From positions 62,001 through 126,000 of the forward strand of contig NZ_JAQRMY010000005.1 in the NCBI RefSeq assembly GCF_028613635.1: a stretch of DNA of 64,000 bases. The letters run 5' to 3'. The DNA comes from Devosia sp. ZB163 (GTDB lineage Bacteria; Pseudomonadota; Alphaproteobacteria; Rhizobiales; Devosiaceae). Positions within the stretch are counted from its first letter, which is position 1, and the number at the start of each line of letters is the position of its first letter. Positions 1-64,000 of the stretch are shown here, one piece after another. The translations under genes and the position numbers were made by a program. The notes under the pieces are model-generated. The model worked only from the letters and a program-made list of their open reading frames with translations, was not told the origin of the DNA and did not search any database.

Positions 1-417
1 GTCGGCGTCCACAGGCTGCATCACGCGCAGCGCCGTCAGCATCTGCCGGCGTCCATCCGGCGCGAGCCAGGTGATGGACTGCCCACGGCGCAGCCCGATC
101 AGCGCGACGCCGATCGGCGTCATGACCGAGACGAGGCCGCTCTCGCTGTCCGCTTCGGCCGGGAATACCAGCGTGACTTCCCGTTGTTCGCCTTCGCCAG
201 AGCGATAGCGCACGGTCGAGCCCATGCGGACGACATCGGCGGGCAGCTGCTCGGGCGCAACGACGCTGGCTCGCCCCAGTTCGTAAAGCAGGGCGTCAGC
301 GACCGGGGCCGCGGTGTCGAGCGCGGCGTGGGCCAGACGGCTGAGATGGCCGTGGTCATCGGCGGTCAGCACGATATCCGGTGTGAGCGGGAAGCTCTGA
401 ATGCTGGTGATGTTCAT
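1..417 (-). CDS. rnk: Rnk-type nucleoside diphosphate kinase regulator (GreA/GreB C-terminal fold), 3' end outside window
   Basis: Reads leftward from an ATG at 417 and stays open for 139 codons to the window edge. After a short N-terminal helix (TADDHGHLSRLAHAAL) come the hallmarks of the GreA/GreB C-terminal FKBP-like domain: VVRMGSTVRY near residue 65, VTLVFPAEAD near 83 and SVMTPIGVALIGLRRGQSI near 98. That is the architecture of E. coli Rnk, which binds RNA polymerase but lacks the long Gre coiled coil. The 139 residues seen already match the family length (about 135-140), so little should be missing. It resembles the rightward gene starting at 1675 closely enough to suggest duplication. 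Family call firm; physiological role inferred. Confidence 0.85.
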   Translation of the reverse strand, partial: MNITSIQSFPLTPDIVLTADDHGHLSRLAHAALDTAAPVADALLYELGRASVVAPEQLPADVVRMGSTVRYRSGEGEQREVTLVFPAEADSESGLVSVMTPIGVALIGLRRGQSITWLAPDGRRQMLTALRVMQPVDAD

Positions 418-860
418 GACGAGGTTTCCTCTCCGCAGGATATGCGGATGGTTCTTCTAGGTGTGTTGGGGAGCGCGACAGGTGCGGCTTGCCCCTAAGC
501 CCGGGCGCGCCGCACCGGACCTAGGGTCGTTTGCCTTCCGCCGATAGGGTCCGGCGGACAACCAAGCACGAAGTATCTCGGAAAGTCGTCATGGTACAAA
601 GGTAGCCCCCGGGACCGGGTTGTCAATACCGGCGCCGTGCTTGATCGTTCATCCCTAGGTCCTATGCAGGTCTCATGAGCAAGCGAAAAGTCAAAATGCC
701 GGTGCTTGCCTGCAAGGCTCGCCCACAAGCAGGCTTCAAGCCCTGAGCCGATCCTGGCGAGTCCGGACGGGCTGAGCCATCTCTGCGCTCCTGTCAGTTG
801 CAGCCCTGAACGTCGGCCACGGGCCTGCGAGTGGCCTTCCTCGAGTGTGGAAAGTTCGTC
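418..860. other. Gene-free stretch upstream of the leftward rnk gene
   Basis: About 440 bases with no reading frame that looks coding on either strand. It should hold the promoter of the leftward rnk gene. Base composition is more AT-rich around 590-700 than in the neighbouring genes. No tRNA or convincing structured RNA was seen. Confidence 0.5.
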
Positions 861-912
861 TCCGGGAGCGCGTGGGGCACGCCGCTCCCGGAGGTCGCGC
901 GGGAAACCCGCG
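861..912 (-). terminator. Two adjacent hairpins just past a small leftward gene
   Basis: Bases 861-870 and 883-892 form a perfect 10-bp inverted repeat, with further pairing of CGTG and CACG inside. Bases 898-903 (CGCGGG) pair with 907-912 (CCCGCG). They lie immediately after the stop at 917 in the direction of that gene. No strong T-run follows, so they may stabilise the 3' end or terminate only weakly. Confidence 0.45.
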
Positions 913-916
913 GCGA

Positions 917-1129
917 TCAGGGCAGCGTGGCGGGCAGTGCCGCAACCAGGCGCGCCCTGTCATCGAGAGACTTGAGACGGATCGTCATCGCCTCGGTCTC
1001 GATCGGAACCTGCGGGGGCATGCTGTACTCGAGGTTCGGCAGGTTGGTGCTCATCCACTCCTTGAAGCGCTTGAGCTTGTTGCCACCGGTGATGGAGAAG
1101 GTGAAACCGTACTTGAACGTCATGGCCAA
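917..1129 (-). CDS. Small hypothetical protein, 70 aa
   Basis: ATG at 1129, stop at 917. The product is 70 residues with no membrane segment and no Cys. It opens AMTFKYGFTFSITGGNK, followed by a basic helical stretch (KLKRFKEWM) and a Pro-rich middle (YSMPPQVPIE). Codon usage is GC3-rich like the neighbours, and two hairpins follow the stop, which supports a real gene. I do not recognise the family. The GFTFSITGGNKLKR opening looks like a folded start rather than a random frame. It stands alone between two rnk-type loci that point away from it. Confidence 0.5.
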   Translation of the reverse strand: MAMTFKYGFTFSITGGNKLKRFKEWMSTNLPNLEYSMPPQVPIETEAMTIRLKSLDDRARLVAALPATLP

Positions 1130-1674
1130 TGTTCCTCAGTCGCGCCCGCGCGGCCCCGTCTGAGGAGCAGCGGCAGCGGTGCGCCAACGGATCGGACTCG
1201 CTCCGATCCAACCAAATGTCTGGAAGGTGAACTTGATTAACCTGGCCCGGCTCTTGCTCGCGCAGTTAGCCGAACCAGGCTAGAGGCCTATGAGGAGGCT
1301 CAGCCGCTTGGGGCCGCTATGCAAAGGATACTTCGCCATGCCCATAATGATGGCGGCTTAACCGGGAAAGTCAACCGGCGGGCGGCTGCGACCTAAGGAC
1401 CATAGCCATGTAAGCTTGACTTGCCTTCCAAAATACCTACCTTCGAAACCATGAGAATGATTGTCGCCATCGATGTCATTTCGGTACGCGCCGGGGGTCG
1501 TCTCCTCGAAAGCGTTTCGCCCTAGGCCCGCGTAACTTGCGCCCACCGGGCTTAGGCAAATGAAGCTGCAAAGGTAGCCCTGCTTCCGTCAGCAGCCAAA
1601 GCGCATCCACCCATTCGTCTGGTTTCGTTGACCAGGGCCCGTCGGCCCCGGTCCGTTCTTGCGCGGGTATAGCG
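1130..1674. other. Gene-free stretch between divergent small gene and rnk-like pair
   Basis: About 545 bases without a convincing reading frame. It must hold the promoters of the leftward 70-aa gene and of the rightward rnk-like pair starting at 1675. No repeat or structured RNA was identified. Confidence 0.45.
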
Positions 1675-2079
1675 ATGCTTTCTCATTCCCGGCCGCCCCG
1701 GATTCTCGTTGGTCGAGCCGAACACAACGCCCTTGTGGTCCTCGCCATGACCGGTTCCGGTCATACCGCCGAGGCCGCCGACGATCTGAACTACGAGCTC
1801 GACCGGGCCAAGGTCGTCGGCGACGAACTGGTCCCCGCGGACACCGTCCGCATGGGGTCGACCGTGACCTTCCGGCAGGACGGAGGGGAGCGGCGCACCG
1901 TCACGCTGGTCTATCCGGAACATGCCGATCCGGATTCCGGCAAGCTCTCCGTACTGACCCCCATCGGTACGGCGCTGCTGGGGCTGCGCGCAGGCCAGTC
2001 GCTCCGCTGGGTGTTTCGTGACGGGAGCGCGAGCCTCGTCAGTGTTCTCTCGGTGACTGCCAACGGAGGCAGGCGATGA
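1675..2079 (+). CDS. Rnk-like transcription elongation regulator, GreA/GreB C-terminal fold
   Basis: 134 residues from ATG 1675. The body has the Rnk/Gre C-terminal signature: DTVRMGSTVTF near residue 59, RRTVTLVYPEHAD near 73 and SVLTPIGTALLGLRAGQSL near 93. It aligns with the leftward rnk gene at the window start almost motif for motif, so the two are paralogues. An ATG at 1747 is possible, but it would remove the first helix that the family has. The stop overlaps the next start as ATGA, so the pair is translationally coupled. Likely acts in the cytoplasm on RNA polymerase; target unknown. Confidence 0.78.
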   Translation: MLSHSRPPRILVGRAEHNALVVLAMTGSGHTAEAADDLNYELDRAKVVGDELVPADTVRMGSTVTFRQDGGERRTVTLVYPEHADPDSGKLSVLTPIGTALLGLRAGQSLRWVFRDGSASLVSVLSVTANGGRR

Positions 2080-2492
2080 GTTTCAGCCTGTCGCAGGCCC
2101 TCGCCGAAACCCGCCTCCCCGACGTGCCGCCGACCATGCTGACGACGGCCGACTACTTCACGCTGCAGGCCCTGGAACTGCCGGCGACGGAGGATCGCGA
2201 CCACCTGGCTGCGTTCCTGAGGCGCAAGCTCAGCACGGCGACCGTCGCGTTTCCGGCCGATATCGGCGCCGATATCGCCACGATCGGCAGCGAGCTGCAC
2301 TACGTGGTCGGGCAGCGTTCGGAAAAGCGTGTGCTCGTACCGGGCAGGACCGACGAGGCCGAGAGGCTGTTCGTCGGGTCGCAGTACGGATTGGCGCTGG
2401 TCGGCATGCGGAGCGGCCAGTCGATGCAGGTGGCCGGTGCAGGCGGCGAGCTCGAACGCCTGGAACTGGTGAGCATCCGCCGCGCCGCGTGA
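2076..2492 (+). CDS. Second, divergent Rnk/GreA C-terminal-like protein
   Basis: 138 residues, ATG overlapping the preceding stop by four bases. The N-terminal helix-turn (MLTTADYFTLQALEL) and the core (ATVAFPADIGADIATIGSELHYVVG, read in two parts around residues 50-75) match the Rnk layout. So does the final YGLALVGMRSGQSM near residue 108. It is more diverged than the upstream gene: the MGSTV motif has become TIGSEL. Coupling to an Rnk-like gene suggests a heterodimer or sub-functionalised pair, which is inference. A strong terminator follows within 30 bases. Confidence 0.68.
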   Translation: MSFSLSQALAETRLPDVPPTMLTTADYFTLQALELPATEDRDHLAAFLRRKLSTATVAFPADIGADIATIGSELHYVVGQRSEKRVLVPGRTDEAERLFVGSQYGLALVGMRSGQSMQVAGAGGELERLELVSIRRAA

Positions 2493-2521
2493 CACCGCCA
2501 ACGGTGCCTCCTGACACAACA

Positions 2522-2552
2522 AAGCCGACGTCGGGTGACGTCGGCTTTTTTT
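2522..2552 (+). terminator. Intrinsic terminator after the rnk-like pair
   Basis: AAGCCGACGTC (2522-2532) and GACGTCGGCTT (2537-2547) form a perfect 11-bp stem with a GGGT loop, followed by a T-run to 2552. It lies between convergent transcription units and may also stop the short leftward genes to its right. Confidence 0.92.
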
Positions 2553-2555
2553 CGT

Positions 2556-2699
2556 CTAGCGCCCGAGTGGCAGAGCAAACCACCACACGCGCTTCAGCTT
2601 CTTCTTGGCCTCGCGCAAGGCGACCTCGTGGTCCTGGGCCTCGCGGGCGAGGGTTCCGCGGGCCACGGCTCTGGCCGCATCGGGTCTTCTGCTGGTCAA
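2556..2699 (-). CDS. Very small basic protein candidate, 47 aa
   Basis: TTG at 2699 preceded by a purine-rich GAAGGATAGAG site; stop at 2556, right beside the shared terminator. The product is 47 residues, mostly one predicted amphipathic helix (LAREAQDHEVALREAKKK) ending in the basic cluster KKKLKR and an aromatic tail VWWFALPLGR. Third-codon positions are strongly G/C, as in real genes here. It starts 19 bases after the stop of another 47-residue candidate, so the two may form a micro-operon. I do not recognise it. A chance frame cannot be excluded because the start is TTG. Confidence 0.4.
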   Translation of the reverse strand: MTSRRPDAARAVARGTLAREAQDHEVALREAKKKLKRVWWFALPLGR

Positions 2700-2718
2700 T
2701 ACTCTATCCTTCGACGTG

Positions 2719-2862
2719 CTAGCGGGCTTCCCCCTGGGGGTCTGCGAACAGGTGGTCGGGCACCCCTCGGGGCGAGGTGTAGGACCTCCGGCACCAGGGA
2801 CAGCGCTGGGCCGCGAGGGGACGGGGCGCGTTGCAGGACCGACAGTAGCGACGGGTAGACAA
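2719..2862 (-). CDS. Small zinc-ribbon-like protein candidate, 47 aa
   Basis: I chose the TTG at 2862 because GGAGGAG lies seven bases before it; an upstream in-frame ATG at 2943 has no such site. The product carries two CxxC knuckles, YCRSC and RCPWC, separated by 11 residues (APRPLAAQ between them). This is the spacing of a compact zinc ribbon. A basic/aromatic segment (RRSYTSPRGVPDHLF) follows. No membrane segment. It is followed directly by a second 47-residue gene. The paired CxxC motifs make chance unlikely, but I cannot name a family. Confidence 0.45.
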   Translation of the reverse strand: MSTRRYCRSCNAPRPLAAQRCPWCRRSYTSPRGVPDHLFADPQGEAR

Positions 2863-3191
2863 GTCCAGACTCCTCCGCCCCCGTGGGCCGGGGGACGACG
2901 TGGTGATTTGTTGGGAACAGCGCTTTTGGCGCTGCCGCCACATTAGTTACAAATGTCACCGAATTGAGGCGGTCCGAACAAAGACGAAAACGCCCGGCAG
3001 GTGGTCCGGCTGGGCTTACTTGTTCCGGTGGTGGCGCGGGTTGGTCGTTTCTAGAGCGTGGTCAGAAACGAAAGCAGGTAGCGACAGACTCGTCGTCGCA
3101 TTGTGCACTTGAGCTTGTCGCAACTGGCGTCGCGGCAAGCAGACGGGCGATGACTACTTATCCAGGACGCAGTTCGTGTCGACGGTTGGCG
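2863..3191. other. Gene-free stretch between zinc-ribbon candidate and nanE
   Basis: About 330 bases. The part near 2945-2990 is locally AT-rich and could carry the promoter of the two small leftward genes. The rest shows no coding signal, repeat or terminator that I can support. Confidence 0.4.
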
Positions 3192-3872
3192 TCAGCCCGG
3201 GATGGCGGCGACGAGGCGGCTGGTGATGATGTCGGGGGCCGTGATGGCGGAGCCGCAGACGACGGCGAGGGCGCCCTCGGCGAAGGAGGACGAGACGTGC
3301 TCGGGCGTCCAGATGCCGCCCTCGACGATCACCGGCGCCGTCAGCTCGGCGACCATGCGGGCGACGAGCGCCAGCGGCGGGCGCGCCTCGCCGTCGGTTT
3401 CAGCGGTATGGCCGACCATGGTGGTGGCGATGAGGTCGGCGCCTTCAGCGATGGCGCGACGGGCCTCCTCGAAAGTGGCGATATCGGCCATCACGAGGCG
3501 GCCCAGGCGGTGGGCCGTCGCGGCGATTTCGGCGAAGCTCTCGCCGGGCCGGGTGCCGGAGGTGGCCTGGATGGCAATGATGTCGGCGCCAGCCTCGGAC
3601 AGGGCTGTCGCGTCGGCCGAGGAGGTAGTGATGTAGTTGTCGAAGCCCTCGCGGTGGTCCTTGGCGATGCCGATGATGGGCAGGCCAGTGCGCGGGCGGA
3701 GGAGCCTGATCACCTCGGCGCCGTCGAGACGGAAGCCGCCGGCGCCACCAAGCTCGGCGGCCTCGGCCATCAGGGCGAGGATATCCGGGCGGCGCAGCGG
3801 GCTTTTGGGGTTCATCGCCTGCGACGAGACGATGAGGCGGCGCTCGAGGCGCTGGAGCAGGGGGCTGGTCAC
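3192..3872 (-). CDS. nanE: N-acetylmannosamine-6-phosphate 2-epimerase
   Basis: 226 residues from a GTG at 3872 that overlaps the stop of the upstream gene (GTGA). NanE turns ManNAc-6-P into GlcNAc-6-P in the cytoplasm. The TIM-barrel family signature is visible: IIGIAKDHREGFDNYIT with the catalytic Lys, GADIIAIQAT, ADLIATTMVGHT and APVIVEGGIWTP with the catalytic Glu. Length is typical. It is the last gene of a three-gene leftward unit (GntR, DUF4127-like, nanE), and a ROK kinase lies on the divergent arm. That pairing fits entry of an amino sugar into GlcNAc-6-P metabolism. No nanA was identified beside it. Confidence 0.85.
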   Translation of the reverse strand: MTSPLLQRLERRLIVSSQAMNPKSPLRRPDILALMAEAAELGGAGGFRLDGAEVIRLLRPRTGLPIIGIAKDHREGFDNYITTSSADATALSEAGADIIAIQATSGTRPGESFAEIAATAHRLGRLVMADIATFEEARRAIAEGADLIATTMVGHTAETDGEARPPLALVARMVAELTAPVIVEGGIWTPEHVSSSFAEGALAVVCGSAITAPDIITSRLVAAIPG

Positions 3873-5428
3873 GACAGGTCCCCCGTGATGGTGAAGTCGA
3901 CCTCGAAGCTGCGGTGCCAGGGGAAGCGGACATCGGTGATGCCGAGGTCGTCCCGTCCGGTGAGGCGCTTCAGGGTGGCGTCGAGGGCGGCGCCGATGGA
4001 GCTCTCGGCCGCGGCTTCTTCGGCGCGGTCGGGGAAGGTGTAGACGCCGGCGTTGAGGGGGCGGCGGGCATCGGTCATGTAGGCGAAGTCCTCGATCAGG
4101 CGATGCAGCAGTACGCGGCGAGCGGCCGTGGCGTCGAGCGTGCCGGCGGCGCGGCCGATCTGGATCGCGGCGGCAGCGGCGACCACCGAGCCGAGTGCAT
4201 TGCCGGCGGTGTTCCAGCCGCCATAGGCGACGAGCTCGAGCAGGATGCCGCGCGCATGCAATTCCTCGACCAGCAGCGGATCGGCGCCGTTGGAGTAGCG
4301 GAGGTCGGCGAGGGCGACGTCGCGGCCGGCGGCGCGCAGGCTCGCGATGAGGTCGGCGGTCCTGGTTGCCTCGGTGGCATCGTCGGCGTCGAAGATCGAC
4401 CGCGTGCCGTCGTGGCCCGTGTCGGACTTCTGGATCACCATGCCGCAATGATCGCGGCGCCTGGGGTCGGGGGCGTGGACGACGAGGGCCATGGCCTCGG
4501 GGTCGGCGACGATCGCCGAGCCGCTGGCGCGGATCTGGCGGTCGACGGCTTCGCGCATCGGGCTGTTCTCGTACTTGGCGATGCGCTCCATGCCCGGCGG
4601 ATCGGCGCATTCGACGGTGAAGCGCGGGGTGACGCCGAAGCGGGCGCCGAGCTGGCGGGCGACCAGCACCGCGGCCACCTCGTCGGCGCCGGGGTACATC
4701 AGCACTTCGCCCGAGATCGGCAGCACGTTGGTCCACTGCTTCAGCCAGACCTGCTCGGCGGAGCCGGCGGAGTGTTCGGCCGTATCGTCGGCGGTGATGA
4801 GCAGCGGGTCGATGACGCCCTCGGAGGCGAGGGCAATGGCTTCGAGGTTGACGTGGTGGTTGCGTAGCCGGCGGCGCTCGAAATCGGCGACGATCTCGGA
4901 CGGCAGGGCGGCGCGGAGGGCCGCGAGGTCAGTGGCGTTGCCGTCATGGGCGGCGCCCAACGTTTCCAGCAGGTCGCGGTGGTGCAGCGCACCGAGCTTG
5001 TGCAGCTCCATGCCGTGCTGGGCCCAGTAGTCGGGCTCTTCCTGCGGGTTGTAGGAGTTGGAAGCGCGCATCACCAGCGACACGGCGCAGAGCGGCAGGT
5101 CGGGGTGCGCGGCGTGGAGGCGCCGCAGCACGTCGAGCCGGGTGAGGGCGCTGAGCGTCGTATCGGCGGTGGTGCGGGCGGCGATCAGGCCGCCGTAGCA
5201 GAGCATATCGAGCGAGGCGATCACCGCGTCGGTAGTGGGCGCCGTGCCCTCCAGCCAGCGGCCGAGCGCATCGGCGTCACCGGGCTGGCGCAGCTCGGGC
5301 AGCAGCTCATCGGGCGGCAGGACGAGCGTGGCGCCGGCAATGGCGGCAATGCCGGCCGGCAGCCCGATATTGACCGGGCGCTCATCGAGGGGAAGGAAGG
5401 CGAGGGAAAGGGCACGTGTGGACGTCAA
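3869..5428 (-). CDS. DUF4127-like protein of unknown function
   Basis: 519 residues from a TTG at 5428 that overlaps the GntR stop as TTGA; no better in-frame start exists near it. The N-terminus LAFLPLDERPVNIGLP is, from memory, the signature of DUF4127, a family of about 500 residues with no assigned activity. Conserved-looking blocks follow: ASLDMLCYGGLIAAR near 71, SNSYNPQEEPDYW near 130, VLMYPGADEVA near 243 and VAYGGWNTAGNALG near 408. The last of these resembles a Gly-rich binding loop. No signal peptide or membrane helix, so it should be cytosolic. It is wedged between a GntR regulator and nanE and coupled to both, so it should act on the same sugar. Confidence 0.72.
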   Translation of the reverse strand: MTSTRALSLAFLPLDERPVNIGLPAGIAAIAGATLVLPPDELLPELRQPGDADALGRWLEGTAPTTDAVIASLDMLCYGGLIAARTTADTTLSALTRLDVLRRLHAAHPDLPLCAVSLVMRASNSYNPQEEPDYWAQHGMELHKLGALHHRDLLETLGAAHDGNATDLAALRAALPSEIVADFERRRLRNHHVNLEAIALASEGVIDPLLITADDTAEHSAGSAEQVWLKQWTNVLPISGEVLMYPGADEVAAVLVARQLGARFGVTPRFTVECADPPGMERIAKYENSPMREAVDRQIRASGSAIVADPEAMALVVHAPDPRRRDHCGMVIQKSDTGHDGTRSIFDADDATEATRTADLIASLRAAGRDVALADLRYSNGADPLLVEELHARGILLELVAYGGWNTAGNALGSVVAAAAAIQIGRAAGTLDATAARRVLLHRLIEDFAYMTDARRPLNAGVYTFPDRAEEAAAESSIGAALDATLKRLTGRDDLGITDVRFPWHRSFEVDFTITGDLS

Positions 5429-6171
5429 TTCGTATTGTCTCTGGTCGTGCGGAAAATGACGAAGTCGTAGGAGTAGCGGTCGGCGCGATAGACGCTTTCC
5501 GCATACTCGATGCGCTGGTTCTTGGCGTCATAGGCGACGCGCTGCACCTTGAAGGCGGGCGAGAACTCGGGGACGCCGAGGAGCTTTGCGAGCGGCGGAT
5601 CGAGCACGGTGGCGTGGATCGACTGCTCGGCCTTCTCGATCTTCAGGTGATAGGTCTCGGTCAGCAGCTGGTAGAGCGAGCCGTCGAGGCCGCGCGCCGC
5701 GAGGCCGGGCGCGAGCTTGGCCGGCACATAAGTGTTCTCGATGCACATCGGCTCGCCGTCGGCGGTGCGGACGCGCGAGATGTGGGCGACGAGGTCGCGC
5801 GGGCTGAGCGCGAGGCGGGCGCCGATCTCGGCGCCGGCGGGGATTTCTTCCACCACGGTATCGAGCGAGCCGGGGACGAGGCCGCGGGCGCGCATGTCCT
5901 GGGTGAACGAGGTGAGTTCCACCGATTTGGCGATGCGCGGTTCGGACACGAACGTGCCGGCGCCCTGGGTGCGGTAGACGCGTCCTTCATAGCCCAACTG
6001 GTCGAGGGCGCGACGGACCGTCAGGCGGGTAACGCCGAAGGTTTCGGCGAGTTCGCGCTCGGTCGGTAGCTTCTCGTGCGGCTTCAGCTCGTCCTCGATG
6101 AGGCCGAGCAGATAGCTCCGCAACTGGGCGCCCTTGGTGCCCGTGCGACCGTTTCCGGTGGTCTCAGCCAT
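5425..6171 (-). CDS. GntR-family (HutC subfamily) transcriptional regulator with UTRA ligand domain
   Basis: 248 residues from ATG 6171, chosen because GGGAGG lies about ten bases upstream; more distal starts have no site. A winged helix-turn-helix occupies about residues 15-80 (LPTERELAETFGVTRLTVRRA, then GAGTFV). A UTRA sensor domain follows, with the typical EPMCIENTYVPA and YEAESVYRADRY-like ending. It probably represses its own unit and the divergent importer operon until a phosphorylated sugar binds. The spacer between the two arms holds palindromes suited to such a dimer. Confidence 0.85.
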   Translation of the reverse strand: MAETTGNGRTGTKGAQLRSYLLGLIEDELKPHEKLPTERELAETFGVTRLTVRRALDQLGYEGRVYRTQGAGTFVSEPRIAKSVELTSFTQDMRARGLVPGSLDTVVEEIPAGAEIGARLALSPRDLVAHISRVRTADGEPMCIENTYVPAKLAPGLAARGLDGSLYQLLTETYHLKIEKAEQSIHATVLDPPLAKLLGVPEFSPAFKVQRVAYDAKNQRIEYAESVYRADRYSYDFVIFRTTRDNTN

Positions 6172-6350
6172 GAATCGGGATCCTCCCACTCGCGTGCATA
6201 CAACCACAGCTCGGCCCGCTTGAGCAAGCGAGTGGTATACTCCAATTGCACCGGTATCGTGCATCTTTCGCCAGATTGTGACGCCGTGTTGACGGGCTGG
6301 AAAAAATTGGGCTACACCATTTGATGGCATAGAGCCAAGGGAGATTGCAG
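6172..6350. promoter_or_regulatory. Divergent promoter region with inverted repeats, probable GntR operators
   Basis: The 179-base spacer between the gntR-type gene and the importer operon holds CGCTTG-AG-CAAGCG at 6217-6230, a perfect 14-base dyad. It also holds TGCAC at 6247-6251 pairing with GTGCA at 6259-6263 across seven bases. A GTATAC core lies between them at about 6235. The ribosome-binding site for the binding protein is AAGGGAGA at 6337-6344. Assignment to the neighbouring GntR protein is inference. Confidence 0.5.
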
Positions 6351-7610
6351 ATGGAGCGGAAAGCTCAGGGTCGCGCGGCGAGGGCCGCGATGTCGACCGC
6401 GCTCGGCGTGGTCATGATGTTCGGTGGGGCTCTTGGCGCTTATGCGCAGGACAAGACCGAGATCACCTTCTCGTATCTGTGGGGCGGTGCCGAGGGCGCG
6501 GCGCTCGAGCAGATCATCGCCGATTTCAACGCCAGCCAGGACAAGATCGTGGTCAAGGGCGTGTCGAGCCCCGACATGACCAAGCAGCTGGCTTCGATGT
6601 CGAGCGCCAAGGGCGCCTTCGACATTTCGGACAACTTCGCGTCCAACATCGCGTCGTGGTCGAACCAGGGCATCCTGCTGCCGCTCGACGAGTTCGGCAT
6701 CGACACCTCGGACTTCCCCGAGAGCGTCATGAAGCAACTGGTTGTCGACGGCGTGCTCTACTCGCTGCCGATCGCGACCCACAACTTCCAGCTCGTCTAC
6801 AACAAGAAGCTGCTCGATGAAGCCGGCGTCACCCCGCCGACCACGACCGCCGAGCTCGCCGAAGCGATCAAGAAGCTGACCAAGGTCGATGCCGAAGGCA
6901 ACGTGACCCAGCTCGGTCTCGGCCTCACCGATATCTCGGCCGGCATGAAGACGCTCGGCTACGCCTTCGGTGGCGACTGGAACCGCGACGGCAAGCCGAC
7001 CCCGACGGACGCGAACTTCGTCAAGGGCGTGCAGTTCTACTACGACAACGTGGTGGCGCCGGTGACCCCTGCGGCCTACAACAAGTTCGTCGCTGGCTTC
7101 GGCCCGTACATGTCGGACCAGGACTCGTTCAAGCAGGGCAAGATTGCCATGGTGTTTGAAGGCGAGTGGCGCGCCAAGTTCAATACCGAAGCCGGTATGG
7201 ACTGGGGCGTGGTGCCGGTTCCGGGCGAGACGCCGGAACTGCTCGGCTCGACCTGGGTGGACGTGTCGACCATGTTCATCCCGACCAACACCGGCAACAA
7301 GGAAGCCGCCGGCGAGTTCCTCAAGTACATCGTCAGCCCGCCGGTCATGGAAAAGTTCAGCCACGTGCTGGCCAACCTGCCGGGCCGCATCTCGCTGGCC
7401 AGCAGCGCCGCTTATGACGACCTGCCGAACTTCAAGGTCTGGCTCGACGCGATGAACAGCCCGAACACCCATGGCCTGCCGCCGGCTCTCTACATGGCCG
7501 AGTACAATGCCGACCTCGCGTCCGCATTCGACTCCGTGCTGCAGGGCGCGCAGACTGCGGAAGCGGCTCTCCAGGCCGTTGCCGACCGCACCGGCTCCTA
7601 CTCGCAGTAA
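6351..7610 (+). CDS. ABC importer extracellular sugar-binding protein (family 1)
   Basis: 419 residues from ATG 6351, just after AAGGGAGA. A Sec signal peptide (Arg/Lys-rich start, hydrophobic run around residues 14-31) should be cleaved after ALGAYA at residue 32. The mature part opens TEITFSYLWGGAEGAALEQI, then DFNASQDKIVVKGV and DISDNFASNIASW, the family 1 (MalE-like) pattern. It captures a sugar or oligosaccharide in the periplasm for the two permeases downstream. Substrate unknown. The divergent nanE and the ROK kinase at the operon end suggest an amino sugar or N-acylated glycan fragment. No ATPase gene is in this operon. Confidence 0.87.
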   Translation: MERKAQGRAARAAMSTALGVVMMFGGALGAYAQDKTEITFSYLWGGAEGAALEQIIADFNASQDKIVVKGVSSPDMTKQLASMSSAKGAFDISDNFASNIASWSNQGILLPLDEFGIDTSDFPESVMKQLVVDGVLYSLPIATHNFQLVYNKKLLDEAGVTPPTTTAELAEAIKKLTKVDAEGNVTQLGLGLTDISAGMKTLGYAFGGDWNRDGKPTPTDANFVKGVQFYYDNVVAPVTPAAYNKFVAGFGPYMSDQDSFKQGKIAMVFEGEWRAKFNTEAGMDWGVVPVPGETPELLGSTWVDVSTMFIPTNTGNKEAAGEFLKYIVSPPVMEKFSHVLANLPGRISLASSAAYDDLPNFKVWLDAMNSPNTHGLPPALYMAEYNADLASAFDSVLQGAQTAEAALQAVADRTGSYSQ

Positions 7611-7615
7611 GACCG

Positions 7616-8545
7616 TTGTCAGAAGCGCGTTCGAGAAACAGCGAACCGACCGGCCGGGCCCTTCTCAAGGGCCTGGCCTTCGCTTCTCCGTTCATCATCG
7701 GCTTCCTGGTGCTCTACGCGTGGCCAATCCTCGCGTCGGGCTACTACAGCCTCACCGATTTCAGCCTGTTCAAGGCGCCCAAATGGGTCGGGCTCGCCAA
7801 TTACGAGCGGATGATCTCGGACGCCAAGTTCTGGAAGAGCCTCTACAACACGCTCTTCTTCACCTTTGTCGGCGTGCCGGTGGATATCGCGATCTCGATT
7901 GCCGGCGCCCACATCCTCAACCAGAAGCTCAAGGGCCAGCCGCTGTGGCGGGCGCTCGTCTACCTGCCGTCGATCGTGCCGGCGGTGGCGGCGGGGTTCC
8001 TGTGGCGCTGGCTGCTCAACGCGCAGTACGGCTTCGTCAACGAGATCCTGCGCTGGTTCCGCATTCCGCAGCCCAACTGGCTGCTCGATGCCAGCTGGGG
8101 CGGCATCTCGGTGATCGTCTTGATGCTGTGGACGGTGGGCGGCACGATGCTGATCTACCTCGCAGCGCTCAAGAACGTGCCGCAGGAACTCTACGAGGCG
8201 GCCGAACTCGACGGTGCCGGACCGCTCCGCCGGTTCTGGCACATCACCTGGCCGATGATCTCGCCGGTGACGCTGTTCCAGGTGATCGTGCTGATGATCG
8301 CGTTCCTCCAGGTGTTCACGCAGCCGTTCGTGCTGTCGAAGGACCCGGGACTCGGTACGCAGACCGCGACCGGTCCGGGCGACTCGATGCTGAGCTACTC
8401 GATCTACCTGTTCCAGAACGGCTTCACCTTCCTCAAGATGGGCTACGCCTCGGCGATGGCGTGGGTGCTGCTGTTCGTGACGCTGGCCATCACGTTGCTG
8501 ATCCTGTGGTCGGCCAAGAAGTGGGTGTTCTATGACAACCGCTGA
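7616..8545 (+). CDS. ABC sugar importer permease (MalF/UgpA type)
   Basis: 309 residues from a TTG five bases after the preceding stop. Six membrane helices are evident, the first being FIIGFLVLYAWPILASGYYSL. The ATPase-docking EAA loop is clear near residue 198: EAAELDGAGPLRRFWHITWP. This is the CUT1 first-permease layout, with an NYERMISDAKFWKSLYNT segment after helix 1. It overlaps the second permease by 14 bases, so the two are translated together. It forms the inner-membrane channel with the next gene product. Substrate as for the binding protein. Confidence 0.87.
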   Translation: MSEARSRNSEPTGRALLKGLAFASPFIIGFLVLYAWPILASGYYSLTDFSLFKAPKWVGLANYERMISDAKFWKSLYNTLFFTFVGVPVDIAISIAGAHILNQKLKGQPLWRALVYLPSIVPAVAAGFLWRWLLNAQYGFVNEILRWFRIPQPNWLLDASWGGISVIVLMLWTVGGTMLIYLAALKNVPQELYEAAELDGAGPLRRFWHITWPMISPVTLFQVIVLMIAFLQVFTQPFVLSKDPGLGTQTATGPGDSMLSYSIYLFQNGFTFLKMGYASAMAWVLLFVTLAITLLILWSAKKWVFYDNR

Positions 8546-9410
8546 GATCCAGGGCACGACGCTCGGCGAGCGCGTGCCGGTCGGCGGCCGCTTCGGGTGG
8601 CTGATGACGATCTACCGCTATGCGCTGGTGATCCTCCTCGCCCTGGTGTTCGTCTTCCCGTTCGTCGTCATGCTGACGACGGCGTTCAAGGTCTCGGACG
8701 AGATCTTCACGGCGCCGCCGGAGCTGTTCCCGCGCAGCTGGACGCTCGAGCATTTCTACAATGCGCTCACGCAGATCCCGTTCTGGCGCTTCCTGATCAA
8801 TACGGTGGTGATCGCGGGGCTGAGCGTGCTCGGCACCGTGCTGGTTTCGCCGCTGGTGGCCTACTCGCTGGCCAAGCTGCGCTGGAGAGGCCGCAACCTG
8901 CTCTTCATCATGGTGCTCGCCACCATGATGCTGCCGCCGCAGGTGACGCTCATCCCGATCTACATGATGTGGAACAAGGTCGGCCTTACCGGCACGATCC
9001 TGCCGCTGGTCATCCCGGCCTTCCTCGGCACGCCGTTCTTCATCTTCCTCATCCGGCAGTTCCTCCTGTCGGTGCCGGATGAACTGATCGAGGCGGCCAA
9101 GGTCGATGGGGCGTCGGAGTTCCGCATCTACTGGTCGATCGTGCTGCCCATCGCGCGGCCGGCACTGATCACCTCGGCGGTGTTCCAGTTCGTCTGGGCA
9201 TGGACGGACTTCCTCTATCCGCTGATCTACCTGAACGACGAGGAGAGCTACACGCTGTCGATCGGGCTCTACTCGTTCCTCGGCCAGCACGGGGTGCAGT
9301 GGGGTCCGCTGATGGCGGCCTGCGTGCTGTTCACGCTGCCGGCGTTCCTGATCTTCCTCGTGTTCCAGCGCTACTTCATCGGCGGTATCGCGACGGGCGC
9401 GCTCAAGTGA
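8532..9410 (+). CDS. ABC sugar importer permease (MalG/UgpE type)
   Basis: 292 residues, ATG inside the end of the previous permease gene. Six helices; the CUT1 second-permease markers are VFPFVVMLTTAFKVSDEIF near residue 40, SLAKLRWRGRNLLF near 116 and the EAA loop EAAKVDGASEFRIYWSIVLP near 187. The C-terminus ends in the typical [14 protein letters not shown]. Its stop overlaps the GTG of the kinase gene (GTGA), giving a continuous coupled operon. An ATPase must be supplied from elsewhere, the obvious candidate being the MsmK/UgpC-type gene at 47 kb. Confidence 0.87.
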   Translation: MTTAEIQGTTLGERVPVGGRFGWLMTIYRYALVILLALVFVFPFVVMLTTAFKVSDEIFTAPPELFPRSWTLEHFYNALTQIPFWRFLINTVVIAGLSVLGTVLVSPLVAYSLAKLRWRGRNLLFIMVLATMMLPPQVTLIPIYMMWNKVGLTGTILPLVIPAFLGTPFFIFLIRQFLLSVPDELIEAAKVDGASEFRIYWSIVLPIARPALITSAVFQFVWAWTDFLYPLIYLNDEESYTLSIGLYSFLGQHGVQWGPLMAACVLFTLPAFLIFLVFQRYFIGGIATGALK

Positions 9411-10315
9411 GCGAGCTCGTGCTTGCCGTCGATATCGGCGGCACCAAGATCCTCGTCGGGCTGGTCGATGCCGAGGGCACGATCGTTGCCAGCGAGCAGG
9501 TGGCGACGCCTGCACGCGAGGGGGCGGAGGCGATCATCGCCGCCGTGGCCGGGCTGGCGAAACAGGTGCTGGCGGCTGCGCCGTCGCGCGTGAGCCGCTG
9601 TGGTGTCGGCACCGCCGGCGTCGTCGGCGAGCATGGCGAAATCACCTCGGCGACCGATCACCTGAGCGGCTGGGCCGGCACGCAGCTGCAGCAGCGGCTC
9701 ATCGCAGAACTCGGCATGCCGGTGACGGTGCTCAACGACGTACAGGCGTCGGGGCTCTGCGAAGGCGTGCTCGGCGCGGCCCGCGGCAAGCGCTCGGCGC
9801 TGATCGTGGCGCTGGGGACCGGGGTTGGCGGATCGCTGGTGCGAAACGGGCAGGTCGAGCGCGGAGCATACGGCATCGCGGGCAGCGTCGGGCATCACCT
9901 GTCGCCGCTGCGGCAGGGGCGCCCGTGCCCGTGCGGCGGTACCGACCATCTCGAGGCTTATGCCAGCGGCACGGCGATGGAGCTCGAGTATGAGCGGCGC
10001 ACCGGGCGGGCGATCCGGCTGCGCGAGATCGCGGCGCTGGCCGAGGCGGACGATGCCGAAGCCGGCGCGGTGATCGCCGAAGCGGCCGAAGTGCTGGGTG
10101 CGGTGCTGGGCAGCGCCAACAATGTGGTGGATGCCGAAGTGATCGTGGTGGCGGGCGGCGTACTGGCGCTGGGCGACCGGCTGCTGGAGCCCGCACGGGC
10201 CGCGGCCCGGCGCGAGGCGCTCGGGCTGTCCAGGGCGGTGCAGATCGTGCCGGCCCGGTTCGGGCCGACGGCCTGTCTCATCGGCGCGGCGCTTGCCGCC
10301 TTCGGCGCGGCCTAG
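9407..10315 (+). CDS. ROK-family sugar kinase, probable N-acetylmannosamine kinase-like
   Basis: 302 residues from a GTG overlapping the permease stop. The N-terminal ATP loop is [16 protein letters not shown] at residues 6-21; the sugar/ATP region includes [15 protein letters not shown]. The ROK zinc site reads GHH...[17 protein letters not shown]. The third Cys of the usual CxCGxxGC motif is replaced by His here, so the metal would be held by His/Cys/Cys/His. With nanE divergent, phosphorylation of ManNAc to ManNAc-6-P is the economical guess; glucokinase-like activity is the alternative. Its end overlaps the convergent minE gene by four bases. Confidence 0.8.
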
Positions 10316-10572
10316 GCGGCAGCCATCGCGGGGTTGCGGATGGTGACGTCGATCTCGAGCGTCGAGACGGTCTGCCCGCGATCCATGGTGACGCTCACGT
10401 CGTCGTCCTCGACCTGAACGTGCTTGGTGATCACGGCCAGGATCTCTTCGCGGAGGACCGCGACGAGATCGGGCTGGTTGCGGCTGTTCCGCTCATAGGC
10501 CAGCAGCACCTGGAGGCGGTCGCGCGCCACCGGCGCACTGGTGCGCTTCTTGAAGAGGTTCATCAGGCTCAT
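10312..10572 (-). CDS. minE: Cell division topological specificity factor MinE
   Basis: 86 residues, a standard MinE length. The N-terminal MinD-contacting segment reads [24 protein letters not shown]. The C-terminal topological domain includes [22 protein letters not shown] and TLEIDVTI. MinE displaces MinD from the membrane and drives the pole-to-pole oscillation that keeps the division septum at midcell. The start overlaps the minD stop by four bases (ATGA), so it is last in the minC-minD-minE operon. Its end overlaps the convergent ROK kinase gene by four bases. Confidence 0.95.
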
Positions 10573-11384
10573 GCCGCTCTCCTACCGAACAGGCGATCGA
10601 ACAGCCCGCGGCGGTCGACCGGAAGGACCATGGGAACGTCCTCGCCCATCAGGCGCCTTGCGGCATCGACATAGGCCTTGGCCGCGCTGTTGGTCGGCTC
10701 GTTGAGCGTCACGGGCGAGCCCACGTTCGACGAGCGCAGCACGCCTTCGCTCTCGGGGATGATGCCGAGCAGCGGCGTCGAGAGGATCTCGAGCACGTCC
10801 TCGATGCTCAGCATCTCGCCGCGGGCAGCGCGGGCGGAATCGTAGCGGGTGAGCAGGATGTGCTTGGGCATGCTCTCGCCGCGCTCGGCCTTCAGCGTGC
10901 GCGAATCGAGCAGGCCGATGATGCGGTCGGAATCGCGCACCGAGCTGACCTCGGGGTTGGTGACGATCACCGCTTCGTCGGCATAGCGCATGGCCAGCTG
11001 GGCGCCGCGCTCGATGCCCGCCGGGCTGTCGCAGAGCACGTAGTCGAACTTGTCGGCCAGCGAGGCGATGACGGACTCGACGCCCTCCTCGGTCAGCGCG
11101 TCCTTGTCGCGCGTCTGCGAGGCGGGGAGCAGGAACAGCGTGTCGACGCGCTTGTCGCGGATCAGCGCCTGCGAGAGCTTGGCCACGCCCTGGGTCACGT
11201 TGATGAGGTCGAACACCACGCGCCGCTCGGCCCCGAGCACGAGATCGAGGTTGCGCAGTCCGACGTCGAAGTCGATCAGGACGACCCGCTTGCCCGTCTG
11301 GGCGAGGGCGGCGCCGAGAGCCGCAGTCGAAGTGGTTTTGCCGACGCCTCCCTTGCCGGATGTGACGACCACTACCTTGCCCAT
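10569..11384 (-). CDS. minD: Septum site-determining ATPase MinD
   Basis: 271 residues. The deviant Walker [12 protein letters not shown] occupies residues 8-18. Switch regions [14 protein letters not shown] and [14 protein letters not shown] follow in order. The C-terminal [11 protein letters not shown], an amphipathic Arg/Phe helix, fits the membrane-targeting sequence. It polymerises on the inner membrane with ATP and recruits MinC and MinE. Gene order minC-minD-minE, with 18 bases after minC and a four-base overlap with minE, is the conserved arrangement. Confidence 0.95.
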
Positions 11385-11402
11385 GTCAATTCTCCAGTGT
11401 TG

Positions 11403-12125
11403 TCAGTCGAGGGCCGCTACCCAGATCACGTCATTCTCGAGATAGGCCTGGGTGGGTCTTCCACGAGTGGATGCTTCCATGTCGTCGGCGGTGCGGTACC
11501 AGCCGTCGACAGCGAGGAGTTCGGCTTCGTTCTTCTGGCAGAAGATGCGCGCCCCGGAATTGCCCATCGCCCCGGCGATGGCCCGGCCGCGCAGCGTGCC
11601 GTAGATGTGGATGGAGCCCGCGGCGATGATCTCGGAGCCCGAGCCGACCGAGCCCAGGACGATGACGTCGCCATGCGGGTGGAAAACCGACTGGCCCGAA
11701 CGCACGGGCGTTTCGAGAATCAGTGTCCTGGCCTCGGGCTGCGGTTGTTCGGCCGGGGCGGGCGGGGCTGATTTCTGGCCCGGCGGGGTGACGGTCTCGT
11801 CGAGCGTCGAGGGCCGTGCGCCCTTGAGGACCGGCGGCAGACCCGGGCCCAGGTCGTCGACGCCGGCGAGTTCCATGGCGTAGACGCGGATGCCGCGCTG
11901 GGCGAGTTCGTCCACCAGTCCCGCGACCTCGCCGGCACTGGGCTTCAGGACATTGAGGTCGAGGACCACCGGCCGGCCGAGGAAGAAACCGGGCGAGTTC
12001 TCGATCCAGCGATCGAGGCCCTGCAGCCAGTTCGAGAGCGGCGCTTCGGGCGCCAGCGCGAAGGCGACGAACGAGCGCGCGTGAAAGCGGATGGCCTTCT
12101 TCTGGATGGGAGCGGCACTGACCAC
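11403..12125 (-). CDS. minC: Septum site-determining inhibitor MinC
   Basis: 240 residues from a GTG at 12125 with AAGGAT upstream. The N-terminal MinC domain (about 10-100) has AIRFHARSFVAFALAPEAPL and VLDLNVLKPSAGEVAGLVD. A Pro-rich linker of about 30 residues leads to the C-terminal beta-helix (about 140-235) with HPHGDVIVLGSVGSGSEIIAAG in two parts and the Gly-rich IHIYGTLRGRAIAG turn. MinC blocks FtsZ assembly away from midcell when carried by MinD. First gene of the operon. Confidence 0.94.
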   Translation of the reverse strand: MVSAAPIQKKAIRFHARSFVAFALAPEAPLSNWLQGLDRWIENSPGFFLGRPVVLDLNVLKPSAGEVAGLVDELAQRGIRVYAMELAGVDDLGPGLPPVLKGARPSTLDETVTPPGQKSAPPAPAEQPQPEARTLILETPVRSGQSVFHPHGDVIVLGSVGSGSEIIAAGSIHIYGTLRGRAIAGAMGNSGARIFCQKNEAELLAVDGWYRTADDMEASTRGRPTQAYLENDVIWVAALD

Positions 12126-12371
12126 GGGCAGGGATCCTTACTGAGTGGTTAAGGCTAGGCGTCCATGGTTAACAGGACGTAAACCGCACCATCACTGTCG
12201 TGCCAAAAGCGGTCGTTCCGAACCGAAATCCGGTCGCAAGTGCCGGAGAAGAAAGCGGGATCAGAAGGCGACGGCCCGCATGCGGGCGTTGTGGATATGT
12301 GCCTCGATGGCGCGTACCGCGGCGTCGCGGTCGCGCTGTTCGAGATCTGGAGGCGCGGAAAGGCCGGCCGC

Positions 12372-13298
12372 TCAGCGCGGCCGGTCGAGGAGGCCGCGGG
12401 CGCGGAGCCAGTTGCCGAAGAGGTCGAGCCAGACGTCGGGGAGGATGCCTTCCTTGGCGACGCCGTAGCCGTGGCCGCCATTGGCGAAGACGTGGAGTTC
12501 GGCTGACTGGCCGGCCTTGTTCCAGGCTTCGTAGAGGCGGGCCGAGGAGACCGGGGCCACCGACTTGTCGTCGTCGGAGATGACGAGGAAGAGCGGGGGG
12601 ATGTCCGCCGGGACCGGCAGCTCCGCGCGGTAAGCGGGGTAGACGCCTGCGGCGAAGTCGGGTCGGCTTGCCGCGTCGTTCTGGAGCACGGCGCCGAGCG
12701 CGACCCCGCCGCCGGCCGAGAAGCCGGCGATACCGATCCGATGCGGGTCGAGGTTCCATTCGGCGGCGCGCTCGCGCACGAAGCGGACCGCCTGGCGGCC
12801 GTCCTCCTCGCCGTAGAGGCGTGCCTCGCGAAGCAGTTCGGCTCCCGGAGGCAGGGGCTCGCCCGGCGCCGGGGGCTTCAGGCGCTTGTGCAGATTGTTG
12901 CGGAACTCGAGCACATCCCCGTCGGTGTCCGGCGTACGCGCGAGACGATACTTGAGGACGAAGGCGGTGATGCCGCGCTCGGTGAGCCAGCGGGCCATGT
13001 CATAGCCCTCGTGGTCGACGAGCAGGAAGTGGAATGCCCCGCCCGGCGCGACGATGAGGCTCGTGCCATTGGCGATCTCAGGCCGCGGCCGGAAGACGGT
13101 GAGCGTCGGGATCACGACATTGCGGGTCATCCGGCGCGGGGTCTCGGTCCACGGCGCCTGCATGGTGCGCTCGTGCCAGTCCCAGCTTTCGGAACCGGGC
13201 GGGACACCGTCTCCCGGCCAGATGCGGTAGAGGCCGGCTGCGTCAGGCGCCTCCGTCGATGATTGGCGGCCTTCGGCGACGGCTTCGATAGAACTCAC
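12372..13298 (-). CDS. Alpha/beta hydrolase, acetylxylan-esterase/BD-FAE-like carbohydrate esterase
   Basis: 308 residues from a GTG at 13298 behind AGGGAGGAAG. The oxyanion-loop motif is APGGAFHFLL. The nucleophile elbow GFSAGG has Ser at about residue 194. An acid candidate lies in VISDDDKSV and the catalytic His in NGGHGYG near the C-terminus. No signal peptide is evident, so it is probably cytosolic. The family (PF20434/COG0657-type) removes acyl groups from sugars or small esters, fitting a genome rich in oligosaccharide importers. Single gene with no operon partner; a GC-rich dyad (12364-12384) at its stop may help termination. Confidence 0.8.
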   Translation of the reverse strand: MSSIEAVAEGRQSSTEAPDAAGLYRIWPGDGVPPGSESWDWHERTMQAPWTETPRRMTRNVVIPTLTVFRPRPEIANGTSLIVAPGGAFHFLLVDHEGYDMARWLTERGITAFVLKYRLARTPDTDGDVLEFRNNLHKRLKPPAPGEPLPPGAELLREARLYGEEDGRQAVRFVRERAAEWNLDPHRIGIAGFSAGGGVALGAVLQNDAASRPDFAAGVYPAYRAELPVPADIPPLFLVISDDDKSVAPVSSARLYEAWNKAGQSAELHVFANGGHGYGVAKEGILPDVWLDLFGNWLRARGLLDRPR

Positions 13299-13391
13299 GG
13301 CTGGCTTCCTCCCTGGCGTGCGGCCGGCAAGGAAGCATGGAATGGGCGCCGATCGAAAGCCCCGATCGGACAATGCTGGCGATTGGTGAGG

Positions 13392-13709
13392 CTAGTCGGC
13401 CCGGTTGGGGATGAAATCCTCGGGCATGCTGAAGTTGCCGAACAGTACGCGAACCGGGCCGGTGTCCGGGAAGGTCCCGGTGTCGTCCTCGACCACGGTG
13501 TAGAGCCGTTCATCCATGAAGGCGCTGGCGGTCACCTGGGTGGTGACGCGCGGCACGCCTTCGGAGAACCAGGCGGCTTCCGCCAGGGCGGCAACGGCGC
13601 GTGCCTCGCCGGTCGACCGGGCAAGGACAACGACCTCGCCATGGTTGATGGCGCGATCCCAGTTGGGGTCGTCGGGATCGGCAGTGGGGATCAGCCGATA
13701 GACGGTCAT
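13392..13709 (-). CDS. Conserved-looking hypothetical protein, 105 aa
   Basis: ATG at 13709, stop at 13392. Acidic soluble protein with no Cys or membrane segment. It opens MTVYRLIPTADPDDPNWDRA, then GEVVVLARSTGEARAVAALAEA, which looks like a beta strand followed by a helix. It continues through TTQVTASAFMDERLYTVVED and ends FGNFSMPEDFIPNRAD. The pattern suggests a compact alpha/beta fold, and codon use matches its neighbours. I do not recognise a named family. It is divergent from the IclR gene that begins 141 bases to its right. Confidence 0.62.
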   Translation of the reverse strand: MTVYRLIPTADPDDPNWDRAINHGEVVVLARSTGEARAVAALAEAAWFSEGVPRVTTQVTASAFMDERLYTVVEDDTGTFPDTGPVRVLFGNFSMPEDFIPNRAD

Positions 13710-13822
13710 GGGTCACCTGTACTGGCCATACGAACACCCCGGAGGCGGCTTGGTTCCACGTCGGGCGAGGGCACCGCTCAACGGCCGTCTTGACAGGCTC
13801 CGAGCATCGCCCATAGCATCGT

Positions 13823-13858
13823 TTCATCAAATGAACATGGAATTCACCTGATGAATTC
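13823..13858. promoter_or_regulatory. Two inverted repeats over the iclR start, probable autoregulatory operators
   Basis: TTCAT (13823-13827) pairs with ATGAA (13831-13835). GAATTCA (13840-13846) pairs perfectly with TGAATTC (13852-13858) across five bases. The second dyad overlaps the ATG at 13851, so a bound repressor would block initiation. The AT-rich half-sites suit an IclR dimer, but the match to this regulator is inference. Confidence 0.5.
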
Positions 13859-14633
13859 TACTGAAGACCGTTACGCAATCCGTTCCGTGGATCGGGCCCT
13901 CGATATCCTCGAATGCGTCGCGACGCGGAACGGGGAGCTGGGGGTCGACCAGATCGCGGCTGCGACCGACCTGCCCAAGAGCACGGCGTTCCGCGTGCTG
14001 GCGACGCTGGTGGGGCGGCGACTGCTCGAGCGCGATGCGCAGTCGCAGACCTATCGGCTAGGGATGCTGGCGCTGGTGATCGGCGCCCGCGCCATGGGCG
14101 ATCTCGACCTGAGGCGCGCCGCCCGGCCGCATCTCGAACACCTGATGGCGGGCACCGGCGAGACGGTGCACCTCTCCATCCTCAGCGACGACAGTGCGCT
14201 CTGCATCGACAAGATCGATGCCTCGCGTTCGATGCGCATGGCCTCGTTCGTCGGCTTCCTCGATCCGCTGCATTGCAGCGGCGTCGGCAAGGCGCTGCTC
14301 GCCTTCCAGGACGAGCCGGTGCGCGATCAGCTGATGGCTCGCATGCGCTTCGAGCCGCACACGCCGCACACGGTCACCGATCCGGCGGCGCTGGCCCGGC
14401 AGATCGCCGAGATCCGCCAGCGCGGCTACGCCATCGACAACGAGGAGATCGAGGAGGGGCTGCGCTGCGTCGCCGCCCCCATCCGCGATCACTCCGGGGC
14501 GGTCATCGCCGCCGTCAGCATTTCCGGTCCGACCACGCGCGTGACGATGGCCAGCCTCGGCGAACTCGCGGCGGCGGTCGAGGACTGTGCCCGCTCCATC
14601 TCGCGCGATCTCGGCGCGCCACAGGGAACATAA
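13851..14633 (+). CDS. IclR-family transcriptional regulator
   Basis: 260 residues. The N-terminal winged helix-turn-helix (about residues 8-65) reads IRSVDRALDILECVA, then LPKSTAFRVLATLVGRRLL. The C-terminal effector domain (about 80-250) has the IclR markers LHCSGVGKALLAF and GYAIDNEEIEEGLRCVAAPI. Its ATG lies in an inverted repeat, suggesting autorepression. Three bases after its stop begins the amidohydrolase, followed by the aminotransferase, so it is first gene of the operon it probably controls. The ligand is likely an intermediate of the D-amino-acid-type pathway nearby. Confidence 0.9.
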   Translation: MNSTEDRYAIRSVDRALDILECVATRNGELGVDQIAAATDLPKSTAFRVLATLVGRRLLERDAQSQTYRLGMLALVIGARAMGDLDLRRAARPHLEHLMAGTGETVHLSILSDDSALCIDKIDASRSMRMASFVGFLDPLHCSGVGKALLAFQDEPVRDQLMARMRFEPHTPHTVTDPAALARQIAEIRQRGYAIDNEEIEEGLRCVAAPIRDHSGAVIAAVSISGPTTRVTMASLGELAAAVEDCARSISRDLGAPQGT

Positions 14634-14635
14634 CG

Positions 14636-15523
14636 ATGATCATCGACGTCCATTCGCATACGCCGCAGTTCCGCGATGCGGTGCCGCCCGAGCACCGGCG
14701 GCTCCATCACACCTGGCGGCCCGACCGTTCGGTGGATTCGGTCTACAGCTGGAACGACTATCTCGAGGCGCAGAAGCCGGCGGACAAGTCGATCGTGTTC
14801 GGCGTCGCCTGGGCCCCGGGCGAGAAGACCGGCGGCGTCAACGGCTTCAACGAGCCGGGCGACGTCGCGGTGGGCGTCAACGATGTCACATCCGCTTTCG
14901 TCAAGGCGCATCCCGACCGGCTGATCGGGTTCATGTCGGTTCATCCGCATGATCCCAAGGCGCCCGAGGAGATCGAGCGGGCGCGCACCGATCTCGGCCT
15001 CAAGGGCATCAAGATGGGGGCCAACTACCAGGTCTTCGATCCGCTCGAGAGCCGGGCGCTGGCCATCTACCGCGAGGCCGAGCGGCACGGGCTGCCGATC
15101 CTGTTCCACATCGGCACCTCGCCGGTGCGCATGGCGCCGATCAAGTACGCCCACCCGCTGGTGGTCGACGAGATCGCCATGCGCTACCCGAACCTCAAGA
15201 TCATCATGGCCCATATGGGCCATCCGTGGACGGTCGATACGGCGGTGGTCGTGCGCAAGCACCCCAATGTCTACGCCGACGTCTCGGGCCTGCTCTACCG
15301 GCCCTACACCTTCTACGAGGGCATGATCAAAGCCACCGAGTGGAACGTGCTCGACAAGCTGCTGTTCGCCTCGGACTACCCCATCACCACGCCGGCCGAA
15401 ACGGTTGCAGCGCTCCGCGGCGTCAACGCCATCGTCGAGGGCACCGCCATGCCGCGAGTTCCCGCCGACAAGATCGAACAGATCATCCACCGCGACAGCC
15501 TCACGCTGCTCGGCCTGTCCTGA
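14636..15523 (+). CDS. Amidohydrolase-2 family metal-dependent hydrolase or decarboxylase
   Basis: 295 residues from the ATG two bases after the IclR stop. The start IIDVHSHTP carries the paired metal His. Further ligands lie in ILFHIGTSP near residue 157 and IIMAHMGHPW near 189, with the last Asp in FASDYPITTPAETV near 247. This is the COG2159/PF04909 pattern, whose members hydrolyse lactones or decarboxylate acids with one zinc or manganese ion. No signal peptide. It sits between the IclR regulator and a class III aminotransferase, so it probably acts on a product or precursor of that enzyme. Substrate unknown. Confidence 0.82.
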   Translation: MIIDVHSHTPQFRDAVPPEHRRLHHTWRPDRSVDSVYSWNDYLEAQKPADKSIVFGVAWAPGEKTGGVNGFNEPGDVAVGVNDVTSAFVKAHPDRLIGFMSVHPHDPKAPEEIERARTDLGLKGIKMGANYQVFDPLESRALAIYREAERHGLPILFHIGTSPVRMAPIKYAHPLVVDEIAMRYPNLKIIMAHMGHPWTVDTAVVVRKHPNVYADVSGLLYRPYTFYEGMIKATEWNVLDKLLFASDYPITTPAETVAALRGVNAIVEGTAMPRVPADKIEQIIHRDSLTLLGLS

Positions 15524-15541
15524 GACGAGTTCCAGTCACCT

Positions 15542-16831
15542 ATGCATATCGAAAAGTCCAAGAGCATCCATGAGCGCGCCACCCAGGTCATTCCGGGCGG
15601 CGTCAACTCGGCCACCCGCCGTCTCAGCCAACCCTATGCGTGGAAGTGGGCGGAGGGCGCCCATATCCGCGACGCCGACGGCAATGCCTATCTCGACTAC
15701 CACGCTGCGTTCGGGCCGATCGTGCTCGGCCACAACGACCCGGCGGTGAATGCGGCGGTCGCCGAGGCCCTCAAGGGCCCCGACATGGTCGGGGTCGGGA
15801 TCACCGAGCAGGAGATCGCGCTCGCCGAGAAGGTCGTCGAACACGTGCCATCGGCCGAGATGGCGCTTGCCTTCTCGTCGGGTTCGGAAGCGACCTACAT
15901 GGCGGTCCGGCTCGCCCGCGGCGTCACCGGGCGCGAGAAGCTGATCAAGTTCCAGGGCACGTTCCACGGCTGGCACGACTACCTGCTGATGAACATCGCG
16001 AGCCCGGCCGACAAGATCGGCAAGAAGGACCCCGGCAGCGCCGGGCAGCTCGCCGACGCCATCGACAACACCATCGTCGTGCCGTTCAACGATCTCGAGG
16101 CGACCGAACAGGCGATCCTCGACAATCCGGGCCAGATCGCCGCCATCTTCATGGAGGCGATCCCGCACAATATCGGCTGCGTGCTGCCGCGGCAGGACTT
16201 CGTCGAAGGCCTGCGCCGGCTCTGCGACCAGCACGGGATCGTGCTGGTGTTCGACGAGGTCATCACCGGCTTTCGTCACGGGCTCGGCGGCTACCAGTCG
16301 GTGCTGGGGGTGAAGCCCGACATCAGCACCTTCGCCAAGGCGATCGCCAACGGCTATCCGTGCGCCATCATTGCCGGCAAGCGCGAACTGATGATGCAGT
16401 TTTCGACGGCGCCGGGCGGCAAGGTGTTCGTCGGCGGCACCTATAACGGCCACCCGGTGGGTTCGGCCGCGGCGCTCGCCACCATCGCCGCCCTCGAGGA
16501 CGGCACGATCTACGAGCGGACGTTCCGGCTCGGCGACAAGATGCGCGCCGGCCTCGCCGAGATTGCCGGACGGTTCGACATCGAGATGGTCTCGGCCGGC
16601 TTCGGCTCGGTGTTCACGCCCTATTTCATGAGCGGCAAGATCGAGCGCTACGAAGACCTGCTCAAGAACGACACGGCCCGGGATGTCGGGTTCCGGCAGG
16701 GCATGTGCGAGCGCGGCATCTTCATGCTGCCCATGCCGCTCAAGCGCAATCACATCAGCGCCGCCCATACCGAGGCCGATGTCGACCGTACGCTCGAGAT
16801 TGCCGAGGACGTGCTCAAGAGCATGCGTTGA
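15542..16831 (+). CDS. Class III PLP aminotransferase, glutamate-1-semialdehyde aminomutase-like
   Basis: 429 residues. Family marks are IPGGVNSATR near residue 17, FSSGSEATYMAVRLAR near 116, FQGTFHGWHD near 138, VFDEVITGFRHG near 236 and the PLP Lys at about 266 in FAKAIANGYP. It resembles HemL but the setting is catabolic: regulator and hydrolase upstream, importer downstream. It is therefore more likely a transaminase or aminomutase acting on an imported amino compound than a heme enzyme. HemL cannot be strictly excluded from the sequence alone. A long inverted repeat begins five bases after its stop. Confidence 0.84.
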   Translation: MHIEKSKSIHERATQVIPGGVNSATRRLSQPYAWKWAEGAHIRDADGNAYLDYHAAFGPIVLGHNDPAVNAAVAEALKGPDMVGVGITEQEIALAEKVVEHVPSAEMALAFSSGSEATYMAVRLARGVTGREKLIKFQGTFHGWHDYLLMNIASPADKIGKKDPGSAGQLADAIDNTIVVPFNDLEATEQAILDNPGQIAAIFMEAIPHNIGCVLPRQDFVEGLRRLCDQHGIVLVFDEVITGFRHGLGGYQSVLGVKPDISTFAKAIANGYPCAIIAGKRELMMQFSTAPGGKVFVGGTYNGHPVGSAAALATIAALEDGTIYERTFRLGDKMRAGLAEIAGRFDIEMVSAGFGSVFTPYFMSGKIERYEDLLKNDTARDVGFRQGMCERGIFMLPMPLKRNHISAAHTEADVDRTLEIAEDVLKSMR

Positions 16832-16834
16832 GGC

Positions 16835-16890
16835 GACGCTATCATATGCAAAAGTAGTTGTTGATATATGATAGCGATTGCCATAGCGTC
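16835..16890. promoter_or_regulatory. Long dyad and nested repeat upstream of the Tat-exported binding protein gene
   Basis: CGCTATCATAT (16837-16847) pairs perfectly with ATATGATAGCG (16866-16876), 11-base arms 18 bases apart. GACGCTAT (16835-16842) is matched again by ATAGCGTC at 16883-16890. This arrangement of AT-rich half-sites and no T-tail looks like a repressor-binding region for the importer operon that starts at 17098. Either IclR-family neighbour could be the binder (inference). Confidence 0.55.
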
Positions 16891-17097
16891 ATGAACCGAA
16901 GAATCCCGGCGCGCGGGTTGAGGGAAGCTCCCGTGCGACGGAACAGGAAATGCAGCAGGCCGGCGGGGCCGGTTGCTCAGACGTCGAAGACACCGGGTCC
17001 GCCGGGCAGGACCCGGGGACGCTTGCGGCCACACCGCAGGCGATCCGAACCGCCCCCAGTGTCGTCTGTTCAGCTTCGTCCAGGAGAGAGGGAACTC

Positions 17098-18423
17098 ATG
17101 AAGACCACCAACACCACCAGGGGCCTCGGCGCGTTCAGCCGTCGCTCGTTCCTCAAGGCCGGCGGCGCATCCGCGCTGGCGGCGACCATGATGCCGGGCC
17201 TGATGACCGGCACCGCCAAGGCGGCCTATACCGGCACGCTCGACTTGCTGGCCTGGGACTTCCAGCCCGACACCATCAAGTCGCTGGTCGGCGAATGGAC
17301 CGCAGCGGGCAATCCGGCCGTCAATGTCGCCGTGATCCCGAACCTGGGCTACACGCCGGCCCTGCAGACGCGTCTGCGCGGCGGCGACAAGATCGATCTC
17401 TACTACAACTTCGCCTACAACTCGCAGAAGTTCATCAACGAGGGCTGGGCGACGACGCTCAACGGCCTGCCCGGCGTCGACGACATGATCGCCGACATGT
17501 TCGAGAGCGCCCGCAGCCGCCACGTCAACGTGGCCGGCGACATCATCAGCGCGCCGTACTTCTCGGCCGTGCACATGCTGCACTACAACCAGAAGTACCT
17601 TGCCGATGCCGGCCTCGCCGTGCCGACGACGCTCAAGGAAATCTATGACGCGTCCAAGACGCTGTCCTCGACCACCCCGGCACCGTATGTCGCCTACTGG
17701 GTGAAGGAATTCTGCGAAGAGTACCTCCACACCTACCTGCTCAATGAGCAGATCACCGCATTCGACGATGCCGGCCAGCCGGTCTTCGCCGATGACGCCA
17801 AGACCGTTGGCGTCTTCGAGTGGTGGCAGGCCATGTACCAGGAAGGCCTCGCGCCCAAGTCGCTGCTGACCGACGATCCGGGCAAGCTCTCCAACGAGAT
17901 GGCGCAGGGCAACGCAGCCTTCTACGTGCTGCACCACTACTTCCTGACCTCGATCCGCTCGCTCGAAGGCCCGCAGTCCGCCAACGTCAACATGGCGCCG
18001 GCCGGTCCGTCGACGCTCCAGATCGGCGAAGTGCTGCAGCTCGGCCAGTCCGAGAGCGAGGAAGAGCGCCAGGCTGCCTGGGAGCTGATGAAGTACTACG
18101 GCTGGAAGGATTCCGGCGGCCAGTTCAAGGTCTTCAACCAGTGGGCCAAGGCGGCCGGCCTTGCCGCCCCGTATGCCGGGTTCTTCACCGATCCGGAAGT
18201 GGTGGCGTCGTTCCCGGACTACTACGACCTCGCCATGCTGTCGGACACCTTCGCCACCAAGTCGAACGTCGTACCGGCGCGCACGCTGCCCTGGTACCCG
18301 GACTTCCAGGCCAAGGTCGGCGACATCATCCACGCCCTGCTGCTCGGCCAGGCGACCCCGGCGAAGACCGTCGAGGACCTGACCGCTGCCGCCAAGGGCG
18401 CCCAGGGCGGCCGGACGCTCTAA
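17098..18423 (+). CDS. ABC importer substrate-binding protein with Tat signal
   Basis: 441 residues from the ATG behind AGGAGAGAGGGAA. Residues 14-22 read SRRSFLKAG, a twin-arginine signal, followed by a hydrophobic stretch and a cleavage site around TAKAA (about 39-43). The protein should therefore cross the membrane folded. The mature part (GTLDLLAWDFQPDTI, then RGGDKIDLYYNFAYN) is a family 1 binding protein. It delivers its ligand to the two permeases downstream. The operon carries D-amino-acid and amide hydrolysing enzymes, so the ligand may be an N-acylated or D-configured compound rather than a plain sugar; this is inference. No ATPase gene accompanies it. Confidence 0.86.
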   Translation: MKTTNTTRGLGAFSRRSFLKAGGASALAATMMPGLMTGTAKAAYTGTLDLLAWDFQPDTIKSLVGEWTAAGNPAVNVAVIPNLGYTPALQTRLRGGDKIDLYYNFAYNSQKFINEGWATTLNGLPGVDDMIADMFESARSRHVNVAGDIISAPYFSAVHMLHYNQKYLADAGLAVPTTLKEIYDASKTLSSTTPAPYVAYWVKEFCEEYLHTYLLNEQITAFDDAGQPVFADDAKTVGVFEWWQAMYQEGLAPKSLLTDDPGKLSNEMAQGNAAFYVLHHYFLTSIRSLEGPQSANVNMAPAGPSTLQIGEVLQLGQSESEEERQAAWELMKYYGWKDSGGQFKVFNQWAKAAGLAAPYAGFFTDPEVVASFPDYYDLAMLSDTFATKSNVVPARTLPWYPDFQAKVGDIIHALLLGQATPAKTVEDLTAAAKGAQGGRTL

Positions 18424-18437
18424 GTAACTTCATCCAT

Positions 18438-18463
18438 GCCATCGCCCCACGGGGCGATGGCTT
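18438..18463 (+). terminator. Strong hairpin between binding-protein and permease genes
   Basis: GCCATCGCCCC (18438-18448) and GGGGCGATGGC (18451-18461) form an 11-bp stem with two unpaired loop bases and a short TTT. Such a hairpin inside an importer operon usually protects the binding-protein message and lets only part of the transcription reach the permeases. Confidence 0.6.
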
Positions 18464-18535
18464 TCGGTCCGCCCGGCCTTGCCGCCGGCGGAGGTTGGCC
18501 AGTCATGGCCGGACGAGATTGCAACAGGAGGGCGC

Positions 18536-19444
18536 GTGGCTGCGGCATCTGATCTGAGTGGGCTTGGCCCGAAGGCCGACCGGGCGTTCGGACTGAAGCT
18601 GGTGGCGCCGGCGATGATCCTGCTGATCGCGCTGCTGGCCGTGCCGACTGTCCTCACCGTCGTCTACAGCCTGCACGATGTTCCCGCGAACGGCGCCAGC
18701 TTCGGCCCGTTCGTCGGCATCGAGAACTACACCATCATCTTCGCGAGCCCGGTGTTCTGGCGCTCGGCGCAGGTGACGGCTACCTTCGCGATCGGCTTCG
18801 TCGTGCTTTCGACCGTCATCGGCCTTGCCATGGCGCTGCTGCTCAACCAGCGCTTCATCGGGCGCGGCCTCGCGCGGGCGCTTCTCATCATTCCGTGGGC
18901 GACGCCGTGGCTGGTGATCGGCATCCTGTGGAAGTGGTTCGCCGATGGCAGCGTGGGCGGGCTCAACGCCGTGCTCATGATGCTCGGCCTGATCAGCGAC
19001 TATCAGCCGTTCCTGTCCGATCCGAACACCGCGCTGCCCATCACGGTGCTGGCCGCGGTCTGGCGCCAGGCGAGCTTTGCCGGCATCCTGCTGCTCGCGG
19101 GCCTTCAGACCCTGCCCGAGGAACTGCACGAAGCCGCCGGGCTCGACGGCGCCAATGTCTGGCAGCGCTTCACCAACATCACGCTGCCCTGGCTGAAGCC
19201 GGTGCTGATCACCGTCACCGTGTTCAACGTGATCTATGCGTTCCTGCAGTTCGACGTGGTCTTCGCCATGACGCAGGGCGGGCCGGGGGACACCACGCAG
19301 GTGCTCAGCGTCCTCATCTACAGGCAGCTCTTCGTGAACACCAATATCGGGCTGGGTTCGGCGCTTGCCGTCATCCTTGGCGTCGTCGCGCTGGTCGGCG
19401 GGCTCGCCATCGTCAGGCTCTTCTATCGCAGGGAGGTGCAGTGA
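18536..19444 (+). CDS. ABC importer permease (MalF/UgpA type)
   Basis: 302 residues from a GTG at 18536 with AGGAGGGC just upstream, preferred to a more distal ATG that lacks a site. Six membrane helices, the first being LVAPAMILLIALLAVPTVLTV. The EAA loop is EAAGLDGANVWQRFTNITLP around residue 200, followed by the typical FDVVFAMTQGGPGDTTQVLS. Its stop overlaps the next ATG (TGATG). It forms the channel with the following permease for the Tat-exported binding protein. Confidence 0.87.
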   Translation: MAAASDLSGLGPKADRAFGLKLVAPAMILLIALLAVPTVLTVVYSLHDVPANGASFGPFVGIENYTIIFASPVFWRSAQVTATFAIGFVVLSTVIGLAMALLLNQRFIGRGLARALLIIPWATPWLVIGILWKWFADGSVGGLNAVLMMLGLISDYQPFLSDPNTALPITVLAAVWRQASFAGILLLAGLQTLPEELHEAAGLDGANVWQRFTNITLPWLKPVLITVTVFNVIYAFLQFDVVFAMTQGGPGDTTQVLSVLIYRQLFVNTNIGLGSALAVILGVVALVGGLAIVRLFYRREVQ

Positions 19445-20328
19445 TGGCCTCGTCGACCATCGACCGCGGCCGCCGGCGTCGTCCGGCCGCCACCATCGCC
19501 ATCTATGCAGGCGTCCTGGCCTTCGCCATCTGGATCCTGCTGCCGGTCTGGTACCTCGTCGTCTCGAGCCTGATCACGCCGACGCAGCTGGGCATCAAGC
19601 CGTTCCCGCTGGTGCCCTCCAGCATCACGCTCGACAACTACGCCTCGGTCCTGTTCGGCAATACCGGCGGGCGCGGCATCGGCAGCACCGACATGGGCGC
19701 AAGGCTCGTGCCGGCCATCGGGCAGAGCCTGTTCGTCAGCGGCTGCCTCGTCGTGCTCAACCTGCTCATTGCCGGCGCCGCAGCCTACGGCCTGTCGCGC
19801 TATCCGTTCCGCGGCGCGCGCGTGTTCGAACTCTCGGTGATCGCGACGCGCATCGTGCCCGCCATCGCCATCATCGGCCCGTTCTTTGTCGCCTTCCGCG
19901 TCATGGGCGTGCTCAACACGCCCTGGGCGCTGGTCATCAGCTACAACGTGTTCACGCTGCCGCTGGCGATCATGATCCTCAAGAACTACTTCGACCAGTT
20001 GCCGCGCGAGATCGAGGAAGCGGCCAAGATCGACGGCGCGACGCGGTTGCAGACGCTGTGGATCATCATCGTGCCGATCGCCAAGCCGGGTCTCGTCGCA
20101 GCGGGCGTGCTGATCTTCCTCGAGGCGTGGAGTGAGTTCTTCTACGCGCTCGTCCTCACCAACCAGCTCACCGTGCCGCCGCTGCTCGCGGGCTTCCAGT
20201 CGGTCCAGCAGTTCAACTGGAACGCGCTCGCCGCGGCGACCGTGATGTCGATGCTGCCGCCGACCGTGCTGGTCCTCATCTTCCAGCGCCACGTCGTCGG
20301 CGCGCTCACCGCCGGGGTCGGCAAATGA
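19444..20328 (+). CDS. ABC importer permease (MalG/UgpE type)
   Basis: 294 residues, ATG inside the previous stop. Helices include IYAGVLAFAIWILLPVWYLVV near the start. Markers: SRYPFRGARVFELSVIATR near 117, the EAA loop EEAAKIDGATRLQTLWIIIVP near 195 (given in part), and EAWSEFFYALVLTNQL near 228. It ends QRHVVGALTAGVGK, as second CUT1 permeases do. A Gly/Ser-rich periplasmic insert (NTGGRGIGSTDMGARL) after helix 1 is longer than usual. It overlaps the dehydrogenase start as ATGA. Confidence 0.87.
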   Translation: MASSTIDRGRRRRPAATIAIYAGVLAFAIWILLPVWYLVVSSLITPTQLGIKPFPLVPSSITLDNYASVLFGNTGGRGIGSTDMGARLVPAIGQSLFVSGCLVVLNLLIAGAAAYGLSRYPFRGARVFELSVIATRIVPAIAIIGPFFVAFRVMGVLNTPWALVISYNVFTLPLAIMILKNYFDQLPREIEEAAKIDGATRLQTLWIIIVPIAKPGLVAAGVLIFLEAWSEFFYALVLTNQLTVPPLLAGFQSVQQFNWNALAAATVMSMLPPTVLVLIFQRHVVGALTAGVGK

Positions 20329-21377
20329 CCACAACCATCAAGGCCGCCGTGCTGAGCGCCGGCGCCTGGTCGCAGTCCAGCCATTTGCCGGCGCTCAAGG
20401 GCGACAAGCGGGTCGAGCTCGTCGCGCTGTCGAGCCCGAACACGGAGATGGCCGAGGCGCTCGGCCGTCAGTTCGAGGTGCCGCTCGTCGTCGCCGACTG
20501 GCGCGAGGCGCTGGCGACCAAGCCCGACATCGTCGTGGTGTCGAGCCCGCCCGTCGCCCACGAGGAACAGGTGATCGCTGCGCTCGAAGCGGGAGCACAT
20601 GTGCTGGTCGAAAAGCCCTTCGCGCTCAGCGCCGGACCGGCGCGCCGGATGCGCGATGCCGCCGAGCGCCTGGGCAAGGCGCTGCTGGTCGGTTTCGGCT
20701 GGCCGGCCGCACCGGTCTTCGCCCTGAGCCGCCGCCTGATCGAGGCCGGCGAGATCGGTGCCGTCGAGCACCTGACGATGCACCTGGCGGTCAACACGCG
20801 GGCGCTGCTCTCCGGCAGCACCGATGGCGGTTGGGGCGGCAAGCTCGAGTCGAGCACCGCGACCTACACAGACAAGGCCATTTCCGGCGGCGGTTCGGCG
20901 GCGGTGACCATGTCGCACGAGCTTGGCATGGTCGAGTGGCTGGTGGGTGAACCCATCGTTGCGCTCAATGCCAGCACCTTCCCGCCGGCGAGCGACATCG
21001 ACCTGCACACCACGGTCAATGCCGAGTTCGCGGGTGGCGGCTCGGCGGTGATCAGCGCTGCCTCGACGCATCCCTATCTCGCGCGGCCGCAGTGGCACAT
21101 GGCGCTCTACGGCAGCAAGGGCCAGCTCTGGGCCGACTCGGTCGCCGACACGCTACGCCTCGTCCGCGCCAGTGGCGAGGTCGTCGAGTACGGCGCTCCG
21201 GAAGCGTCCGGCCTCTACGATGCCGGGGCGCCGACCAAGGCCCTGATCGAATGCGCCTTCGGCGCTCCCGCCCCTGCCGGGCTGACGGCGCGGCTCGCGA
21301 CCCATGTCGTCGCAGTGACCGACGCCATCTATCTCAGCGCCAAGAACAACCAGAAGCTCCGAGTCGATATCGAATGA
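20325..21377 (+). CDS. Gfo/Idh/MocA-family NAD(P)-dependent dehydrogenase
   Basis: 350 residues. The N-terminal Rossmann segment runs IKAAVLSAGAWSQSSHLPAL, with the nucleotide-loop Gly at about residue 13. PDIVVVSSPPVAHEEQVIAA follows, and the family EKP motif with its catalytic Lys is in LVEKPFALSAG near residue 92. The second half has the alpha/beta sheet used for substrate and dimer contacts. It oxidises or reduces a hydroxyl or keto group of the imported compound in the cytoplasm. It overlaps genes on both sides, so it belongs to the importer operon. Substrate unknown. Confidence 0.85.
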   Translation: MTTTIKAAVLSAGAWSQSSHLPALKGDKRVELVALSSPNTEMAEALGRQFEVPLVVADWREALATKPDIVVVSSPPVAHEEQVIAALEAGAHVLVEKPFALSAGPARRMRDAAERLGKALLVGFGWPAAPVFALSRRLIEAGEIGAVEHLTMHLAVNTRALLSGSTDGGWGGKLESSTATYTDKAISGGGSAAVTMSHELGMVEWLVGEPIVALNASTFPPASDIDLHTTVNAEFAGGGSAVISAASTHPYLARPQWHMALYGSKGQLWADSVADTLRLVRASGEVVEYGAPEASGLYDAGAPTKALIECAFGAPAPAGLTARLATHVVAVTDAIYLSAKNNQKLRVDIE

Positions 21378-22975
21378 GTGCCAGTTCCATCCTGTTCACC
21401 GGCGGCCTCGTCGTCGACGGCCTCGGCAATGCGCCCGTACGCGGCGACGTGCTGGTCATCGGCGATCGCATCGCGGGCATCTTCAAGGGAGCGAAGCTCC
21501 CCAAGGCCGACCGGATCGTCGATATCCACGGCCTCGTCATCGCTCCGGGCTTCATCGACATGCACACGCACTCCGACCTGCAGGTGCTGGTGAACCCCGA
21601 CCACACCTCGAAGCTCAGCCAGGGCGTCACCACCGAGGTGCTCGGCCAGGACGGACTGAGCTATGCCCCGATCGACGACGCGACGCTGCTCGAGATGCGC
21701 AGCCAGATCAAGGGCTGGAACGACGACCCGCCGGGCTTTGACTGGAACTGGCGCAGTGTCGCCGAGTACCTGAAGCGCCTCGACGGCAATGTGGCGGTGA
21801 ACTGCGCCTACCTCGTGCCGCACGGGAACCTGCGCATGCTGGTAATGGGCAATGCCGCGCGGCTCGCCACCCCGGATGAACTCGAGCAGATGAAGGCGCT
21901 GCTTCGCACGGCGCTGGAAGAAGGTGGCGTCGGCCTCTCGACCGGCCTCACCTATGTGCCGGCGATGTATTCCGATACCGACGAACTGGTCGCGCTCTGC
22001 GAAGTGGTCGCCGAGTATGGCGGCTTTTATTGCCCGCACCACCGCAACTACGGCACCGATGCGCTGGGCGGCTATGGCGAGTGCTTCGAGATCGCCCGCC
22101 GCTCAGGTGTGGCGCTCCATCTTGCGCATACGCACCTGAGCTTCGAGGCCAATCGCGGCAAGCTGCCCCAGCTGCTGCAGATGTTCGACGACGCCATCGC
22201 CGAAGGCATCGATCTCAGTTTCGACGCCTATCCCTATCTCGCCGGCATGACGACGCTCCTGTCGCAGCTGCCGAGCTGGGCCCTTTCCGGCACCGGCGAG
22301 GAGCAGATGGAACGCCTGCGCGATCCTGAGACGCGCAAGCGCATCATCGACGCGCTCGACGTCACCGGGTCGGATGGCCACCAGGGTCTCACCGTCAACT
22401 GGTCCAACGTCTTTCTCGCCGGCCTGCCGGGCGCGCCGGAGATGGAATGGATGATGGAGGGCAACCTCGCCGACGCGGCGCGGAAGCTCAACACCTCGCC
22501 GGCCGAACTCGCCCTCGATGTGCTGATCGCCACCGAGCGCGCCGCTCCGTGCGTCTTCTTCATCGGTCACGAGGAACACGTGCGCACCCTCATGCAGCGC
22601 GACGAACACACCGTCGGCAGCGACGGCATCCTCGTCGGCGATCGTCCGCATCCGCGTTCGTGGGGCACGTTCCCGCGCATGCTCGAAACCTATGTGCGCG
22701 ACGAGAAGGTGCTGACGCTCGAAGAGTGCGTGCGGCACATGACGAGTTCCGCCGCCGACCGGCTGCGGCTCATGGATCGCGGCCGCATCGCAGCTGGCGC
22801 CAAGGCCGACCTCGTCATCTTCGACAAGGACAAGGTGAAGGCGAACGCGACCTACGAGCATCCGCGCCAGGCCGCCACGGGCATCCTGCATGTGCTGGTC
22901 AACGGCCAGTTCGCCGTCGAAAACAACCGCGTCACCGGCCAGCGCGCCGGGCGGACGCTGACCCTGGGAGCCTGA
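21374..22975 (+). CDS. N-acyl-D-amino-acid deacylase-like amidohydrolase
   Basis: 533 residues, ATG overlapping the dehydrogenase stop. It starts ILFTGGLVVDGLGNAPVRGD, the D-aminoacylase opening, with metal His 64 and 66 in PGFIDMHTHSDL. Later come GLSTGLTYVPAMYSDTDEL, the SFDAYPYLAGMTTLL block and the metal Asp in TVGSDGILVGDRPHPRSWG. The end, LMDRGRIAAGAKADLVIFD, is the usual closing beta sandwich. Length is normal for this 480-550 residue family (PF07969-like). It splits an acyl group from a D-amino acid or related amide. With a D-threonine-aldolase-like gene next, a D-configured substrate is likely. Confidence 0.85.
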   Translation: MSASSILFTGGLVVDGLGNAPVRGDVLVIGDRIAGIFKGAKLPKADRIVDIHGLVIAPGFIDMHTHSDLQVLVNPDHTSKLSQGVTTEVLGQDGLSYAPIDDATLLEMRSQIKGWNDDPPGFDWNWRSVAEYLKRLDGNVAVNCAYLVPHGNLRMLVMGNAARLATPDELEQMKALLRTALEEGGVGLSTGLTYVPAMYSDTDELVALCEVVAEYGGFYCPHHRNYGTDALGGYGECFEIARRSGVALHLAHTHLSFEANRGKLPQLLQMFDDAIAEGIDLSFDAYPYLAGMTTLLSQLPSWALSGTGEEQMERLRDPETRKRIIDALDVTGSDGHQGLTVNWSNVFLAGLPGAPEMEWMMEGNLADAARKLNTSPAELALDVLIATERAAPCVFFIGHEEHVRTLMQRDEHTVGSDGILVGDRPHPRSWGTFPRMLETYVRDEKVLTLEECVRHMTSSAADRLRLMDRGRIAAGAKADLVIFDKDKVKANATYEHPRQAATGILHVLVNGQFAVENNRVTGQRAGRTLTLGA

Positions 22976-22977
22976 CC

Positions 22978-24141
22978 ATGAACGCCACCGCGATCTCCAT
23001 TGCCCGCGCAGCGGATGGTCCGAGCTGGGCCGAGGTGCCGGTTGCCACCCCCGGCCTCGTGCTCGACCTCGACGTGCTCGACCATAACCTCGACGAGATG
23101 GCGGCGATCGCCCGCTCGGCCGGGGTCGAACTCTTTCCGCACGCCAAGACCCACCGCACCGCCGAGATCGGCGTGCGCCAGGTCGAGCGCGGCGCCGACG
23201 GGCTCTGCGTCGCCAAGCTCGGCGAGGCCGAGGCCTTTGCCGCGGCAGGCGTGAAGCGCCTGTTCGTCGCCAACCCGATCGTCGGGGCGGACAAGGCGGA
23301 ACGCGCCCTCGCCCTGTCGAAGAAGGTCGATCTCGTGCTCGCGACCGACAGCGAGGCTGCTGCGGCCAGTATCGGGGCGGTCTTTGCCGCAGCCGGCGCT
23401 ACGGCGCGGATGATGCTGGCGATCGACTCGGGGCTCGGCCGCGAGGGCGTGCTGGCCGAGAAGGCGCCTGATGTCGCCGCGGCCATCCATGCCGTCGCGG
23501 GTGTCGAGCTCATCGGTATCTACACCCATGAAGGGACGACCTACGGGGCCAAGGACCATCCGGACCTCGCCGCCCGTGCCCGCGCCGCCGGCGAGTTCAT
23601 GGTTGTTGTCGCCAAGGCCATCCGGGCACGCGGCGTGCCGCTGCCCATCGTTTCGCTGGGTGCGTCGGCTTCGGCGCGTGAAGTCGCCCACGTTCCGGGT
23701 GTGACCCAGATCCGGCCCGGCATCTATGCCTTCAACGACGTCGGCCAGATCGCGCTCGGCAATGCCAGCCTCGATACGACGGCGATCCGCGTCATCGCGA
23801 CAGTCGTCAGCCATCCCGATCCCGACCGGGCCTGTATCGATGCGGGTTCCAAGTCGCTCAGCACCGACCTCGTGCCCGCCTCGGCGCATCGCGAGCAGTT
23901 CCCCGGCATGGGCCTCATCGTCAATGCGCCGGGCTGGGTGATCGAGCGCATGTCGGAGGAGCACGGCTGGCTGCGCTGGCATGGCGAGGGCGCCCCGATG
24001 CCGCTGCCTGTGGGTACGCGGCTCGAGATCGTGCCCAACCATGTCTGCATGGCCTTTGCCATGCTAAGGCGTGCCAGCGTCGTAGATGACGGCAAGATCA
24101 TCGCCCACTGGGACGGGTTTGGCCCGGGGGCATCGGAGTAG
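22978..24141 (+). CDS. D-threonine aldolase / D-serine dehydratase-like PLP and metal enzyme
   Basis: 387 residues. The Fold III barrel begins VATPGLVLDLDVLDHNLDEM; the PLP Lys is residue 57 in FPHAKTHRTAEIG. A second domain ends with the metal site PNHVC (His 355, Cys 357), diagnostic of the DSD1/D-threonine aldolase/3-hydroxy-D-aspartate aldolase group. Such enzymes split or deaminate beta-hydroxy D-amino acids, giving glycine plus an aldehyde or a 2-keto acid. It starts two bases after the D-aminoacylase-like gene stops, implying consecutive steps. Aldolase against dehydratase cannot be decided by eye. Confidence 0.84.
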   Translation: MNATAISIARAADGPSWAEVPVATPGLVLDLDVLDHNLDEMAAIARSAGVELFPHAKTHRTAEIGVRQVERGADGLCVAKLGEAEAFAAAGVKRLFVANPIVGADKAERALALSKKVDLVLATDSEAAAASIGAVFAAAGATARMMLAIDSGLGREGVLAEKAPDVAAAIHAVAGVELIGIYTHEGTTYGAKDHPDLAARARAAGEFMVVVAKAIRARGVPLPIVSLGASASAREVAHVPGVTQIRPGIYAFNDVGQIALGNASLDTTAIRVIATVVSHPDPDRACIDAGSKSLSTDLVPASAHREQFPGMGLIVNAPGWVIERMSEEHGWLRWHGEGAPMPLPVGTRLEIVPNHVCMAFAMLRRASVVDDGKIIAHWDGFGPGASE

Positions 24142-24158
24142 TACCCAGGGAGGGGACG

Positions 24159-25202
24159 ATGGCGGAATTCACGCTGGGCGAGGGGCAAGCGCTGCTGGTG
24201 GCATCGCGCGGCATTTTCGAGCTGCACGGGCTGACGCGCTGGGTACAGGACGGCGGCCAGTGGCGCGGCAAGACCCTCGCCCGCGTCAACCAGCTGTCGA
24301 GCCTTGCGCGCCATCCCAACCTGCCGGTGGTCTACGGCACGTCGCGGGTCGGCATGGAGGGCGACATCCACGCCTGGCGGATCGAGGGCGACACCGCGGT
24401 GACGCTCGGCGAGAAGTCGAGCGGGGGCGCCGAGCCCTGCCACCTCGTCGTCGATCCGAGCGGCCGGCTGCTGATCGTCACCAACTACACCACCAGCACG
24501 CTCGGCCTGCAGCGGCTCGCTGCCGATGGCAGCTTTGACGGCCCGATCGACCTGCTCAAGCTGAGTGGCGGCGGTCCCGAGATCGAGCGCCAGGACGACG
24601 CCCACCCGCACCAGGTCTTCTTCGTCGGCGACACGCTCGTCGTCATCGATCTCGGCGCCGATCTCGTCCGCGAGTTCAGCGTGGACCTCGCGAAGTCCGG
24701 CACCGCTGTCCTGACGCAGGTCCGCGCGACCGCGGTCCCCGCCAATACCGGCCCGCGCCACGCCGTGGTGCTGCCCGACGGCCGCCTGGCGGTCAGCGGC
24801 GAACTCGGCTCGAACCTTGTGGCCGGCAGCCTCGGCGATCCCGCCTCGAGCTGGGCCAACGTCAGCAGCACGCGCCGGGCCGGGCCGGGCAAGACCCGCT
24901 GGACGCGCAACTATCCTGGCGACATCCAGCGCGCGCTGGATGGCCGCCACGTCTACTTCGCCAACCGGAGCATCGACACGGTCTCGACCTTCGATGTCAC
25001 CGGCCCCAGCCCGGTGCTGGTCTCCGAGCTTGACAGCCAGGCCCAGTGGCCGCAGCACCTGCTGGTGACCGCCAGCCATGTGCTGGTGGCCGGCTGGGAT
25101 TCCTCGACGGTCAAGGCCCTGCCGCTTGCCGATGGCGTGCCGACCGGCGTCCAGCACCTGTTCGATTGTCCCGGGGCGGGCTGGCTACTGCTCTGGGACT
25201 GA
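24159..25202 (+). CDS. Lactonase-family seven-bladed beta-propeller (YbhE/6-phosphogluconolactonase type)
   Basis: 347 residues behind a GGGAGGGGAC site. Repeated beta-blade motifs are visible: EPCHLVVDPSGRLLIVTNYT near residue 91, the DDAHPHQVFF active-site block near 146, TGPRHAVVLPDGRLAVSGEL near 200 and HVYFANRSIDTVSTFDV near 265. This is the PF10282 layout, whose members hydrolyse sugar lactones. With a Gfo/Idh dehydrogenase in the same operon, it probably opens the lactone that enzyme makes. No signal peptide. Last enzyme gene before the second IclR regulator. Confidence 0.82.
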   Translation: MAEFTLGEGQALLVASRGIFELHGLTRWVQDGGQWRGKTLARVNQLSSLARHPNLPVVYGTSRVGMEGDIHAWRIEGDTAVTLGEKSSGGAEPCHLVVDPSGRLLIVTNYTTSTLGLQRLAADGSFDGPIDLLKLSGGGPEIERQDDAHPHQVFFVGDTLVVIDLGADLVREFSVDLAKSGTAVLTQVRATAVPANTGPRHAVVLPDGRLAVSGELGSNLVAGSLGDPASSWANVSSTRRAGPGKTRWTRNYPGDIQRALDGRHVYFANRSIDTVSTFDVTGPSPVLVSELDSQAQWPQHLLVTASHVLVAGWDSSTVKALPLADGVPTGVQHLFDCPGAGWLLLWD

Positions 25203-25310
25203 TGCGTTTTCCTGTGGCAGCGCCCGCCGCCGTGGTGGCGGGCCGGCCGTGCCGGTGCTAGTCGACTTCGGCGCCCGTCGCGGGAAGCGCAAGACGAGGG
25301 GACGACGACA

Positions 25311-26174
25311 ATGGCCGGACGCGCCAAGGCGTTGAACGAGGCGGGTGGCGACAAGCCCAAGGGCAAGTCGCGCCAGCCCGCGGCCGACAAGCCCACCTAC
25401 ACGGCGCCGGCGCTGGAAAAGGGCCTCGATATCCTCGAGCTGCTCGCCACGCTCTCCGTACCGGTGACGCCCAGCCAGATCGCGCAGCGGCTCGGCCGCT
25501 CGCTGCAGGAAGTCTATCGCGTCGTGCTGGCGCTGGAGCGGCGCGGCTACCTCATCAAGCCGCCGGGGGAAGAGGCGCTGGTGCTCTCCACCCAGCTCTT
25601 CGGGCTCGCGACGCTGTTCCCGCCCTTCCGCCGCGTCGTCGATGCGGCGCAGCCGATCATGAACGCGCTGGCGCTCGAGGCGACGCAAGCTGTCCACATG
25701 GCGGTGCTCGACGGGGTCAACCAGCGCATCATCGCGCAGGTCGACAGCCCCGCCGCCATCGCCATCCGGCTGCGTGTCGGAGCGGCGAGCCCGGCGGTGC
25801 GCGGCACATCGGGGCGTACCATCGTCGCTTTCCAGCCCAAGCCGGTGCAGGAGTGGATCCTGAGCCAGGCCGAGACGATCATCCCCGCCGACCAGCTCAA
25901 GCGCTACCGCGACCGCATCGCCAGGATCGCGGTTCGTGGCTACGAGCGGATCGAGGGCGAGGTGGTGCACGGGGTCACCGACCTCAGCTTTCCCATCCTC
26001 AACTCGGCCGGTGTGTCGCTCGCGGCGCTGACCATGCCGTTCCTCGCCAGCCACCAGGTGATCGTCCCCTTCGACGATGCGGCCCACATGCTCTATCGCG
26101 CGGCGAGCCGCATCACGCAGATGATGGGTGGCGAGCTGCCGGAGCCGGCGTTCCCGCTGCCGCAGGCGACCTGA
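25311..26174 (+). CDS. IclR-family transcriptional regulator
   Basis: 287 residues. A Lys-rich tail of about 35 residues precedes the helix-turn-helix (YTAPALEKGLDILELLA, then TPSQIAQRLGRSLQEVYRVV). The effector domain has GTSGRTIVAFQ and GVTDLSFPILNSAGVSLAAL. It is a different subtype from the regulator at 13.8 kb, lacking the GVGKALLAF motif form. It follows the importer/D-amino-acid operon by about 110 bases in the same direction. Its stop abuts the convergent L-serine dehydratase gene with no spacer. Probably a second controller of the island. Confidence 0.88.
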   Translation: MAGRAKALNEAGGDKPKGKSRQPAADKPTYTAPALEKGLDILELLATLSVPVTPSQIAQRLGRSLQEVYRVVLALERRGYLIKPPGEEALVLSTQLFGLATLFPPFRRVVDAAQPIMNALALEATQAVHMAVLDGVNQRIIAQVDSPAAIAIRLRVGAASPAVRGTSGRTIVAFQPKPVQEWILSQAETIIPADQLKRYRDRIARIAVRGYERIEGEVVHGVTDLSFPILNSAGVSLAALTMPFLASHQVIVPFDDAAHMLYRAASRITQMMGGELPEPAFPLPQAT

Positions 26175-27566
26175 TCAGCAGGCGACGACGTTGACGGCGA
26201 GGCCGCCCTGGCTCGTCTCCTTGTAGCGCTCGGACATGTCGCGGCCGGTCTGGCGCATGGTCTCGACGCAGACATCGAGCGAGACCTTGTGCGTGCCGTC
26301 GCCCTTCATGGCCAGCGACGCCGCGGTCACGGCCTTCACCGCGCCGAAGGCGTTGCGCTCGATGCAGGGGATCTGCACCAGCCCCGCGACCGGATCGCAG
26401 GTCATGCCGAGGTGATGCTCGAGCGCGATCTCGGCGGCGTTCTCGACTTGGGCCGGCGTGCCGCCCATGGCGGCGCAAAGCGCGGCGGCGGCCATGGCGG
26501 AAGCCGAGCCGACCTCGCCCTGGCAGCCGACCTCGGCGCCCGAAATGGAGGCATTGTGCTTGATGAGGCCGCCGATCGCCGCGGCCGTCAGCAGCATGTC
26601 GTGGAGGGTGGCGCGCGAAGCCCCGGCATCGAACGTCTCGTGATACTTCAGCACGGCGGGAATGACGCCCGCGGCGCCATTGGTCGGCGCGGTGACGACG
26701 CGGCTGCCGGCCGCGTTCTCCTCGTTCACGGCCATGGCGAAGACGCTCAGCCAGTCATTGCCGGCGAGGGGCCCAAGCTCGTTGCGCTGCCATTGGGCCT
26801 TCAGCTGCTCATGAATGGCCTTGGCGCGGCGATTGACCTGGAGCCCGCCGGGCATGACGCCGTCCGTCCTCAGGCCGCGTTCGATGCAGCCGTTCATGGC
26901 GTCCCAGAGACGATCGAGCCCGGCATCGAGCGCTTTCCGGCCGATGCGGGTTTCCTCGTTGGCGCGCTTCATGCGGGCGATGGAGAGACCGGAGTGCCGG
27001 GCCATCTCCAGCATCTGGGCCGCGTTCTCGAAGGGGTAGGGGACCTCGACCGTTTCGGCCCTCGTCGGACCGCGTTCGAGTTCGGCCTCGCTCAGGACGA
27101 ACCCGCCGCCGATGGAATAGTAGACACGGCGGAGGAGCAGCGTGCCGTCGGCATCGTAGGCATAGAACTGCAGGCCGTTGGTGTGCCCGGGGAGGCGCTC
27201 CTTGCGGTCATAGACGAGGTCGTGGACCGGGCGGAAGCGATAGGCGGGATGGCCCTCGGGATGAACCATGGCCTCGGTCTCGACGCGCGCCACCATCTCG
27301 TCCATGCGCTCGGGATCGACGCTGTCGGGGGCGAGGCCGCTGAGGCCGAGGATGACGGCGCGGCCGGTGCCGTGGCCAATGCCGGTGAAGGCGAGGGAGC
27401 CATGGAGGCTCGCGCCGAGCGCGGCGACGCGCGAATTGCGCGGGCGCGGCCAGTCGCCCGTCCCGAGCTCATCGAGGAAGCGGTTGGCGGCGGTCATCGG
27501 TCCCATGGTGTGGGAGCTCGACGGCCCGATGCCGATCTTGAAGACGTCGAAGACCGAAAGGAACAT
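26175..27566 (-). CDS. sdaA: L-serine ammonia-lyase, iron-sulfur type
   Basis: 463 residues from the ATG at 27566, chosen because GGAAG lies five bases before it. Signature start [17 protein letters not shown]. Catalytic-domain Cys ligands for the 4Fe-4S cluster appear in [18 protein letters not shown] and [10 protein letters not shown]. The chain ends NVVAC, and in this family the terminal Cys reaches into the active site as an extra ligand. It converts L-serine to pyruvate and ammonia. Serine made from glycine released by the D-threonine-aldolase-like enzyme nearby could feed it, which is inference. Monocistronic, convergent with iclR. Confidence 0.94.
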
Positions 27567-27755
27567 GCCGACTTCCATATGGTGCGGCGCGATCATAGCC
27601 GCAACGCGGAGGCGTGCTCGTGAAATTTAGTTACACGATACGCGCGCGAAACCGCCCAGGAGGCCAAGAATCCTGTTGAAGCGCAATCGGGCCTGTAAGA
27701 TGGTTTCAGCGCGCCGGCAGCGTCGCCGGGAGTTCGAATTGACGAGGAATCATCC

Positions 27756-28535
27756 ATGAGCGGGGCATTTGCCGGCAAGACCATCGCCATCACCGGAGCC
27801 GCGGGCGGCATCGGCCAGTGGCTGTGCCGGTTCTTCGGCGAGGAGGGGGCGACCATTGCCGCGCTCGATCGCAGCGACAAGGTCAACGACCTCGTCGACA
27901 CGCTGGGCAAGGACGGCATCACGGTGAAGCCGGCGGTGGTCGAGATCACCGACAAGGACGCTGTCGAGGCGGCCTTTGCCGGCTTCGGCGAAGTGCACGT
28001 GCTCATCAACAATGCCGGCGTCTCCCGCCACAAGACGCTCGCCCAGACGACGCCCGACAACTGGCGCGAGGACGTCGACGCCAATCTCAACGGCGCCTAC
28101 ACCTGCGCCTATGCAGTGCTGCCGCAGATGGTCGAGCGCCGTTCGGGCAACATCGTCAATGTCGGCTCGGTCAACGGGCTGAGCGCGCTGGGCGATCCGG
28201 CCTACAGCGCGGGCAAGGCGGGCATGATCGCCATGACCAAGTCCCTGGCGCAGGAATACGGCCGCTACGGCATCCGCACCAATATCGTGCTGCCCGGCAC
28301 GGTGCGCACCCCGATCTGGGACGAACGCAAGGCCAAGGACCCCAATGTGCTGAAGACGCTCGAGCGCTGGTATCCGCTCGGTCGTATCGTCGAGCCCTAC
28401 GAAGTCGCGCGCGTCATCGCCTTCCTCGCGTCGGACGCGGCGAGTGCCGTCACCGGCGCGGTGATCCCGGTCGACAACGGGCTGACGGCCGGCAACATCG
28501 TCATGGCGCGTGAACTGACGCTCGAGGATTTCTGA
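27756..28535 (+). CDS. Short-chain dehydrogenase/reductase
   Basis: 259 residues. NAD(P) loop TGAAGGIGQWL near residue 14, NNAGVSR near 87, catalytic Ser in VNVGSVNG near 136 and YSAGKAG with the Tyr/Lys pair near 150. The C-terminus (GAVIPVDNGLTAGN) is the classical SDR ending. It oxidises or reduces a hydroxyl, probably of a sugar acid or polyol. Divergent from sdaA and convergent with the next amidohydrolase across a palindromic repeat. Specific substrate not readable. Confidence 0.86.
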   Translation: MSGAFAGKTIAITGAAGGIGQWLCRFFGEEGATIAALDRSDKVNDLVDTLGKDGITVKPAVVEITDKDAVEAAFAGFGEVHVLINNAGVSRHKTLAQTTPDNWREDVDANLNGAYTCAYAVLPQMVERRSGNIVNVGSVNGLSALGDPAYSAGKAGMIAMTKSLAQEYGRYGIRTNIVLPGTVRTPIWDERKAKDPNVLKTLERWYPLGRIVEPYEVARVIAFLASDAASAVTGAVIPVDNGLTAGNIVMARELTLEDF

Positions 28536-28556
28536 GCGAGGGCCGAGCCTAGCCCC

Positions 28557-28687
28557 GCCCCCTCCACCACCCTACGGGTGGTCCCCCTCCCCCGTTGCAC
28601 GGGGGAGGACCCGAGTGGGGCACGATGCTGCCTTGATCCTCCCCCGCGTGGCGGGGGAGGGGGACCAGCGAAGCTGGTGGAGGGGGC
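28557..28687. repeat. Palindromic intergenic repeat, about 131 bp
   Basis: The ends GCCCCCTCCACCA (28557-28569) and TGGTGGAGGGGGC (28675-28687) are exact inverted copies. Inside are smaller CCCTCCCCCG / CGGGGGAGG hairpins around 28587-28608 and 28638-28662. It lies between convergent genes, the usual place for rhizobial palindromic units, and may act as a bidirectional terminator. Confidence 0.8.
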
Positions 28688-28719
28688 GGCCCCAAGCATC
28701 CGACCGCGCTGTCACCCCC

Positions 28720-29913
28720 TCAATGCTGGTGGTGATGCCCGGTGAGAAAACTCTCCTCGAACGGGCGGCGGCTCACTTCCATGGACTTGCCGTCGAGATA
28801 GACGGCGACCGGTTGCAGCAGGGTCGAGCCCTGGCGCCTCGTGCCGACCACGTCCTCGAACACGTAGTTGCTGTCGTACTGGCGGAGCACGGTGATATCG
28901 GCCGGTGCGCCGACGCCGAGGTGGCCGAGTTCGGGGCGGCGGATGGCGAGAGCCGGACGGCTCGTCGACATGGCGATCACCTGCGGGAGGCTGAGGCCGC
29001 AGTTGAGCAGCTTGCTCATGGTGTGCAGCAGGTCGTAGCCGGGACCTTCGACGGCGATGACGTGCACGTCCGACGAGATAACGTCGGGCGGGAAGCCGTC
29101 CTTCAGTGCCGCTTCAGTGGTCTCGTAGCCGAAGGCGCCCATGCCGTGGGCGATGTCGAACAGCACACCGCGCTCGCGCGCCTTCAGCACCGCGTCGATG
29201 ACCTTGCCGTCCGGTCCGATCGCCGAGTTCGGGTCCGGCCGGTAGCAATGGGTGAGGATGTCGCCCGGCCGCAGCATGTCGACGACGTCGGCATAGCTGG
29301 GCGGCGCGGTGCCGATATGGGTCATCAGCGGCAGGTCGAGCGCCTCGGCTGCCTCGAGGGCCAGTTCGAGCGCGCCCAACCCGAGGTCGCCGGTGACGAT
29401 GCCGCCGATGCGGACTTTTACGCCGACGATGCGGTCGCGGTTCTGCTCGACCTTGGCGACGCAGCGGTCGACCGGCAGCATGGAGCGCATCGTCGCCTCG
29501 CCGATCGAGACGCCCTTGTCGAAGCCGAAGATGCCGGGGAAGGAGATGTTGAGGAAGGCGAGGATGCGGTAGGGCGACTGGATCATCACGTAGTCGCGGA
29601 AGCCGTCATAGTTGCCGGCGCCGGCACTGCCGGCATCGACGAGCGTGGTGCAGGCCGAGCGGCGGGCGATGAAGCCCGGATCGACGCTGAGCGAAGTCGC
29701 CTTGTGATAGACGTGGGTGTGGATGTCGATGAGCCCGGGCGCGACGATGGCGCCGGTGACGTCCTCCACCCTGGTCGCGTCCTTGGCGAGGTCGGCGCCC
29801 ACGGCGGCGATCCTGCCGGCCTTGATCGCGACATCCATGACACCGTCGACGCTGTTCCGCTCGTCGATCACGCGGCCGCCCCTGAGGACGAGATCATAGG
29901 TGGCAGCTGGCAT
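28720..29913 (-). CDS. Amidohydrolase/deacetylase-family metallohydrolase (EF_0837/AHA_3915 type)
   Basis: 397 residues from ATG 29913 behind AAGGGAG. It opens YDLVLRGGRVIDERNSVDGV; metal ligands lie in GLIDIHTHVYH, PLMTHIGTAPP and ILTHCYRP, with the final Asp in DVISSDVHV. The KVRIGGIVTGD stretch holds a candidate carboxylated Lys. This matches a dihydroorotase-like group of unknown or D-glucosaminate-related role. The C-terminus ends in a short His cluster (TGHHHQH), which is unusual. It is divergent from the ugp operon, so it may share that region's control. Exact substrate unknown. Confidence 0.8.
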   Translation of the reverse strand: MPAATYDLVLRGGRVIDERNSVDGVMDVAIKAGRIAAVGADLAKDATRVEDVTGAIVAPGLIDIHTHVYHKATSLSVDPGFIARRSACTTLVDAGSAGAGNYDGFRDYVMIQSPYRILAFLNISFPGIFGFDKGVSIGEATMRSMLPVDRCVAKVEQNRDRIVGVKVRIGGIVTGDLGLGALELALEAAEALDLPLMTHIGTAPPSYADVVDMLRPGDILTHCYRPDPNSAIGPDGKVIDAVLKARERGVLFDIAHGMGAFGYETTEAALKDGFPPDVISSDVHVIAVEGPGYDLLHTMSKLLNCGLSLPQVIAMSTSRPALAIRRPELGHLGVGAPADITVLRQYDSNYVFEDVVGTRRQGSTLLQPVAVYLDGKSMEVSRRPFEESFLTGHHHQH

Positions 29914-30246
29914 GTTCGACTCCCTTGGCCGTCGGCTTGGCGGAGCGGTTTTGTGCGATTGACCGGGCTCCCGCAAGTCGGATCGGGCGCCAAGTGTCCG
30001 GTTCGCAGTCGCCGATCTGTGGCGCGGCAGCCGGTTTTGCACAGCCATCGGACGTGAGAGCGGTTAGTCGAAGTGACCGGCAAGCTCCTGTGTTTGCAAA
30101 GGTCTCGGGCGATCACCGCCCTCTGACACATTTGCTTCATCCAGCTGTCACCCGACGTTCATCGGGCTGAAATTCAACCGTCAAGGACTGCCGCTAGGAG
30201 TGCCGCCGCTCGAGAAATCGAACGGATATTCATCCCAGGAGCCTTG
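29914..30246. promoter_or_regulatory. Divergent control region between amidohydrolase and ugp operon
   Basis: 333 bases without a gene. Small dyads include TGACA (30124-30128) with TGTCA (30146-30150), and CCCGA (30151-30155) with TCGGG (30162-30166). The ugpB ribosome-binding site AGGAG is at 30237-30241. The ugp promoter should be within the last 150 bases, but I cannot fix -35 and -10 boxes. Confidence 0.4.
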
Positions 30247-31590
30247 ATGATGAAAACCAACTGGCTGCTCGGCGCGGCCCTTTCCGCGACCGCCCTCACT
30301 TTCGTGGCCTCCCCCGCCGCCGCCGCGACCAAGTTCGAATTCTGGTACGGCCTCTCGGGCGACCTGAGCGAACGCGTGCAGGAGATGTGCTCGCGCTTCA
30401 ACGCCTCGCAGGCGGACTACGAGATCGTCTGCGTGAGCCAGGAGAACTACGAGAACAACCTGCAGAACACGATCGCCGCGTTCCGCGCCAACAAGCAGCC
30501 GACCGTCACCCAGATCTCGGACGGCGGCGTCGTCGACCTGATGCTGTCGGGTGCGTTCGTGCCGGTCCGCGAGCTGATGGAAAAGAACGGCTACCAGATC
30601 GACTGGTCCAACTATTTCTCCGGCATCTCGTCGTATTTCTCGACGTCGAAGGGCGAGCTGCTCGCCATGCCGTTCAACTCCTCGACGGCGATGTTCTACT
30701 ACAACACCGACGCGCTGAAGGCCGTCGGCTTCGAGGGCGCGCCGCAGACCTGGGAGCAGGTCGAAAAGATCGCCCGTGACCTCAAGGCCGCCGGCTACGA
30801 ATGCCCGATCGCGTTCGATCCGACCGGGACCTGGCAGTGGTTCGAGCAGTTCTCGGCCGTACACAACCAGCCGATCGCCTCGAACGGCAACGGCTATGGT
30901 GGCCTCGACGCCGTCGTCGAGTTCAACAAGGGCAAGTTCGTCGACCAGCTCGGCTGGTTCAAGAAGATGACCGACGAAGGCCTGATGGTCCACAAGTCGA
31001 AGGCCGCCGGCGAGACCGCCAATGACGCCTTCACCGCCGGCAAGTGCCAGATGTCGTCGTCCTCGGTTGCCGACCATGGCTCGTTCGCCAAGCAGGCCAA
31101 GGAAGGCGTGCATTGGGACGTGACCGTGCTGCCGGTCTGGGAAGGCACCGAGCGCCACAACTCGCTCGTCGGCGGCGCCGCGCTCTGGACCCTCAAGGGC
31201 AAGACCGAGGAAGAGTACAAGGGCGCTGCGGCGTTCTACAACTTCATCGCGCTGCCGGCCGAGGCCCAGCACTGGTCGACCATCACCGGCTACATCCCTG
31301 TCACCAACTCGGGCTTTGAGGCCATGAAGGCCGCCGGCTTCTATGACGCTGCCCCGTATAAGGGCCGCGAGCTCGCCATCCAGTCGCTGACCGCCACCCC
31401 GCCCGGCGAATACACCCGCGGTATCCGTCTCGGCAATTTCGGCGCGGTGCGCCAGGAAGTCGCCAAGGCCATGCAGTCGGTGATCTTCGACGGCACCGAT
31501 CCGCAGAAGGCGCTCGACGACGCGGCGGCCCGCTCGAACGAAATCCTGCGCAAGTTCGAGCAGACCTACAAGGGCCAGCAGCTCCCCTGA
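30247..31590 (+). CDS. ugpB: UgpB-like periplasmic substrate-binding protein
   Basis: About 447 residues; ATG 30247 or 30250 both follow AGGAG. Sec signal peptide (basic start, hydrophobic run, cleavage near SPAAAA, about residue 24). The mature N-terminus FEFWYGLSGDLSERVQEMC and NYENNLQNTIAAFRA follow E. coli UgpB. So does YTRGIRLGNFGAVRQE near residue 395, which holds the Arg/Gly used for sn-glycerol-3-phosphate. The ugpB-ugpA-ugpE-ugpC order supports the name. The downstream isomerase and aldolase in place of a phosphodiesterase leave room for another phosphorylated or sugar-like ligand. Confidence 0.82.
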   Translation: MMKTNWLLGAALSATALTFVASPAAAATKFEFWYGLSGDLSERVQEMCSRFNASQADYEIVCVSQENYENNLQNTIAAFRANKQPTVTQISDGGVVDLMLSGAFVPVRELMEKNGYQIDWSNYFSGISSYFSTSKGELLAMPFNSSTAMFYYNTDALKAVGFEGAPQTWEQVEKIARDLKAAGYECPIAFDPTGTWQWFEQFSAVHNQPIASNGNGYGGLDAVVEFNKGKFVDQLGWFKKMTDEGLMVHKSKAAGETANDAFTAGKCQMSSSSVADHGSFAKQAKEGVHWDVTVLPVWEGTERHNSLVGGAALWTLKGKTEEEYKGAAAFYNFIALPAEAQHWSTITGYIPVTNSGFEAMKAAGFYDAAPYKGRELAIQSLTATPPGEYTRGIRLGNFGAVRQEVAKAMQSVIFDGTDPQKALDDAAARSNEILRKFEQTYKGQQLP

Positions 31591-31607
31591 TCTGCTGATC
31601 GTCTTGA

Positions 31608-31633
31608 CGCCCGGGCGGCTCTCCGCCCGGGCG
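31608..31633 (+). terminator. Hairpin between ugpB and ugpA
   Basis: CGCCCGGGCGG (31608-31618) and CCGCCCGGGCG (31623-31633) make a perfect 11-bp stem with a CTCT loop and no T-run. As with the hairpin after the Tat-exported binding protein, it probably raises binding-protein message relative to the permeases. Confidence 0.6.
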
Positions 31634-31664
31634 AAGCTACTTGACCAACCGGGATAGGTTTCCG

Positions 31665-32549
31665 ATGGAACGTCGCGCGGTTTACCGCAACAAGGTGCTG
31701 CCCTGGCTGCTGATCGGCCCGCAGCTGCTGCTGGTGCTGGTGTTCTTCTACTGGCCGACATCGCAGGCGCTCTATTGGGCCTTCACGCTGGAACAGCCCT
31801 GGGGCGGCGGCAACCTCTGGGCCGGCCTCGACAACTTCCTCTACATCTTCCGCGACGACCGGTACTGGGGCACCGTGCTCCGCTCGGCCTTCTACGCGCT
31901 GGCCGCGACGGGCCTGTCGATGCTGGTGGCGCTGACGCTGGCGAGCTTCGTCGACCGGGCGCTGAAGGGCACCAAGCTCTTCCAGTCCGTGTTCATCTGG
32001 CCCTACGCCATCGCGGCCCCGGCCGCGGGCGTCGCGTTCCGCTTCATCTTCTCGCCGGAAGCCGGTCTTGTCGGCGCCGTCAACGACATCTGGCCGGGCA
32101 TCTGGGATCCGGCGACCAACGGCATGCATGCGCTCGCCATGGTCATCGTCTGCCATGCCTGGCTCGGCATCGGCTACAATTTCGTGTTCTTCCTTGCTGC
32201 CCTGCAGATGATCCCGCGCTCGATCAACGAGGCCGGGGCGATGGATGGGGCACGGCCGTTCCGGCGCATGCTCGATTTGCAGCTGCCGCTGATCGCGCCG
32301 ACCGCCTTCTTCCTGCTCATCATGAACATCATCTCGAGCTTCACCGACAGTTTCGGGCTCATCGACACCATGACCGAAGGCGGCCCGATCGGGCAGACCG
32401 AGGTGATGGTCTACAAGATCTACGTCGATGGCTTCAAAGGCCTCGACTACTCGGGCGCCGCCGCCCAGTCGATCGTCCTCATGCTGCTCGTCATCGGCCT
32501 CACGTTCGTCCAGTTCAAATGGGTCGAACGCCGCGTTCACTACAACTGA
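31665..32549 (+). CDS. ugpA: ABC importer permease UgpA-like
   Basis: 294 residues from ATG 31665, six bases after an AGG site, rather than the upstream TTG. It opens ERRAVYRNKVLPWLLIGPQ. Helix 1 runs LLLVLVFFYWPTSQALYWAF, then EQPWGGGNLWAGLDNFLYIF as in UgpA. The docking loop is INEAGAMDGARPFRRMLDLQ, and SFTDSFGLIDTMTEGGPIGQ follows. Inner-membrane channel subunit. Ten bases separate it from ugpE. Confidence 0.88.
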   Translation: MERRAVYRNKVLPWLLIGPQLLLVLVFFYWPTSQALYWAFTLEQPWGGGNLWAGLDNFLYIFRDDRYWGTVLRSAFYALAATGLSMLVALTLASFVDRALKGTKLFQSVFIWPYAIAAPAAGVAFRFIFSPEAGLVGAVNDIWPGIWDPATNGMHALAMVIVCHAWLGIGYNFVFFLAALQMIPRSINEAGAMDGARPFRRMLDLQLPLIAPTAFFLLIMNIISSFTDSFGLIDTMTEGGPIGQTEVMVYKIYVDGFKGLDYSGAAAQSIVLMLLVIGLTFVQFKWVERRVHYN

Positions 32550-32559
32550 GGGCCGGTCC

Positions 32560-33477
32560 ATGATCGAACGCTCCCCCTTCTTCGACGCCCTCACCTACGC
32601 GGTGATGATCATCGGGCTCATCCTCGTGGTCATCCCGTTCTGGGTGGTGATCGTCGCCGCCTCGCAGTCGCTGCAGGAAGTCAGCCGCGTGCCGATCTCG
32701 CTGCTGCCTTCCGACCAGCTGTGGGCCAACCTCAGCGAAGCGTGGGCCCGTGCCGACCTCGGTCCGAAGATGCTCAACAGCTTCATCGTCGCCATCGGCG
32801 TCACCATCGGCAAGATCACGCTCGCCGCGATGTCGGCCTTCGCAATCGTCTTCTTCAACTTCAAGGCGCGGATGATCTGCTTCTGGCTGATCTTCATCAC
32901 GCTGATGCTGCCGCTCGAAGTCCGCATCGTGCCGACCTACGCCATCGCCGCCAATGCGCTGCTGCCGTTCCAGGTGATCCTCGACACGTTCGGGATCAGC
33001 TGGCTGGTGCAGGCGGTGTCGGGCATCCAGGTGTCGCTCAACTGGAACCTCCTCAACTCCTACACCGGCCTCATCCTGCCGCTGGTCGCGACAGCCACCG
33101 GCACCTTCCTCTACCGGCAGTTCTTCATGACCATTCCGGACGAGCTGGCGGAAGCCAGCAAGATGGATGGGGCCAGCGCCATGGAGTTCTTCCGCGACGT
33201 GCTGATCCCGCTGAGCCGCACCAACATGCTGGCGCTCGCCACCATCATGTTCGTGGGCAGCTGGAACCAGTACCTGTGGCCGCTGCTGATCACCACCGAC
33301 CGGGCCAATTTCGGCACCGTGGTGATGCAGCTCAAGGCCCTGATCCCCGCCCAGAACGGCACGCCCGACTGGAACGTCACCATGGCGGGCGCCCTCATCA
33401 TCATGCTGCCGCCGCTGCTGGTCGTTGCCTTCATGCAGCGCTGGTTCGTGCGTGGCCTCATTTCCCGCGACAAATGA
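32560..33477 (+). CDS. ugpE: ABC importer permease UgpE-like
   Basis: 305 residues. UgpE traits: a start MIERSPFFDALTYAVMIIGL, FWVVIVAASQSLQEVSRVPI, EVRIVPTYAIAANALLPFQV and the docking loop ASKMDGASAMEFFRDVLIP. QYLWPLLITTDRANFGTVVM in the last helices is close to the E. coli protein. The end is MQRWFVRGLISRDK. Pairs with UgpA to form the channel. Twelve bases precede ugpC. Confidence 0.88.
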   Translation: MIERSPFFDALTYAVMIIGLILVVIPFWVVIVAASQSLQEVSRVPISLLPSDQLWANLSEAWARADLGPKMLNSFIVAIGVTIGKITLAAMSAFAIVFFNFKARMICFWLIFITLMLPLEVRIVPTYAIAANALLPFQVILDTFGISWLVQAVSGIQVSLNWNLLNSYTGLILPLVATATGTFLYRQFFMTIPDELAEASKMDGASAMEFFRDVLIPLSRTNMLALATIMFVGSWNQYLWPLLITTDRANFGTVVMQLKALIPAQNGTPDWNVTMAGALIIMLPPLLVVAFMQRWFVRGLISRDK

Positions 33478-33489
33478 TTGGATAGACCC

Positions 33490-34566
33490 ATGGCTCAGAT
33501 CACCATCAAGGGCGTGAAAAAGAACTACGCCAAGACCGCCGTGATCCACGGTGTGGACGTCAACATCGAAGCGGGCGAGTTCGTCGTCATCCTCGGGCCC
33601 TCCGGCTGCGGCAAGTCCACGCTGCTGCGGATGATCGCCGGGCTCGAGGAAATCTCGGGCGGCGAGATCGCCATCGACGGCACCGTGGTCAACCAGCTCG
33701 AGCCGCGCGAGCGCGGCTGCGCCATGGTGTTCCAGAACTACGCGCTCTACCCGCACATGACGGTGCGCCAGAACATCGGCTACTCGCTGAAGGTCGCGAA
33801 GCTGCCGAAGGCGGAGCGCGATGCACGGGTGATGAAGGTGGCGCAGTCGGTGTCGCTGGAACCGTTCCTCGATCGTCGCCCGGGTGAACTCTCCGGCGGG
33901 CAGCGCCAGCGTGTCGCCATGGCCCGCGCCATGGTGCGCGAGCCCAAGGTGTTCCTGTTCGACGAGCCGTTCTCGAACCTCGATGCCAAGCTCCGCGTCG
34001 CGATGCGCGCCGAAGTCCGGCGTTTGCACCGCGATCTCGGCGTCACCTCGGTGTTCGTCACGCATGACCAGACCGAGGCGATGACGCTGGCCGACAAGCT
34101 GATCATCATGAATGCCGGCAATGTCGAGCAGATCGGCAAGCCGACCGAGGTCTACAACAACCCGGCGAGCCGGTTCGTCGCCGACTTCATCGGCTCGCCC
34201 GCGATGAACCTGTTCGAAGGCGAGTTCGACGCCGAGGGCCAGTTCATGCACGGCACGGGCGGCAAGATGAATGTCAGCCAGCTCAACGGCGTGCGCGTCC
34301 CCGGCCGCAAGGTGGTGCTGGGCGTTCGCCCCGAAGGCGTACGCCGCACCGGCGCCGATACGCATGGCGCGATCCCGGCCGTCGTCGACTATGTCGAGGA
34401 ACTGGGCGCTTCGCGGTTGATCCACGCCGACGCCAATGGCAGCCGCATCGTGGCGCTCGACAACGACACCGCCGAGATCAAGTCCGGCACCCCGGTGCAT
34501 CTCAGCCTCGCCGACAGCGCGCTGCACCTGTTCTCGCTCGAGGACGGGCGGCGCATTTCGCACTGA
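33490..34566 (+). CDS. ugpC: ABC importer ATPase UgpC-like
   Basis: 358 residues from ATG 33490. Walker [10 protein letters not shown] at residues 36-44, Q-loop [13 protein letters not shown], signature [15 protein letters not shown], Walker [18 protein letters not shown] and H-loop [14 protein letters not shown]-terminal TOBE/OB regulatory domain (about 235-358) has NLFEGEF and [12 protein letters not shown]. It powers the ugp importer. It may also serve related CUT1 permeases, since UgpC/MsmK/MalK ATPases are often interchangeable. Confidence 0.9.
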
Positions 34567-34571
34567 GGGGT

Positions 34572-34683
34572 GCTGCCCCTCACCCTGACCCTCTCCCCAG
34601 CGGGGAGAGGGGACGCACTTTGCACGGTCGGTGCCCCATCGTCCCCTCGACCCTTTGGGGAGAGGGTCGGGGTGAGGGGCAGC
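34572..34683. repeat. Palindromic intergenic repeat, family A copy 1
   Basis: GCTGCCCCTCACCC at 34572-34585 pairs with GGGTGAGGGGCAGC at 34670-34683. Inner arms CCCTCTCCCC and GGGGAGAGGG continue the pairing with a few mismatches. It closely resembles the element at 37621 and follows ugpC directly, so it may end the ugp transcript. Confidence 0.85.
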
Positions 34684-34723
34684 CAAGCACACCGACCTCC
34701 GACTTCAGCCTAGGAGAGATTAC

Positions 34724-35635
34724 ATGACCCACATCATTGGTACCGGCTTCAATGCCGGCTCGGACGACGGCGAGTTCCACACCCTCGAAGCGGACCTGCG
34801 CGCCCTCAGCGAGATGGGCGTCGATACCGTCGAGATCGGCGTCACCAGCCTCGACCTGATCGCCGGCGGCAAGATCGTGAAGGAGCGCCACGACGCCCTC
34901 GTCGCGCTCACCAGGCAGTTCGATTTCCGCTACACCGTGCACGGGCTCGTCTCGTCCAACTTCATGGACCCGGTGACGCAGCGCTACCAGATCGATGCGG
35001 CCAAGGCGCTGGTGGAAGTGTCGAACGCGATCGGTGCGGGCATCCTTGTGCACCACAGCGGGAACCTGCGGGCCGACGCCATCGCCGACTGGGCCGGCGC
35101 CGATGTGCGGGAACGTGAGGCGCTCACCGAGCTCGCCGATTTCGCCCGGCCGCATGGCGTACGCATCGCGCTCGAGAACATCTTCACCACCGAGCCCGGC
35201 CAGTATCGCCAGACCCCGGCCGAGGTTGCCGAGACGGTCAAGTCGGTGAACCATGCGAACGTCGTGGCGCTGATCGACTTCAGCCACGCCTATATCGAAT
35301 CGACCTTCAAGGGCCTCGATTTCCGCGCCCAGATCCGCGCCATGGCGCCGGTCGCAGGGCACCTGCATGTGCATGATTCGTTCGGCCGGCCGCAGGGCTT
35401 CTACAAGCCGTACCACCCGCAGGAAAACACCGCGATGGGCATCGGCGACCTGCACATGCCGCTCGGCTGGGGTGACATCGCCTGGGAAGAGATCTTCAGC
35501 GAGCTCACCTTCCTGCCCGACACGGTGCTGATGATGGAAATCGGCCGCCGCTACCGTCGCGAGCAGCCGGCGAGCCTCACCCGCGCCCGTGAACTGGCGG
35601 CGCTGAACGCTCCCCGCGCGATCGCCGCGGAGTAA
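34724..35635 (+). CDS. Sugar-phosphate isomerase/epimerase (AP endonuclease-like TIM barrel)
   Basis: 303 residues behind AGGAGAG. TIM-barrel strands with metal-ligand residues: FRYTVHGLVSS near 67, ILVHHSGNL near 106, VRIALENIFTTEPGQY near 145, VALIDFSHAYI near 181, HLHVHDSFGRPQGF near 209 and VLMMEIGRRYR near 267. This is the PF01261 pattern (xylose isomerase-like, divalent metal). It acts on a sugar or keto-acid sugar in the cytoplasm. It follows ugpC in the same direction after a palindromic repeat, so it may belong to the same regulon. Confidence 0.82.
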   Translation: MTHIIGTGFNAGSDDGEFHTLEADLRALSEMGVDTVEIGVTSLDLIAGGKIVKERHDALVALTRQFDFRYTVHGLVSSNFMDPVTQRYQIDAAKALVEVSNAIGAGILVHHSGNLRADAIADWAGADVREREALTELADFARPHGVRIALENIFTTEPGQYRQTPAEVAETVKSVNHANVVALIDFSHAYIESTFKGLDFRAQIRAMAPVAGHLHVHDSFGRPQGFYKPYHPQENTAMGIGDLHMPLGWGDIAWEEIFSELTFLPDTVLMMEIGRRYRREQPASLTRARELAALNAPRAIAAE

Positions 35636-35730
35636 TCCCCGTTTGCCGGCACGGTGCTCCCTTCCGTGCCGGCAACTTGCCTCTCCTTGCTTCGTTCGTG
35701 CACCATGGTGCCAGCGAAGAGGAGAGGCGG

Positions 35731-36636
35731 ATGGGGTTTGCGATCTCGGGTGTCTATTGCGCAGCGGTCACGGCGCTCAACGCCGATCTCAGTCCTGACC
35801 TCGAGCGCACCGGCGAGCACTGCCTCAGCCTGCTTGCGGATGGCTGCCACGGCATCGCCCTGCTGGGCACGACGGGCGAGGCCAACTCGTTCTCGGTCGC
35901 CGAGCGCAAGGCCATCCTCGAGGGCGTGATTACCGCTGGTGTTCGGCCCGAGCAACTGGCGCCCGGCGTGGGCGTCGCGGCCATTCCAGACACGATCGAA
36001 CTGGTGCGGCACGCGCTCGGTCTGGGCGTGACGCGCGTCGTGATGCTGCCGCCCTTCTACTACAAGGGCGTCACCGATGACGGGCTGTTCGCGGCCTATG
36101 CGCGGATCATCGAGGGTGTCGCCGACCGGCGGCTCCAGCTCATCCTCTACCACATCCCCCAGACCTCGAACGTGCCGCTGAGCCGCCCGCTGGTGAAGCG
36201 GCTCGTCGCCGCCTTTCCCGAGACGATTGTCGGGCTCAAGGACTCGTCGGGCGACTTCGGCAACATGCAGGGGCTGGTCGAGGACAATCCGGGATTTGCA
36301 GTCATGTGCGGGGCCGATCCGCTGCTGCTGAGCTTTCTCAAGGTCGGCGGGGCCGGCTGCATCACCGCGACCTCCAATCTCGAGCCGGGGTGCCTGCGCA
36401 CCATCTACGACCATCATGCCGATCCGGCGCGGGCGGCAGAGGTGGACGCGGCGCAGGGGCGGATCGAGGCGGCCCGGGCGATGATCACGGCCTATGGCCA
36501 GATCCCGACCGTCAAGGCGGTGCTGGGGTTGCGCTCCGGCAGAACGGGGTGGAACCGGGTGCGTCCGCCACTGTTGGCCTTCGATGAGACGCGGATCGGC
36601 GAGCTGCGTGAGCGGCTCGCGGCGCTGCCGGCCTAG
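35731..36636 (+). CDS. DapA-family (dihydrodipicolinate synthase/N-acetylneuraminate lyase superfamily) aldolase
   Basis: 301 residues from the ATG behind GAGGAGAGG. Pyruvate-type Schiff-base enzymes of this family use a Lys, here residue 170 in VGLKDSSGD, and a Tyr, here residue 140 in LILYHIPQTS. The carboxylate-binding motif is LLGTTGEANSFS near residue 46. YHIP rather than YNIP is a minor variant. The neighbourhood (ugp importer, sugar isomerase) argues for a catabolic 2-keto-3-deoxy-sugar-acid aldolase rather than lysine synthesis. It overlaps the convergent exporter gene by four bases. Confidence 0.82.
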   Translation: MGFAISGVYCAAVTALNADLSPDLERTGEHCLSLLADGCHGIALLGTTGEANSFSVAERKAILEGVITAGVRPEQLAPGVGVAAIPDTIELVRHALGLGVTRVVMLPPFYYKGVTDDGLFAAYARIIEGVADRRLQLILYHIPQTSNVPLSRPLVKRLVAAFPETIVGLKDSSGDFGNMQGLVEDNPGFAVMCGADPLLLSFLKVGGAGCITATSNLEPGCLRTIYDHHADPARAAEVDAAQGRIEAARAMITAYGQIPTVKAVLGLRSGRTGWNRVRPPLLAFDETRIGELRERLAALPA

Positions 36637-37517
36637 GTTGCTTCGCTCGGCTGCTCGGCGGCGCGCGGCGTCTGCTGGCGGAGGACGAGGATCAGGCCGA
36701 TGAGCGCGATGATACCTCCCACGGCCATGCGCAGATCGAAGCCCTCGCCGAGCAGCAGGATGCCCATCACCACGGTCATCAGCGGCGTCATCAGGCCGAG
36801 CGGCGCAACGATCGAGGCCGGGTAGCGCTGCAGGATGCCCAGGTACAGGGTGGTCGCCATCAGCGTGACGGCGATCACCGAGAAGGCGAGGGCGGCGAGG
36901 AATGGCCAGCCGGCGCCGAGGCTTGCCGTCACCGGCGTCGTCTCGGCCAGCAGCGAGTAGGCCAGCACGGGCGGGGCGGAAACGAAAGCCGTCCAGGCCT
37001 GCATGGTCAGCGGCTTGATGGCGCCGTAGCGCTTGAGCAGCACCTGGGCGAGCGAGATGGCGACGGCCGAGAGGAAGGCGAAGACGAGCCCGAGGCTGAC
37101 GCTCGCGCCCTCGCCGTCCCACATCACGAGCACCACTCCGCCCAGCGCCAGCGCGATGCCGGCGCCACGGGCAGGGCCGACGCGCTCGCCGAGCAGCAGC
37201 ACCGAAAGGAGCGCCGTGATCGGGATCGCGGTCTGCAGCACGATCGACACGCTCGACGACGTGGCCTGCGTGAGGCCGAGGAACATGAGTCCGAAGTGGC
37301 AGGCGCCCATCAGGAAGCCGATGACGAGGATCGGCAGCAGCGGCCGGGGCAGGGGGCGCAGCAGCGGCGCCAGAATCGCGGCGACGATGAGGAAGCGGGC
37401 TGCCGCGTAGAAGATCGGGGCCACCCCTAACTCGGAGAACAGCACCCGGCTGACGATCAGGTTCAATGCCCAGATCAGGCAGACGGCAGCGTAAAGCAGA
37501 AGATCGAGGGGGCGCAT
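36633..37517 (-). CDS. EamA/DMT-superfamily transporter
   Basis: 294 residues from ATG 37517. Ten hydrophobic helices in two EamA repeats, the first from LDLLLYAAVCLIWALNLIVS, the second beginning near VSLGLVFAFLSAVAISLAQV. RFLIVAAILAPLLRPLP and VLLLGERVGPARGAGIALAL are typical family stretches. These proteins export amino acids or metabolites, or exchange nucleotide sugars, at the inner membrane; the substrate cannot be read. The C-terminal tail (RQQTPRAAEQPSEAT) is hydrophilic and probably cytosolic. It overlaps the DapA-like gene end. Confidence 0.86.
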   Translation of the reverse strand: MRPLDLLLYAAVCLIWALNLIVSRVLFSELGVAPIFYAAARFLIVAAILAPLLRPLPRPLLPILVIGFLMGACHFGLMFLGLTQATSSSVSIVLQTAIPITALLSVLLLGERVGPARGAGIALALGGVVLVMWDGEGASVSLGLVFAFLSAVAISLAQVLLKRYGAIKPLTMQAWTAFVSAPPVLAYSLLAETTPVTASLGAGWPFLAALAFSVIAVTLMATTLYLGILQRYPASIVAPLGLMTPLMTVVMGILLLGEGFDLRMAVGGIIALIGLILVLRQQTPRAAEQPSEAT

Positions 37518-37620
37518 GGAAGCTCGGAGGGGATGACGCGGACGCGCCGGCATCGGGCATCGCATACCGGCGCGGCATTGCCAATCGTGCTTTCGTTGTT
37601 CGAAGCCAGGACTCGCGAGC

Positions 37621-37737
37621 TTGGCGCCCCTCACCCTGACCCTCTCCCCAGAGGGGCGAGGGGACGCACTCTGCACCGGCAGCGCCACAACGCCCCCTCG
37701 CCCCTCTGGGGAGAGGGTCAGGGTGAGGGGCAGCCAA
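37621..37737. repeat. Palindromic intergenic repeat, family A copy 2
   Basis: Bases 37627-37663 and 37694-37730 are perfect 37-base inverted copies, beginning CCCCTCACCCTGACCC and ending in a GAGGGGCGAGGGG block. TTGGC and GCCAA flank them as outer arms. About 30 bases form the loop. The same outer arms occur in the element at 34572-34683. It sits between divergent genes. Confidence 0.9.
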
Positions 37738-37829
37738 GCGCGCACGCTGGTCCTGCGTGAGCTCGCTATCCTGCCGTTGCGCACTCGGTGCACGCGCCCT
37801 ACCTCTGGAGCGACAACAGGATAGTCCCG

Positions 37830-38957
37830 ATGGATGCCGAAGCCCCCGTCATGCCCAGCGCGCCGCCTGCCGGCATCGCGATCAAGACCGAGATCCTCGT
37901 GATCGGGGCGGGGCAGGCGGGTTTGTCCTCGGCCTATCATCTCAGGCAGCGCGGCCTCGAGGCCGGCCGCGGCTTCGTCGTGCTCGACCAGTCGCCGCAG
38001 GCCGGCGGCGCGTGGCAGTTCCGCTGGCCGTCGCTGACGCTCAGCACCGTCAACCGCGTGCACGACCTGCCGGGCATGCAGTTCGCGGAGGCCGTGGACA
38101 CCAGTGACGGGACGGTCGAGGCGGCGGTCGCGGTGCCGCGCTATTTCGCGACCTACGAGGAAAAGTTCGGGCTCAACGTCTATCGCCCGGTCAAGGTCCA
38201 GGTCGTCTGCCCGCGCGCCGAGCGCTTCCGGGTCGAGACCGACCGCGAGACCTTCTCGGCGCGGGGGATCATCAACGCCACGGGAACCTGGGAAACGCCC
38301 TACATTCCTGACTACCCCGGCCGCGAGCGCTTCCGGGGGCGGCAGCTCCACACGCGCGACTACCGCACCGCCGTCGAGTTCGCCGGCCAGCACGTGGTGA
38401 TCGTCGGCGGCGGCATCTCGGCGATCCAGCTGCTCAACGAGATCTCGCAGGTCACCACGACGACCTGGGTGACGCGGCGGCCGCCGCAATTCCGCGACGG
38501 GCCGTTCGACCAGGAGGCGGGGCGGGCCGCGGTGAAGCTGGTCGAGGACCGGGCGCGGCAGGGCCTGCCGCCCAATTCGGTGGTGTCGGTCACCGGCCTG
38601 CCGCGCTCGCCGCTCATCGAGGCGATGGAGGCGCGCGGCGTGCTGAAGCGGCTGCCGATGTTCGCCGAAATCACCGAGACGGGCGTGCGCTGGGACGACG
38701 GAACCGAGCAGCGCGCCGATGTCATCCTGTGGTGCACCGGGTTCCGCTCCTCGCTCGATCACCTCGCGCCGCTGATGCTGCGCGAGCCGTCGGGGGGCAT
38801 CGTGATGGGTGGTCGTCTCGCGACACAGGTGGTCAAGGATCCACGCGTCCACCTCGTGGGCTATGGGCCGTCGGCCTCGACTGTCGGTGCCAATCGCGCC
38901 GGCTCGGCGGCGGCGGCGGAACTGATGGCGACGCTCGGCATTCCGGCCGAAAAATAG
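37830..38957 (+). CDS. FAD-dependent NAD(P)-binding monooxygenase-like flavoprotein
   Basis: 375 residues. FAD loop ILVIGAGQAGLSSAYHL near residue 23; GGAWQFRWPSLTLSTVNRV follows as in flavin monooxygenases (CzcO/TrkA-like). The FATGxW-type motif appears as INATGTWETPYIP near 150, and the NADPH loop is VVIVGGGISAIQLLNE near 190. It ends in the typical VHLVGYGPSASTVGANRAG. It could hydroxylate or oxidise a small molecule in the cytosol; substrate unknown. Monocistronic, between a palindromic repeat and a terminator. Confidence 0.82.
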   Translation: MDAEAPVMPSAPPAGIAIKTEILVIGAGQAGLSSAYHLRQRGLEAGRGFVVLDQSPQAGGAWQFRWPSLTLSTVNRVHDLPGMQFAEAVDTSDGTVEAAVAVPRYFATYEEKFGLNVYRPVKVQVVCPRAERFRVETDRETFSARGIINATGTWETPYIPDYPGRERFRGRQLHTRDYRTAVEFAGQHVVIVGGGISAIQLLNEISQVTTTTWVTRRPPQFRDGPFDQEAGRAAVKLVEDRARQGLPPNSVVSVTGLPRSPLIEAMEARGVLKRLPMFAEITETGVRWDDGTEQRADVILWCTGFRSSLDHLAPLMLREPSGGIVMGGRLATQVVKDPRVHLVGYGPSASTVGANRAGSAAAAELMATLGIPAEK

Positions 38958-38961
38958 CAAA

Positions 38962-38990
38962 AGGGGTGCCGACGTATCGGCACCCCCTCA
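38962..38990 (-). terminator. Intrinsic terminator for the leftward binding-protein gene
   Basis: GGGGTGCCGA (38963-38972) pairs with TCGGCACCCC (38977-38986) around CGTA. Read leftward, it follows the stop of the binding-protein gene at 39015 and ends in TTTTGCTATTTTT, a good T-tail. It may also act for the rightward flavoprotein gene. Confidence 0.88.
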
Positions 38991-39014
38991 GGTCCGCCCA
39001 CCTGTGTCCACAGG

Positions 39015-40004
39015 TTACTTGGCGCAGATGCCCGGATCTTCGAGCGTGCAGAGGTCGAGCCCGGTGAACTTCGGGTCTTCCACGGTTTCGCCGTTGATCA
39101 GGCTGATCAGGATATCGGGAGCCTCGTTGCCCATCTGGTAGGGACGCTGGCCGATCTGGAAGTGGCTGCGGCCTTCGCGGAACGCCTGGGCCTGCGGCGG
39201 CAACGTGTCGCCGGCGATGATGATCAGGTCCTTGGATTTCAGCTTGTCCATGACCTGGTCGGTGTTCTGGGCATAGGCCTGCGGCCCGAACTGGGCCCAG
39301 CCGCCGACGAGGATGAAGGCGTCGAGGTCCGGATTGGCGGTGAACACGTCGGCCATCTGCTGGTTGGCCGTCGGGATGTCGTCATTGGTGTAGGTCGGGC
39401 AGCCCTCGATCTCGGTCCACCCGTTGGTGTTGTTGAGCCGCTCGGTGCCCTTGGCGCCGGCAATGGTGTCGCGGAAGCCCGCGGCGCGCTCATTGATGTT
39501 GGCCGCGGCGACGTTGCCGAGCTGCAGGCAGACCGTGCCGCCCTCGGGCTTCAGCTTCATGGCTTCCTTGGCCATGCCGACGCCCATGTCGTAGTTGTTG
39601 GTGCCGAAATAGGTTTTGCGGAGGGCCTTGTCCTCCGGCAGCAGGTCGGCGTCGACCGTGATGATCGGCATGGTCGGGGCCGCGGCCTTGAGCATGTTGG
39701 CCATGGCCGGAGCGTTGGACGGCGAGATGGCGATGCCGGCGACGCCCTTGCTGATCAGGTCCTGCACGATCTGCACTTCGCCGGCTTCGTCCGAGCTCAG
39801 CGCCGGGCCGGTGTACAGGCACTCGTATTCGCTATCGGCATGGGCGGCGTTCCAGTCGGCACAGCCCTGGCCCATCACGGTGAAGAACGGATTGTCGAGG
39901 CCTTTCACCACGACGGCGAGGATCTTCTTATCCTGGGCCACCGCTCCGCCTGCGAGCGCAACCGAAAGCGCCGCGCCGGCAAGCACGAACAAAGTCTTAC
40001 GCAT
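39015..40004 (-). CDS. Ribose/fructose-type ABC importer periplasmic binding protein
   Basis: 329 residues from ATG 40004 behind GGGAGGAAG. Sec signal peptide with cleavage near GGAVAQ (about residue 24). The mature part reads ILAVVVKGLDNPFFTVMGQG, then GVAGIAISPSNAPAM and VDADLLPEDKALRKTYFGTN, the cluster B (RbsB/FrcB) pattern of PF13407. Cys are unusually frequent for the family (CADW, YECLYTG, EGCPTY, LDLCTLEDPGICAK), so disulfides are plausible. The ATPase and permease lie on the opposite arm of a divergent region. Probable ligand a monosaccharide or polyol. Confidence 0.87.
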   Translation of the reverse strand: MRKTLFVLAGAALSVALAGGAVAQDKKILAVVVKGLDNPFFTVMGQGCADWNAAHADSEYECLYTGPALSSDEAGEVQIVQDLISKGVAGIAISPSNAPAMANMLKAAAPTMPIITVDADLLPEDKALRKTYFGTNNYDMGVGMAKEAMKLKPEGGTVCLQLGNVAAANINERAAGFRDTIAGAKGTERLNNTNGWTEIEGCPTYTNDDIPTANQQMADVFTANPDLDAFILVGGWAQFGPQAYAQNTDQVMDKLKSKDLIIIAGDTLPPQAQAFREGRSHFQIGQRPYQMGNEAPDILISLINGETVEDPKFTGLDLCTLEDPGICAK

Positions 40005-40414
40005 CGTCTTCCTCCCTGGGTTCGGCCCGCTCGTACGGGCCCTCGACCGAACCCGGCGACACGCCGTGCGGAGGTCCCTCACCTCCGTCACGCCTGCCAT
40101 GGTCCGATGAGCTCCTCCTCACTGCGCCGACCGGTCTCTCCCCCGACCTTGTGGCGGCGCCCCGTGTTGGTTGGCGATACTGAGACGCGCCGCGCCAATA
40201 GTCAATCAGGCTGATGCACGTGCACATCTTATTGGCTAAAGTTGTCTGATAAGTAATCTAAGTGCTGGATACAGCATGCAAAACCCGTTTCCGGGCGGAA
40301 ACTTGAATCCTCCTTGGGTGGCGCGCAAAGTCGATTGACGCTTGCTGCGGCTTATCCCATAGATTTCGGGTGTCATCTGGGGAGGTCGAGCCTTCCTGCC
40401 TTGGGAGGGGGACG
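40005..40414. promoter_or_regulatory. Divergent control region of the ribose/fructose-type importer
   Basis: 410 bases without a gene. TGCACGTGCA at 40215-40224 is a perfect palindrome. CTTAT (40228-40232) and ATAAG (40249-40253) flank an AT-rich centre and make a candidate operator. GGGAGGGGG at about 40403-40411 is the ribosome-binding site for the ATPase. The regulator is not identified nearby. Confidence 0.45.
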
Positions 40415-41212
40415 ATGGCGGTTCTCGAGCTGGCGAACGTCGCCAAGCATTATGGTGCCATTACCGCGCTCACCGACATTTCGCTGACGCTGAACGCGGG
40501 CGAAGTCGTGGGCCTCGTCGGAGACAACGGCGCGGGCAAGACGACGCTGGTCAAGATCATCGCCGGCAACTTCCATCCGTCGGAGGGGACGATCAGCCTC
40601 GACGGGCAGCCGGTGCAGTTGCACGGGCCCAAGGACGCGCGCTCGAAGGGCATCGAGATCGTCTACCAGGACCTTGCCCTCGCCGATAACCTGACCGCGG
40701 CCGCCAACATCTTTCTCGGCCGCGAGCTCACCAATATCGCCAAGACGCCGCAGCAGGCCGAGCTGCCGGTCACCAAGCGCCGGCGCGGCCTGCAGTGGCT
40801 GGTGCCCGAGATCCTCGACTATCGCGCCATGTACAAGCGGGCGGGCGAGCTGTTTGCCGAACTCAAGTCCGAGACGCGGCCGCGCGACCTCGTGCGCCGC
40901 ATGTCCGGTGGACAGCGGCAGGCCGTCGCCATCGCGCGGACGCGGCTGTCCAACCCCAAGATCGTGCTGATGGACGAGCCCACGGCGGCGATCAGCGTGC
41001 GGCAGGTGGCCGAGGTGCTCAACCTCATCCGGCGCCTCAAGGAACAGGGCATCGTGGTCGTGCTGATCAGCCACCGCATCCCCGATATCTTCGCCGTGTG
41101 CGATCGGCTGGTGGTGCTGCGGCGCGGCCGCAAGGTCGCCGACAAGCTGGTCGCCGATTCCTCGCCCGAGGAAGTCACAGGCCTCATCACCGGTGCGCTG
41201 CAGAGCGCCTGA
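40415..41212 (+). CDS. Single-domain sugar ABC importer ATPase (FrcA-like)
   Basis: 265 residues from ATG 40415 behind GGGAGGGGG. Walker A VGDNGAGKTTLVK near residue 38, Q-loop IEIVYQDLALADNL, signature MSGGQRQAVAIAR, Walker B IVLMDEPTAAIS and H-loop VVLISHRIPD. It has one nucleotide domain instead of the two of RbsA, as in rhizobial FrcA. An inserted basic segment (TKRRRGLQWLVPEILDY) lies before the signature. It energises uptake with the permease that starts 14 bases downstream. Confidence 0.88.
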   Translation: MAVLELANVAKHYGAITALTDISLTLNAGEVVGLVGDNGAGKTTLVKIIAGNFHPSEGTISLDGQPVQLHGPKDARSKGIEIVYQDLALADNLTAAANIFLGRELTNIAKTPQQAELPVTKRRRGLQWLVPEILDYRAMYKRAGELFAELKSETRPRDLVRRMSGGQRQAVAIARTRLSNPKIVLMDEPTAAISVRQVAEVLNLIRRLKEQGIVVVLISHRIPDIFAVCDRLVVLRRGRKVADKLVADSSPEEVTGLITGALQSA

Positions 41213-41226
41213 GGGAGACACGACCA

Positions 41227-42243
41227 ATGGCATCGGACAGCTCTCTCAAGGAAGCCATCGAGCAGCAGACCCACCGCACGTGGTATGGCTGGATCGTCAC
41301 CCAGCAGATCTTCTGGATCCTGCTCGTCGTGGTGCTCGCGGTGGTCGCGATGATGCTCCTGACCAAGACCTTCGCGACGCCGCAGAACCTGTTCAACGTC
41401 ACCCGCAACTTCGCCTTTGTCGGCATCGTCGCACTCGGCATGACGGCGGTGATCATCACCGGCGGCATCGACCTGTCGGTGGGCGCGACATTGCTGATCT
41501 CGGCCATGGTGACCACGGTCATCATGCATGCGGGCTTCCCCATCGCCCTGGCCCTGCCGGCGGCAATGGGCGCTGCGCTGCTGGTGGGGCTGATCAACGG
41601 GCTGCTGATTGCGGTGGCAGGCATGCCGGCGTTCGTGGTGACGCTGGGCATGATGTCGATCGCGCGCTCGATCGGCATGGTGATGAGCAACAATGCGCTC
41701 ATCTACGAGTTCGGGCCGGACCAGTCGATCCTGTTCGCGATCGGCGGCGGCTCGGTGTCGATTGGCGGACTGCCCATTCCGAACCCCCTGATCGTCATGA
41801 TCATCCTCGCGCTGATCACGGGCTTTGCGCTGCGCTGGACGCGCTGGGGCCGGCACCTGTTCGCCATCGGCGGAAACGAGAAGGCGGCCGTCCTCACCGG
41901 CGTGCCGGTCAAGGCGGTCAAGGTTTCGGTCTATATGTTCGTCGCCTTCTGCGCCGGCATCACCGGCTTCCTGATGACGGGCTGGCTCGGTTCGGTGACC
42001 ACCGGCCTCGGCACCGGACTCGAACTTACGGTGATCGCGGCGGCCGTGATCGGCGGCGCCAACCTCAATGGCGGCAGCGGCACGGCGCTCGGCGCAGTGG
42101 TGGGAGCGGCGCTGATCGAGATCATCCGCAACTCGCTGACACTGCTCGGGATCAGCACGTTCTGGCAGGGCACGTTCGTGGGCGCCTTTATCGTCCTCGC
42201 CGTCGCCTTCGACCGGCTGCGCAACCGCGAGACCTCCGAATAG
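41227..42243 (+). CDS. Sugar ABC importer permease (RbsC/FrcC type)
   Basis: 338 residues. It opens with a short cytosolic stretch, then IFWILLVVVLAVVAMMLLT as helix 1. The family motif ALGMTAVIITGGIDLSVGAT lies near residue 71, followed by helices through LALPAAMGAALLVGLINGLL and AGMPAFVVTLGMMSIARSIG. The docking region is GGNEKAAVLTGVPVKAVKVS, and the chain closes with GGANLNGGSGTALGAVVGAA. Dimer forms the channel for the binding protein encoded on the opposite arm. Confidence 0.9.
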   Translation: MASDSSLKEAIEQQTHRTWYGWIVTQQIFWILLVVVLAVVAMMLLTKTFATPQNLFNVTRNFAFVGIVALGMTAVIITGGIDLSVGATLLISAMVTTVIMHAGFPIALALPAAMGAALLVGLINGLLIAVAGMPAFVVTLGMMSIARSIGMVMSNNALIYEFGPDQSILFAIGGGSVSIGGLPIPNPLIVMIILALITGFALRWTRWGRHLFAIGGNEKAAVLTGVPVKAVKVSVYMFVAFCAGITGFLMTGWLGSVTTGLGTGLELTVIAAAVIGGANLNGGSGTALGAVVGAALIEIIRNSLTLLGISTFWQGTFVGAFIVLAVAFDRLRNRETSE

Positions 42244-42379
42244 GCTAGCGTGGGTGTTCCAGTTCGCGGCTATTCCGCAACAGGGCGACTAAAGGTCAGT
42301 AGCGGGCCCGGTCGTGGTATGGAAATAGCAGGATGGGCGCTGCTAAAGCCCGTTGCTTAAGAACAATCGCGGGGAGCCT

Positions 42380-43126
42380 ATGAACCAGATCGATCTCAAC
42401 GGCATGGTCGCCGTCATTACGGGCGGTGCGCAGGGCATCGGTTTCGCCATCGCGCGCCGGCTCGTCGCCTCGGGCGCCAAGGTAAGCCTCTGGGACATGA
42501 ATGCCGACCTGCTCGCCGCCGCCAAGGCCGAGCTGGGCGCAGCCGCGTCCACGGTCACCGTCAATATCACCGACTATGACGCGATCGCCGCGGCAGTCGC
42601 CGAAGTCGAGAAGGGCCTCGGCAGCCTCGATATCCTCGTTCATTCGGCCGGCATCGCGGGCAACAATGCTCCGCTCGACCAGTACGACCTCAACGAGTGG
42701 CGCCGGGTCATCGACATCGACCTCAATGGCGCCTTCTACGTCAACCGCGCCGTGCTGCCGGGCATGAAGGCCCGCAACTATGGCCGCATTGTCAACATCG
42801 CCTCGATCGCCGGCAAGGAAGGCAATCCCAACGCCTCGGCCTATGCCGCGGCCAAGGCCGGTGTCATCGGCATGACCAAGGCGGTCGGCAAGGAATGCGC
42901 CAAGCACGACATCGCCATCAACGTCATCACCCCGGCTACGGCCAAGACGCGCATCCTCGACGAGCTCAAGCCCGAGTTCATCGACTACATGCTGAGCCGC
43001 ATCCCGCGCGGCCGTTTCCTCGAAGTCGAGGAAGCCGCCAACATGGTGGCCTGGCTGGTAAGCAAGGAAAACAGCTTCACCACCGCCTCGGTGTTCGACC
43101 TCTCGGGCGGTCGCGCCACCTATTGA
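42380..43126 (+). CDS. Short-chain dehydrogenase/reductase, probable polyol or sugar dehydrogenase
   Basis: 248 residues from ATG 42380 behind GGGGAG. NAD loop TGGAQGIGFAIARRL near residue 13, HSAGIAGNN near 85, NIASIAGKEG near 135 with catalytic Ser, YAAAKAG near 152 with the Tyr/Lys pair. ITPATAKTRIL and a closing FDLSGGRATY complete an SDR of the sorbitol/arabinitol type. It follows the sugar permease by 136 bases in the same direction. It probably oxidises the imported sugar alcohol or sugar before the kinase acts. It overlaps the convergent FGGY gene by seven bases. Confidence 0.86.
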   Translation: MNQIDLNGMVAVITGGAQGIGFAIARRLVASGAKVSLWDMNADLLAAAKAELGAAASTVTVNITDYDAIAAAVAEVEKGLGSLDILVHSAGIAGNNAPLDQYDLNEWRRVIDIDLNGAFYVNRAVLPGMKARNYGRIVNIASIAGKEGNPNASAYAAAKAGVIGMTKAVGKECAKHDIAINVITPATAKTRILDELKPEFIDYMLSRIPRGRFLEVEEAANMVAWLVSKENSFTTASVFDLSGGRATY

Positions 43127-44589
43127 AGCCGATCGAGCTCGGCGTATAGCGGAGCCATGGCGTCGACCAGCCGTCCGTATGTCTCGCGCATGCGGGCATA
43201 GCGGTCGACCCATGCGGGCTCCGGCACCACCTCGCGCTCGATTGCGATCATCCGGCTCATCGCCTCGGCCTGGCTCAGCCCGTCGACGGCTTGCCGGGCC
43301 AGCATGGCGCAGCCGACGACGCCCGATTCCAGCACGCGTGGTACGAGGATCGGGCGGCCATAGACACCGGCCTTGATGCGCAGCCACAGATCGGAGCGGC
43401 CGCCACCGCCCGCCGCGACGAAATGATCGGGCCTGCCCCCGAGTTCGGCAATCCTCTCGAACTGCCGGCCGAGCGCCAGGGCGATGCCCTCGAGGACGGC
43501 GCGGTGCAGTTCCGCCTTGCCGTGGCTGGCGGTGAGCCCGAAGAACTGGGCCCGCGAGTTGCGGGCCGGACCCAGCCGCTCGCCGGAGAGGAAGGGCAGG
43601 AAGAACAGCCCGTTGGCGCCGAGCGGCGCAGCTTCCGCCGCCGTTTCGGCCGTGCCGTTGCCGATCGCCTCGGTTGCCCAGCGGATGGCGTCGCCTCCGG
43701 AATCGACCAGCGTGAACGCACCCCACAGGCCACCTGGCGCTGCCACATTGGCGACCATGGGGTCGAGCAGCGGCTCGCGCCGCACCAGCGTTGCGATCGC
43801 GGAGGTTCCGGCGATGTCGGAGCCGGTGCCCGGTGTCGCAGCGCCCGAGCCGAGCAGGGCCACCGGCAGGTCGCCGCCGCCGGCGAGAACGGGTGTGCCG
43901 ACGGTGAGTCCAGTTTCTGCTGCGGCGGCCGCACCGACCCGGCCGATGATATCCATGGTCGCGTGAATGGGGGGCAGGATGGCTCGCGACAGGCCGAGGC
44001 CCGCCAGCAGGTCGTCCGACCATCTGCCCGTCCGCACGTCGGCGAGAAAGCTAGCCGAGGCCTCGCTCCAGTCGGTGGCGCGTTCGCCGGTCAGCCGGAA
44101 GTTGATGAAGTCCTTGGGCGTGAGCACCGTTGCGGTGGCGGCGAGTGCCTCGGGGCGATGCTCCCGCAGCCAGGCGAGCTTGAAGGCGGGCCAGGCCGGC
44201 GTCGGGGGATTGGCGGTGACCGCGGCATGGTCGGCGAACGGACGCGCCGCGGCCCAGGCGTCGACCTGGGGGATCGAGCGCTTGTCGTTCCAGAGCAGCA
44301 CGCTGTCGTTGGCGAGGCCGCCGTCGGCAGCGAGGAGCACGGTGCCATGCATCTGGCCGCAGGTGCATATGGCAACCACCGGCTGTTCGGCCCGAGCCAC
44401 GACTTCGCGGATCGCGCCACGCGTTGCTTCCCACCAGGCGGTGGCGCTCTGCTCGGCCCAGGCGAAACGGGGGATGGTCTGCGCGAAGCCCCGGCTGGCG
44501 AAGCTGACGATCATGCCCCGGCGGTCCACCAGGGCGGCCCGCACGCTCGAGGTGCCGAGGTCGATCGAGAGGGTGAGGTCGTCCGTCAT
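43120..44589 (-). CDS. FGGY-family carbohydrate kinase, xylulokinase-like
   Basis: 489 residues from ATG 44589; upstream codons in the same frame are antisense to another gene. N-terminal phosphate loop LSIDLGTSSVRAALVD, then CTCGQMHGTVLL and LLWNDKRSIPQVDAW, which match the QMHG and WxDxR motifs of xylulokinase. The ATP domain has AGTSAIATL, DSGGDAIRWATEAIG, GLFFLPFLSGERLG and AAGGGGRSDLWLRIKAGVYG. It phosphorylates a ketose such as xylulose, or a relative. It diverges from the Gfo/Idh gene across a long dyad that may control both. Confidence 0.86.
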   Translation of the reverse strand: MTDDLTLSIDLGTSSVRAALVDRRGMIVSFASRGFAQTIPRFAWAEQSATAWWEATRGAIREVVARAEQPVVAICTCGQMHGTVLLAADGGLANDSVLLWNDKRSIPQVDAWAAARPFADHAAVTANPPTPAWPAFKLAWLREHRPEALAATATVLTPKDFINFRLTGERATDWSEASASFLADVRTGRWSDDLLAGLGLSRAILPPIHATMDIIGRVGAAAAAETGLTVGTPVLAGGGDLPVALLGSGAATPGTGSDIAGTSAIATLVRREPLLDPMVANVAAPGGLWGAFTLVDSGGDAIRWATEAIGNGTAETAAEAAPLGANGLFFLPFLSGERLGPARNSRAQFFGLTASHGKAELHRAVLEGIALALGRQFERIAELGGRPDHFVAAGGGGRSDLWLRIKAGVYGRPILVPRVLESGVVGCAMLARQAVDGLSQAEAMSRMIAIEREVVPEPAWVDRYARMRETYGRLVDAMAPLYAELDRLQ

Positions 44590-44715
44590 CGCGCGGGTTG
44601 GTTGTCCGTTCTTGAGGGCGGCACTGCGATCGGCCGAGTAGAGACCATAGCGGGCGCGGTAGGCAAGCCGGACACAGTCGGCGGGGCAGCCGAAGGTTTG
44701 AGGGGCGCGCGTCTT

Positions 44716-44743
44716 GACTAAGTAACCAACTGGTGAATTAGTC
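44716..44743. promoter_or_regulatory. 28-base composite palindrome in the FGGY/Gfo-Idh divergent region
   Basis: GACTAA (44716-44721) pairs with TTAGTC (44738-44743), and ACCA (44725-44728) with TGGT (44731-44734), all about one centre at 44729.5. One further T-A pair lies between, giving 22 of 28 symmetric positions. It overlaps a TTGACT box at 44714, a plausible -35. This is the best candidate operator in the window. The regulator is not encoded next to it. Confidence 0.7.
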
Positions 44744-44802
44744 TCGTCGGGAGGCCGGCGGGAGGATGCCGGCCCTGTCCAGGGACCGAGGAAACCACCC
44801 AA

Positions 44803-46095
44803 GTGAAGTACGCGATTGTCGGCGTCGGCGGGCGCCATGCCATGTTCCGCAGGGCGATCACCGAAACCCATGCGAACGGCAACGACCTCGTCGCGCTGTG
44901 CGACGTCAACGAGGCGCGGCTGGCGCTCTCGGCCGGCAAGGTGCCGAAAAAGGGCAATGGCGTCGCGACCTACGAGGCGACCGAGTTCACCCGCATGATC
45001 GCGGAGCAGGACCCCGATACGGTCATCGTCACGACGCCCGACTACCTCCACCACGAGTATATCGTCTCGGCGCTCAAGGCCGGGCGGAACGTGATGACCG
45101 AGAAGCCGATGACGGTCGACCTCGGCAAGCTTCGCGCTATCCTCGATGCGCAGGCCGAGAGCGGCAAGAAGCTCACCGTCACCTTCAACTACCGCTACAC
45201 GCCGGCGCGCACGCAGCTGAAGGACCTGCTGCTGAGCGGGGTCATCGGCGATGTCACGGCGGTCGACTTCCGCTGGTATCTCGACCGGGTGCACGGCGCC
45301 GACTATTTCCGCCGCTGGCACCGCTACAAGCCGAACTCCGGGGGCCTGCTGGTCCACAAGTCGACGCATCATTTCGACCTGATGAACTGGTGGGTGGACT
45401 CGACGCCCAGGACGGTGAGCGCGCTGGGCAAGCGCGTCTTCTACACGCCCGAGATGGCCGAGGAACTGGGGCTCTCGGGACACGGCGAGCGCTGCCACGA
45501 CTGCCCCGTCTTCGATCGCTGCGAATACCGGCTCGATCTCGCCAACGATCCGGCGCTGCGCGAGCTCTATCTCGAGGCCGAGGACGACGACGGCTACCTG
45601 CGCGACAAGTGCGTATTCGCCGATGACATCACCATCGAGGACACGATGCAGGTGCAGGTGCGCTACGCCAACGACGTGTTCCTCAACTATACGCTGTGCG
45701 CCTATTCCCCGTGGGAGGGGCTCGAGATCAAGTTCCACGGCACCAAGGGCGAGCTCACCCACAGGCATGTCGAAGTGCATGGCGTGTTCGGCGGGGTGCG
45801 CGACAAGTCGGCCGAGGAGTCGATGACGACGACCCTGCATCTGCATGGCGGGCGGCCGGAAAAGCTCGAGGTCTGGGAAGGTTCGGGTGATCACGGCGGC
45901 GCCGACCCGGTGATGCTGGGCTATCTGTTCGAGCCCGACAGCATGGCGCCCGATCTTTACAACCGCGCTTCCACGCACCGCGAAGGCGCCTGGTCGATAC
46001 TCACCGGCATCGCAGCGAACCAGTCGATTGCTACGGGCGAGACGGTGGATGTCGACAAGATGCTGGCGGAAGCGGGGATCAGGCTCCCCCGGTAA
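44803..46095 (+). CDS. Gfo/Idh/MocA-family oxidoreductase with Cys cluster
   Basis: 430 residues from a GTG at 44803 with AGGAAA upstream. The Rossmann start is KYAIVGVGGRHAMFRRAI; VIVTTPDYLHHEYIVSAL and the catalytic EKP in VMTEKPMTVDLG follow. KSTHHFDLMNWW near residue 188 is the substrate-side His motif. Cys at 231, 234 and 240 (ERCHDCPVFDRC) form a CxxC-x5-C cluster in a segment longer than the classical 330-350 residue family, possibly binding zinc. It likely oxidises a sugar or inositol for the kinase encoded on the opposite arm. Monocistronic. Confidence 0.84.
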   Translation: MKYAIVGVGGRHAMFRRAITETHANGNDLVALCDVNEARLALSAGKVPKKGNGVATYEATEFTRMIAEQDPDTVIVTTPDYLHHEYIVSALKAGRNVMTEKPMTVDLGKLRAILDAQAESGKKLTVTFNYRYTPARTQLKDLLLSGVIGDVTAVDFRWYLDRVHGADYFRRWHRYKPNSGGLLVHKSTHHFDLMNWWVDSTPRTVSALGKRVFYTPEMAEELGLSGHGERCHDCPVFDRCEYRLDLANDPALRELYLEAEDDDGYLRDKCVFADDITIEDTMQVQVRYANDVFLNYTLCAYSPWEGLEIKFHGTKGELTHRHVEVHGVFGGVRDKSAEESMTTTLHLHGGRPEKLEVWEGSGDHGGADPVMLGYLFEPDSMAPDLYNRASTHREGAWSILTGIAANQSIATGETVDVDKMLAEAGIRLPR

Positions 46096-46129
46096 GCGGG
46101 CGGGGCAGTTCTGGGTGGAGCCGCACCAT

Positions 46130-46310
46130 CGCATGGGTCCCCGGGTCAGGACCGGGGATGACGGCGTTCTTTTGGCTTGAACGGAGTTGGTTGCTGAGCG
46201 CGGCACCAAGTTCGCCCCCTACCCACCGTCATCCGCGGGCTTGACCCGCGGACCCATCTCGCCGCCCGCGCTGGCTGCACGTTGGATCCCTGCCTGCGCA
46301 GGGATGACAT
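46130..46310. repeat. Cluster of short alphaproteobacterial palindromic units
   Basis: Three units follow one another. GTCCCCGGGTCAGGACCGGGG lies around 46137-46157. TCCGCGGG (46232-46239) pairs with CCCGCGGA (46245-46252) round CTTGA. GATCCCTGCC / GCGCAGGGATGACA lies around 46285-46309. The GTCATCC...GGCTTGACCC...GACCCAT wording is the widespread rhizobial unit seen between genes. Confidence 0.8.
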
Positions 46311-46691
46311 CGAGCGTGGTGTAAGCTCGGCGGTGAGCCGAACACGGACGATCTTGTCCCCCCACCCCCAAGCCCGTGCGACTCTCCCGCCATCCGCTGC
46401 ACCGAAGCGAGATCATGACGAGTGGTTGGTGCGGTGGAGGTCGGGTGGGTCGGCAGTCGTGCCGGCCCAGGCCCAAAGCACGACGGCATGAACCGGTTCG
46501 CCGGGGACGCCGCTACCCCGCGGGAGCCATCCGAATGCAGGGTGGTTCAGGGGACAAGGCTGCCACGCATGAGGCAGCTGCACATGGCGGGGCGGTTCGG
46601 TGGATTCCGGCCGTCTGTCAGCCGGCAGGTTCCCCGCGATGCGGCACGGGATGCGCCCGGGCCAACGTGCCATAAGCCCAAAACCCCGATC
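46311..46691. other. Gene-free stretch, unexplained
   Basis: About 380 bases between palindrome clusters. Several short open frames exist on both strands, but none shows a domain, a ribosome-binding site or codon use that I would trust. It could be a decayed gene or non-coding. Nothing definite is seen. Confidence 0.4.
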
Positions 46692-46757
46692 GACCGGCGA
46701 GGCGTGCGCCTCACTTCACTTGCGGACTACCCGCGAGGGGCAAACGCCTCGCCGGTC
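46692..46757. ncRNA. Long structured stem-loop, possible small RNA or regulatory element
   Basis: GACCGGCGAGGCG (46692-46704) pairs perfectly with CGCCTCGCCGGTC (46745-46757), 13-bp arms. The 40-base apical part can fold again: GCGG (46722-46725) with CCGC (46731-46734), and CCTC (46709-46712) with GAGG (46735-46738). No protein frame explains it. Either strand could be transcribed, so the strand is undetermined. RNA status is inference. Confidence 0.35.
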
Positions 46758-46763
46758 CCGCTT

Positions 46764-46797
46764 CATCCCTCGGCCGAGGGATGCGTTCTTTGAGAAC
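46764..46797. repeat. Perfect 20-base palindrome plus adjacent dyad
   Basis: CATCCCTCGG-CCGAGGGATG at 46764-46783 is its own reverse complement over 20 bases. GTTCT (46785-46789) pairs with AGAAC (46793-46797) right beside it. The function is unknown; it may be a protein-binding site or part of the larger structured stretch before it. Confidence 0.6.
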
Positions 46798-46890
46798 TCC
46801 GAGGCCCCGGGGGCTGTCGGATGCATCGGCACGTCCACGGGTACCACCACCCCACCGACAATCGTGGTTGTGGCGCCACCCTCGTCCCAC

Positions 46891-46930
46891 CACCCACCGT
46901 CATCCCCGGGCTTGACCCGGGTACCCATGC
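46891..46930. repeat. Short palindromic unit of the GGCTTGACCC type
   Basis: The bases read CCCACCGTCATCCCCGGG, then CTTGACCCGGGTACCCATG; CCCGGG arms face each other around CTTGA. It belongs to the same unit family as the cluster at 46130-46310. Confidence 0.8.
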
Positions 46931-46975
46931 GATGGTGAGGCAAGCCCGGATCGCAGGAAACACGCAGCCGCCCAA

Positions 46976-47011
46976 AACGAGAAGGCCGCCGCGGTTGCCC
47001 GCAGCGGCCTT
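46976..47011 (-). terminator. Intrinsic terminator of the leftward ATPase gene
   Basis: AAGGCCGC (46982-46989) pairs with GCGGCCTT (47004-47011); GCGG and CCGC extend the stem past one mismatch to a TTGC loop. Read leftward, CTCGTTTTG follows the hairpin, a fair T-tail. It lies about 20 bases after the ATPase stop at 47033. Confidence 0.82.
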
Positions 47012-47032
47012 GGTTCGTTACGGCGCTGAACC

Positions 47033-48073
<1,041 letters not shown>

Positions 48074-48240
48074 GAAATCCTCTTCCCCATGCGGGAAAAC
48101 CCGCTGTGTGGTCGGAACCATCGGCGAGGGGTGGCGGAAGCGTCAAGGCAGGAAACGCTGATCTACGACTAAAGTCGCAGCAAAGACTAATACGAAAGTA
48201 GTATGCGGCTCGGGAGGCGTTTCTCCGCTACACCTTCATC

Positions 48241-49458
48241 ATGACGCACCCAACCGCCGCCGCAACCGCTACTTTCAGCCGTACCCGCGACCTGTTCGAC
48301 CTGCCCGAGGGGGTGATCTACCTTGACGGCAACTCGCTGGGCGCCTTGCCCAGGGGCGTGAAGGCCCGGATGGCCGAGGTTGTCGCGACCCAGTGGGGCG
48401 AGGGGCTGATCCGAAGCTGGAACACGCATGACTGGATCGACCTGCCCGGCCGGGTCGGCAACCGCGTGGCGCGGCTGATCGGGGCCGCGCCCGGCACGGT
48501 GACGGTGGCGGACTCCACCTCGATCAACCTGTTCAAGGTGCTGGTGACGGCGCTGCGGCTGAGGCCGGGGCGAAAGGTGATCCTCTCGGAGAAGCACAAT
48601 TTCCCGACCGATGCCTATATCGCCGCCGGGGTCGCGGAGCTGCTCGGGGCGGGGCATGAGCTGAGGCTGGTCGAGGCAGCGGAGCTCAGTGGGGCGATCG
48701 ACGAGGATGTCGCCGTGCTGATGCTCACGGAGGTCAACTACCGCACCGGCGCGCGCCACGACATGGCGGCGCTCACGCGGGCGGCGCAGGCAGCCGGCGC
48801 GTTGACGATCTGGGATCTCTGCCACTCGGCCGGGGCCGTGCCGGTGGATCTGGGCGGCGCCGGAGCGGATTTCGCCGTGGGCTGCGGCTACAAGTACCTC
48901 AATGGCGGACCGGGAGCGCCGGCCTTCGTCTACGTGGCGCCGGACCATCTCGAGGGGCTCAGCCAGCCGCTCACCGGCTGGCTCGGGCACGCGGCGCCCT
49001 TCAGTTTTGCCGAGACCTACCGACCGGCCGAGGGGATCGCCGCGATGCGCGTCGGCACGCCGCCGATCCTTTCGATGTCGGCGCTCGATGCCGCGCTCGA
49101 TGTATTCGAGGGCGTCGACCTCGGCGAGGTGAAAGCCCAGGCGGATCGCCTGTTCGAACGTTTCACCGGCATCGTTGCGGAAGAGGCGCCGGAGCTGGTG
49201 CTCGCGACTCCCGTCGATCCCTCGAAGCGGGGCACGCAGGTGTCACTGCGGCACCCCGAGGCCTATGCGGTGATGCAGGCGCTGATTGCGCGCGGGGTGA
49301 TCGGCGATTTCCGCGAGCCCGATATCATGCGCTTCGGGCTGACCCCGCTCTATGTCGGGCTCGATGATGTCGAGCGCGCGGCGCGCATTCTGGGCGAGGT
49401 CATCCGCGCCGGTGCCTGGGACCGGCCGGAATTCAGGCAGAGGGCAAAGGTCGTCTAG
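48241..49458 (+). CDS. kynU: Kynureninase
   Basis: 405 residues. The enzyme splits kynurenine or 3-hydroxykynurenine to an anthranilate and alanine using PLP. Motifs: FDLPEGVIYLDGNSLGALPR near residue 19, ADSTSINLFKVL near 90, SEKHNFPTDAYIA near 118, IWDLCHSAGAVPVDL near 190. The PLP Lys is residue 218 in GCGYKYLNGGPGAP. VGTPPILSMSALDAAL near 275 is also standard. No tryptophan dioxygenase or kynurenine formamidase gene is beside it, so the rest of the pathway is elsewhere or absent. I see no clear ribosome-binding site before the ATG. Confidence 0.9.
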   Translation: MTHPTAAATATFSRTRDLFDLPEGVIYLDGNSLGALPRGVKARMAEVVATQWGEGLIRSWNTHDWIDLPGRVGNRVARLIGAAPGTVTVADSTSINLFKVLVTALRLRPGRKVILSEKHNFPTDAYIAAGVAELLGAGHELRLVEAAELSGAIDEDVAVLMLTEVNYRTGARHDMAALTRAAQAAGALTIWDLCHSAGAVPVDLGGAGADFAVGCGYKYLNGGPGAPAFVYVAPDHLEGLSQPLTGWLGHAAPFSFAETYRPAEGIAAMRVGTPPILSMSALDAALDVFEGVDLGEVKAQADRLFERFTGIVAEEAPELVLATPVDPSKRGTQVSLRHPEAYAVMQALIARGVIGDFREPDIMRFGLTPLYVGLDDVERAARILGEVIRAGAWDRPEFRQRAKVV

Positions 49459-49464
49459 GCCGGC

Positions 49465-49818
49465 TCAGAACAGCTCGGCTTCGCCGTGGATGCCGCGGGC
49501 GGCGGCGCCGGACAGGGCAGGCACGCTCAGTTCCTCGAGGACGAGCGTCGACCAGATCTCGTCATAGACCTTGTCGGGCGTGTTGGGTGGCAGCAGCGCG
49601 AACTGGCGGACGGCCAGTGCCATGTTCTGGCAACGCTGCTCGATCCGGTCCTGGCCCTGCAGGGCATTGACGATCAAGTGCGCCGCCTCGCGGCGGGCAA
49701 CTTCCGGGGACATGGTCTTGTCGGAAAGAAGATCGAGGGCCTGGGTGACGCCATCGACCATCAGGGCAGTCTGGCGCGCCGTTTCGTCGAGCTCGCGGGC
49801 GAGCCGTTGCAGAGACAT
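49465..49818 (-). CDS. cheT: CheT/CheZ-like chemotaxis accessory protein
   Basis: 117 residues, all-helical, no membrane segment. Residues 56-61 read QDRIEQ, a D-x-x-x-Q pair (Asp 57, Gln 61) like the CheZ phosphatase motif, within the helix ALQGQDRIEQRCQNMALAVR. From memory, rhizobial CheT is a similar short protein encoded beside cheD, has a CheZ-like fold with a DxxxQ motif, and was reported to bind CheR. Here the gene lies next to cheD but divergently, with about 165 bases between. FlaF-like or other small helical families are alternatives. Name tentative. Confidence 0.55.
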   Translation of the reverse strand: MSLQRLARELDETARQTALMVDGVTQALDLLSDKTMSPEVARREAAHLIVNALQGQDRIEQRCQNMALAVRQFALLPPNTPDKVYDEIWSTLVLEELSVPALSGAAARGIHGEAELF

Positions 49819-49984
49819 AGAAAACTAGACCCCCGATGGAACAAAACCGACACTAGCGTGCATTTCTGAATGTCTCCTTGCGACAAGCGGTCCGTTCCAC
49901 GAGGGGTGTTTGGCGTGGTTAGCGCTTCACTAACGAATTGCCGGTAACGATCGGGCCCACGTTATCTCCAGGTCCAGAAACTAA

Positions 49985-50581
49985 ATGGTCACGTCGAGTT
50001 CACTGCCGCCCGAGTTTGATCGCGGCGTGGTGACGACCGTGCACCAGGGTGATTGCCTCGTGTCCAACGAGACGGAACTCACCTTCTCCACTGTGCTCGG
50101 CAGCTGCGTTTCCGCCTGCATCCGCGACCGGGTCGCCAATGTGGGCGGGATGAACCACTTCCTGCTCGCCGAGCAGTCCGCCTCTGCGCATGACCGCTAT
50201 GGCGCCTCGGCCCGCTACGGTGCCTTTGCCATGGAGCAGCTGATCAACAAGGTGCTGACGCGCGGGACGGGCAAGAAGAGCAATCTCGAGATCAAGGTGT
50301 TCGGCGGCGGCAAGATCAACGGCGCGCTCGACGATATCGGGCTCAAGAACATCGAGTTCGTGCGCGAGTTCCTCGCCAACGAAGGCTATGCGCTCGTCAA
50401 GGAAGACCTGGGCGGCACCTATGCGCGACGGGTGATGTTCAAGCCGCATTCCGGCCGCGCCTTCGTCAAGCGGCTCGACAATGCGGTCAACGCGTCGATC
50501 GCGCGGGAAGAACTTGCGGTGGCGACGAGCCGGCGCAGCGTCATCACCAAGCCGGTGGTGGACGACATCGAGCTGTTCTAG
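49985..50581 (+). CDS. cheD: Chemoreceptor glutamine deamidase CheD
   Basis: 198 residues. CheD deamidates Gln residues of receptor signalling helices. Active-site Cys lies in FSTVLGSCVSACIRDRV (about residue 40) and the His in GGMNHFLLAEQ (about 58); VFGGGKINGAL and YALVKEDLGGTYARRVMFKP are standard. The C-terminal extension (about 40 residues past the core, ending KPVVDDIELF) is longer than in the shortest members. It heads a rightward chemotaxis run with a receptor-like gene, cheR, cheB and cheY. Confidence 0.92.
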   Translation: MVTSSSLPPEFDRGVVTTVHQGDCLVSNETELTFSTVLGSCVSACIRDRVANVGGMNHFLLAEQSASAHDRYGASARYGAFAMEQLINKVLTRGTGKKSNLEIKVFGGGKINGALDDIGLKNIEFVREFLANEGYALVKEDLGGTYARRVMFKPHSGRAFVKRLDNAVNASIAREELAVATSRRSVITKPVVDDIELF

Positions 50582-50719
50582 CCGCAGCGCGCCGCAACGG
50601 TTTGGCAAGCTCGATTACCAAGTCGTTACACGAGCCCGCCGAAGTATAGATTTGATTAACCATTCCCGACCTAGGGTCGCCGCATGGGCCTGGGGAGGCC
50701 CGTCGGGGCTCGGTGATTC

Positions 50720-52228
50720 GTGCGGCGCTTTCATGTAGCGCTCATAGCCAATTTATGCTGGCTCGCTGCGATGCTCGTCGCGGTGGGCGGTTATGCCGTG
50801 CTCGGTCCCGGGCTGCCTGCCGTCATCATCGCGGGCCTCGCCATCTTCGCTGCTGCCGCCATCGCCATGCTGATCGCGCAATCGGGTGACAACCGGGCGG
50901 CGGATCGGCTGGCCGCATTGGGGCAGGCCGTGGGCGTGCGCGATGCGGTCAGCATCGAGGCGATCGTCTCGAGCCTCGGACAACGCCTCGACAGGGCGCA
51001 CAATTTCAAGTCGGCCTTCTCGAAACTGCGGCAGCCCGTGGCGGTAGTCGGGTTCGACGGGGAGATCCTCGGGGTCAGCAATGGTCTCACCGCCGTGCAG
51101 CCTGCGGCGGAGGAGGGCGGGCTCGTCTCCGACGTGCTGGGCGGCAACGTATTGCTCGAGGATATGGCGGCCGAGAGCATCGTCATGGTCGGCGACCGGC
51201 GGTTCGTTGCCGAACGGCGCGAGCTGGGCGGCGGACGCTCGATGCTCGAGTTCACGCCAGCGGGCTACCACATTGCGGACGACGACTTCGATGCCTTCGT
51301 CGCGGCGCTGAGCAATGGCCGCACCGGGTTCCGCTTCGACGACTGGGGCATGCAGCATTCACCGGCGCTCAAGGCGCTGGGTGGCGCGCTCGAGAATTTC
51401 GACCGGTCGATCATGGCGATCGGGCAGGTGCTGCGCGGCGAAGAGGTGGACGCGCACCTGATGATGGGTGCCGGCGACCTCGCGCCCATGCTCAGGCAGT
51501 TCGAGGCCGACCTGCGCTATCTCCTCAACGAGCGCGACCAGGCGCTGGCGGCCAGGCACCACCTCGAGGCAAAGATGGAGGCGATCCTGCGCGCCATCGA
51601 CCGCTACCGTGCGAGCGTCACCAGCCTTGCGGAACTCGCCGACCAGAGCCGGGCCGGCCTCAACGCCGCCTCGGCGTCGATCGAAAAGAGCCGGGCCCGG
51701 ACGCGGAACGTGCGGACACTCGAGCGGCAGGCCGTCGTCATGGCGGCAGACGCCGCGCTCGCGGTGCAGAAGACCAGTGCCTCGGTGAGTGGGGTGGAAT
51801 CGGTCACGGCCGAGATCGACCGGATGGTCGGCACCATCGAGGATGTGAGCTTCCGCACGAACCTGCTCGCCCTCAATGCGGCGGTCGAAGCGGCGCGCGC
51901 GGGCGAGAAGGGCGCAGGCTTCGCCGTTGTTGCCGCCGAGGTCAGAACGCTCGCCCAGTCGACACAGAAGGCGGCCCGCGAGATCAAGGCGCTGGTCGGC
52001 AACTCGCGGCGGGAGGCGAGCGTCTCCGTCGCCGAGGCGGCCCAGCTCAAGAAAATTCTCACCGGGCTCGGCGGGCATTTAGAGAATCTAAGCAATGAGA
52101 CGGACATGATCGCCGGTGCACTGGATGAGGGCAGCGGCGCCATCGCCCGACTCGATGGCAGCGTAGCTGCCGTCGGCGACGAGGCGGCAAGGGCTCTGCA
52201 GCTTCCGGCGCGCAGGCGTCAGGCCTAG
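50720..52228 (+). CDS. Methyl-accepting-like protein with PAS-type middle and short signalling domain
   Basis: 502 residues from a GTG at 50720. Two closely spaced membrane helices (about 5-25 and 28-48) leave almost no periplasmic part. A PAS-like region (about 95-180: [20 protein letters not shown]) follows, then long helices. The signalling hairpin reads [20 protein letters not shown] near residue 373 and [25 protein letters not shown] replaces the usual AxQTN at the tip, and the returning helix is short. It probably senses a cytosolic cue or acts as a specialised signalling partner. Located between cheD and cheR. Confidence 0.82.
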
Positions 52229-52248
52229 AATGGGCCGCAGGGGGCAGT

Positions 52249-53109
52249 ATGGATCAGGGCGAATTTGCCCTTAGCGACCGCGAGTTCAATCGGGTCAAGG
52301 CGCGCGTCTACAAGGAAGCCGGCATATCGCTGTCAGATGCCAAGCGCACACTGGTTGTGTCGCGGCTGGGCAAGCTGGTGCGGGCGCTGCGGCTCAACTC
52401 GTTCGATGACTATCTCGATCATCTCGAGCGGCAGGGCACCGCGGCGGACGCGCAGGACTTCATCAACGCCCTGACCACCAACCTCACGCGCTTCTGGCGC
52501 GAGGACCATCACTTCACCCATCTCGAGACCTATGTCGGCCAGCTGATGCAGCGGCGGCCGCGGGTCGAGAACGGGCGCCCACGGCTCCGGATCTGGTCGG
52601 CCGGCTGCTCGACGGGGCAGGAGCCCTACACGATCGCGCTGAGCCTGCTGGCGGCGCATCCCGAGCTCAAGCGCTGGGACTTCCGCATCCTTGCCACCGA
52701 CATCGACACCAATGTCGTCGCCAAGGCGGCGGCGGGTATCTATCCCGAAACCGAACTCAATGGGCTGTCGGCCCAGCAGGTGGCGCTGTTCGAGCGTGCC
52801 GGGGCAGGGCAGGTCCGCATCCCGATGGCGGTGCGTGAACTCATCGCGTTCAAGCCGCTCAACCTGATGAACAACCCCTGGCCGATGCGTGGTCCGTTCG
52901 ACGCCGTCTTCTGCCGGAACGTTGCGATCTATTTCGACAAGAAGACACAGGGCGAGCTGTTCGCGCGGCTTGGCGCGATCCTCGTGCCGGAGGGCTTCCT
53001 CTATATCGGGCACTCCGAAAATCTCGGCGCCGGCGGCGCCAATTTCAAACTGGTCGGCAAGACCATCTACCAGGCACGTGCACAGCAGAAGGCGAGGGAC
53101 GCAGCATGA
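52249..53109 (+). CDS. cheR: Chemoreceptor methyltransferase CheR
   Basis: 286 residues. The N-terminal helical domain (about 5-80) is followed by the SAM-binding domain with IWSAGCSTGQEPYTIALSLL near residue 119. FRILATDIDTNVVAKAAAGI and FDAVFCRNVAIYFDKKTQGE come later. It methylates Glu residues of receptors using S-adenosylmethionine. Two receptors in the window carry a C-terminal xWxxF tail, the tether that CheR's beta subdomain can bind. It overlaps cheB by four bases (ATGA), so the two opposing enzymes are coupled. Confidence 0.94.
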   Translation: MDQGEFALSDREFNRVKARVYKEAGISLSDAKRTLVVSRLGKLVRALRLNSFDDYLDHLERQGTAADAQDFINALTTNLTRFWREDHHFTHLETYVGQLMQRRPRVENGRPRLRIWSAGCSTGQEPYTIALSLLAAHPELKRWDFRILATDIDTNVVAKAAAGIYPETELNGLSAQQVALFERAGAGQVRIPMAVRELIAFKPLNLMNNPWPMRGPFDAVFCRNVAIYFDKKTQGELFARLGAILVPEGFLYIGHSENLGAGGANFKLVGKTIYQARAQQKARDAA

Positions 53110-54152
53110 GTATCAAGGTGCTGGTGGTCGACGACTCCGCCCTCATCCGCGAAGTGCTTTCGCGCACGCTGGGCAAGGATGGCGATATCGTCGTGGTGGG
53201 GACGGCCGAGGATCCGCTGGAGGCGCGCACCAAGGTCAAGGACCTCAACCCGGACGTGGTGACGCTCGACATCGAGATGCCCAACATGAACGGGCTGCAG
53301 TTCCTCGATAAGCTCATGCGGCTCCATCCGCTGCCGGTGGTGATGGTTTCGACGCTGACCACCAAGGGCGCAAGCGAGACGCTCCTCGCGCTGGAGCTGG
53401 GCGCGGTCGATTTCGTGGCCAAGCCCAACGCAACACTTGCGGGCGGGCTCGACGCCTTCGGCGAGAACCTGCGCCAGAAGGTGCGCGCTGCCGCCAACTC
53501 CGACGTCAAGGGTCGCGCCCTGAAGGCGCCGCCGGCCAATGTGCCGGTGCGCACGGCCGTGGCGCCGGCCGGCGCGCTGATCGCCATCGGTGCATCGACC
53601 GGTGGGGTCGAGGCCATCCGCGTCGTGCTCAGCCAGATGCCGCCCGACTGCCCGCCGATTGTCATCGCCCAGCACATGCCCGCCGGCTTCACGTCGCGCT
53701 TCGCCGGGCGGCTCGACGAACTGAGCGAGCTCAAGGTGCGCGAGGCCGAGGACCGCATGCCGCTCCTGCCGGGCCATGCCTATGTGGCACGCGGCGACTA
53801 TCACCTGCGCGTCGAGCGCAGCTCGGGCCAGCTCAAGTGCCGGGTGGCGCAGGACGAGCTTGCTTCGGGCCACCGGCCGAGCGTCGATGTCCTGTTCGAA
53901 TCCGTGGCCAAGACGATCGGACCGATGGCGGTTGGGGCGATCCTCACCGGCATGGGCCGTGACGGGGCGCGCGGCCTCAAGCTGATGCGCGATGCAGGGG
54001 CCTACACGGTTGGTCAGAGCCAGGCTTCGGCGCTGGTCTACGGCATGCCGCGCGTTGCGTTCGAGGAAGGTGCCGTGATCGAGCAGGCGCCGGTCGAGGC
54101 CATCGCGGGCCGGCTGGCAGCGGCGCTGACGCGGCTGAAATCCGCGGCATAA
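53106..54152 (+). CDS. cheB: Chemoreceptor methylesterase/deamidase CheB
   Basis: 348 residues. Receiver domain (about 1-120) with acidic pair Asp 9-10 and phosphoacceptor Asp 55 in VVTLDIEMPNMNG. A linker of about 35 residues leads to the esterase domain with catalytic Ser 164 in AIGASTGGVEAI, His in VIAQHMPAGFTSRF and Asp in LTGMGRDGARGLKL. It removes methyl groups from receptors when phosphorylated by CheA. cheA itself is not in the window. Confidence 0.95.
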   Translation: MSIKVLVVDDSALIREVLSRTLGKDGDIVVVGTAEDPLEARTKVKDLNPDVVTLDIEMPNMNGLQFLDKLMRLHPLPVVMVSTLTTKGASETLLALELGAVDFVAKPNATLAGGLDAFGENLRQKVRAAANSDVKGRALKAPPANVPVRTAVAPAGALIAIGASTGGVEAIRVVLSQMPPDCPPIVIAQHMPAGFTSRFAGRLDELSELKVREAEDRMPLLPGHAYVARGDYHLRVERSSGQLKCRVAQDELASGHRPSVDVLFESVAKTIGPMAVGAILTGMGRDGARGLKLMRDAGAYTVGQSQASALVYGMPRVAFEEGAVIEQAPVEAIAGRLAAALTRLKSAA

Positions 54153-54250
54153 CACGGCATCGGATTGATGGTTTGGTAACGGAATGTGCCTAGGGTTTTG
54201 CGATACGCAACCCGGGCGTTTTTCGGGCAGCTAGAAGGCGTAGCGTAACA

Positions 54251-54640
54251 ATGCCGAAGGCAAGTGCTATCAGCGTGATGATCGTCGATGACCAGCAGTC
54301 CATGCGGGGCATCTGTAAATACATCCTCACTCAACTGGGGTTCACCAACATCATCGAGGCCAAGTCCGGGCGCGACGCCCTGGGCAAGCTCGAGAAGAGC
54401 CCGGTGGATCTCATCATCTCCGACTGGAATATGGATGACATCGACGGGCTGACGCTGCTGCGCGTCATCCGCAAGCATCCCAAGACCCAGTCCATGCCCT
54501 TCATCATGGCGACCGGCCGCTCCGACAAGGAGCAGGTGAAGGAAGCGATCTCGTCGGGCGTGAACAACTACATCATCAAACCGTTCGATGCCTCGACCAT
54601 GAAGAAGCGTATCGAGGCGGTGATCGGCGTCCTCTCCTGA
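54251..54640 (+). CDS. cheY: Single-domain response regulator CheY
   Basis: 129 residues. Acidic pair Asp 13-14 in VMIVDDQQS, phosphoacceptor Asp 58 in IISDWNMDDIDG, switch Thr 88 in IMATGRS and Lys 110 in NYIIKPF. This is the set needed for a phosphate-switched flagellar regulator. It lies about 100 bases after cheB and is followed by a strong terminator, so it is the last gene of the cheD-cheR-cheB-cheY run. Rhizobial species often have two CheY proteins, one a phosphate sink; which this is cannot be read. Confidence 0.93.
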   Translation: MPKASAISVMIVDDQQSMRGICKYILTQLGFTNIIEAKSGRDALGKLEKSPVDLIISDWNMDDIDGLTLLRVIRKHPKTQSMPFIMATGRSDKEQVKEAISSGVNNYIIKPFDASTMKKRIEAVIGVLS

Positions 54641-54670
54641 CGCCAACGACCCCTCGCGGAAGCTGCTACC

Positions 54671-54697
54671 GGCCGCCTTCGGGCGGCCTTTGCTTTT
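54671..54697 (+). terminator. Intrinsic terminator after cheY
   Basis: GGCCGCC (54671-54677) and GGCGGCC (54682-54688) form a 7-bp GC stem with a stable TTCG loop, followed by TTTGCTTTT. It lies about 30 bases after the cheY stop. Confidence 0.88.
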
Positions 54698-54738
54698 GGT
54701 GCTCCGAAATCGACCGGACCCGCTTGGTTGCGACCGTC

Positions 54739-54756
54739 GCGTAATCAGAAATTAAG
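54739..54756 (+). promoter_or_regulatory. 18-base element shared by two receptor genes, copy 1
   Basis: GCGTAATCAGAAATTAAG, identical to 57520-57537. It ends about 142 bases before the receptor ATG at 54899; the second copy lies at a similar distance (about 132) from its receptor. Likely a promoter or activator site for receptor genes. Confidence 0.6.
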
Positions 54757-54898
54757 CCCCGCTGCCTAGTCTTCCGCCGTTCGTTGCGAAGGCCTGGGGG
54801 GATGGGGTCGACGTTGAACGGTCGCGCAGGCTGACTTGAGCCTGCCCCAGGCGTTTCTGCCCCCTGTATCGAAGGCCGATATACTCGAGGGGGTAGGC

Positions 54899-57415
54899 AT
54901 GGGATTGTTTCCGAATTTGAAGATTGCACAGAAGCTGCCGCTGGCCTTGGCCGGGATGGCGCTGCTCGCCAGCGCGGGCGTGGGACTGGGGAGCTATTTC
55001 GTCGGCTCGTCGATGGTCGCCGAGATGAGCGCCCGCCAGATCCACACTGTGGCATCGGCCCATGCCGACAAGTTCAAGACCTACCTCGACACCATCCAGT
55101 CCGATCTCATCACCACCGCGACCACCGACAGCGCAGTGACGGCGGCGCGCGACTTCGCCATTGCGTGGAAGAGCTTCGCCAAGGCGACGCCGCCAGAAGA
55201 GCCCGTCACCGTGCTGCGCGATGCGTTCATCACCAACAACCCGCATCCGGCGGGGCAGCGGCAGATGCTCGATGTCAACGACAAGGGCCGCACCAACTAC
55301 GACACCACGCATGACAAGGTGCAGGCCACCTTCCGGCGCCAACTCGAGGCGCGGGGCTACCAGGATCTCTACATCTTCGACATCACCGGCAACCTCGTCT
55401 ACTCGGTGATGAAGAACGAAGACTTCGCCATGAACTTCGCCGAGGGCGAGTTGGCCGGGACAGGGCTCGGCCGTGCCTTCCAGGCTGCGGCGAAGCTCAC
55501 CGAGCGCGGCCAGGTCGCCTTCGAGGATGCGTCGGTCTATCCGATCAGCGGCGTGCCGGCGAGCTTCCTCGCCACTCCGATACTCGACCAGCGCGGCAAG
55601 CTGATGGGCGTCATGGCCTTCCAGATGCCGGTCATCGCCATCAACACGATGCTGCAGGACAACTCCAATCTCGGCCAGTCCGCCGAGAGCTTCGTGGTCG
55701 GAGCCGACAAGCTGTTCCGCACCGATTCGCTGTTCTCGGAGGGCGACGACACCCTCGTTTCCACTTACGACGATCCGGTCATCGACGCCGCCCTCGCCGG
55801 CAACGCCGCCGACGGGGTCACCAGCAGCTATCGCGGCATGCGCATGATCGCGACGGCCGAGCCGGTTTCGTTCAACGGCACCACTTGGGCGATGGTCACG
55901 ACCATCTCGGAGGAAGAGGCGTTCGCTTCGGTCGCAGTGTTGCGCAACACGATGCTGCTGATCAGCGCCGGCCTGCTGGCAGTTGCGGGGCTGCTCGGGT
56001 TTGCCTTCTCGCGGACCATCACCAAGCCGATCAGCCGGCTCACCGGAACGATGAACGCGCTCGCCGAAGGCAAGCTCGAGACCAAGGTGACAGGAGCGGG
56101 ACGGCGCGACGAGATCGGCGCCATGGCGCGGGCCGTGCAGGTCTTCAAGGAGAACGCGCTCAAGGTCAGCGAGATGACCGAAGGCGAGCGCACGGCCTCG
56201 ATCCAGCGCCGGAACGAACGCACGCAGATGATGCAGACGCTGCAGAAGGCGTTCGGCGAAGTGGTGGATGCGGCGATCGACGGTGATTTCTCCAAGCGCG
56301 TCGGTGCCGAGTTCCCCGATGCAGAGCTCAACGCGCTCGCCCACGGTGTCAACGAACTGGTGGCGACGGTCGACCGCGGCCTCAGCGAGACCGGATCGGT
56401 GCTCGGGGCACTTGCCGACACGGACCTGACGCGCCGGGTGGCCGGCGACTACCGGGGCGCGTTCCTGCAGCTGAAGACAGATACGAATGCGGTGGCGGAG
56501 AAGCTGACCGAGATCGTCGGGGGGCTGAAGCAGACCTCGCGCGGACTGAAGACCGCGACCTCCGAGATTCTCTCGGGTGCGAACGACCTGAGCGAGCGGA
56601 CGACCAAGCAGGCGGCGACGATCGAGGAGACGTCGGCTGCCATGGAGCAGCTCTCGAGCACCGTGCTCGCCAATGCCGAGCGGGCCAAGGATGCGTCCAG
56701 CGTTGCCGCATCGGTGACGCGGACCGCCGAGGAGGGCGGCCAGGTGATGCATCAGGCGACCGATGCCATGGAGCGCATCACCCATTCGTCGGGCAAGATC
56801 TCCAACATCATCGGCATGATCGACGACATCGCGTTCCAGACGAACCTCCTTGCGCTCAACGCATCGGTGGAAGCGGCGCGGGCCGGCGATGCCGGCAAGG
56901 GCTTTGCGGTGGTTGCCGTGGAAGTGCGCCGTCTCGCCCAGTCCGCCGCGCAGGCTTCGTCGGAGGTCAAGGCGCTGATCGAGCAATCGGGCAGCGAGGT
57001 GAAGGGCGGCAGCAAGCTCGTGGCGGAGGCCGCGGCCAAGCTCGAGGCGATGCTGGTTGCGGCGCGCTCGTCGAACGAGCTGATGGATTCGATCGCCCGC
57101 GCCAGCCAGGAGCAGGCTTCGGCGATCGAGGAAGTGAACGCGGCCGTGCGCCAGATGGACGAGATGACCCAGCACAATGCAGCGCTGGTCGAGGAGACCA
57201 ATGCGGCGATCGAGCAGACCGAGGCGCAGGCCGCCGAGCTCGACCGCATCGTCGAGGTGTTCCACACCGACGGCGGTGCTGCTGCCTCCGCATCGGCTCC
57301 CGTGGCCGCTCCGGCGAAGGGCATCAAGGCGCTGCAGGCCAAGGTTCGAGACGCGGCGAAATCGTATCTCAGCCATGGCAACGCCGCTGTCGACAAGGAC
57401 TGGGCCGAGTTCTGA
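54899..57415 (+). CDS. Methyl-accepting chemotaxis protein with large periplasmic sensor and CheR tether
   Basis: 838 residues from ATG 54899 behind GAGGGGG. Helix 1 lies at about 13-35, a Cache-like periplasmic domain of about 300 residues follows, and helix 2 is at about 348-368 ([18 protein letters not shown]). HAMP follows at [20 protein letters not shown], then more HAMP-like repeats ([16 protein letters not shown]). The signalling domain has [20 protein letters not shown] near 638. The chain ends KDWAEF, an xWxxF pentapeptide that tethers CheR and CheB. The kinase-control part is almost the same as in the next receptor. Ligand unknown. Confidence 0.92.
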
Positions 57416-57434
57416 GATCGCTTGACCGAGCTTC

Positions 57435-57460
57435 AAAGGCCGCCTCCGGGCGGCCTTTTT
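57435..57460 (+). terminator. Intrinsic terminator between the first two receptor genes
   Basis: AAAGGCCGCC (57435-57444) pairs with GGCGGCCTTT (57449-57458) and a T-run continues to 57460. Each receptor gene is therefore its own transcript. Confidence 0.92.
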
Positions 57461-57519
57461 CGTTTCGGCCGATGTAATCGAATACACGCCCGGAAATGCT
57501 GGGGTCTCTGCGTCTCGAT

Positions 57520-57537
57520 GCGTAATCAGAAATTAAG
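57520..57537 (+). promoter_or_regulatory. 18-base element shared by two receptor genes, copy 2
   Basis: GCGTAATCAGAAATTAAG, an exact copy of 54739-54756. It ends about 132 bases before the receptor ATG at 57670. Flanking sequence differs from the first copy, so the element itself seems conserved rather than the whole leader. Confidence 0.6.
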
Positions 57538-57669
57538 AGCAGAGCACGTACTGTTCCAATGAAATCGTTTTCGGCCTCGGGAGGGGGTGGGGCCGGAGTG
57601 AGCGCGGGTGCATGCCCGCCTTAACCCGTTTCATCCCCGCCGGCCGCTGCTCGAGGGGAGGGTTGCGAT

Positions 57670-60195
57670 ATGGGTTGGCTTCCGAAGTTCAGGATTGCGC
57701 AGAAGCTGCCGCTGGCCATGGTCGGATCGGCGCTGGTGGTGAGTGCCGGCGTCGGCATCGCCAGCTACCTGATCGGCTCGAGCACGGTGGCCGATCTCAG
57801 CGCGCGGCAAATGCAGACGATCGCTGCCGGCCGCGCCCACGCGTTCGAGACCTACCTCGGCACCATCGAGGGCGACCTCGTCAATTCGGCTGCCACCGAG
57901 AGCATCCAGACCACGCTGCGCGACCTCGGCATCGGCTGGGGCCAGTTCGGGACGGCCAAGCCCGCTGCCGACCCGGTGGCAACGCTGCGCGCCAACTACA
58001 TCGACAAGAACCCCAATGCCGAGGGTGCGCGCCAGCTGCTCGACACGCCGGCCGACACCACCGGCAAGAAATGGAACTACGACTTCGCGCACTCCAAGGT
58101 GCACCCCAACTTCCGCAGCCAGGCCGAGCGTAGTGGCTACGAGGACGTGTACCTGATCGATACGGCGGGCAACGTCATCTACTCGGTGATGAAGAACGAC
58201 GACTTCGCGGCGAATGTCGCGGAGGGCGGCCAGTACGCCGATACCGGGCTCGGCCGCGCCTATCGCACTGCGATGGCCTTCACCGAACGGGGGCAGGTCG
58301 CGTTCGAGGATCTCTCCGCCTATGCCCCGTCGGCCGGGGTGCCGGCGAGCTTCCTCGCTACGGCAGTGTTCGATCCGCGCAAGAAGCTGATCGGCGTCAT
58401 GGCCATCCGCATGCCGGTCGCGCCCATCACGAAGTTGATGCAGGACACGGCCAATCTCGGCGCGACGGGCGAGAGCTTCTATGTCGGCGCCGACAAGCTG
58501 CTGCGCTCGGACTCGCTGTTCTCGGAGGGCGACGACACGCTCGCCACCGCCTACGACAACCCGGTGGTCGATGCGGCACTTGCCGGTACGGCCAGCCAGG
58601 GCACGACGAGCGACTATCGCGGCATGCGCATGATCGCGACGGCCGAGCCGGTCGAGTTCAACGGCGCCAGATGGGCCATGGTCACCACTATCGGGGAGGA
58701 CGAGGCTTTCGCGCCGATCGCGCAACTGAGGAACATGATGCTGGCCGTCGGCGCGCTGCTGCTGGCCGCGGCCGCCGTGCTCGGCCTTGTCTTCAGCCGG
58801 ACGGTGACCAAGCCGATCAGCCGCCTCACTGCGACGATGAACGCGCTCGCGGAGGGTAAGCTCGAGACCGAGGTGAAGGGCGCAGGGCGCAGCGACGAGA
58901 TCGGCGACATGGCGCGGGCGGTCGAGGTGTTCAAGGTCAATGCGCTCAAGGTCAACGAGATGACCGAAGGGGAGCGCACCGCCTCGATCCAGCGCCGCAC
59001 CGAGCGCACGCACATGATGCAGGCACTGCAGCAGGCCTTCGGCGAGGTGGTCGATGCGGCAATTGCAGGCGACTTCTCCAAGCGCGTCAATGCCGAGTTC
59101 CCCGATCCCGAGCTCAACGCGCTGGCCCGTGGCGTCAACGAGCTGGTCGAGACGGTCGATCGTGGCATGAGCGAGACCGGCGAGGTTCTTGCGGCGCTCG
59201 CCCATACCGATCTCACCCGTCGCGTCGAAGGCGACTACGAGGGCGCGTTCCTGCGGCTCAAGACGGACACCAATCAGGTGGCCGAAAAGCTCAGCCAGAT
59301 CGTCTCGGGTCTCAAGGAGACCTCGCGCGGGCTGAAGATCGCGACGTCGGAAATTCTGTCGGGTGCGAACGACCTCAGCGAGCGCACGACCAAGCAGGCG
59401 GCGACGATCGAGGAGACGTCGGCTGCGATGGAGCAGCTGTCGGGCACGGTGCTCGCCAATGCCGAGCGGGCCAAGGATGCCTCCAATGTCGCGGCGGCGG
59501 TGACGCGGACCGCCGAGGAGGGCGGGCAGGTCATGCATCAGGCGACCAACGCCATGGAGCGGATCACCACCTCGTCGGGCAAGATCTCCAACATCATCGG
59601 CATGATCGACGACATTGCTTTCCAGACGAACCTGCTGGCGCTCAACGCTTCGGTCGAGGCGGCGCGCGCCGGCGAGGCGGGGAAGGGCTTTGCGGTGGTT
59701 GCCGTCGAGGTGCGGCGCCTCGCCCAGTCGGCGGCTCAGGCGTCGAGCGAGGTCAAGGTCCTCATCGAGCAGTCCGGTACCGAGGTGAAGGGCGGCAGCA
59801 AGCTCGTGGCCGAGGCCGCAGCCAAGCTCGAGGCGATGCTGGTCGCGGCCCGATCGTCGAACGAGCTGATGGACTCGATCGCGCGGGCCAGCCAGGAGCA
59901 GGCTTCGGCGATCGAGGAGGTCAACGCCGCCGTCCGGCAGATGGACGAGATGACCCAGCACAATGCGGCGCTGGTCGAGGAGACCAACGCGGCGATCGAG
60001 CAGACCGAGGCGCAAGCCGTCGAGCTCGACCGCATCGTCGATGTGTTCCGTACCGGCGAGGTCGCTACCGCGGCCCGTGCTCCGGAACCTCCGGCCAAGG
60101 GCATCAAGGCGATGCAGGAGAAGGTGCGGTCCGCCGCGCGCTCCTATCTCAGCCGGGGCAATGCGGCCGTCGACAAGGACTGGTCCGAGTTCTGA
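57670..60195 (+). CDS. Methyl-accepting chemotaxis protein, paralogue of the preceding receptor, with CheR tether
   Basis: 841 residues from ATG 57670 behind GAGGGGAGGG. Same layout as the receptor at 54899: helix 1 near 13-35, a periplasmic domain of about 300 residues, helix 2 near 355-376 and HAMP from [20 protein letters not shown]. Second HAMP-like segments follow, then the signalling hairpin with [20 protein letters not shown]. It ends KDWSEF, again a tether pentapeptide. The periplasmic halves have diverged, with different loops around residues 95-140, while the cytoplasmic halves are nearly identical. This is a recent duplication with a new sensor specificity. Confidence 0.92.
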
Positions 60196-60252
60196 TCCCA
60201 CGGGGCGCCGGTTGGCGCCCCGCTTTCCTTGCTTTGTCCAGGAGGACTCGGC

Positions 60253-63153
60253 ATGCGCCGCAGCCATCGGATTGCCGCCTCGCTCGCCCTCGCGGCCCTG
60301 CCGCTCCTCGGCGGGCTTTATCTCTGGCTCGCCGCAAACGCGGACGCCGAGCTGGCGCGCCGGGAGGCGCAGGGTGTCGCCTATGCCGGGCAGGTCCTTC
60401 CCGAGCTCGCGAGCCTTGCCAAGGACGGGACGGTCCAGCCCAACGCCTGGCTTCGCCAGGCCGCAGTTGTCGGCGATCCGGCCTTCGGCACGGGCGCCAT
60501 TTCCAAGGCATATGACGTGCTGAAGGCGGAGGTTGCAGGCGGTGCCCATCCAGCCGCGGCCCGTCATGCCGCGGCCATGCTGGTGGCGCGCATCCACGAG
60601 GCGTCGGGATTGGCTGCAGAAGCCGGCTCCACCGAGGACGCCGCGCAACTGATCGAGGTGCCGCAAGCGGCGAACGCTGCGCCCCTGTCGCCGGCGCTGA
60701 TGCAGGCATCACGTTTCGCGACTGCTGTCGGGGCGGGCGAGCTCAAGCGGCTCGAGGACGTTCTCGCCGAGTTCCGCACTGCGACCGAAGCTACCGGGTC
60801 GCGCGCAGAGGCTCGCGCCTATGCCGGGGCCGCCACGGTTTTCGCCGACAGGATCGCCGCCGGCCTTGCCGCGCTGCCTGACGCCAAGGCGCGTGCGGGG
60901 TTCGACTGGGACGGTCTCGACGCCGCGCATGACGCGTTCCAGGACGCCGCTCTCGCGCAGGGGCAGGCGGCCGGCACGCGCATGCAGGCAACGCTCGACA
61001 AGCGGCTGGCCGAGGCGCAATCGCGGTCGGCGATGATCGTGGCCGTGGCGTCTGTCCTCGCCGTGTTGCTAGGCGCGGGGGCCTATCTCGGGCTCGGTGG
61101 GCAACTGCCGGTTAAGGAAGAACGCCTATCATCAATGGCTGGGAAGAGTGGGGCAGCCGGGCCTAAGAGCCGCGGCAACTTGGGGGCTAGAATGGCCAAC
61201 ACCTCTCTACGCGCCAGGGGCGGCGTGAAGCTGACCACCGCGATCTCGGCCATGGTCTTTCTGGCTGTAGCGATCGCCATTTCGGCAGTGCTGTTTGCCG
61301 TCTATCTCATGCTCGAGGCCAACACGCGGACGACCGCTCACGATCGGCTCACGGCCGATCTGCGCATCGCGGCGGCCATCCTCGAGGTGAACCTGCCCAA
61401 CTCGGACATCTACTGGACCGAGTCGGGCCAGCTCGAGCGCATCGAAGCCAAGGCGATGCCGAAGTTCCGCAACCACGACCTGATCGATACGATCGGGCGG
61501 GTGACGGGCGACACGGCCACGCTGTTCGTTCTCGATCCGCAGACACAGGACTTCGTCGGCAAGACCACGACGCTCACCGACGAGACCGGCGAACGCCTCG
61601 TCGAAACGCCGCTCGCCAAGGACGGTCCGGCCTATCCGGTGGTCCTCGCCGGCGGGACCTATGAAGGTCAGGCCAGCGTCCTCGATGTGCCGTACTACGC
61701 CATCTATCAGCCGGTGCTGAACCTCGAGCGAGAAGTCATCGGCTTGGTCTATATCGGCACGCCAAAGGCCGAGATCGACGGTGTCGCCAACCGGGGGCTG
61801 ACGATGCTGGCGCTTGTCGGCGCGGTGGCGGTGGTGGTGATCGGCGCGCTCGCGGTGTTCGCCTCTTCGCGGCTGACGCGACCGATCCCGCGCCTGTCGC
61901 AGGCCATGCAACGCGTCGCCAGCGGCGATCTTGACAGCGCCATCCCCTATGTCGGGCTCGGTAATGAGATCGGCGACATGGCCCGCAATGTCGAGGTCTT
62001 CCGCGCCAATGCGCTCAGGGTGCAGGAACTGACTGAGGACGAGCGGCTGGCGCTCGAACAGCGCCGCGCCGAGCGCGCCGAGATGATGCTGTCGCTGCAG
62101 CAGAGTTTTGGCCAGGTGGTCGACGCTGCCACGGAAGGCGATTTCAGCCATCGGGTCGAAGCGAGGTTCGCCGACGACGAACTCAACCGGCTGGCGCAGA
62201 GCGTGAACCGGCTGGTCGACACGGTCGAGGCGGTCTTCACCGATGCCGGCACTGCGCTCGCCGCCATCGCCGACACCGACCTGACCTATCGCATGACCGG
62301 CGAGTATGGCGGCGCGCTCGGCAAGCTGCGCGACGACACCAATCACGTGGCCGAGCGGCTGGCCGCCATGGTGTCAACGCTCAAGCATACCTCCGGCACG
62401 CTCAAGACCGCGACGGCGGAGATACTGTCGGGCGCCAACGACCTCAGCGAACGCACCACACGGCAGGCAGCAACGATCGAGGAAACCAGCGCGGCCATGA
62501 TGCAGCTGGCCGACACGGTGCGCGCCAATGCCGAGAAGGCCGAGGACGCCCGTCATGTCGCCGAGGACGTCACGCGTTCGGGGGAAGAGGGCGGGGCGGT
62601 GATGCTCGAGGCCAACCATGCCATGGAGCGCATCACCCAGTCGTCGGGCAAGATTTCCAATATCATCGGCATGATCGACGACATCGCCTTCCAGACCAAC
62701 CTGCTTGCACTCAACGCCTCGGTGGAGGCGGCTCGGGCCGGCGAGGCCGGCAAGGGCTTTGCCGTGGTCGCCGTCGAAGTGCGCCGCCTCGCCCAGTCGG
62801 CAGCGCAGGCGTCGAGCGAGGTGAAGGTCCTCATCGAGCAGTCAGGCGCCGAGGTCCAGGGCGGCACGAGGCTGGTCGCCCAGGCGGCCGGCAAGCTGGA
62901 TGCGATGATGACCGCGGCGCGTCGCTCCAGTGCGCTCATGGCTACCATCGCCGAGGGTAGCCGCCACCAGGCGGGTTCGATCGACGAGGTCAACATGGCC
63001 GTGCGCCAGCTCGACGAGATGACCCAGCACAATGCAGCGCTGGTCGAGCAGATCAACGCCGCCATCGAGCAGACCGAAGCCCAGGCGGGCGAGGTCGACA
63101 GCATCGCCGACGTCTTCACCCTCGGCGACAAAACGGGCCGGCGCGCTGCCTGA
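60253..63153 (+). CDS. Four-helix, two-sensor methyl-accepting chemotaxis protein
   Basis: 966 residues from ATG 60253 behind CAGGAGGAC. Helix 1 (about 6-26), an all-helical periplasmic region (about 27-255) and helix 2 (about 259-281) form a first sensor. A short cytosolic linker then leads to helix 3 (about 329-355), a Cache_3/Cache_2-type domain (about 356-512: [20 protein letters not shown]) and helix 4 (about 515-538). HAMP and the usual signalling domain ([13 protein letters not shown]) finish it. It ends TGRRAA, without the tether pentapeptide. An in-frame ATG at 61192 could give the second sensor alone. The unbroken frame argues for a true fusion. Confidence 0.88.
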
Positions 63154-63304
63154 CGGCGCCGGCTCCACATCCCCCTCCCACGGCCAAAGTAGCATAGCGG
63201 GACCGCAGCGCGGTGACGCGATGTTAACGATGACATGATGTCTTTCGGAATCGGACGCAGAAGCACCTGACGACAGTCGATTCTCCAGAAGGACCCGCGA
63301 CTTC

Positions 63305-64000
63305 ATGCCCGCCAAGCTATCTCTCAGATTCCCGTCGCTGAAGCTTCGGGGCTCCATTATCCTGGCTGCGGCCGCGATCTTCACCGTCGCCATCGGCTCA
63401 TCGCTCTACTACGTCGTCACCACCAACCGGGCACAGGACCTGGCTCGAGCCGACGAGGTCGTGGGCGGGCTGGCCGAGACCGAGGCGGAGTCGATCCGCT
63501 CCTTCCTCACGACCTTCGCCGTGGCCGCGGACTCTACTGCCCGCACCGCCGAAGCCCTGCTGGCGGGCCAGGAAGCGACGCCCTCGACCTACGGCGCAAT
63601 CGTCTCCAAGCAGTTGCAGAGCCTGCCCGGCGCGCTCGGCGTCTACATGATGTTTGCGCCGGATTCGGCGCTCCATACCCGCCCGGCGTTCCAGGGCTCG
63701 AACTTCGTCATCACGGGCAACCATGTCGGCATCCTTGCCGAGAACAAGGCCGACGGCAGCGTCGGCTTCGGATCGCTCGACAGCGGCGCCGGCTTCGACA
63801 GCTGGTTCACCGAGCCGCTCAAGGCCGGTGTGTCGGCGATCAGCGGCCCCGACAACATCGAGGGCCTGCTCTACACGAGCTTCACCAACATTATCCGCGA
63901 CGCGGCCGGCAAGGCCGTCGGCATGAGCGGCGTGGCGTTCAACTCGGCCAATCTCGCCACTATGATCGGCAGCGAGGCGCCGATGGGCAGCGGCTTCAAG
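63305..64000 (+). CDS. Methyl-accepting chemotaxis protein, N-terminal part (cut by window edge)
   Basis: Open for 232 codons from ATG 63305 to the end of the window. A basic start, then helix 1 (about 17-38, SIILAAAAIFTVAIGSSLYY), then a periplasmic region typical of dCache sensors. The region includes VVGGLAETEAESIRSFLTTF, VYMMFAPDSALHTRP and SWFTEPLKAGVSAISGP, the last being the tryptophan-containing dCache strand. VGMSGVAFNSANLATMIG fits the end of the first Cache repeat. Helix 2, HAMP and signalling domain should lie beyond the edge. It starts about 150 bases after the previous receptor in the same direction. Confidence 0.82.
   Translation, partial: MPAKLSLRFPSLKLRGSIILAAAAIFTVAIGSSLYYVVTTNRAQDLARADEVVGGLAETEAESIRSFLTTFAVAADSTARTAEALLAGQEATPSTYGAIVSKQLQSLPGALGVYMMFAPDSALHTRPAFQGSNFVITGNHVGILAENKADGSVGFGSLDSGAGFDSWFTEPLKAGVSAISGPDNIEGLLYTSFTNIIRDAAGKAVGMSGVAFNSANLATMIGSEAPMGSGFK

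Follow-up and report, generated by a model that had tools for sequence, protein, structure and literature searches.

A Devosia chemoreceptor gene with two membrane modules in series, a candidate nested gene pair arisen by fusion

PilJ, a chemoreceptor of Pseudomonas aeruginosa, has both of its sensor units between a single pair of membrane helices. The available portion of its description also counts two sensor units, both helical, in this receptor (PMC12552656; PDB 7zjr). We found no receptor with two transmembrane sensor modules in the open-access literature that was searched, and the accessible portion of one of these papers (PMC3831638) contains no two-module receptor. A second point of comparison is the formate-bound sensor domain of a chemoreceptor from Asticcacaulis benevestitus (PDB 8py1), which resembles the Cache module described below.

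The receptor that concerns us here is encoded in a stretch of 64,000 nucleotides from Devosia sp. ZB163 (the window), where an open frame on the forward strand, the strand of all features described below, starts with an ATG at 60253, ends at 63153 and encodes 966 residues. A ribosome-binding-site-like AGGAGG lies ahead of it at 60240-60245. The product is a methyl-accepting chemotaxis protein, a family that is defined by its signalling part, and it departs from the usual arrangement of one sensor between two helices in having two such units in series. Module 1 (residues 1-283, 60253-61101) consists of the membrane helix TM1 (residues 7-25, 60271-60327; part of a helix spanning residues 2-58 in the model of the module), a helical periplasmic domain and TM2 (residues 261-279, 61033-61089). 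It is followed by 1) a cytoplasmic linker (residues 284-313, 61102-61191), which would be the former intergenic region of a second gene; 2) TM3 (residues 334-352, 61252-61308); 3) an sCache_3_3 sensor domain (residues 407-511, 61471-61785; Pfam PF17202, 82.0 bits against a cut-off of 28.8); 4) TM4 (residues 518-536, 61804-61860); 5) directly after TM4, a HAMP domain (residues 537-586, 61861-62010; PF00672, 55.9 bits in two stretches); and 6) the MCPsignal domain (residues 768-924, 62554-63024; PF00015, 134.1 bits against a cut-off of 34.6). A HAMP_2 match at residues 645-700 is marginally below the Pfam cut-off (23.9 against 24.3), and residues 1-313 have no significant Pfam match. The membrane segments were placed by hydropathy, which gives four of them in six of the seven fused proteins presented below and a fifth, weak one in the protein of genome G015. 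Modelled alone with AlphaFold, module 1 is helical throughout residues 2-282 (pLDDT 92.7, pTM 0.85). The model of the whole protein has a mean pLDDT of 71.8 and a pTM of only 0.35, so we used its local features alone: a pLDDT below 50 in the linker region (residues 282-326), a long helix running into the Cache domain from residue 327, and a mixed alpha/beta Cache domain. The original prediction of four membrane helices enclosing a helical and then a Cache-type domain, ahead of a HAMP and signalling part, had the anatomy right by hydropathy, AlphaFold and Pfam, and the topology prediction that it proposed as a check returns the four segments listed. It went too far in calling both modules complete, because module 1 is without a HAMP and no longer carries the signature motif of its family.

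The Cache module superposes on 8py1 with a TMt of 0.94, an rmsd of 1.1 and 36% identity, and phmmer reaches the same entry, whose title specifies a formate complex, with an E-value of 3.4e-32. The window protein and 8py1 share 26 residues that also recur in all seven fused proteins and in no fewer than 85% of 17 one-sensor rows. Judged from sequence, the Cache and signalling parts are demonstrably intact, and by analogy a short receptor made from them would probably respond to formate or another small carboxylate like it. When synonymous conservation is normalised, the strongest signal in the gene falls in the Cache domain, at residues 374-405 (about 61400-61480; permutation p 0.001, 30 codons).

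Among 19 genomes from the genus, seven carry the same fused frame, that of the window being one of them, and the fused proteins are 62-72% identical to the window protein. A merge of two genes by a sequencing or assembly error, named at the outset as a finding that would undo the prediction, is rejected because the frame is common to seven genomes. The other such finding, a first module that is always separate in relatives, did not turn up either. A search for homologues with and without the module found module 1 in 14 of the 136 genomes of the family, fused in seven and separate in seven (frames of 711-770 aa), and the layout of two modules in one chain, as originally described, is rare among relatives. 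In the order, 36 of 397 genomes have module-1 matches, the window's own included (35 others). We considered whether the two-sensor form is general to module 1 and did not find it in the five long frames of the order that were fetched, each of which, as judged by reading, combines PAS-like domains with a single helical sensor in the periplasm; of the frames above 850 aa, this reading took in one of the five that are 995 aa long and left aside the other four, along with those of G484 and G317.

On alignment, module 1 is clearly homologous to the sensors of stand-alone helical-module chemotaxis proteins, the homology extending through TM2 and ending before their HAMP. The most informative genome is G016, of the same genus, in which a 714-aa helical-module receptor (E 6.1e-107 with the joint profile, which contains G016 itself) is separated by 138 bases from the start codon of a Cache receptor downstream. 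Ahead of this tandem pair is the gene of an 841-aa receptor with 72% identity to the product of the window gene at 57670-60195, and a comparable receptor gene precedes the fused gene in all five loci, out of six, for which there is upstream sequence. In a tree of the Cache-to-signal part, the seven fused receptors form one clade (100/98) and G016 is its sister (100/99). The end of homology before the HAMP, the tandem genes of G016 and the tree together indicate that one deletion fused two genes; on these comparisons the fusion shows a single origin, apparently through the first gene losing its HAMP and signalling part. The path to the present gene would have comprised 1) an ancestor with a helical-sensor receptor beside a Cache-sensor receptor, as in present G016; 2) a deletion that stripped the first gene of its HAMP and signalling part and also took the start of the intergenic region; 3) the in-frame joining of the TM2 of the first gene to the promoter region of the second; and 4) as an outcome, an old promoter, ribosome site and start codon that would now lie inside the linker.

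The reading that we favour, at a little less than an even chance, is that the fusion created a nested gene pair, with a long form made from 60253 and a one-sensor receptor made from an internal promoter and an ATG at 61192. Full-length translation from 60253 would give a long receptor whose N-terminal membrane domain has been repurposed. This domain would no longer sense the ancestral ligand, nor be able to couple to a HAMP, and would serve instead as an anchor, a partner-binding or a dimer-modifying domain; the role of anchor or partner-binding domain is a guess. Transcription from 61103-61132, probably controlled by CtrA, followed by translation from the ATG at 61192, would give an ordinary one-sensor receptor of 653 aa (nested frame 61192-63153), and the long and short forms, sharing a signalling domain, could build mixed arrays. 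It is conceivable, though we regard it as doubtful, that the internal CtrA promoter sets the ratio of long to short form and that the arrays shift in composition with the cell cycle.

A one-sensor form starting at 61192 had been proposed originally from the in-frame ATG alone. The ATG is indeed present, and the idea has gained from what surrounds it. First, the codon is kept in six of the seven fused genes and, in alignment, falls where the separate Cache receptor of G016 begins, which would make it the ancestral start. It is preceded at 61182-61186 by GGGGG, a G-rich run that may be a ribosome site. Second, the linker carries a promoter-like pattern within coding sequence. De novo motif finding in the DNA ahead of 18 one-sensor receptor genes of other genera returned the box AA-N7-TTAA, with a log-likelihood of 166; five shuffled sets, given fewer starts, reached 66-69. 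In these regions a TA-N3-T element follows the box at a constant step of ten bases. The combined pattern, AA-N7-TTAA-N10-NTANNNT, a CtrA-type box plus a -10-like element, was defined only after the linkers had been inspected. It occurs upstream of one-sensor receptors in 14 of 22 regions, a set with three near copies, and with exact spacing at the same place of the linker in five of the seven fused genes, at 61103-61132 in the window. Both strands of the 64 kb hold two matches, this one and another at 54743-54772, ahead of the receptor ORF at 54836; 15 first-order shuffles hold none. The whole genome has 11 matches, against three for the reversed pattern, and the genes behind them include cpdR (NCBIfam, 199.4 bits against 180) and, besides receptor ORF 54836, genes for two GGDEF proteins, one PAS protein and one DUF2336 protein (loci L105, 1501-1926, and L098-L104). 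The available portion of PMC9437464 gives TTAA-N7-TTAA as the CtrA consensus and assigns CtrA an ancestral role in motility and chemotaxis. We named the pattern after this consensus despite its left half, which is GCAA or TCAA and not TTAA in the fused genes; the right half is TTAA in five of the seven.

The copy in the intergenic region of G016 fails the strict pattern, its spacing being one base longer and the left AA missing. The de novo matrix gives low scores to the boxes of the window's genus, and the linker site is the top site of its gene only in the window, G018 and G002. A scan with the sigma-70 consensus found no promoter. The linker looks like the old promoter region of the second gene, as GGTTAAGGA and a TATC element are found both in the linker and in the intergenic region of G016. 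An element that is there by descent is no proof, by its presence alone, of use, and this shared GGTTAAGGA is equally what one would expect if only the long form were made, with the linker element a fossil left by short divergence and module 1 a membrane anchor or structural extension. We consider that explanation unlikely, although it survives best among the alternatives. It is consistent with the loss of the pattern and the ATG together in G015, where 22 linker codons are missing, and with the loss of the box in G001, which has CCAA in place of TTAA; the retention of the ATG in six genes and of the exact spacing in five argues against it.

Conservation within the linker bears on the same choice. 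By codon position, the linker evolves unlike coding DNA: identity at third positions is 0.66, against 0.67 and 0.70 at first and second positions, and the corresponding values in module 1 are 0.45 against 0.71 and 0.75. The linker's contrast is surpassed in three of 881 test windows that do not overlap the linker, all at the start of the gene. Within the linker, the nine fixed sites of the pattern are more conserved, at 0.926, than the other sites, at 0.711 (3000 permutations, p 0.011; six genes, G015 being omitted owing to its gap). Fossil status also sits poorly with the A/T bases at third positions of the pattern, which are kept at 1.0, 0.8 and 1.0 against 0.22 in the rest of the gene. Six genes share an invariant CTA codon for leucine, and four of them have no other CTA. 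The raw synonymous score over 16 codons peaks in the linker, where it reaches 0.93 and the mean is 0.62. Once the score is normalised by amino acid and pair, the Cache domain comes top and the linker second to fourth, with permutation p of 0.17-0.31 where it ranks second, and this lack of significance is in favour of a gene that makes the long form only.

The other question is what module 1 does in the long form of the putative nested pair. The motif S-x-L-x-LDPD-x-D-x-x-Y is present in 26 of 26 stand-alone relatives and in none of the seven fused proteins, in which the residues just after the motif position are likewise absent; alignment with the relatives places the site at residues about 118-133 (60604-60651). 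The 26 are the relatives with stored loci, seven from the family and 19 from the order, and the motif played no part in selecting them, the search profile being made of seven fused rows of nine. They point to a Rhizobiales helical sensor family with an SNL[IT]LDPDLDS[YF]Y motif (L021, L022 and L069-L092), and in three members searched there was no Pfam sensor match. Across seven pairs (NG86), dN/dS ranges over 0.29-1.09 in the linker, 0.18-0.44 in module 1, 0.08-0.40 in TM3-Cache-TM4 and 0.05-0.23 from the HAMP through the signalling domain. Module 1 thus appears to be still under purifying selection, and pseudogene drift is unlikely given these values and a frame that is open in seven species. 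By these measures the module is retained, though apparently not as the ancestral sensor. As candidates for a NIT or four-helix-bundle sensor fold in module 1, PcaY (6s37; Z 13.0 over 125 residues) and NasR (4akk; Z 12.4 over 232 residues, rmsd 4.4) match it at a level that lies within the helical-bundle background. Foldseek gave zero matches to the module-1 model at E of 0.001 or less, and comparing the module-1 relatives with solved structures by sequence alone gave nothing convincing.

Purifying selection on a module that has stayed in frame across seven species and whose helical fold is well predicted would also suit a true two-input receptor, in which both modules sense, module 1 with a changed ligand, and their signals are added or gated before a single HAMP. 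Integration within one chain was what the original prediction had put forward, and the data do not support it. First, the signature motif is lost in all seven fused proteins. Second, TM2 leads into a linker that is predicted to be disordered, and not into a HAMP. Third, the length of this linker varies, G015 being shorter by 22 codons. With the sensing signature gone and a disordered linker of variable length after TM2, a two-input receptor is less likely than the nested pair, and we rate it as quite improbable.

The fused gene belongs to a series of at least four tandem chemoreceptor genes (54836-64000), and the gene that follows it runs on past the window to 808 aa. The two receptors upstream of it end in DWAEF or DWSEF (near 57400 and 60180), presumably the pentapeptide tether for CheR, and the fused receptor ends in GRRAA (63140); among the seven fused proteins, the DWAEF terminus is found only in that of G008 (L025). 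The weakest explanation, that the short form is the main product and the long frame a weakly expressed read-through, could draw on a terminator-like hairpin that separates the fused gene from the receptor gene before it (60201-60222, 9 G-C pairs, itself weak, in a region with three such sites against 1.5 expected) and on the zero matches of the pattern in the 200 bases upstream of each of the seven fused genes, but it is very improbable in view of the dN/dS of module 1, the strong ribosome site at 60240 and the roughly 280 codons of module 1 that have stayed open in seven species.

If the favoured reading of a nested gene pair is true, it would reveal a simple route to receptor isoforms, in which the membrane domain of a neighbour is fused on and the old promoter is kept in the seam. 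The genus provides natural controls: G016 is unfused, G015 has its promoter and start codon deleted and would make the long form only, and G001 has a changed box. The fused gene is also a test of an extra membrane module, devoid of sensing signature and HAMP, in a chemoreceptor. Compared with known systems, its second half is that of the one-sensor sCache receptors (the Cache receptor of G016 and L030-L050), which likewise consist of TM, Cache, TM, HAMP and MCPsignal, are 54-67% identical to it from residue about 311 on, and have a promoter-like box before the start codon, as at the internal start of the fused gene; they differ in being without module 1, each in a gene of its own with its own intergenic promoter. 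Its first half, from TM1 through TM2, is shared with the stand-alone helical-module receptors (714 aa in G016, 711 aa in G017, and 24 others), five long ones of which also have PAS-like domains. These differ in keeping SxLxLDPDxDxxY and in a TM2 that continues into HAMP and MCPsignal. Finally, the fused receptor is unlike PilJ in that each of its two modules has a pair of membrane helices of its own.
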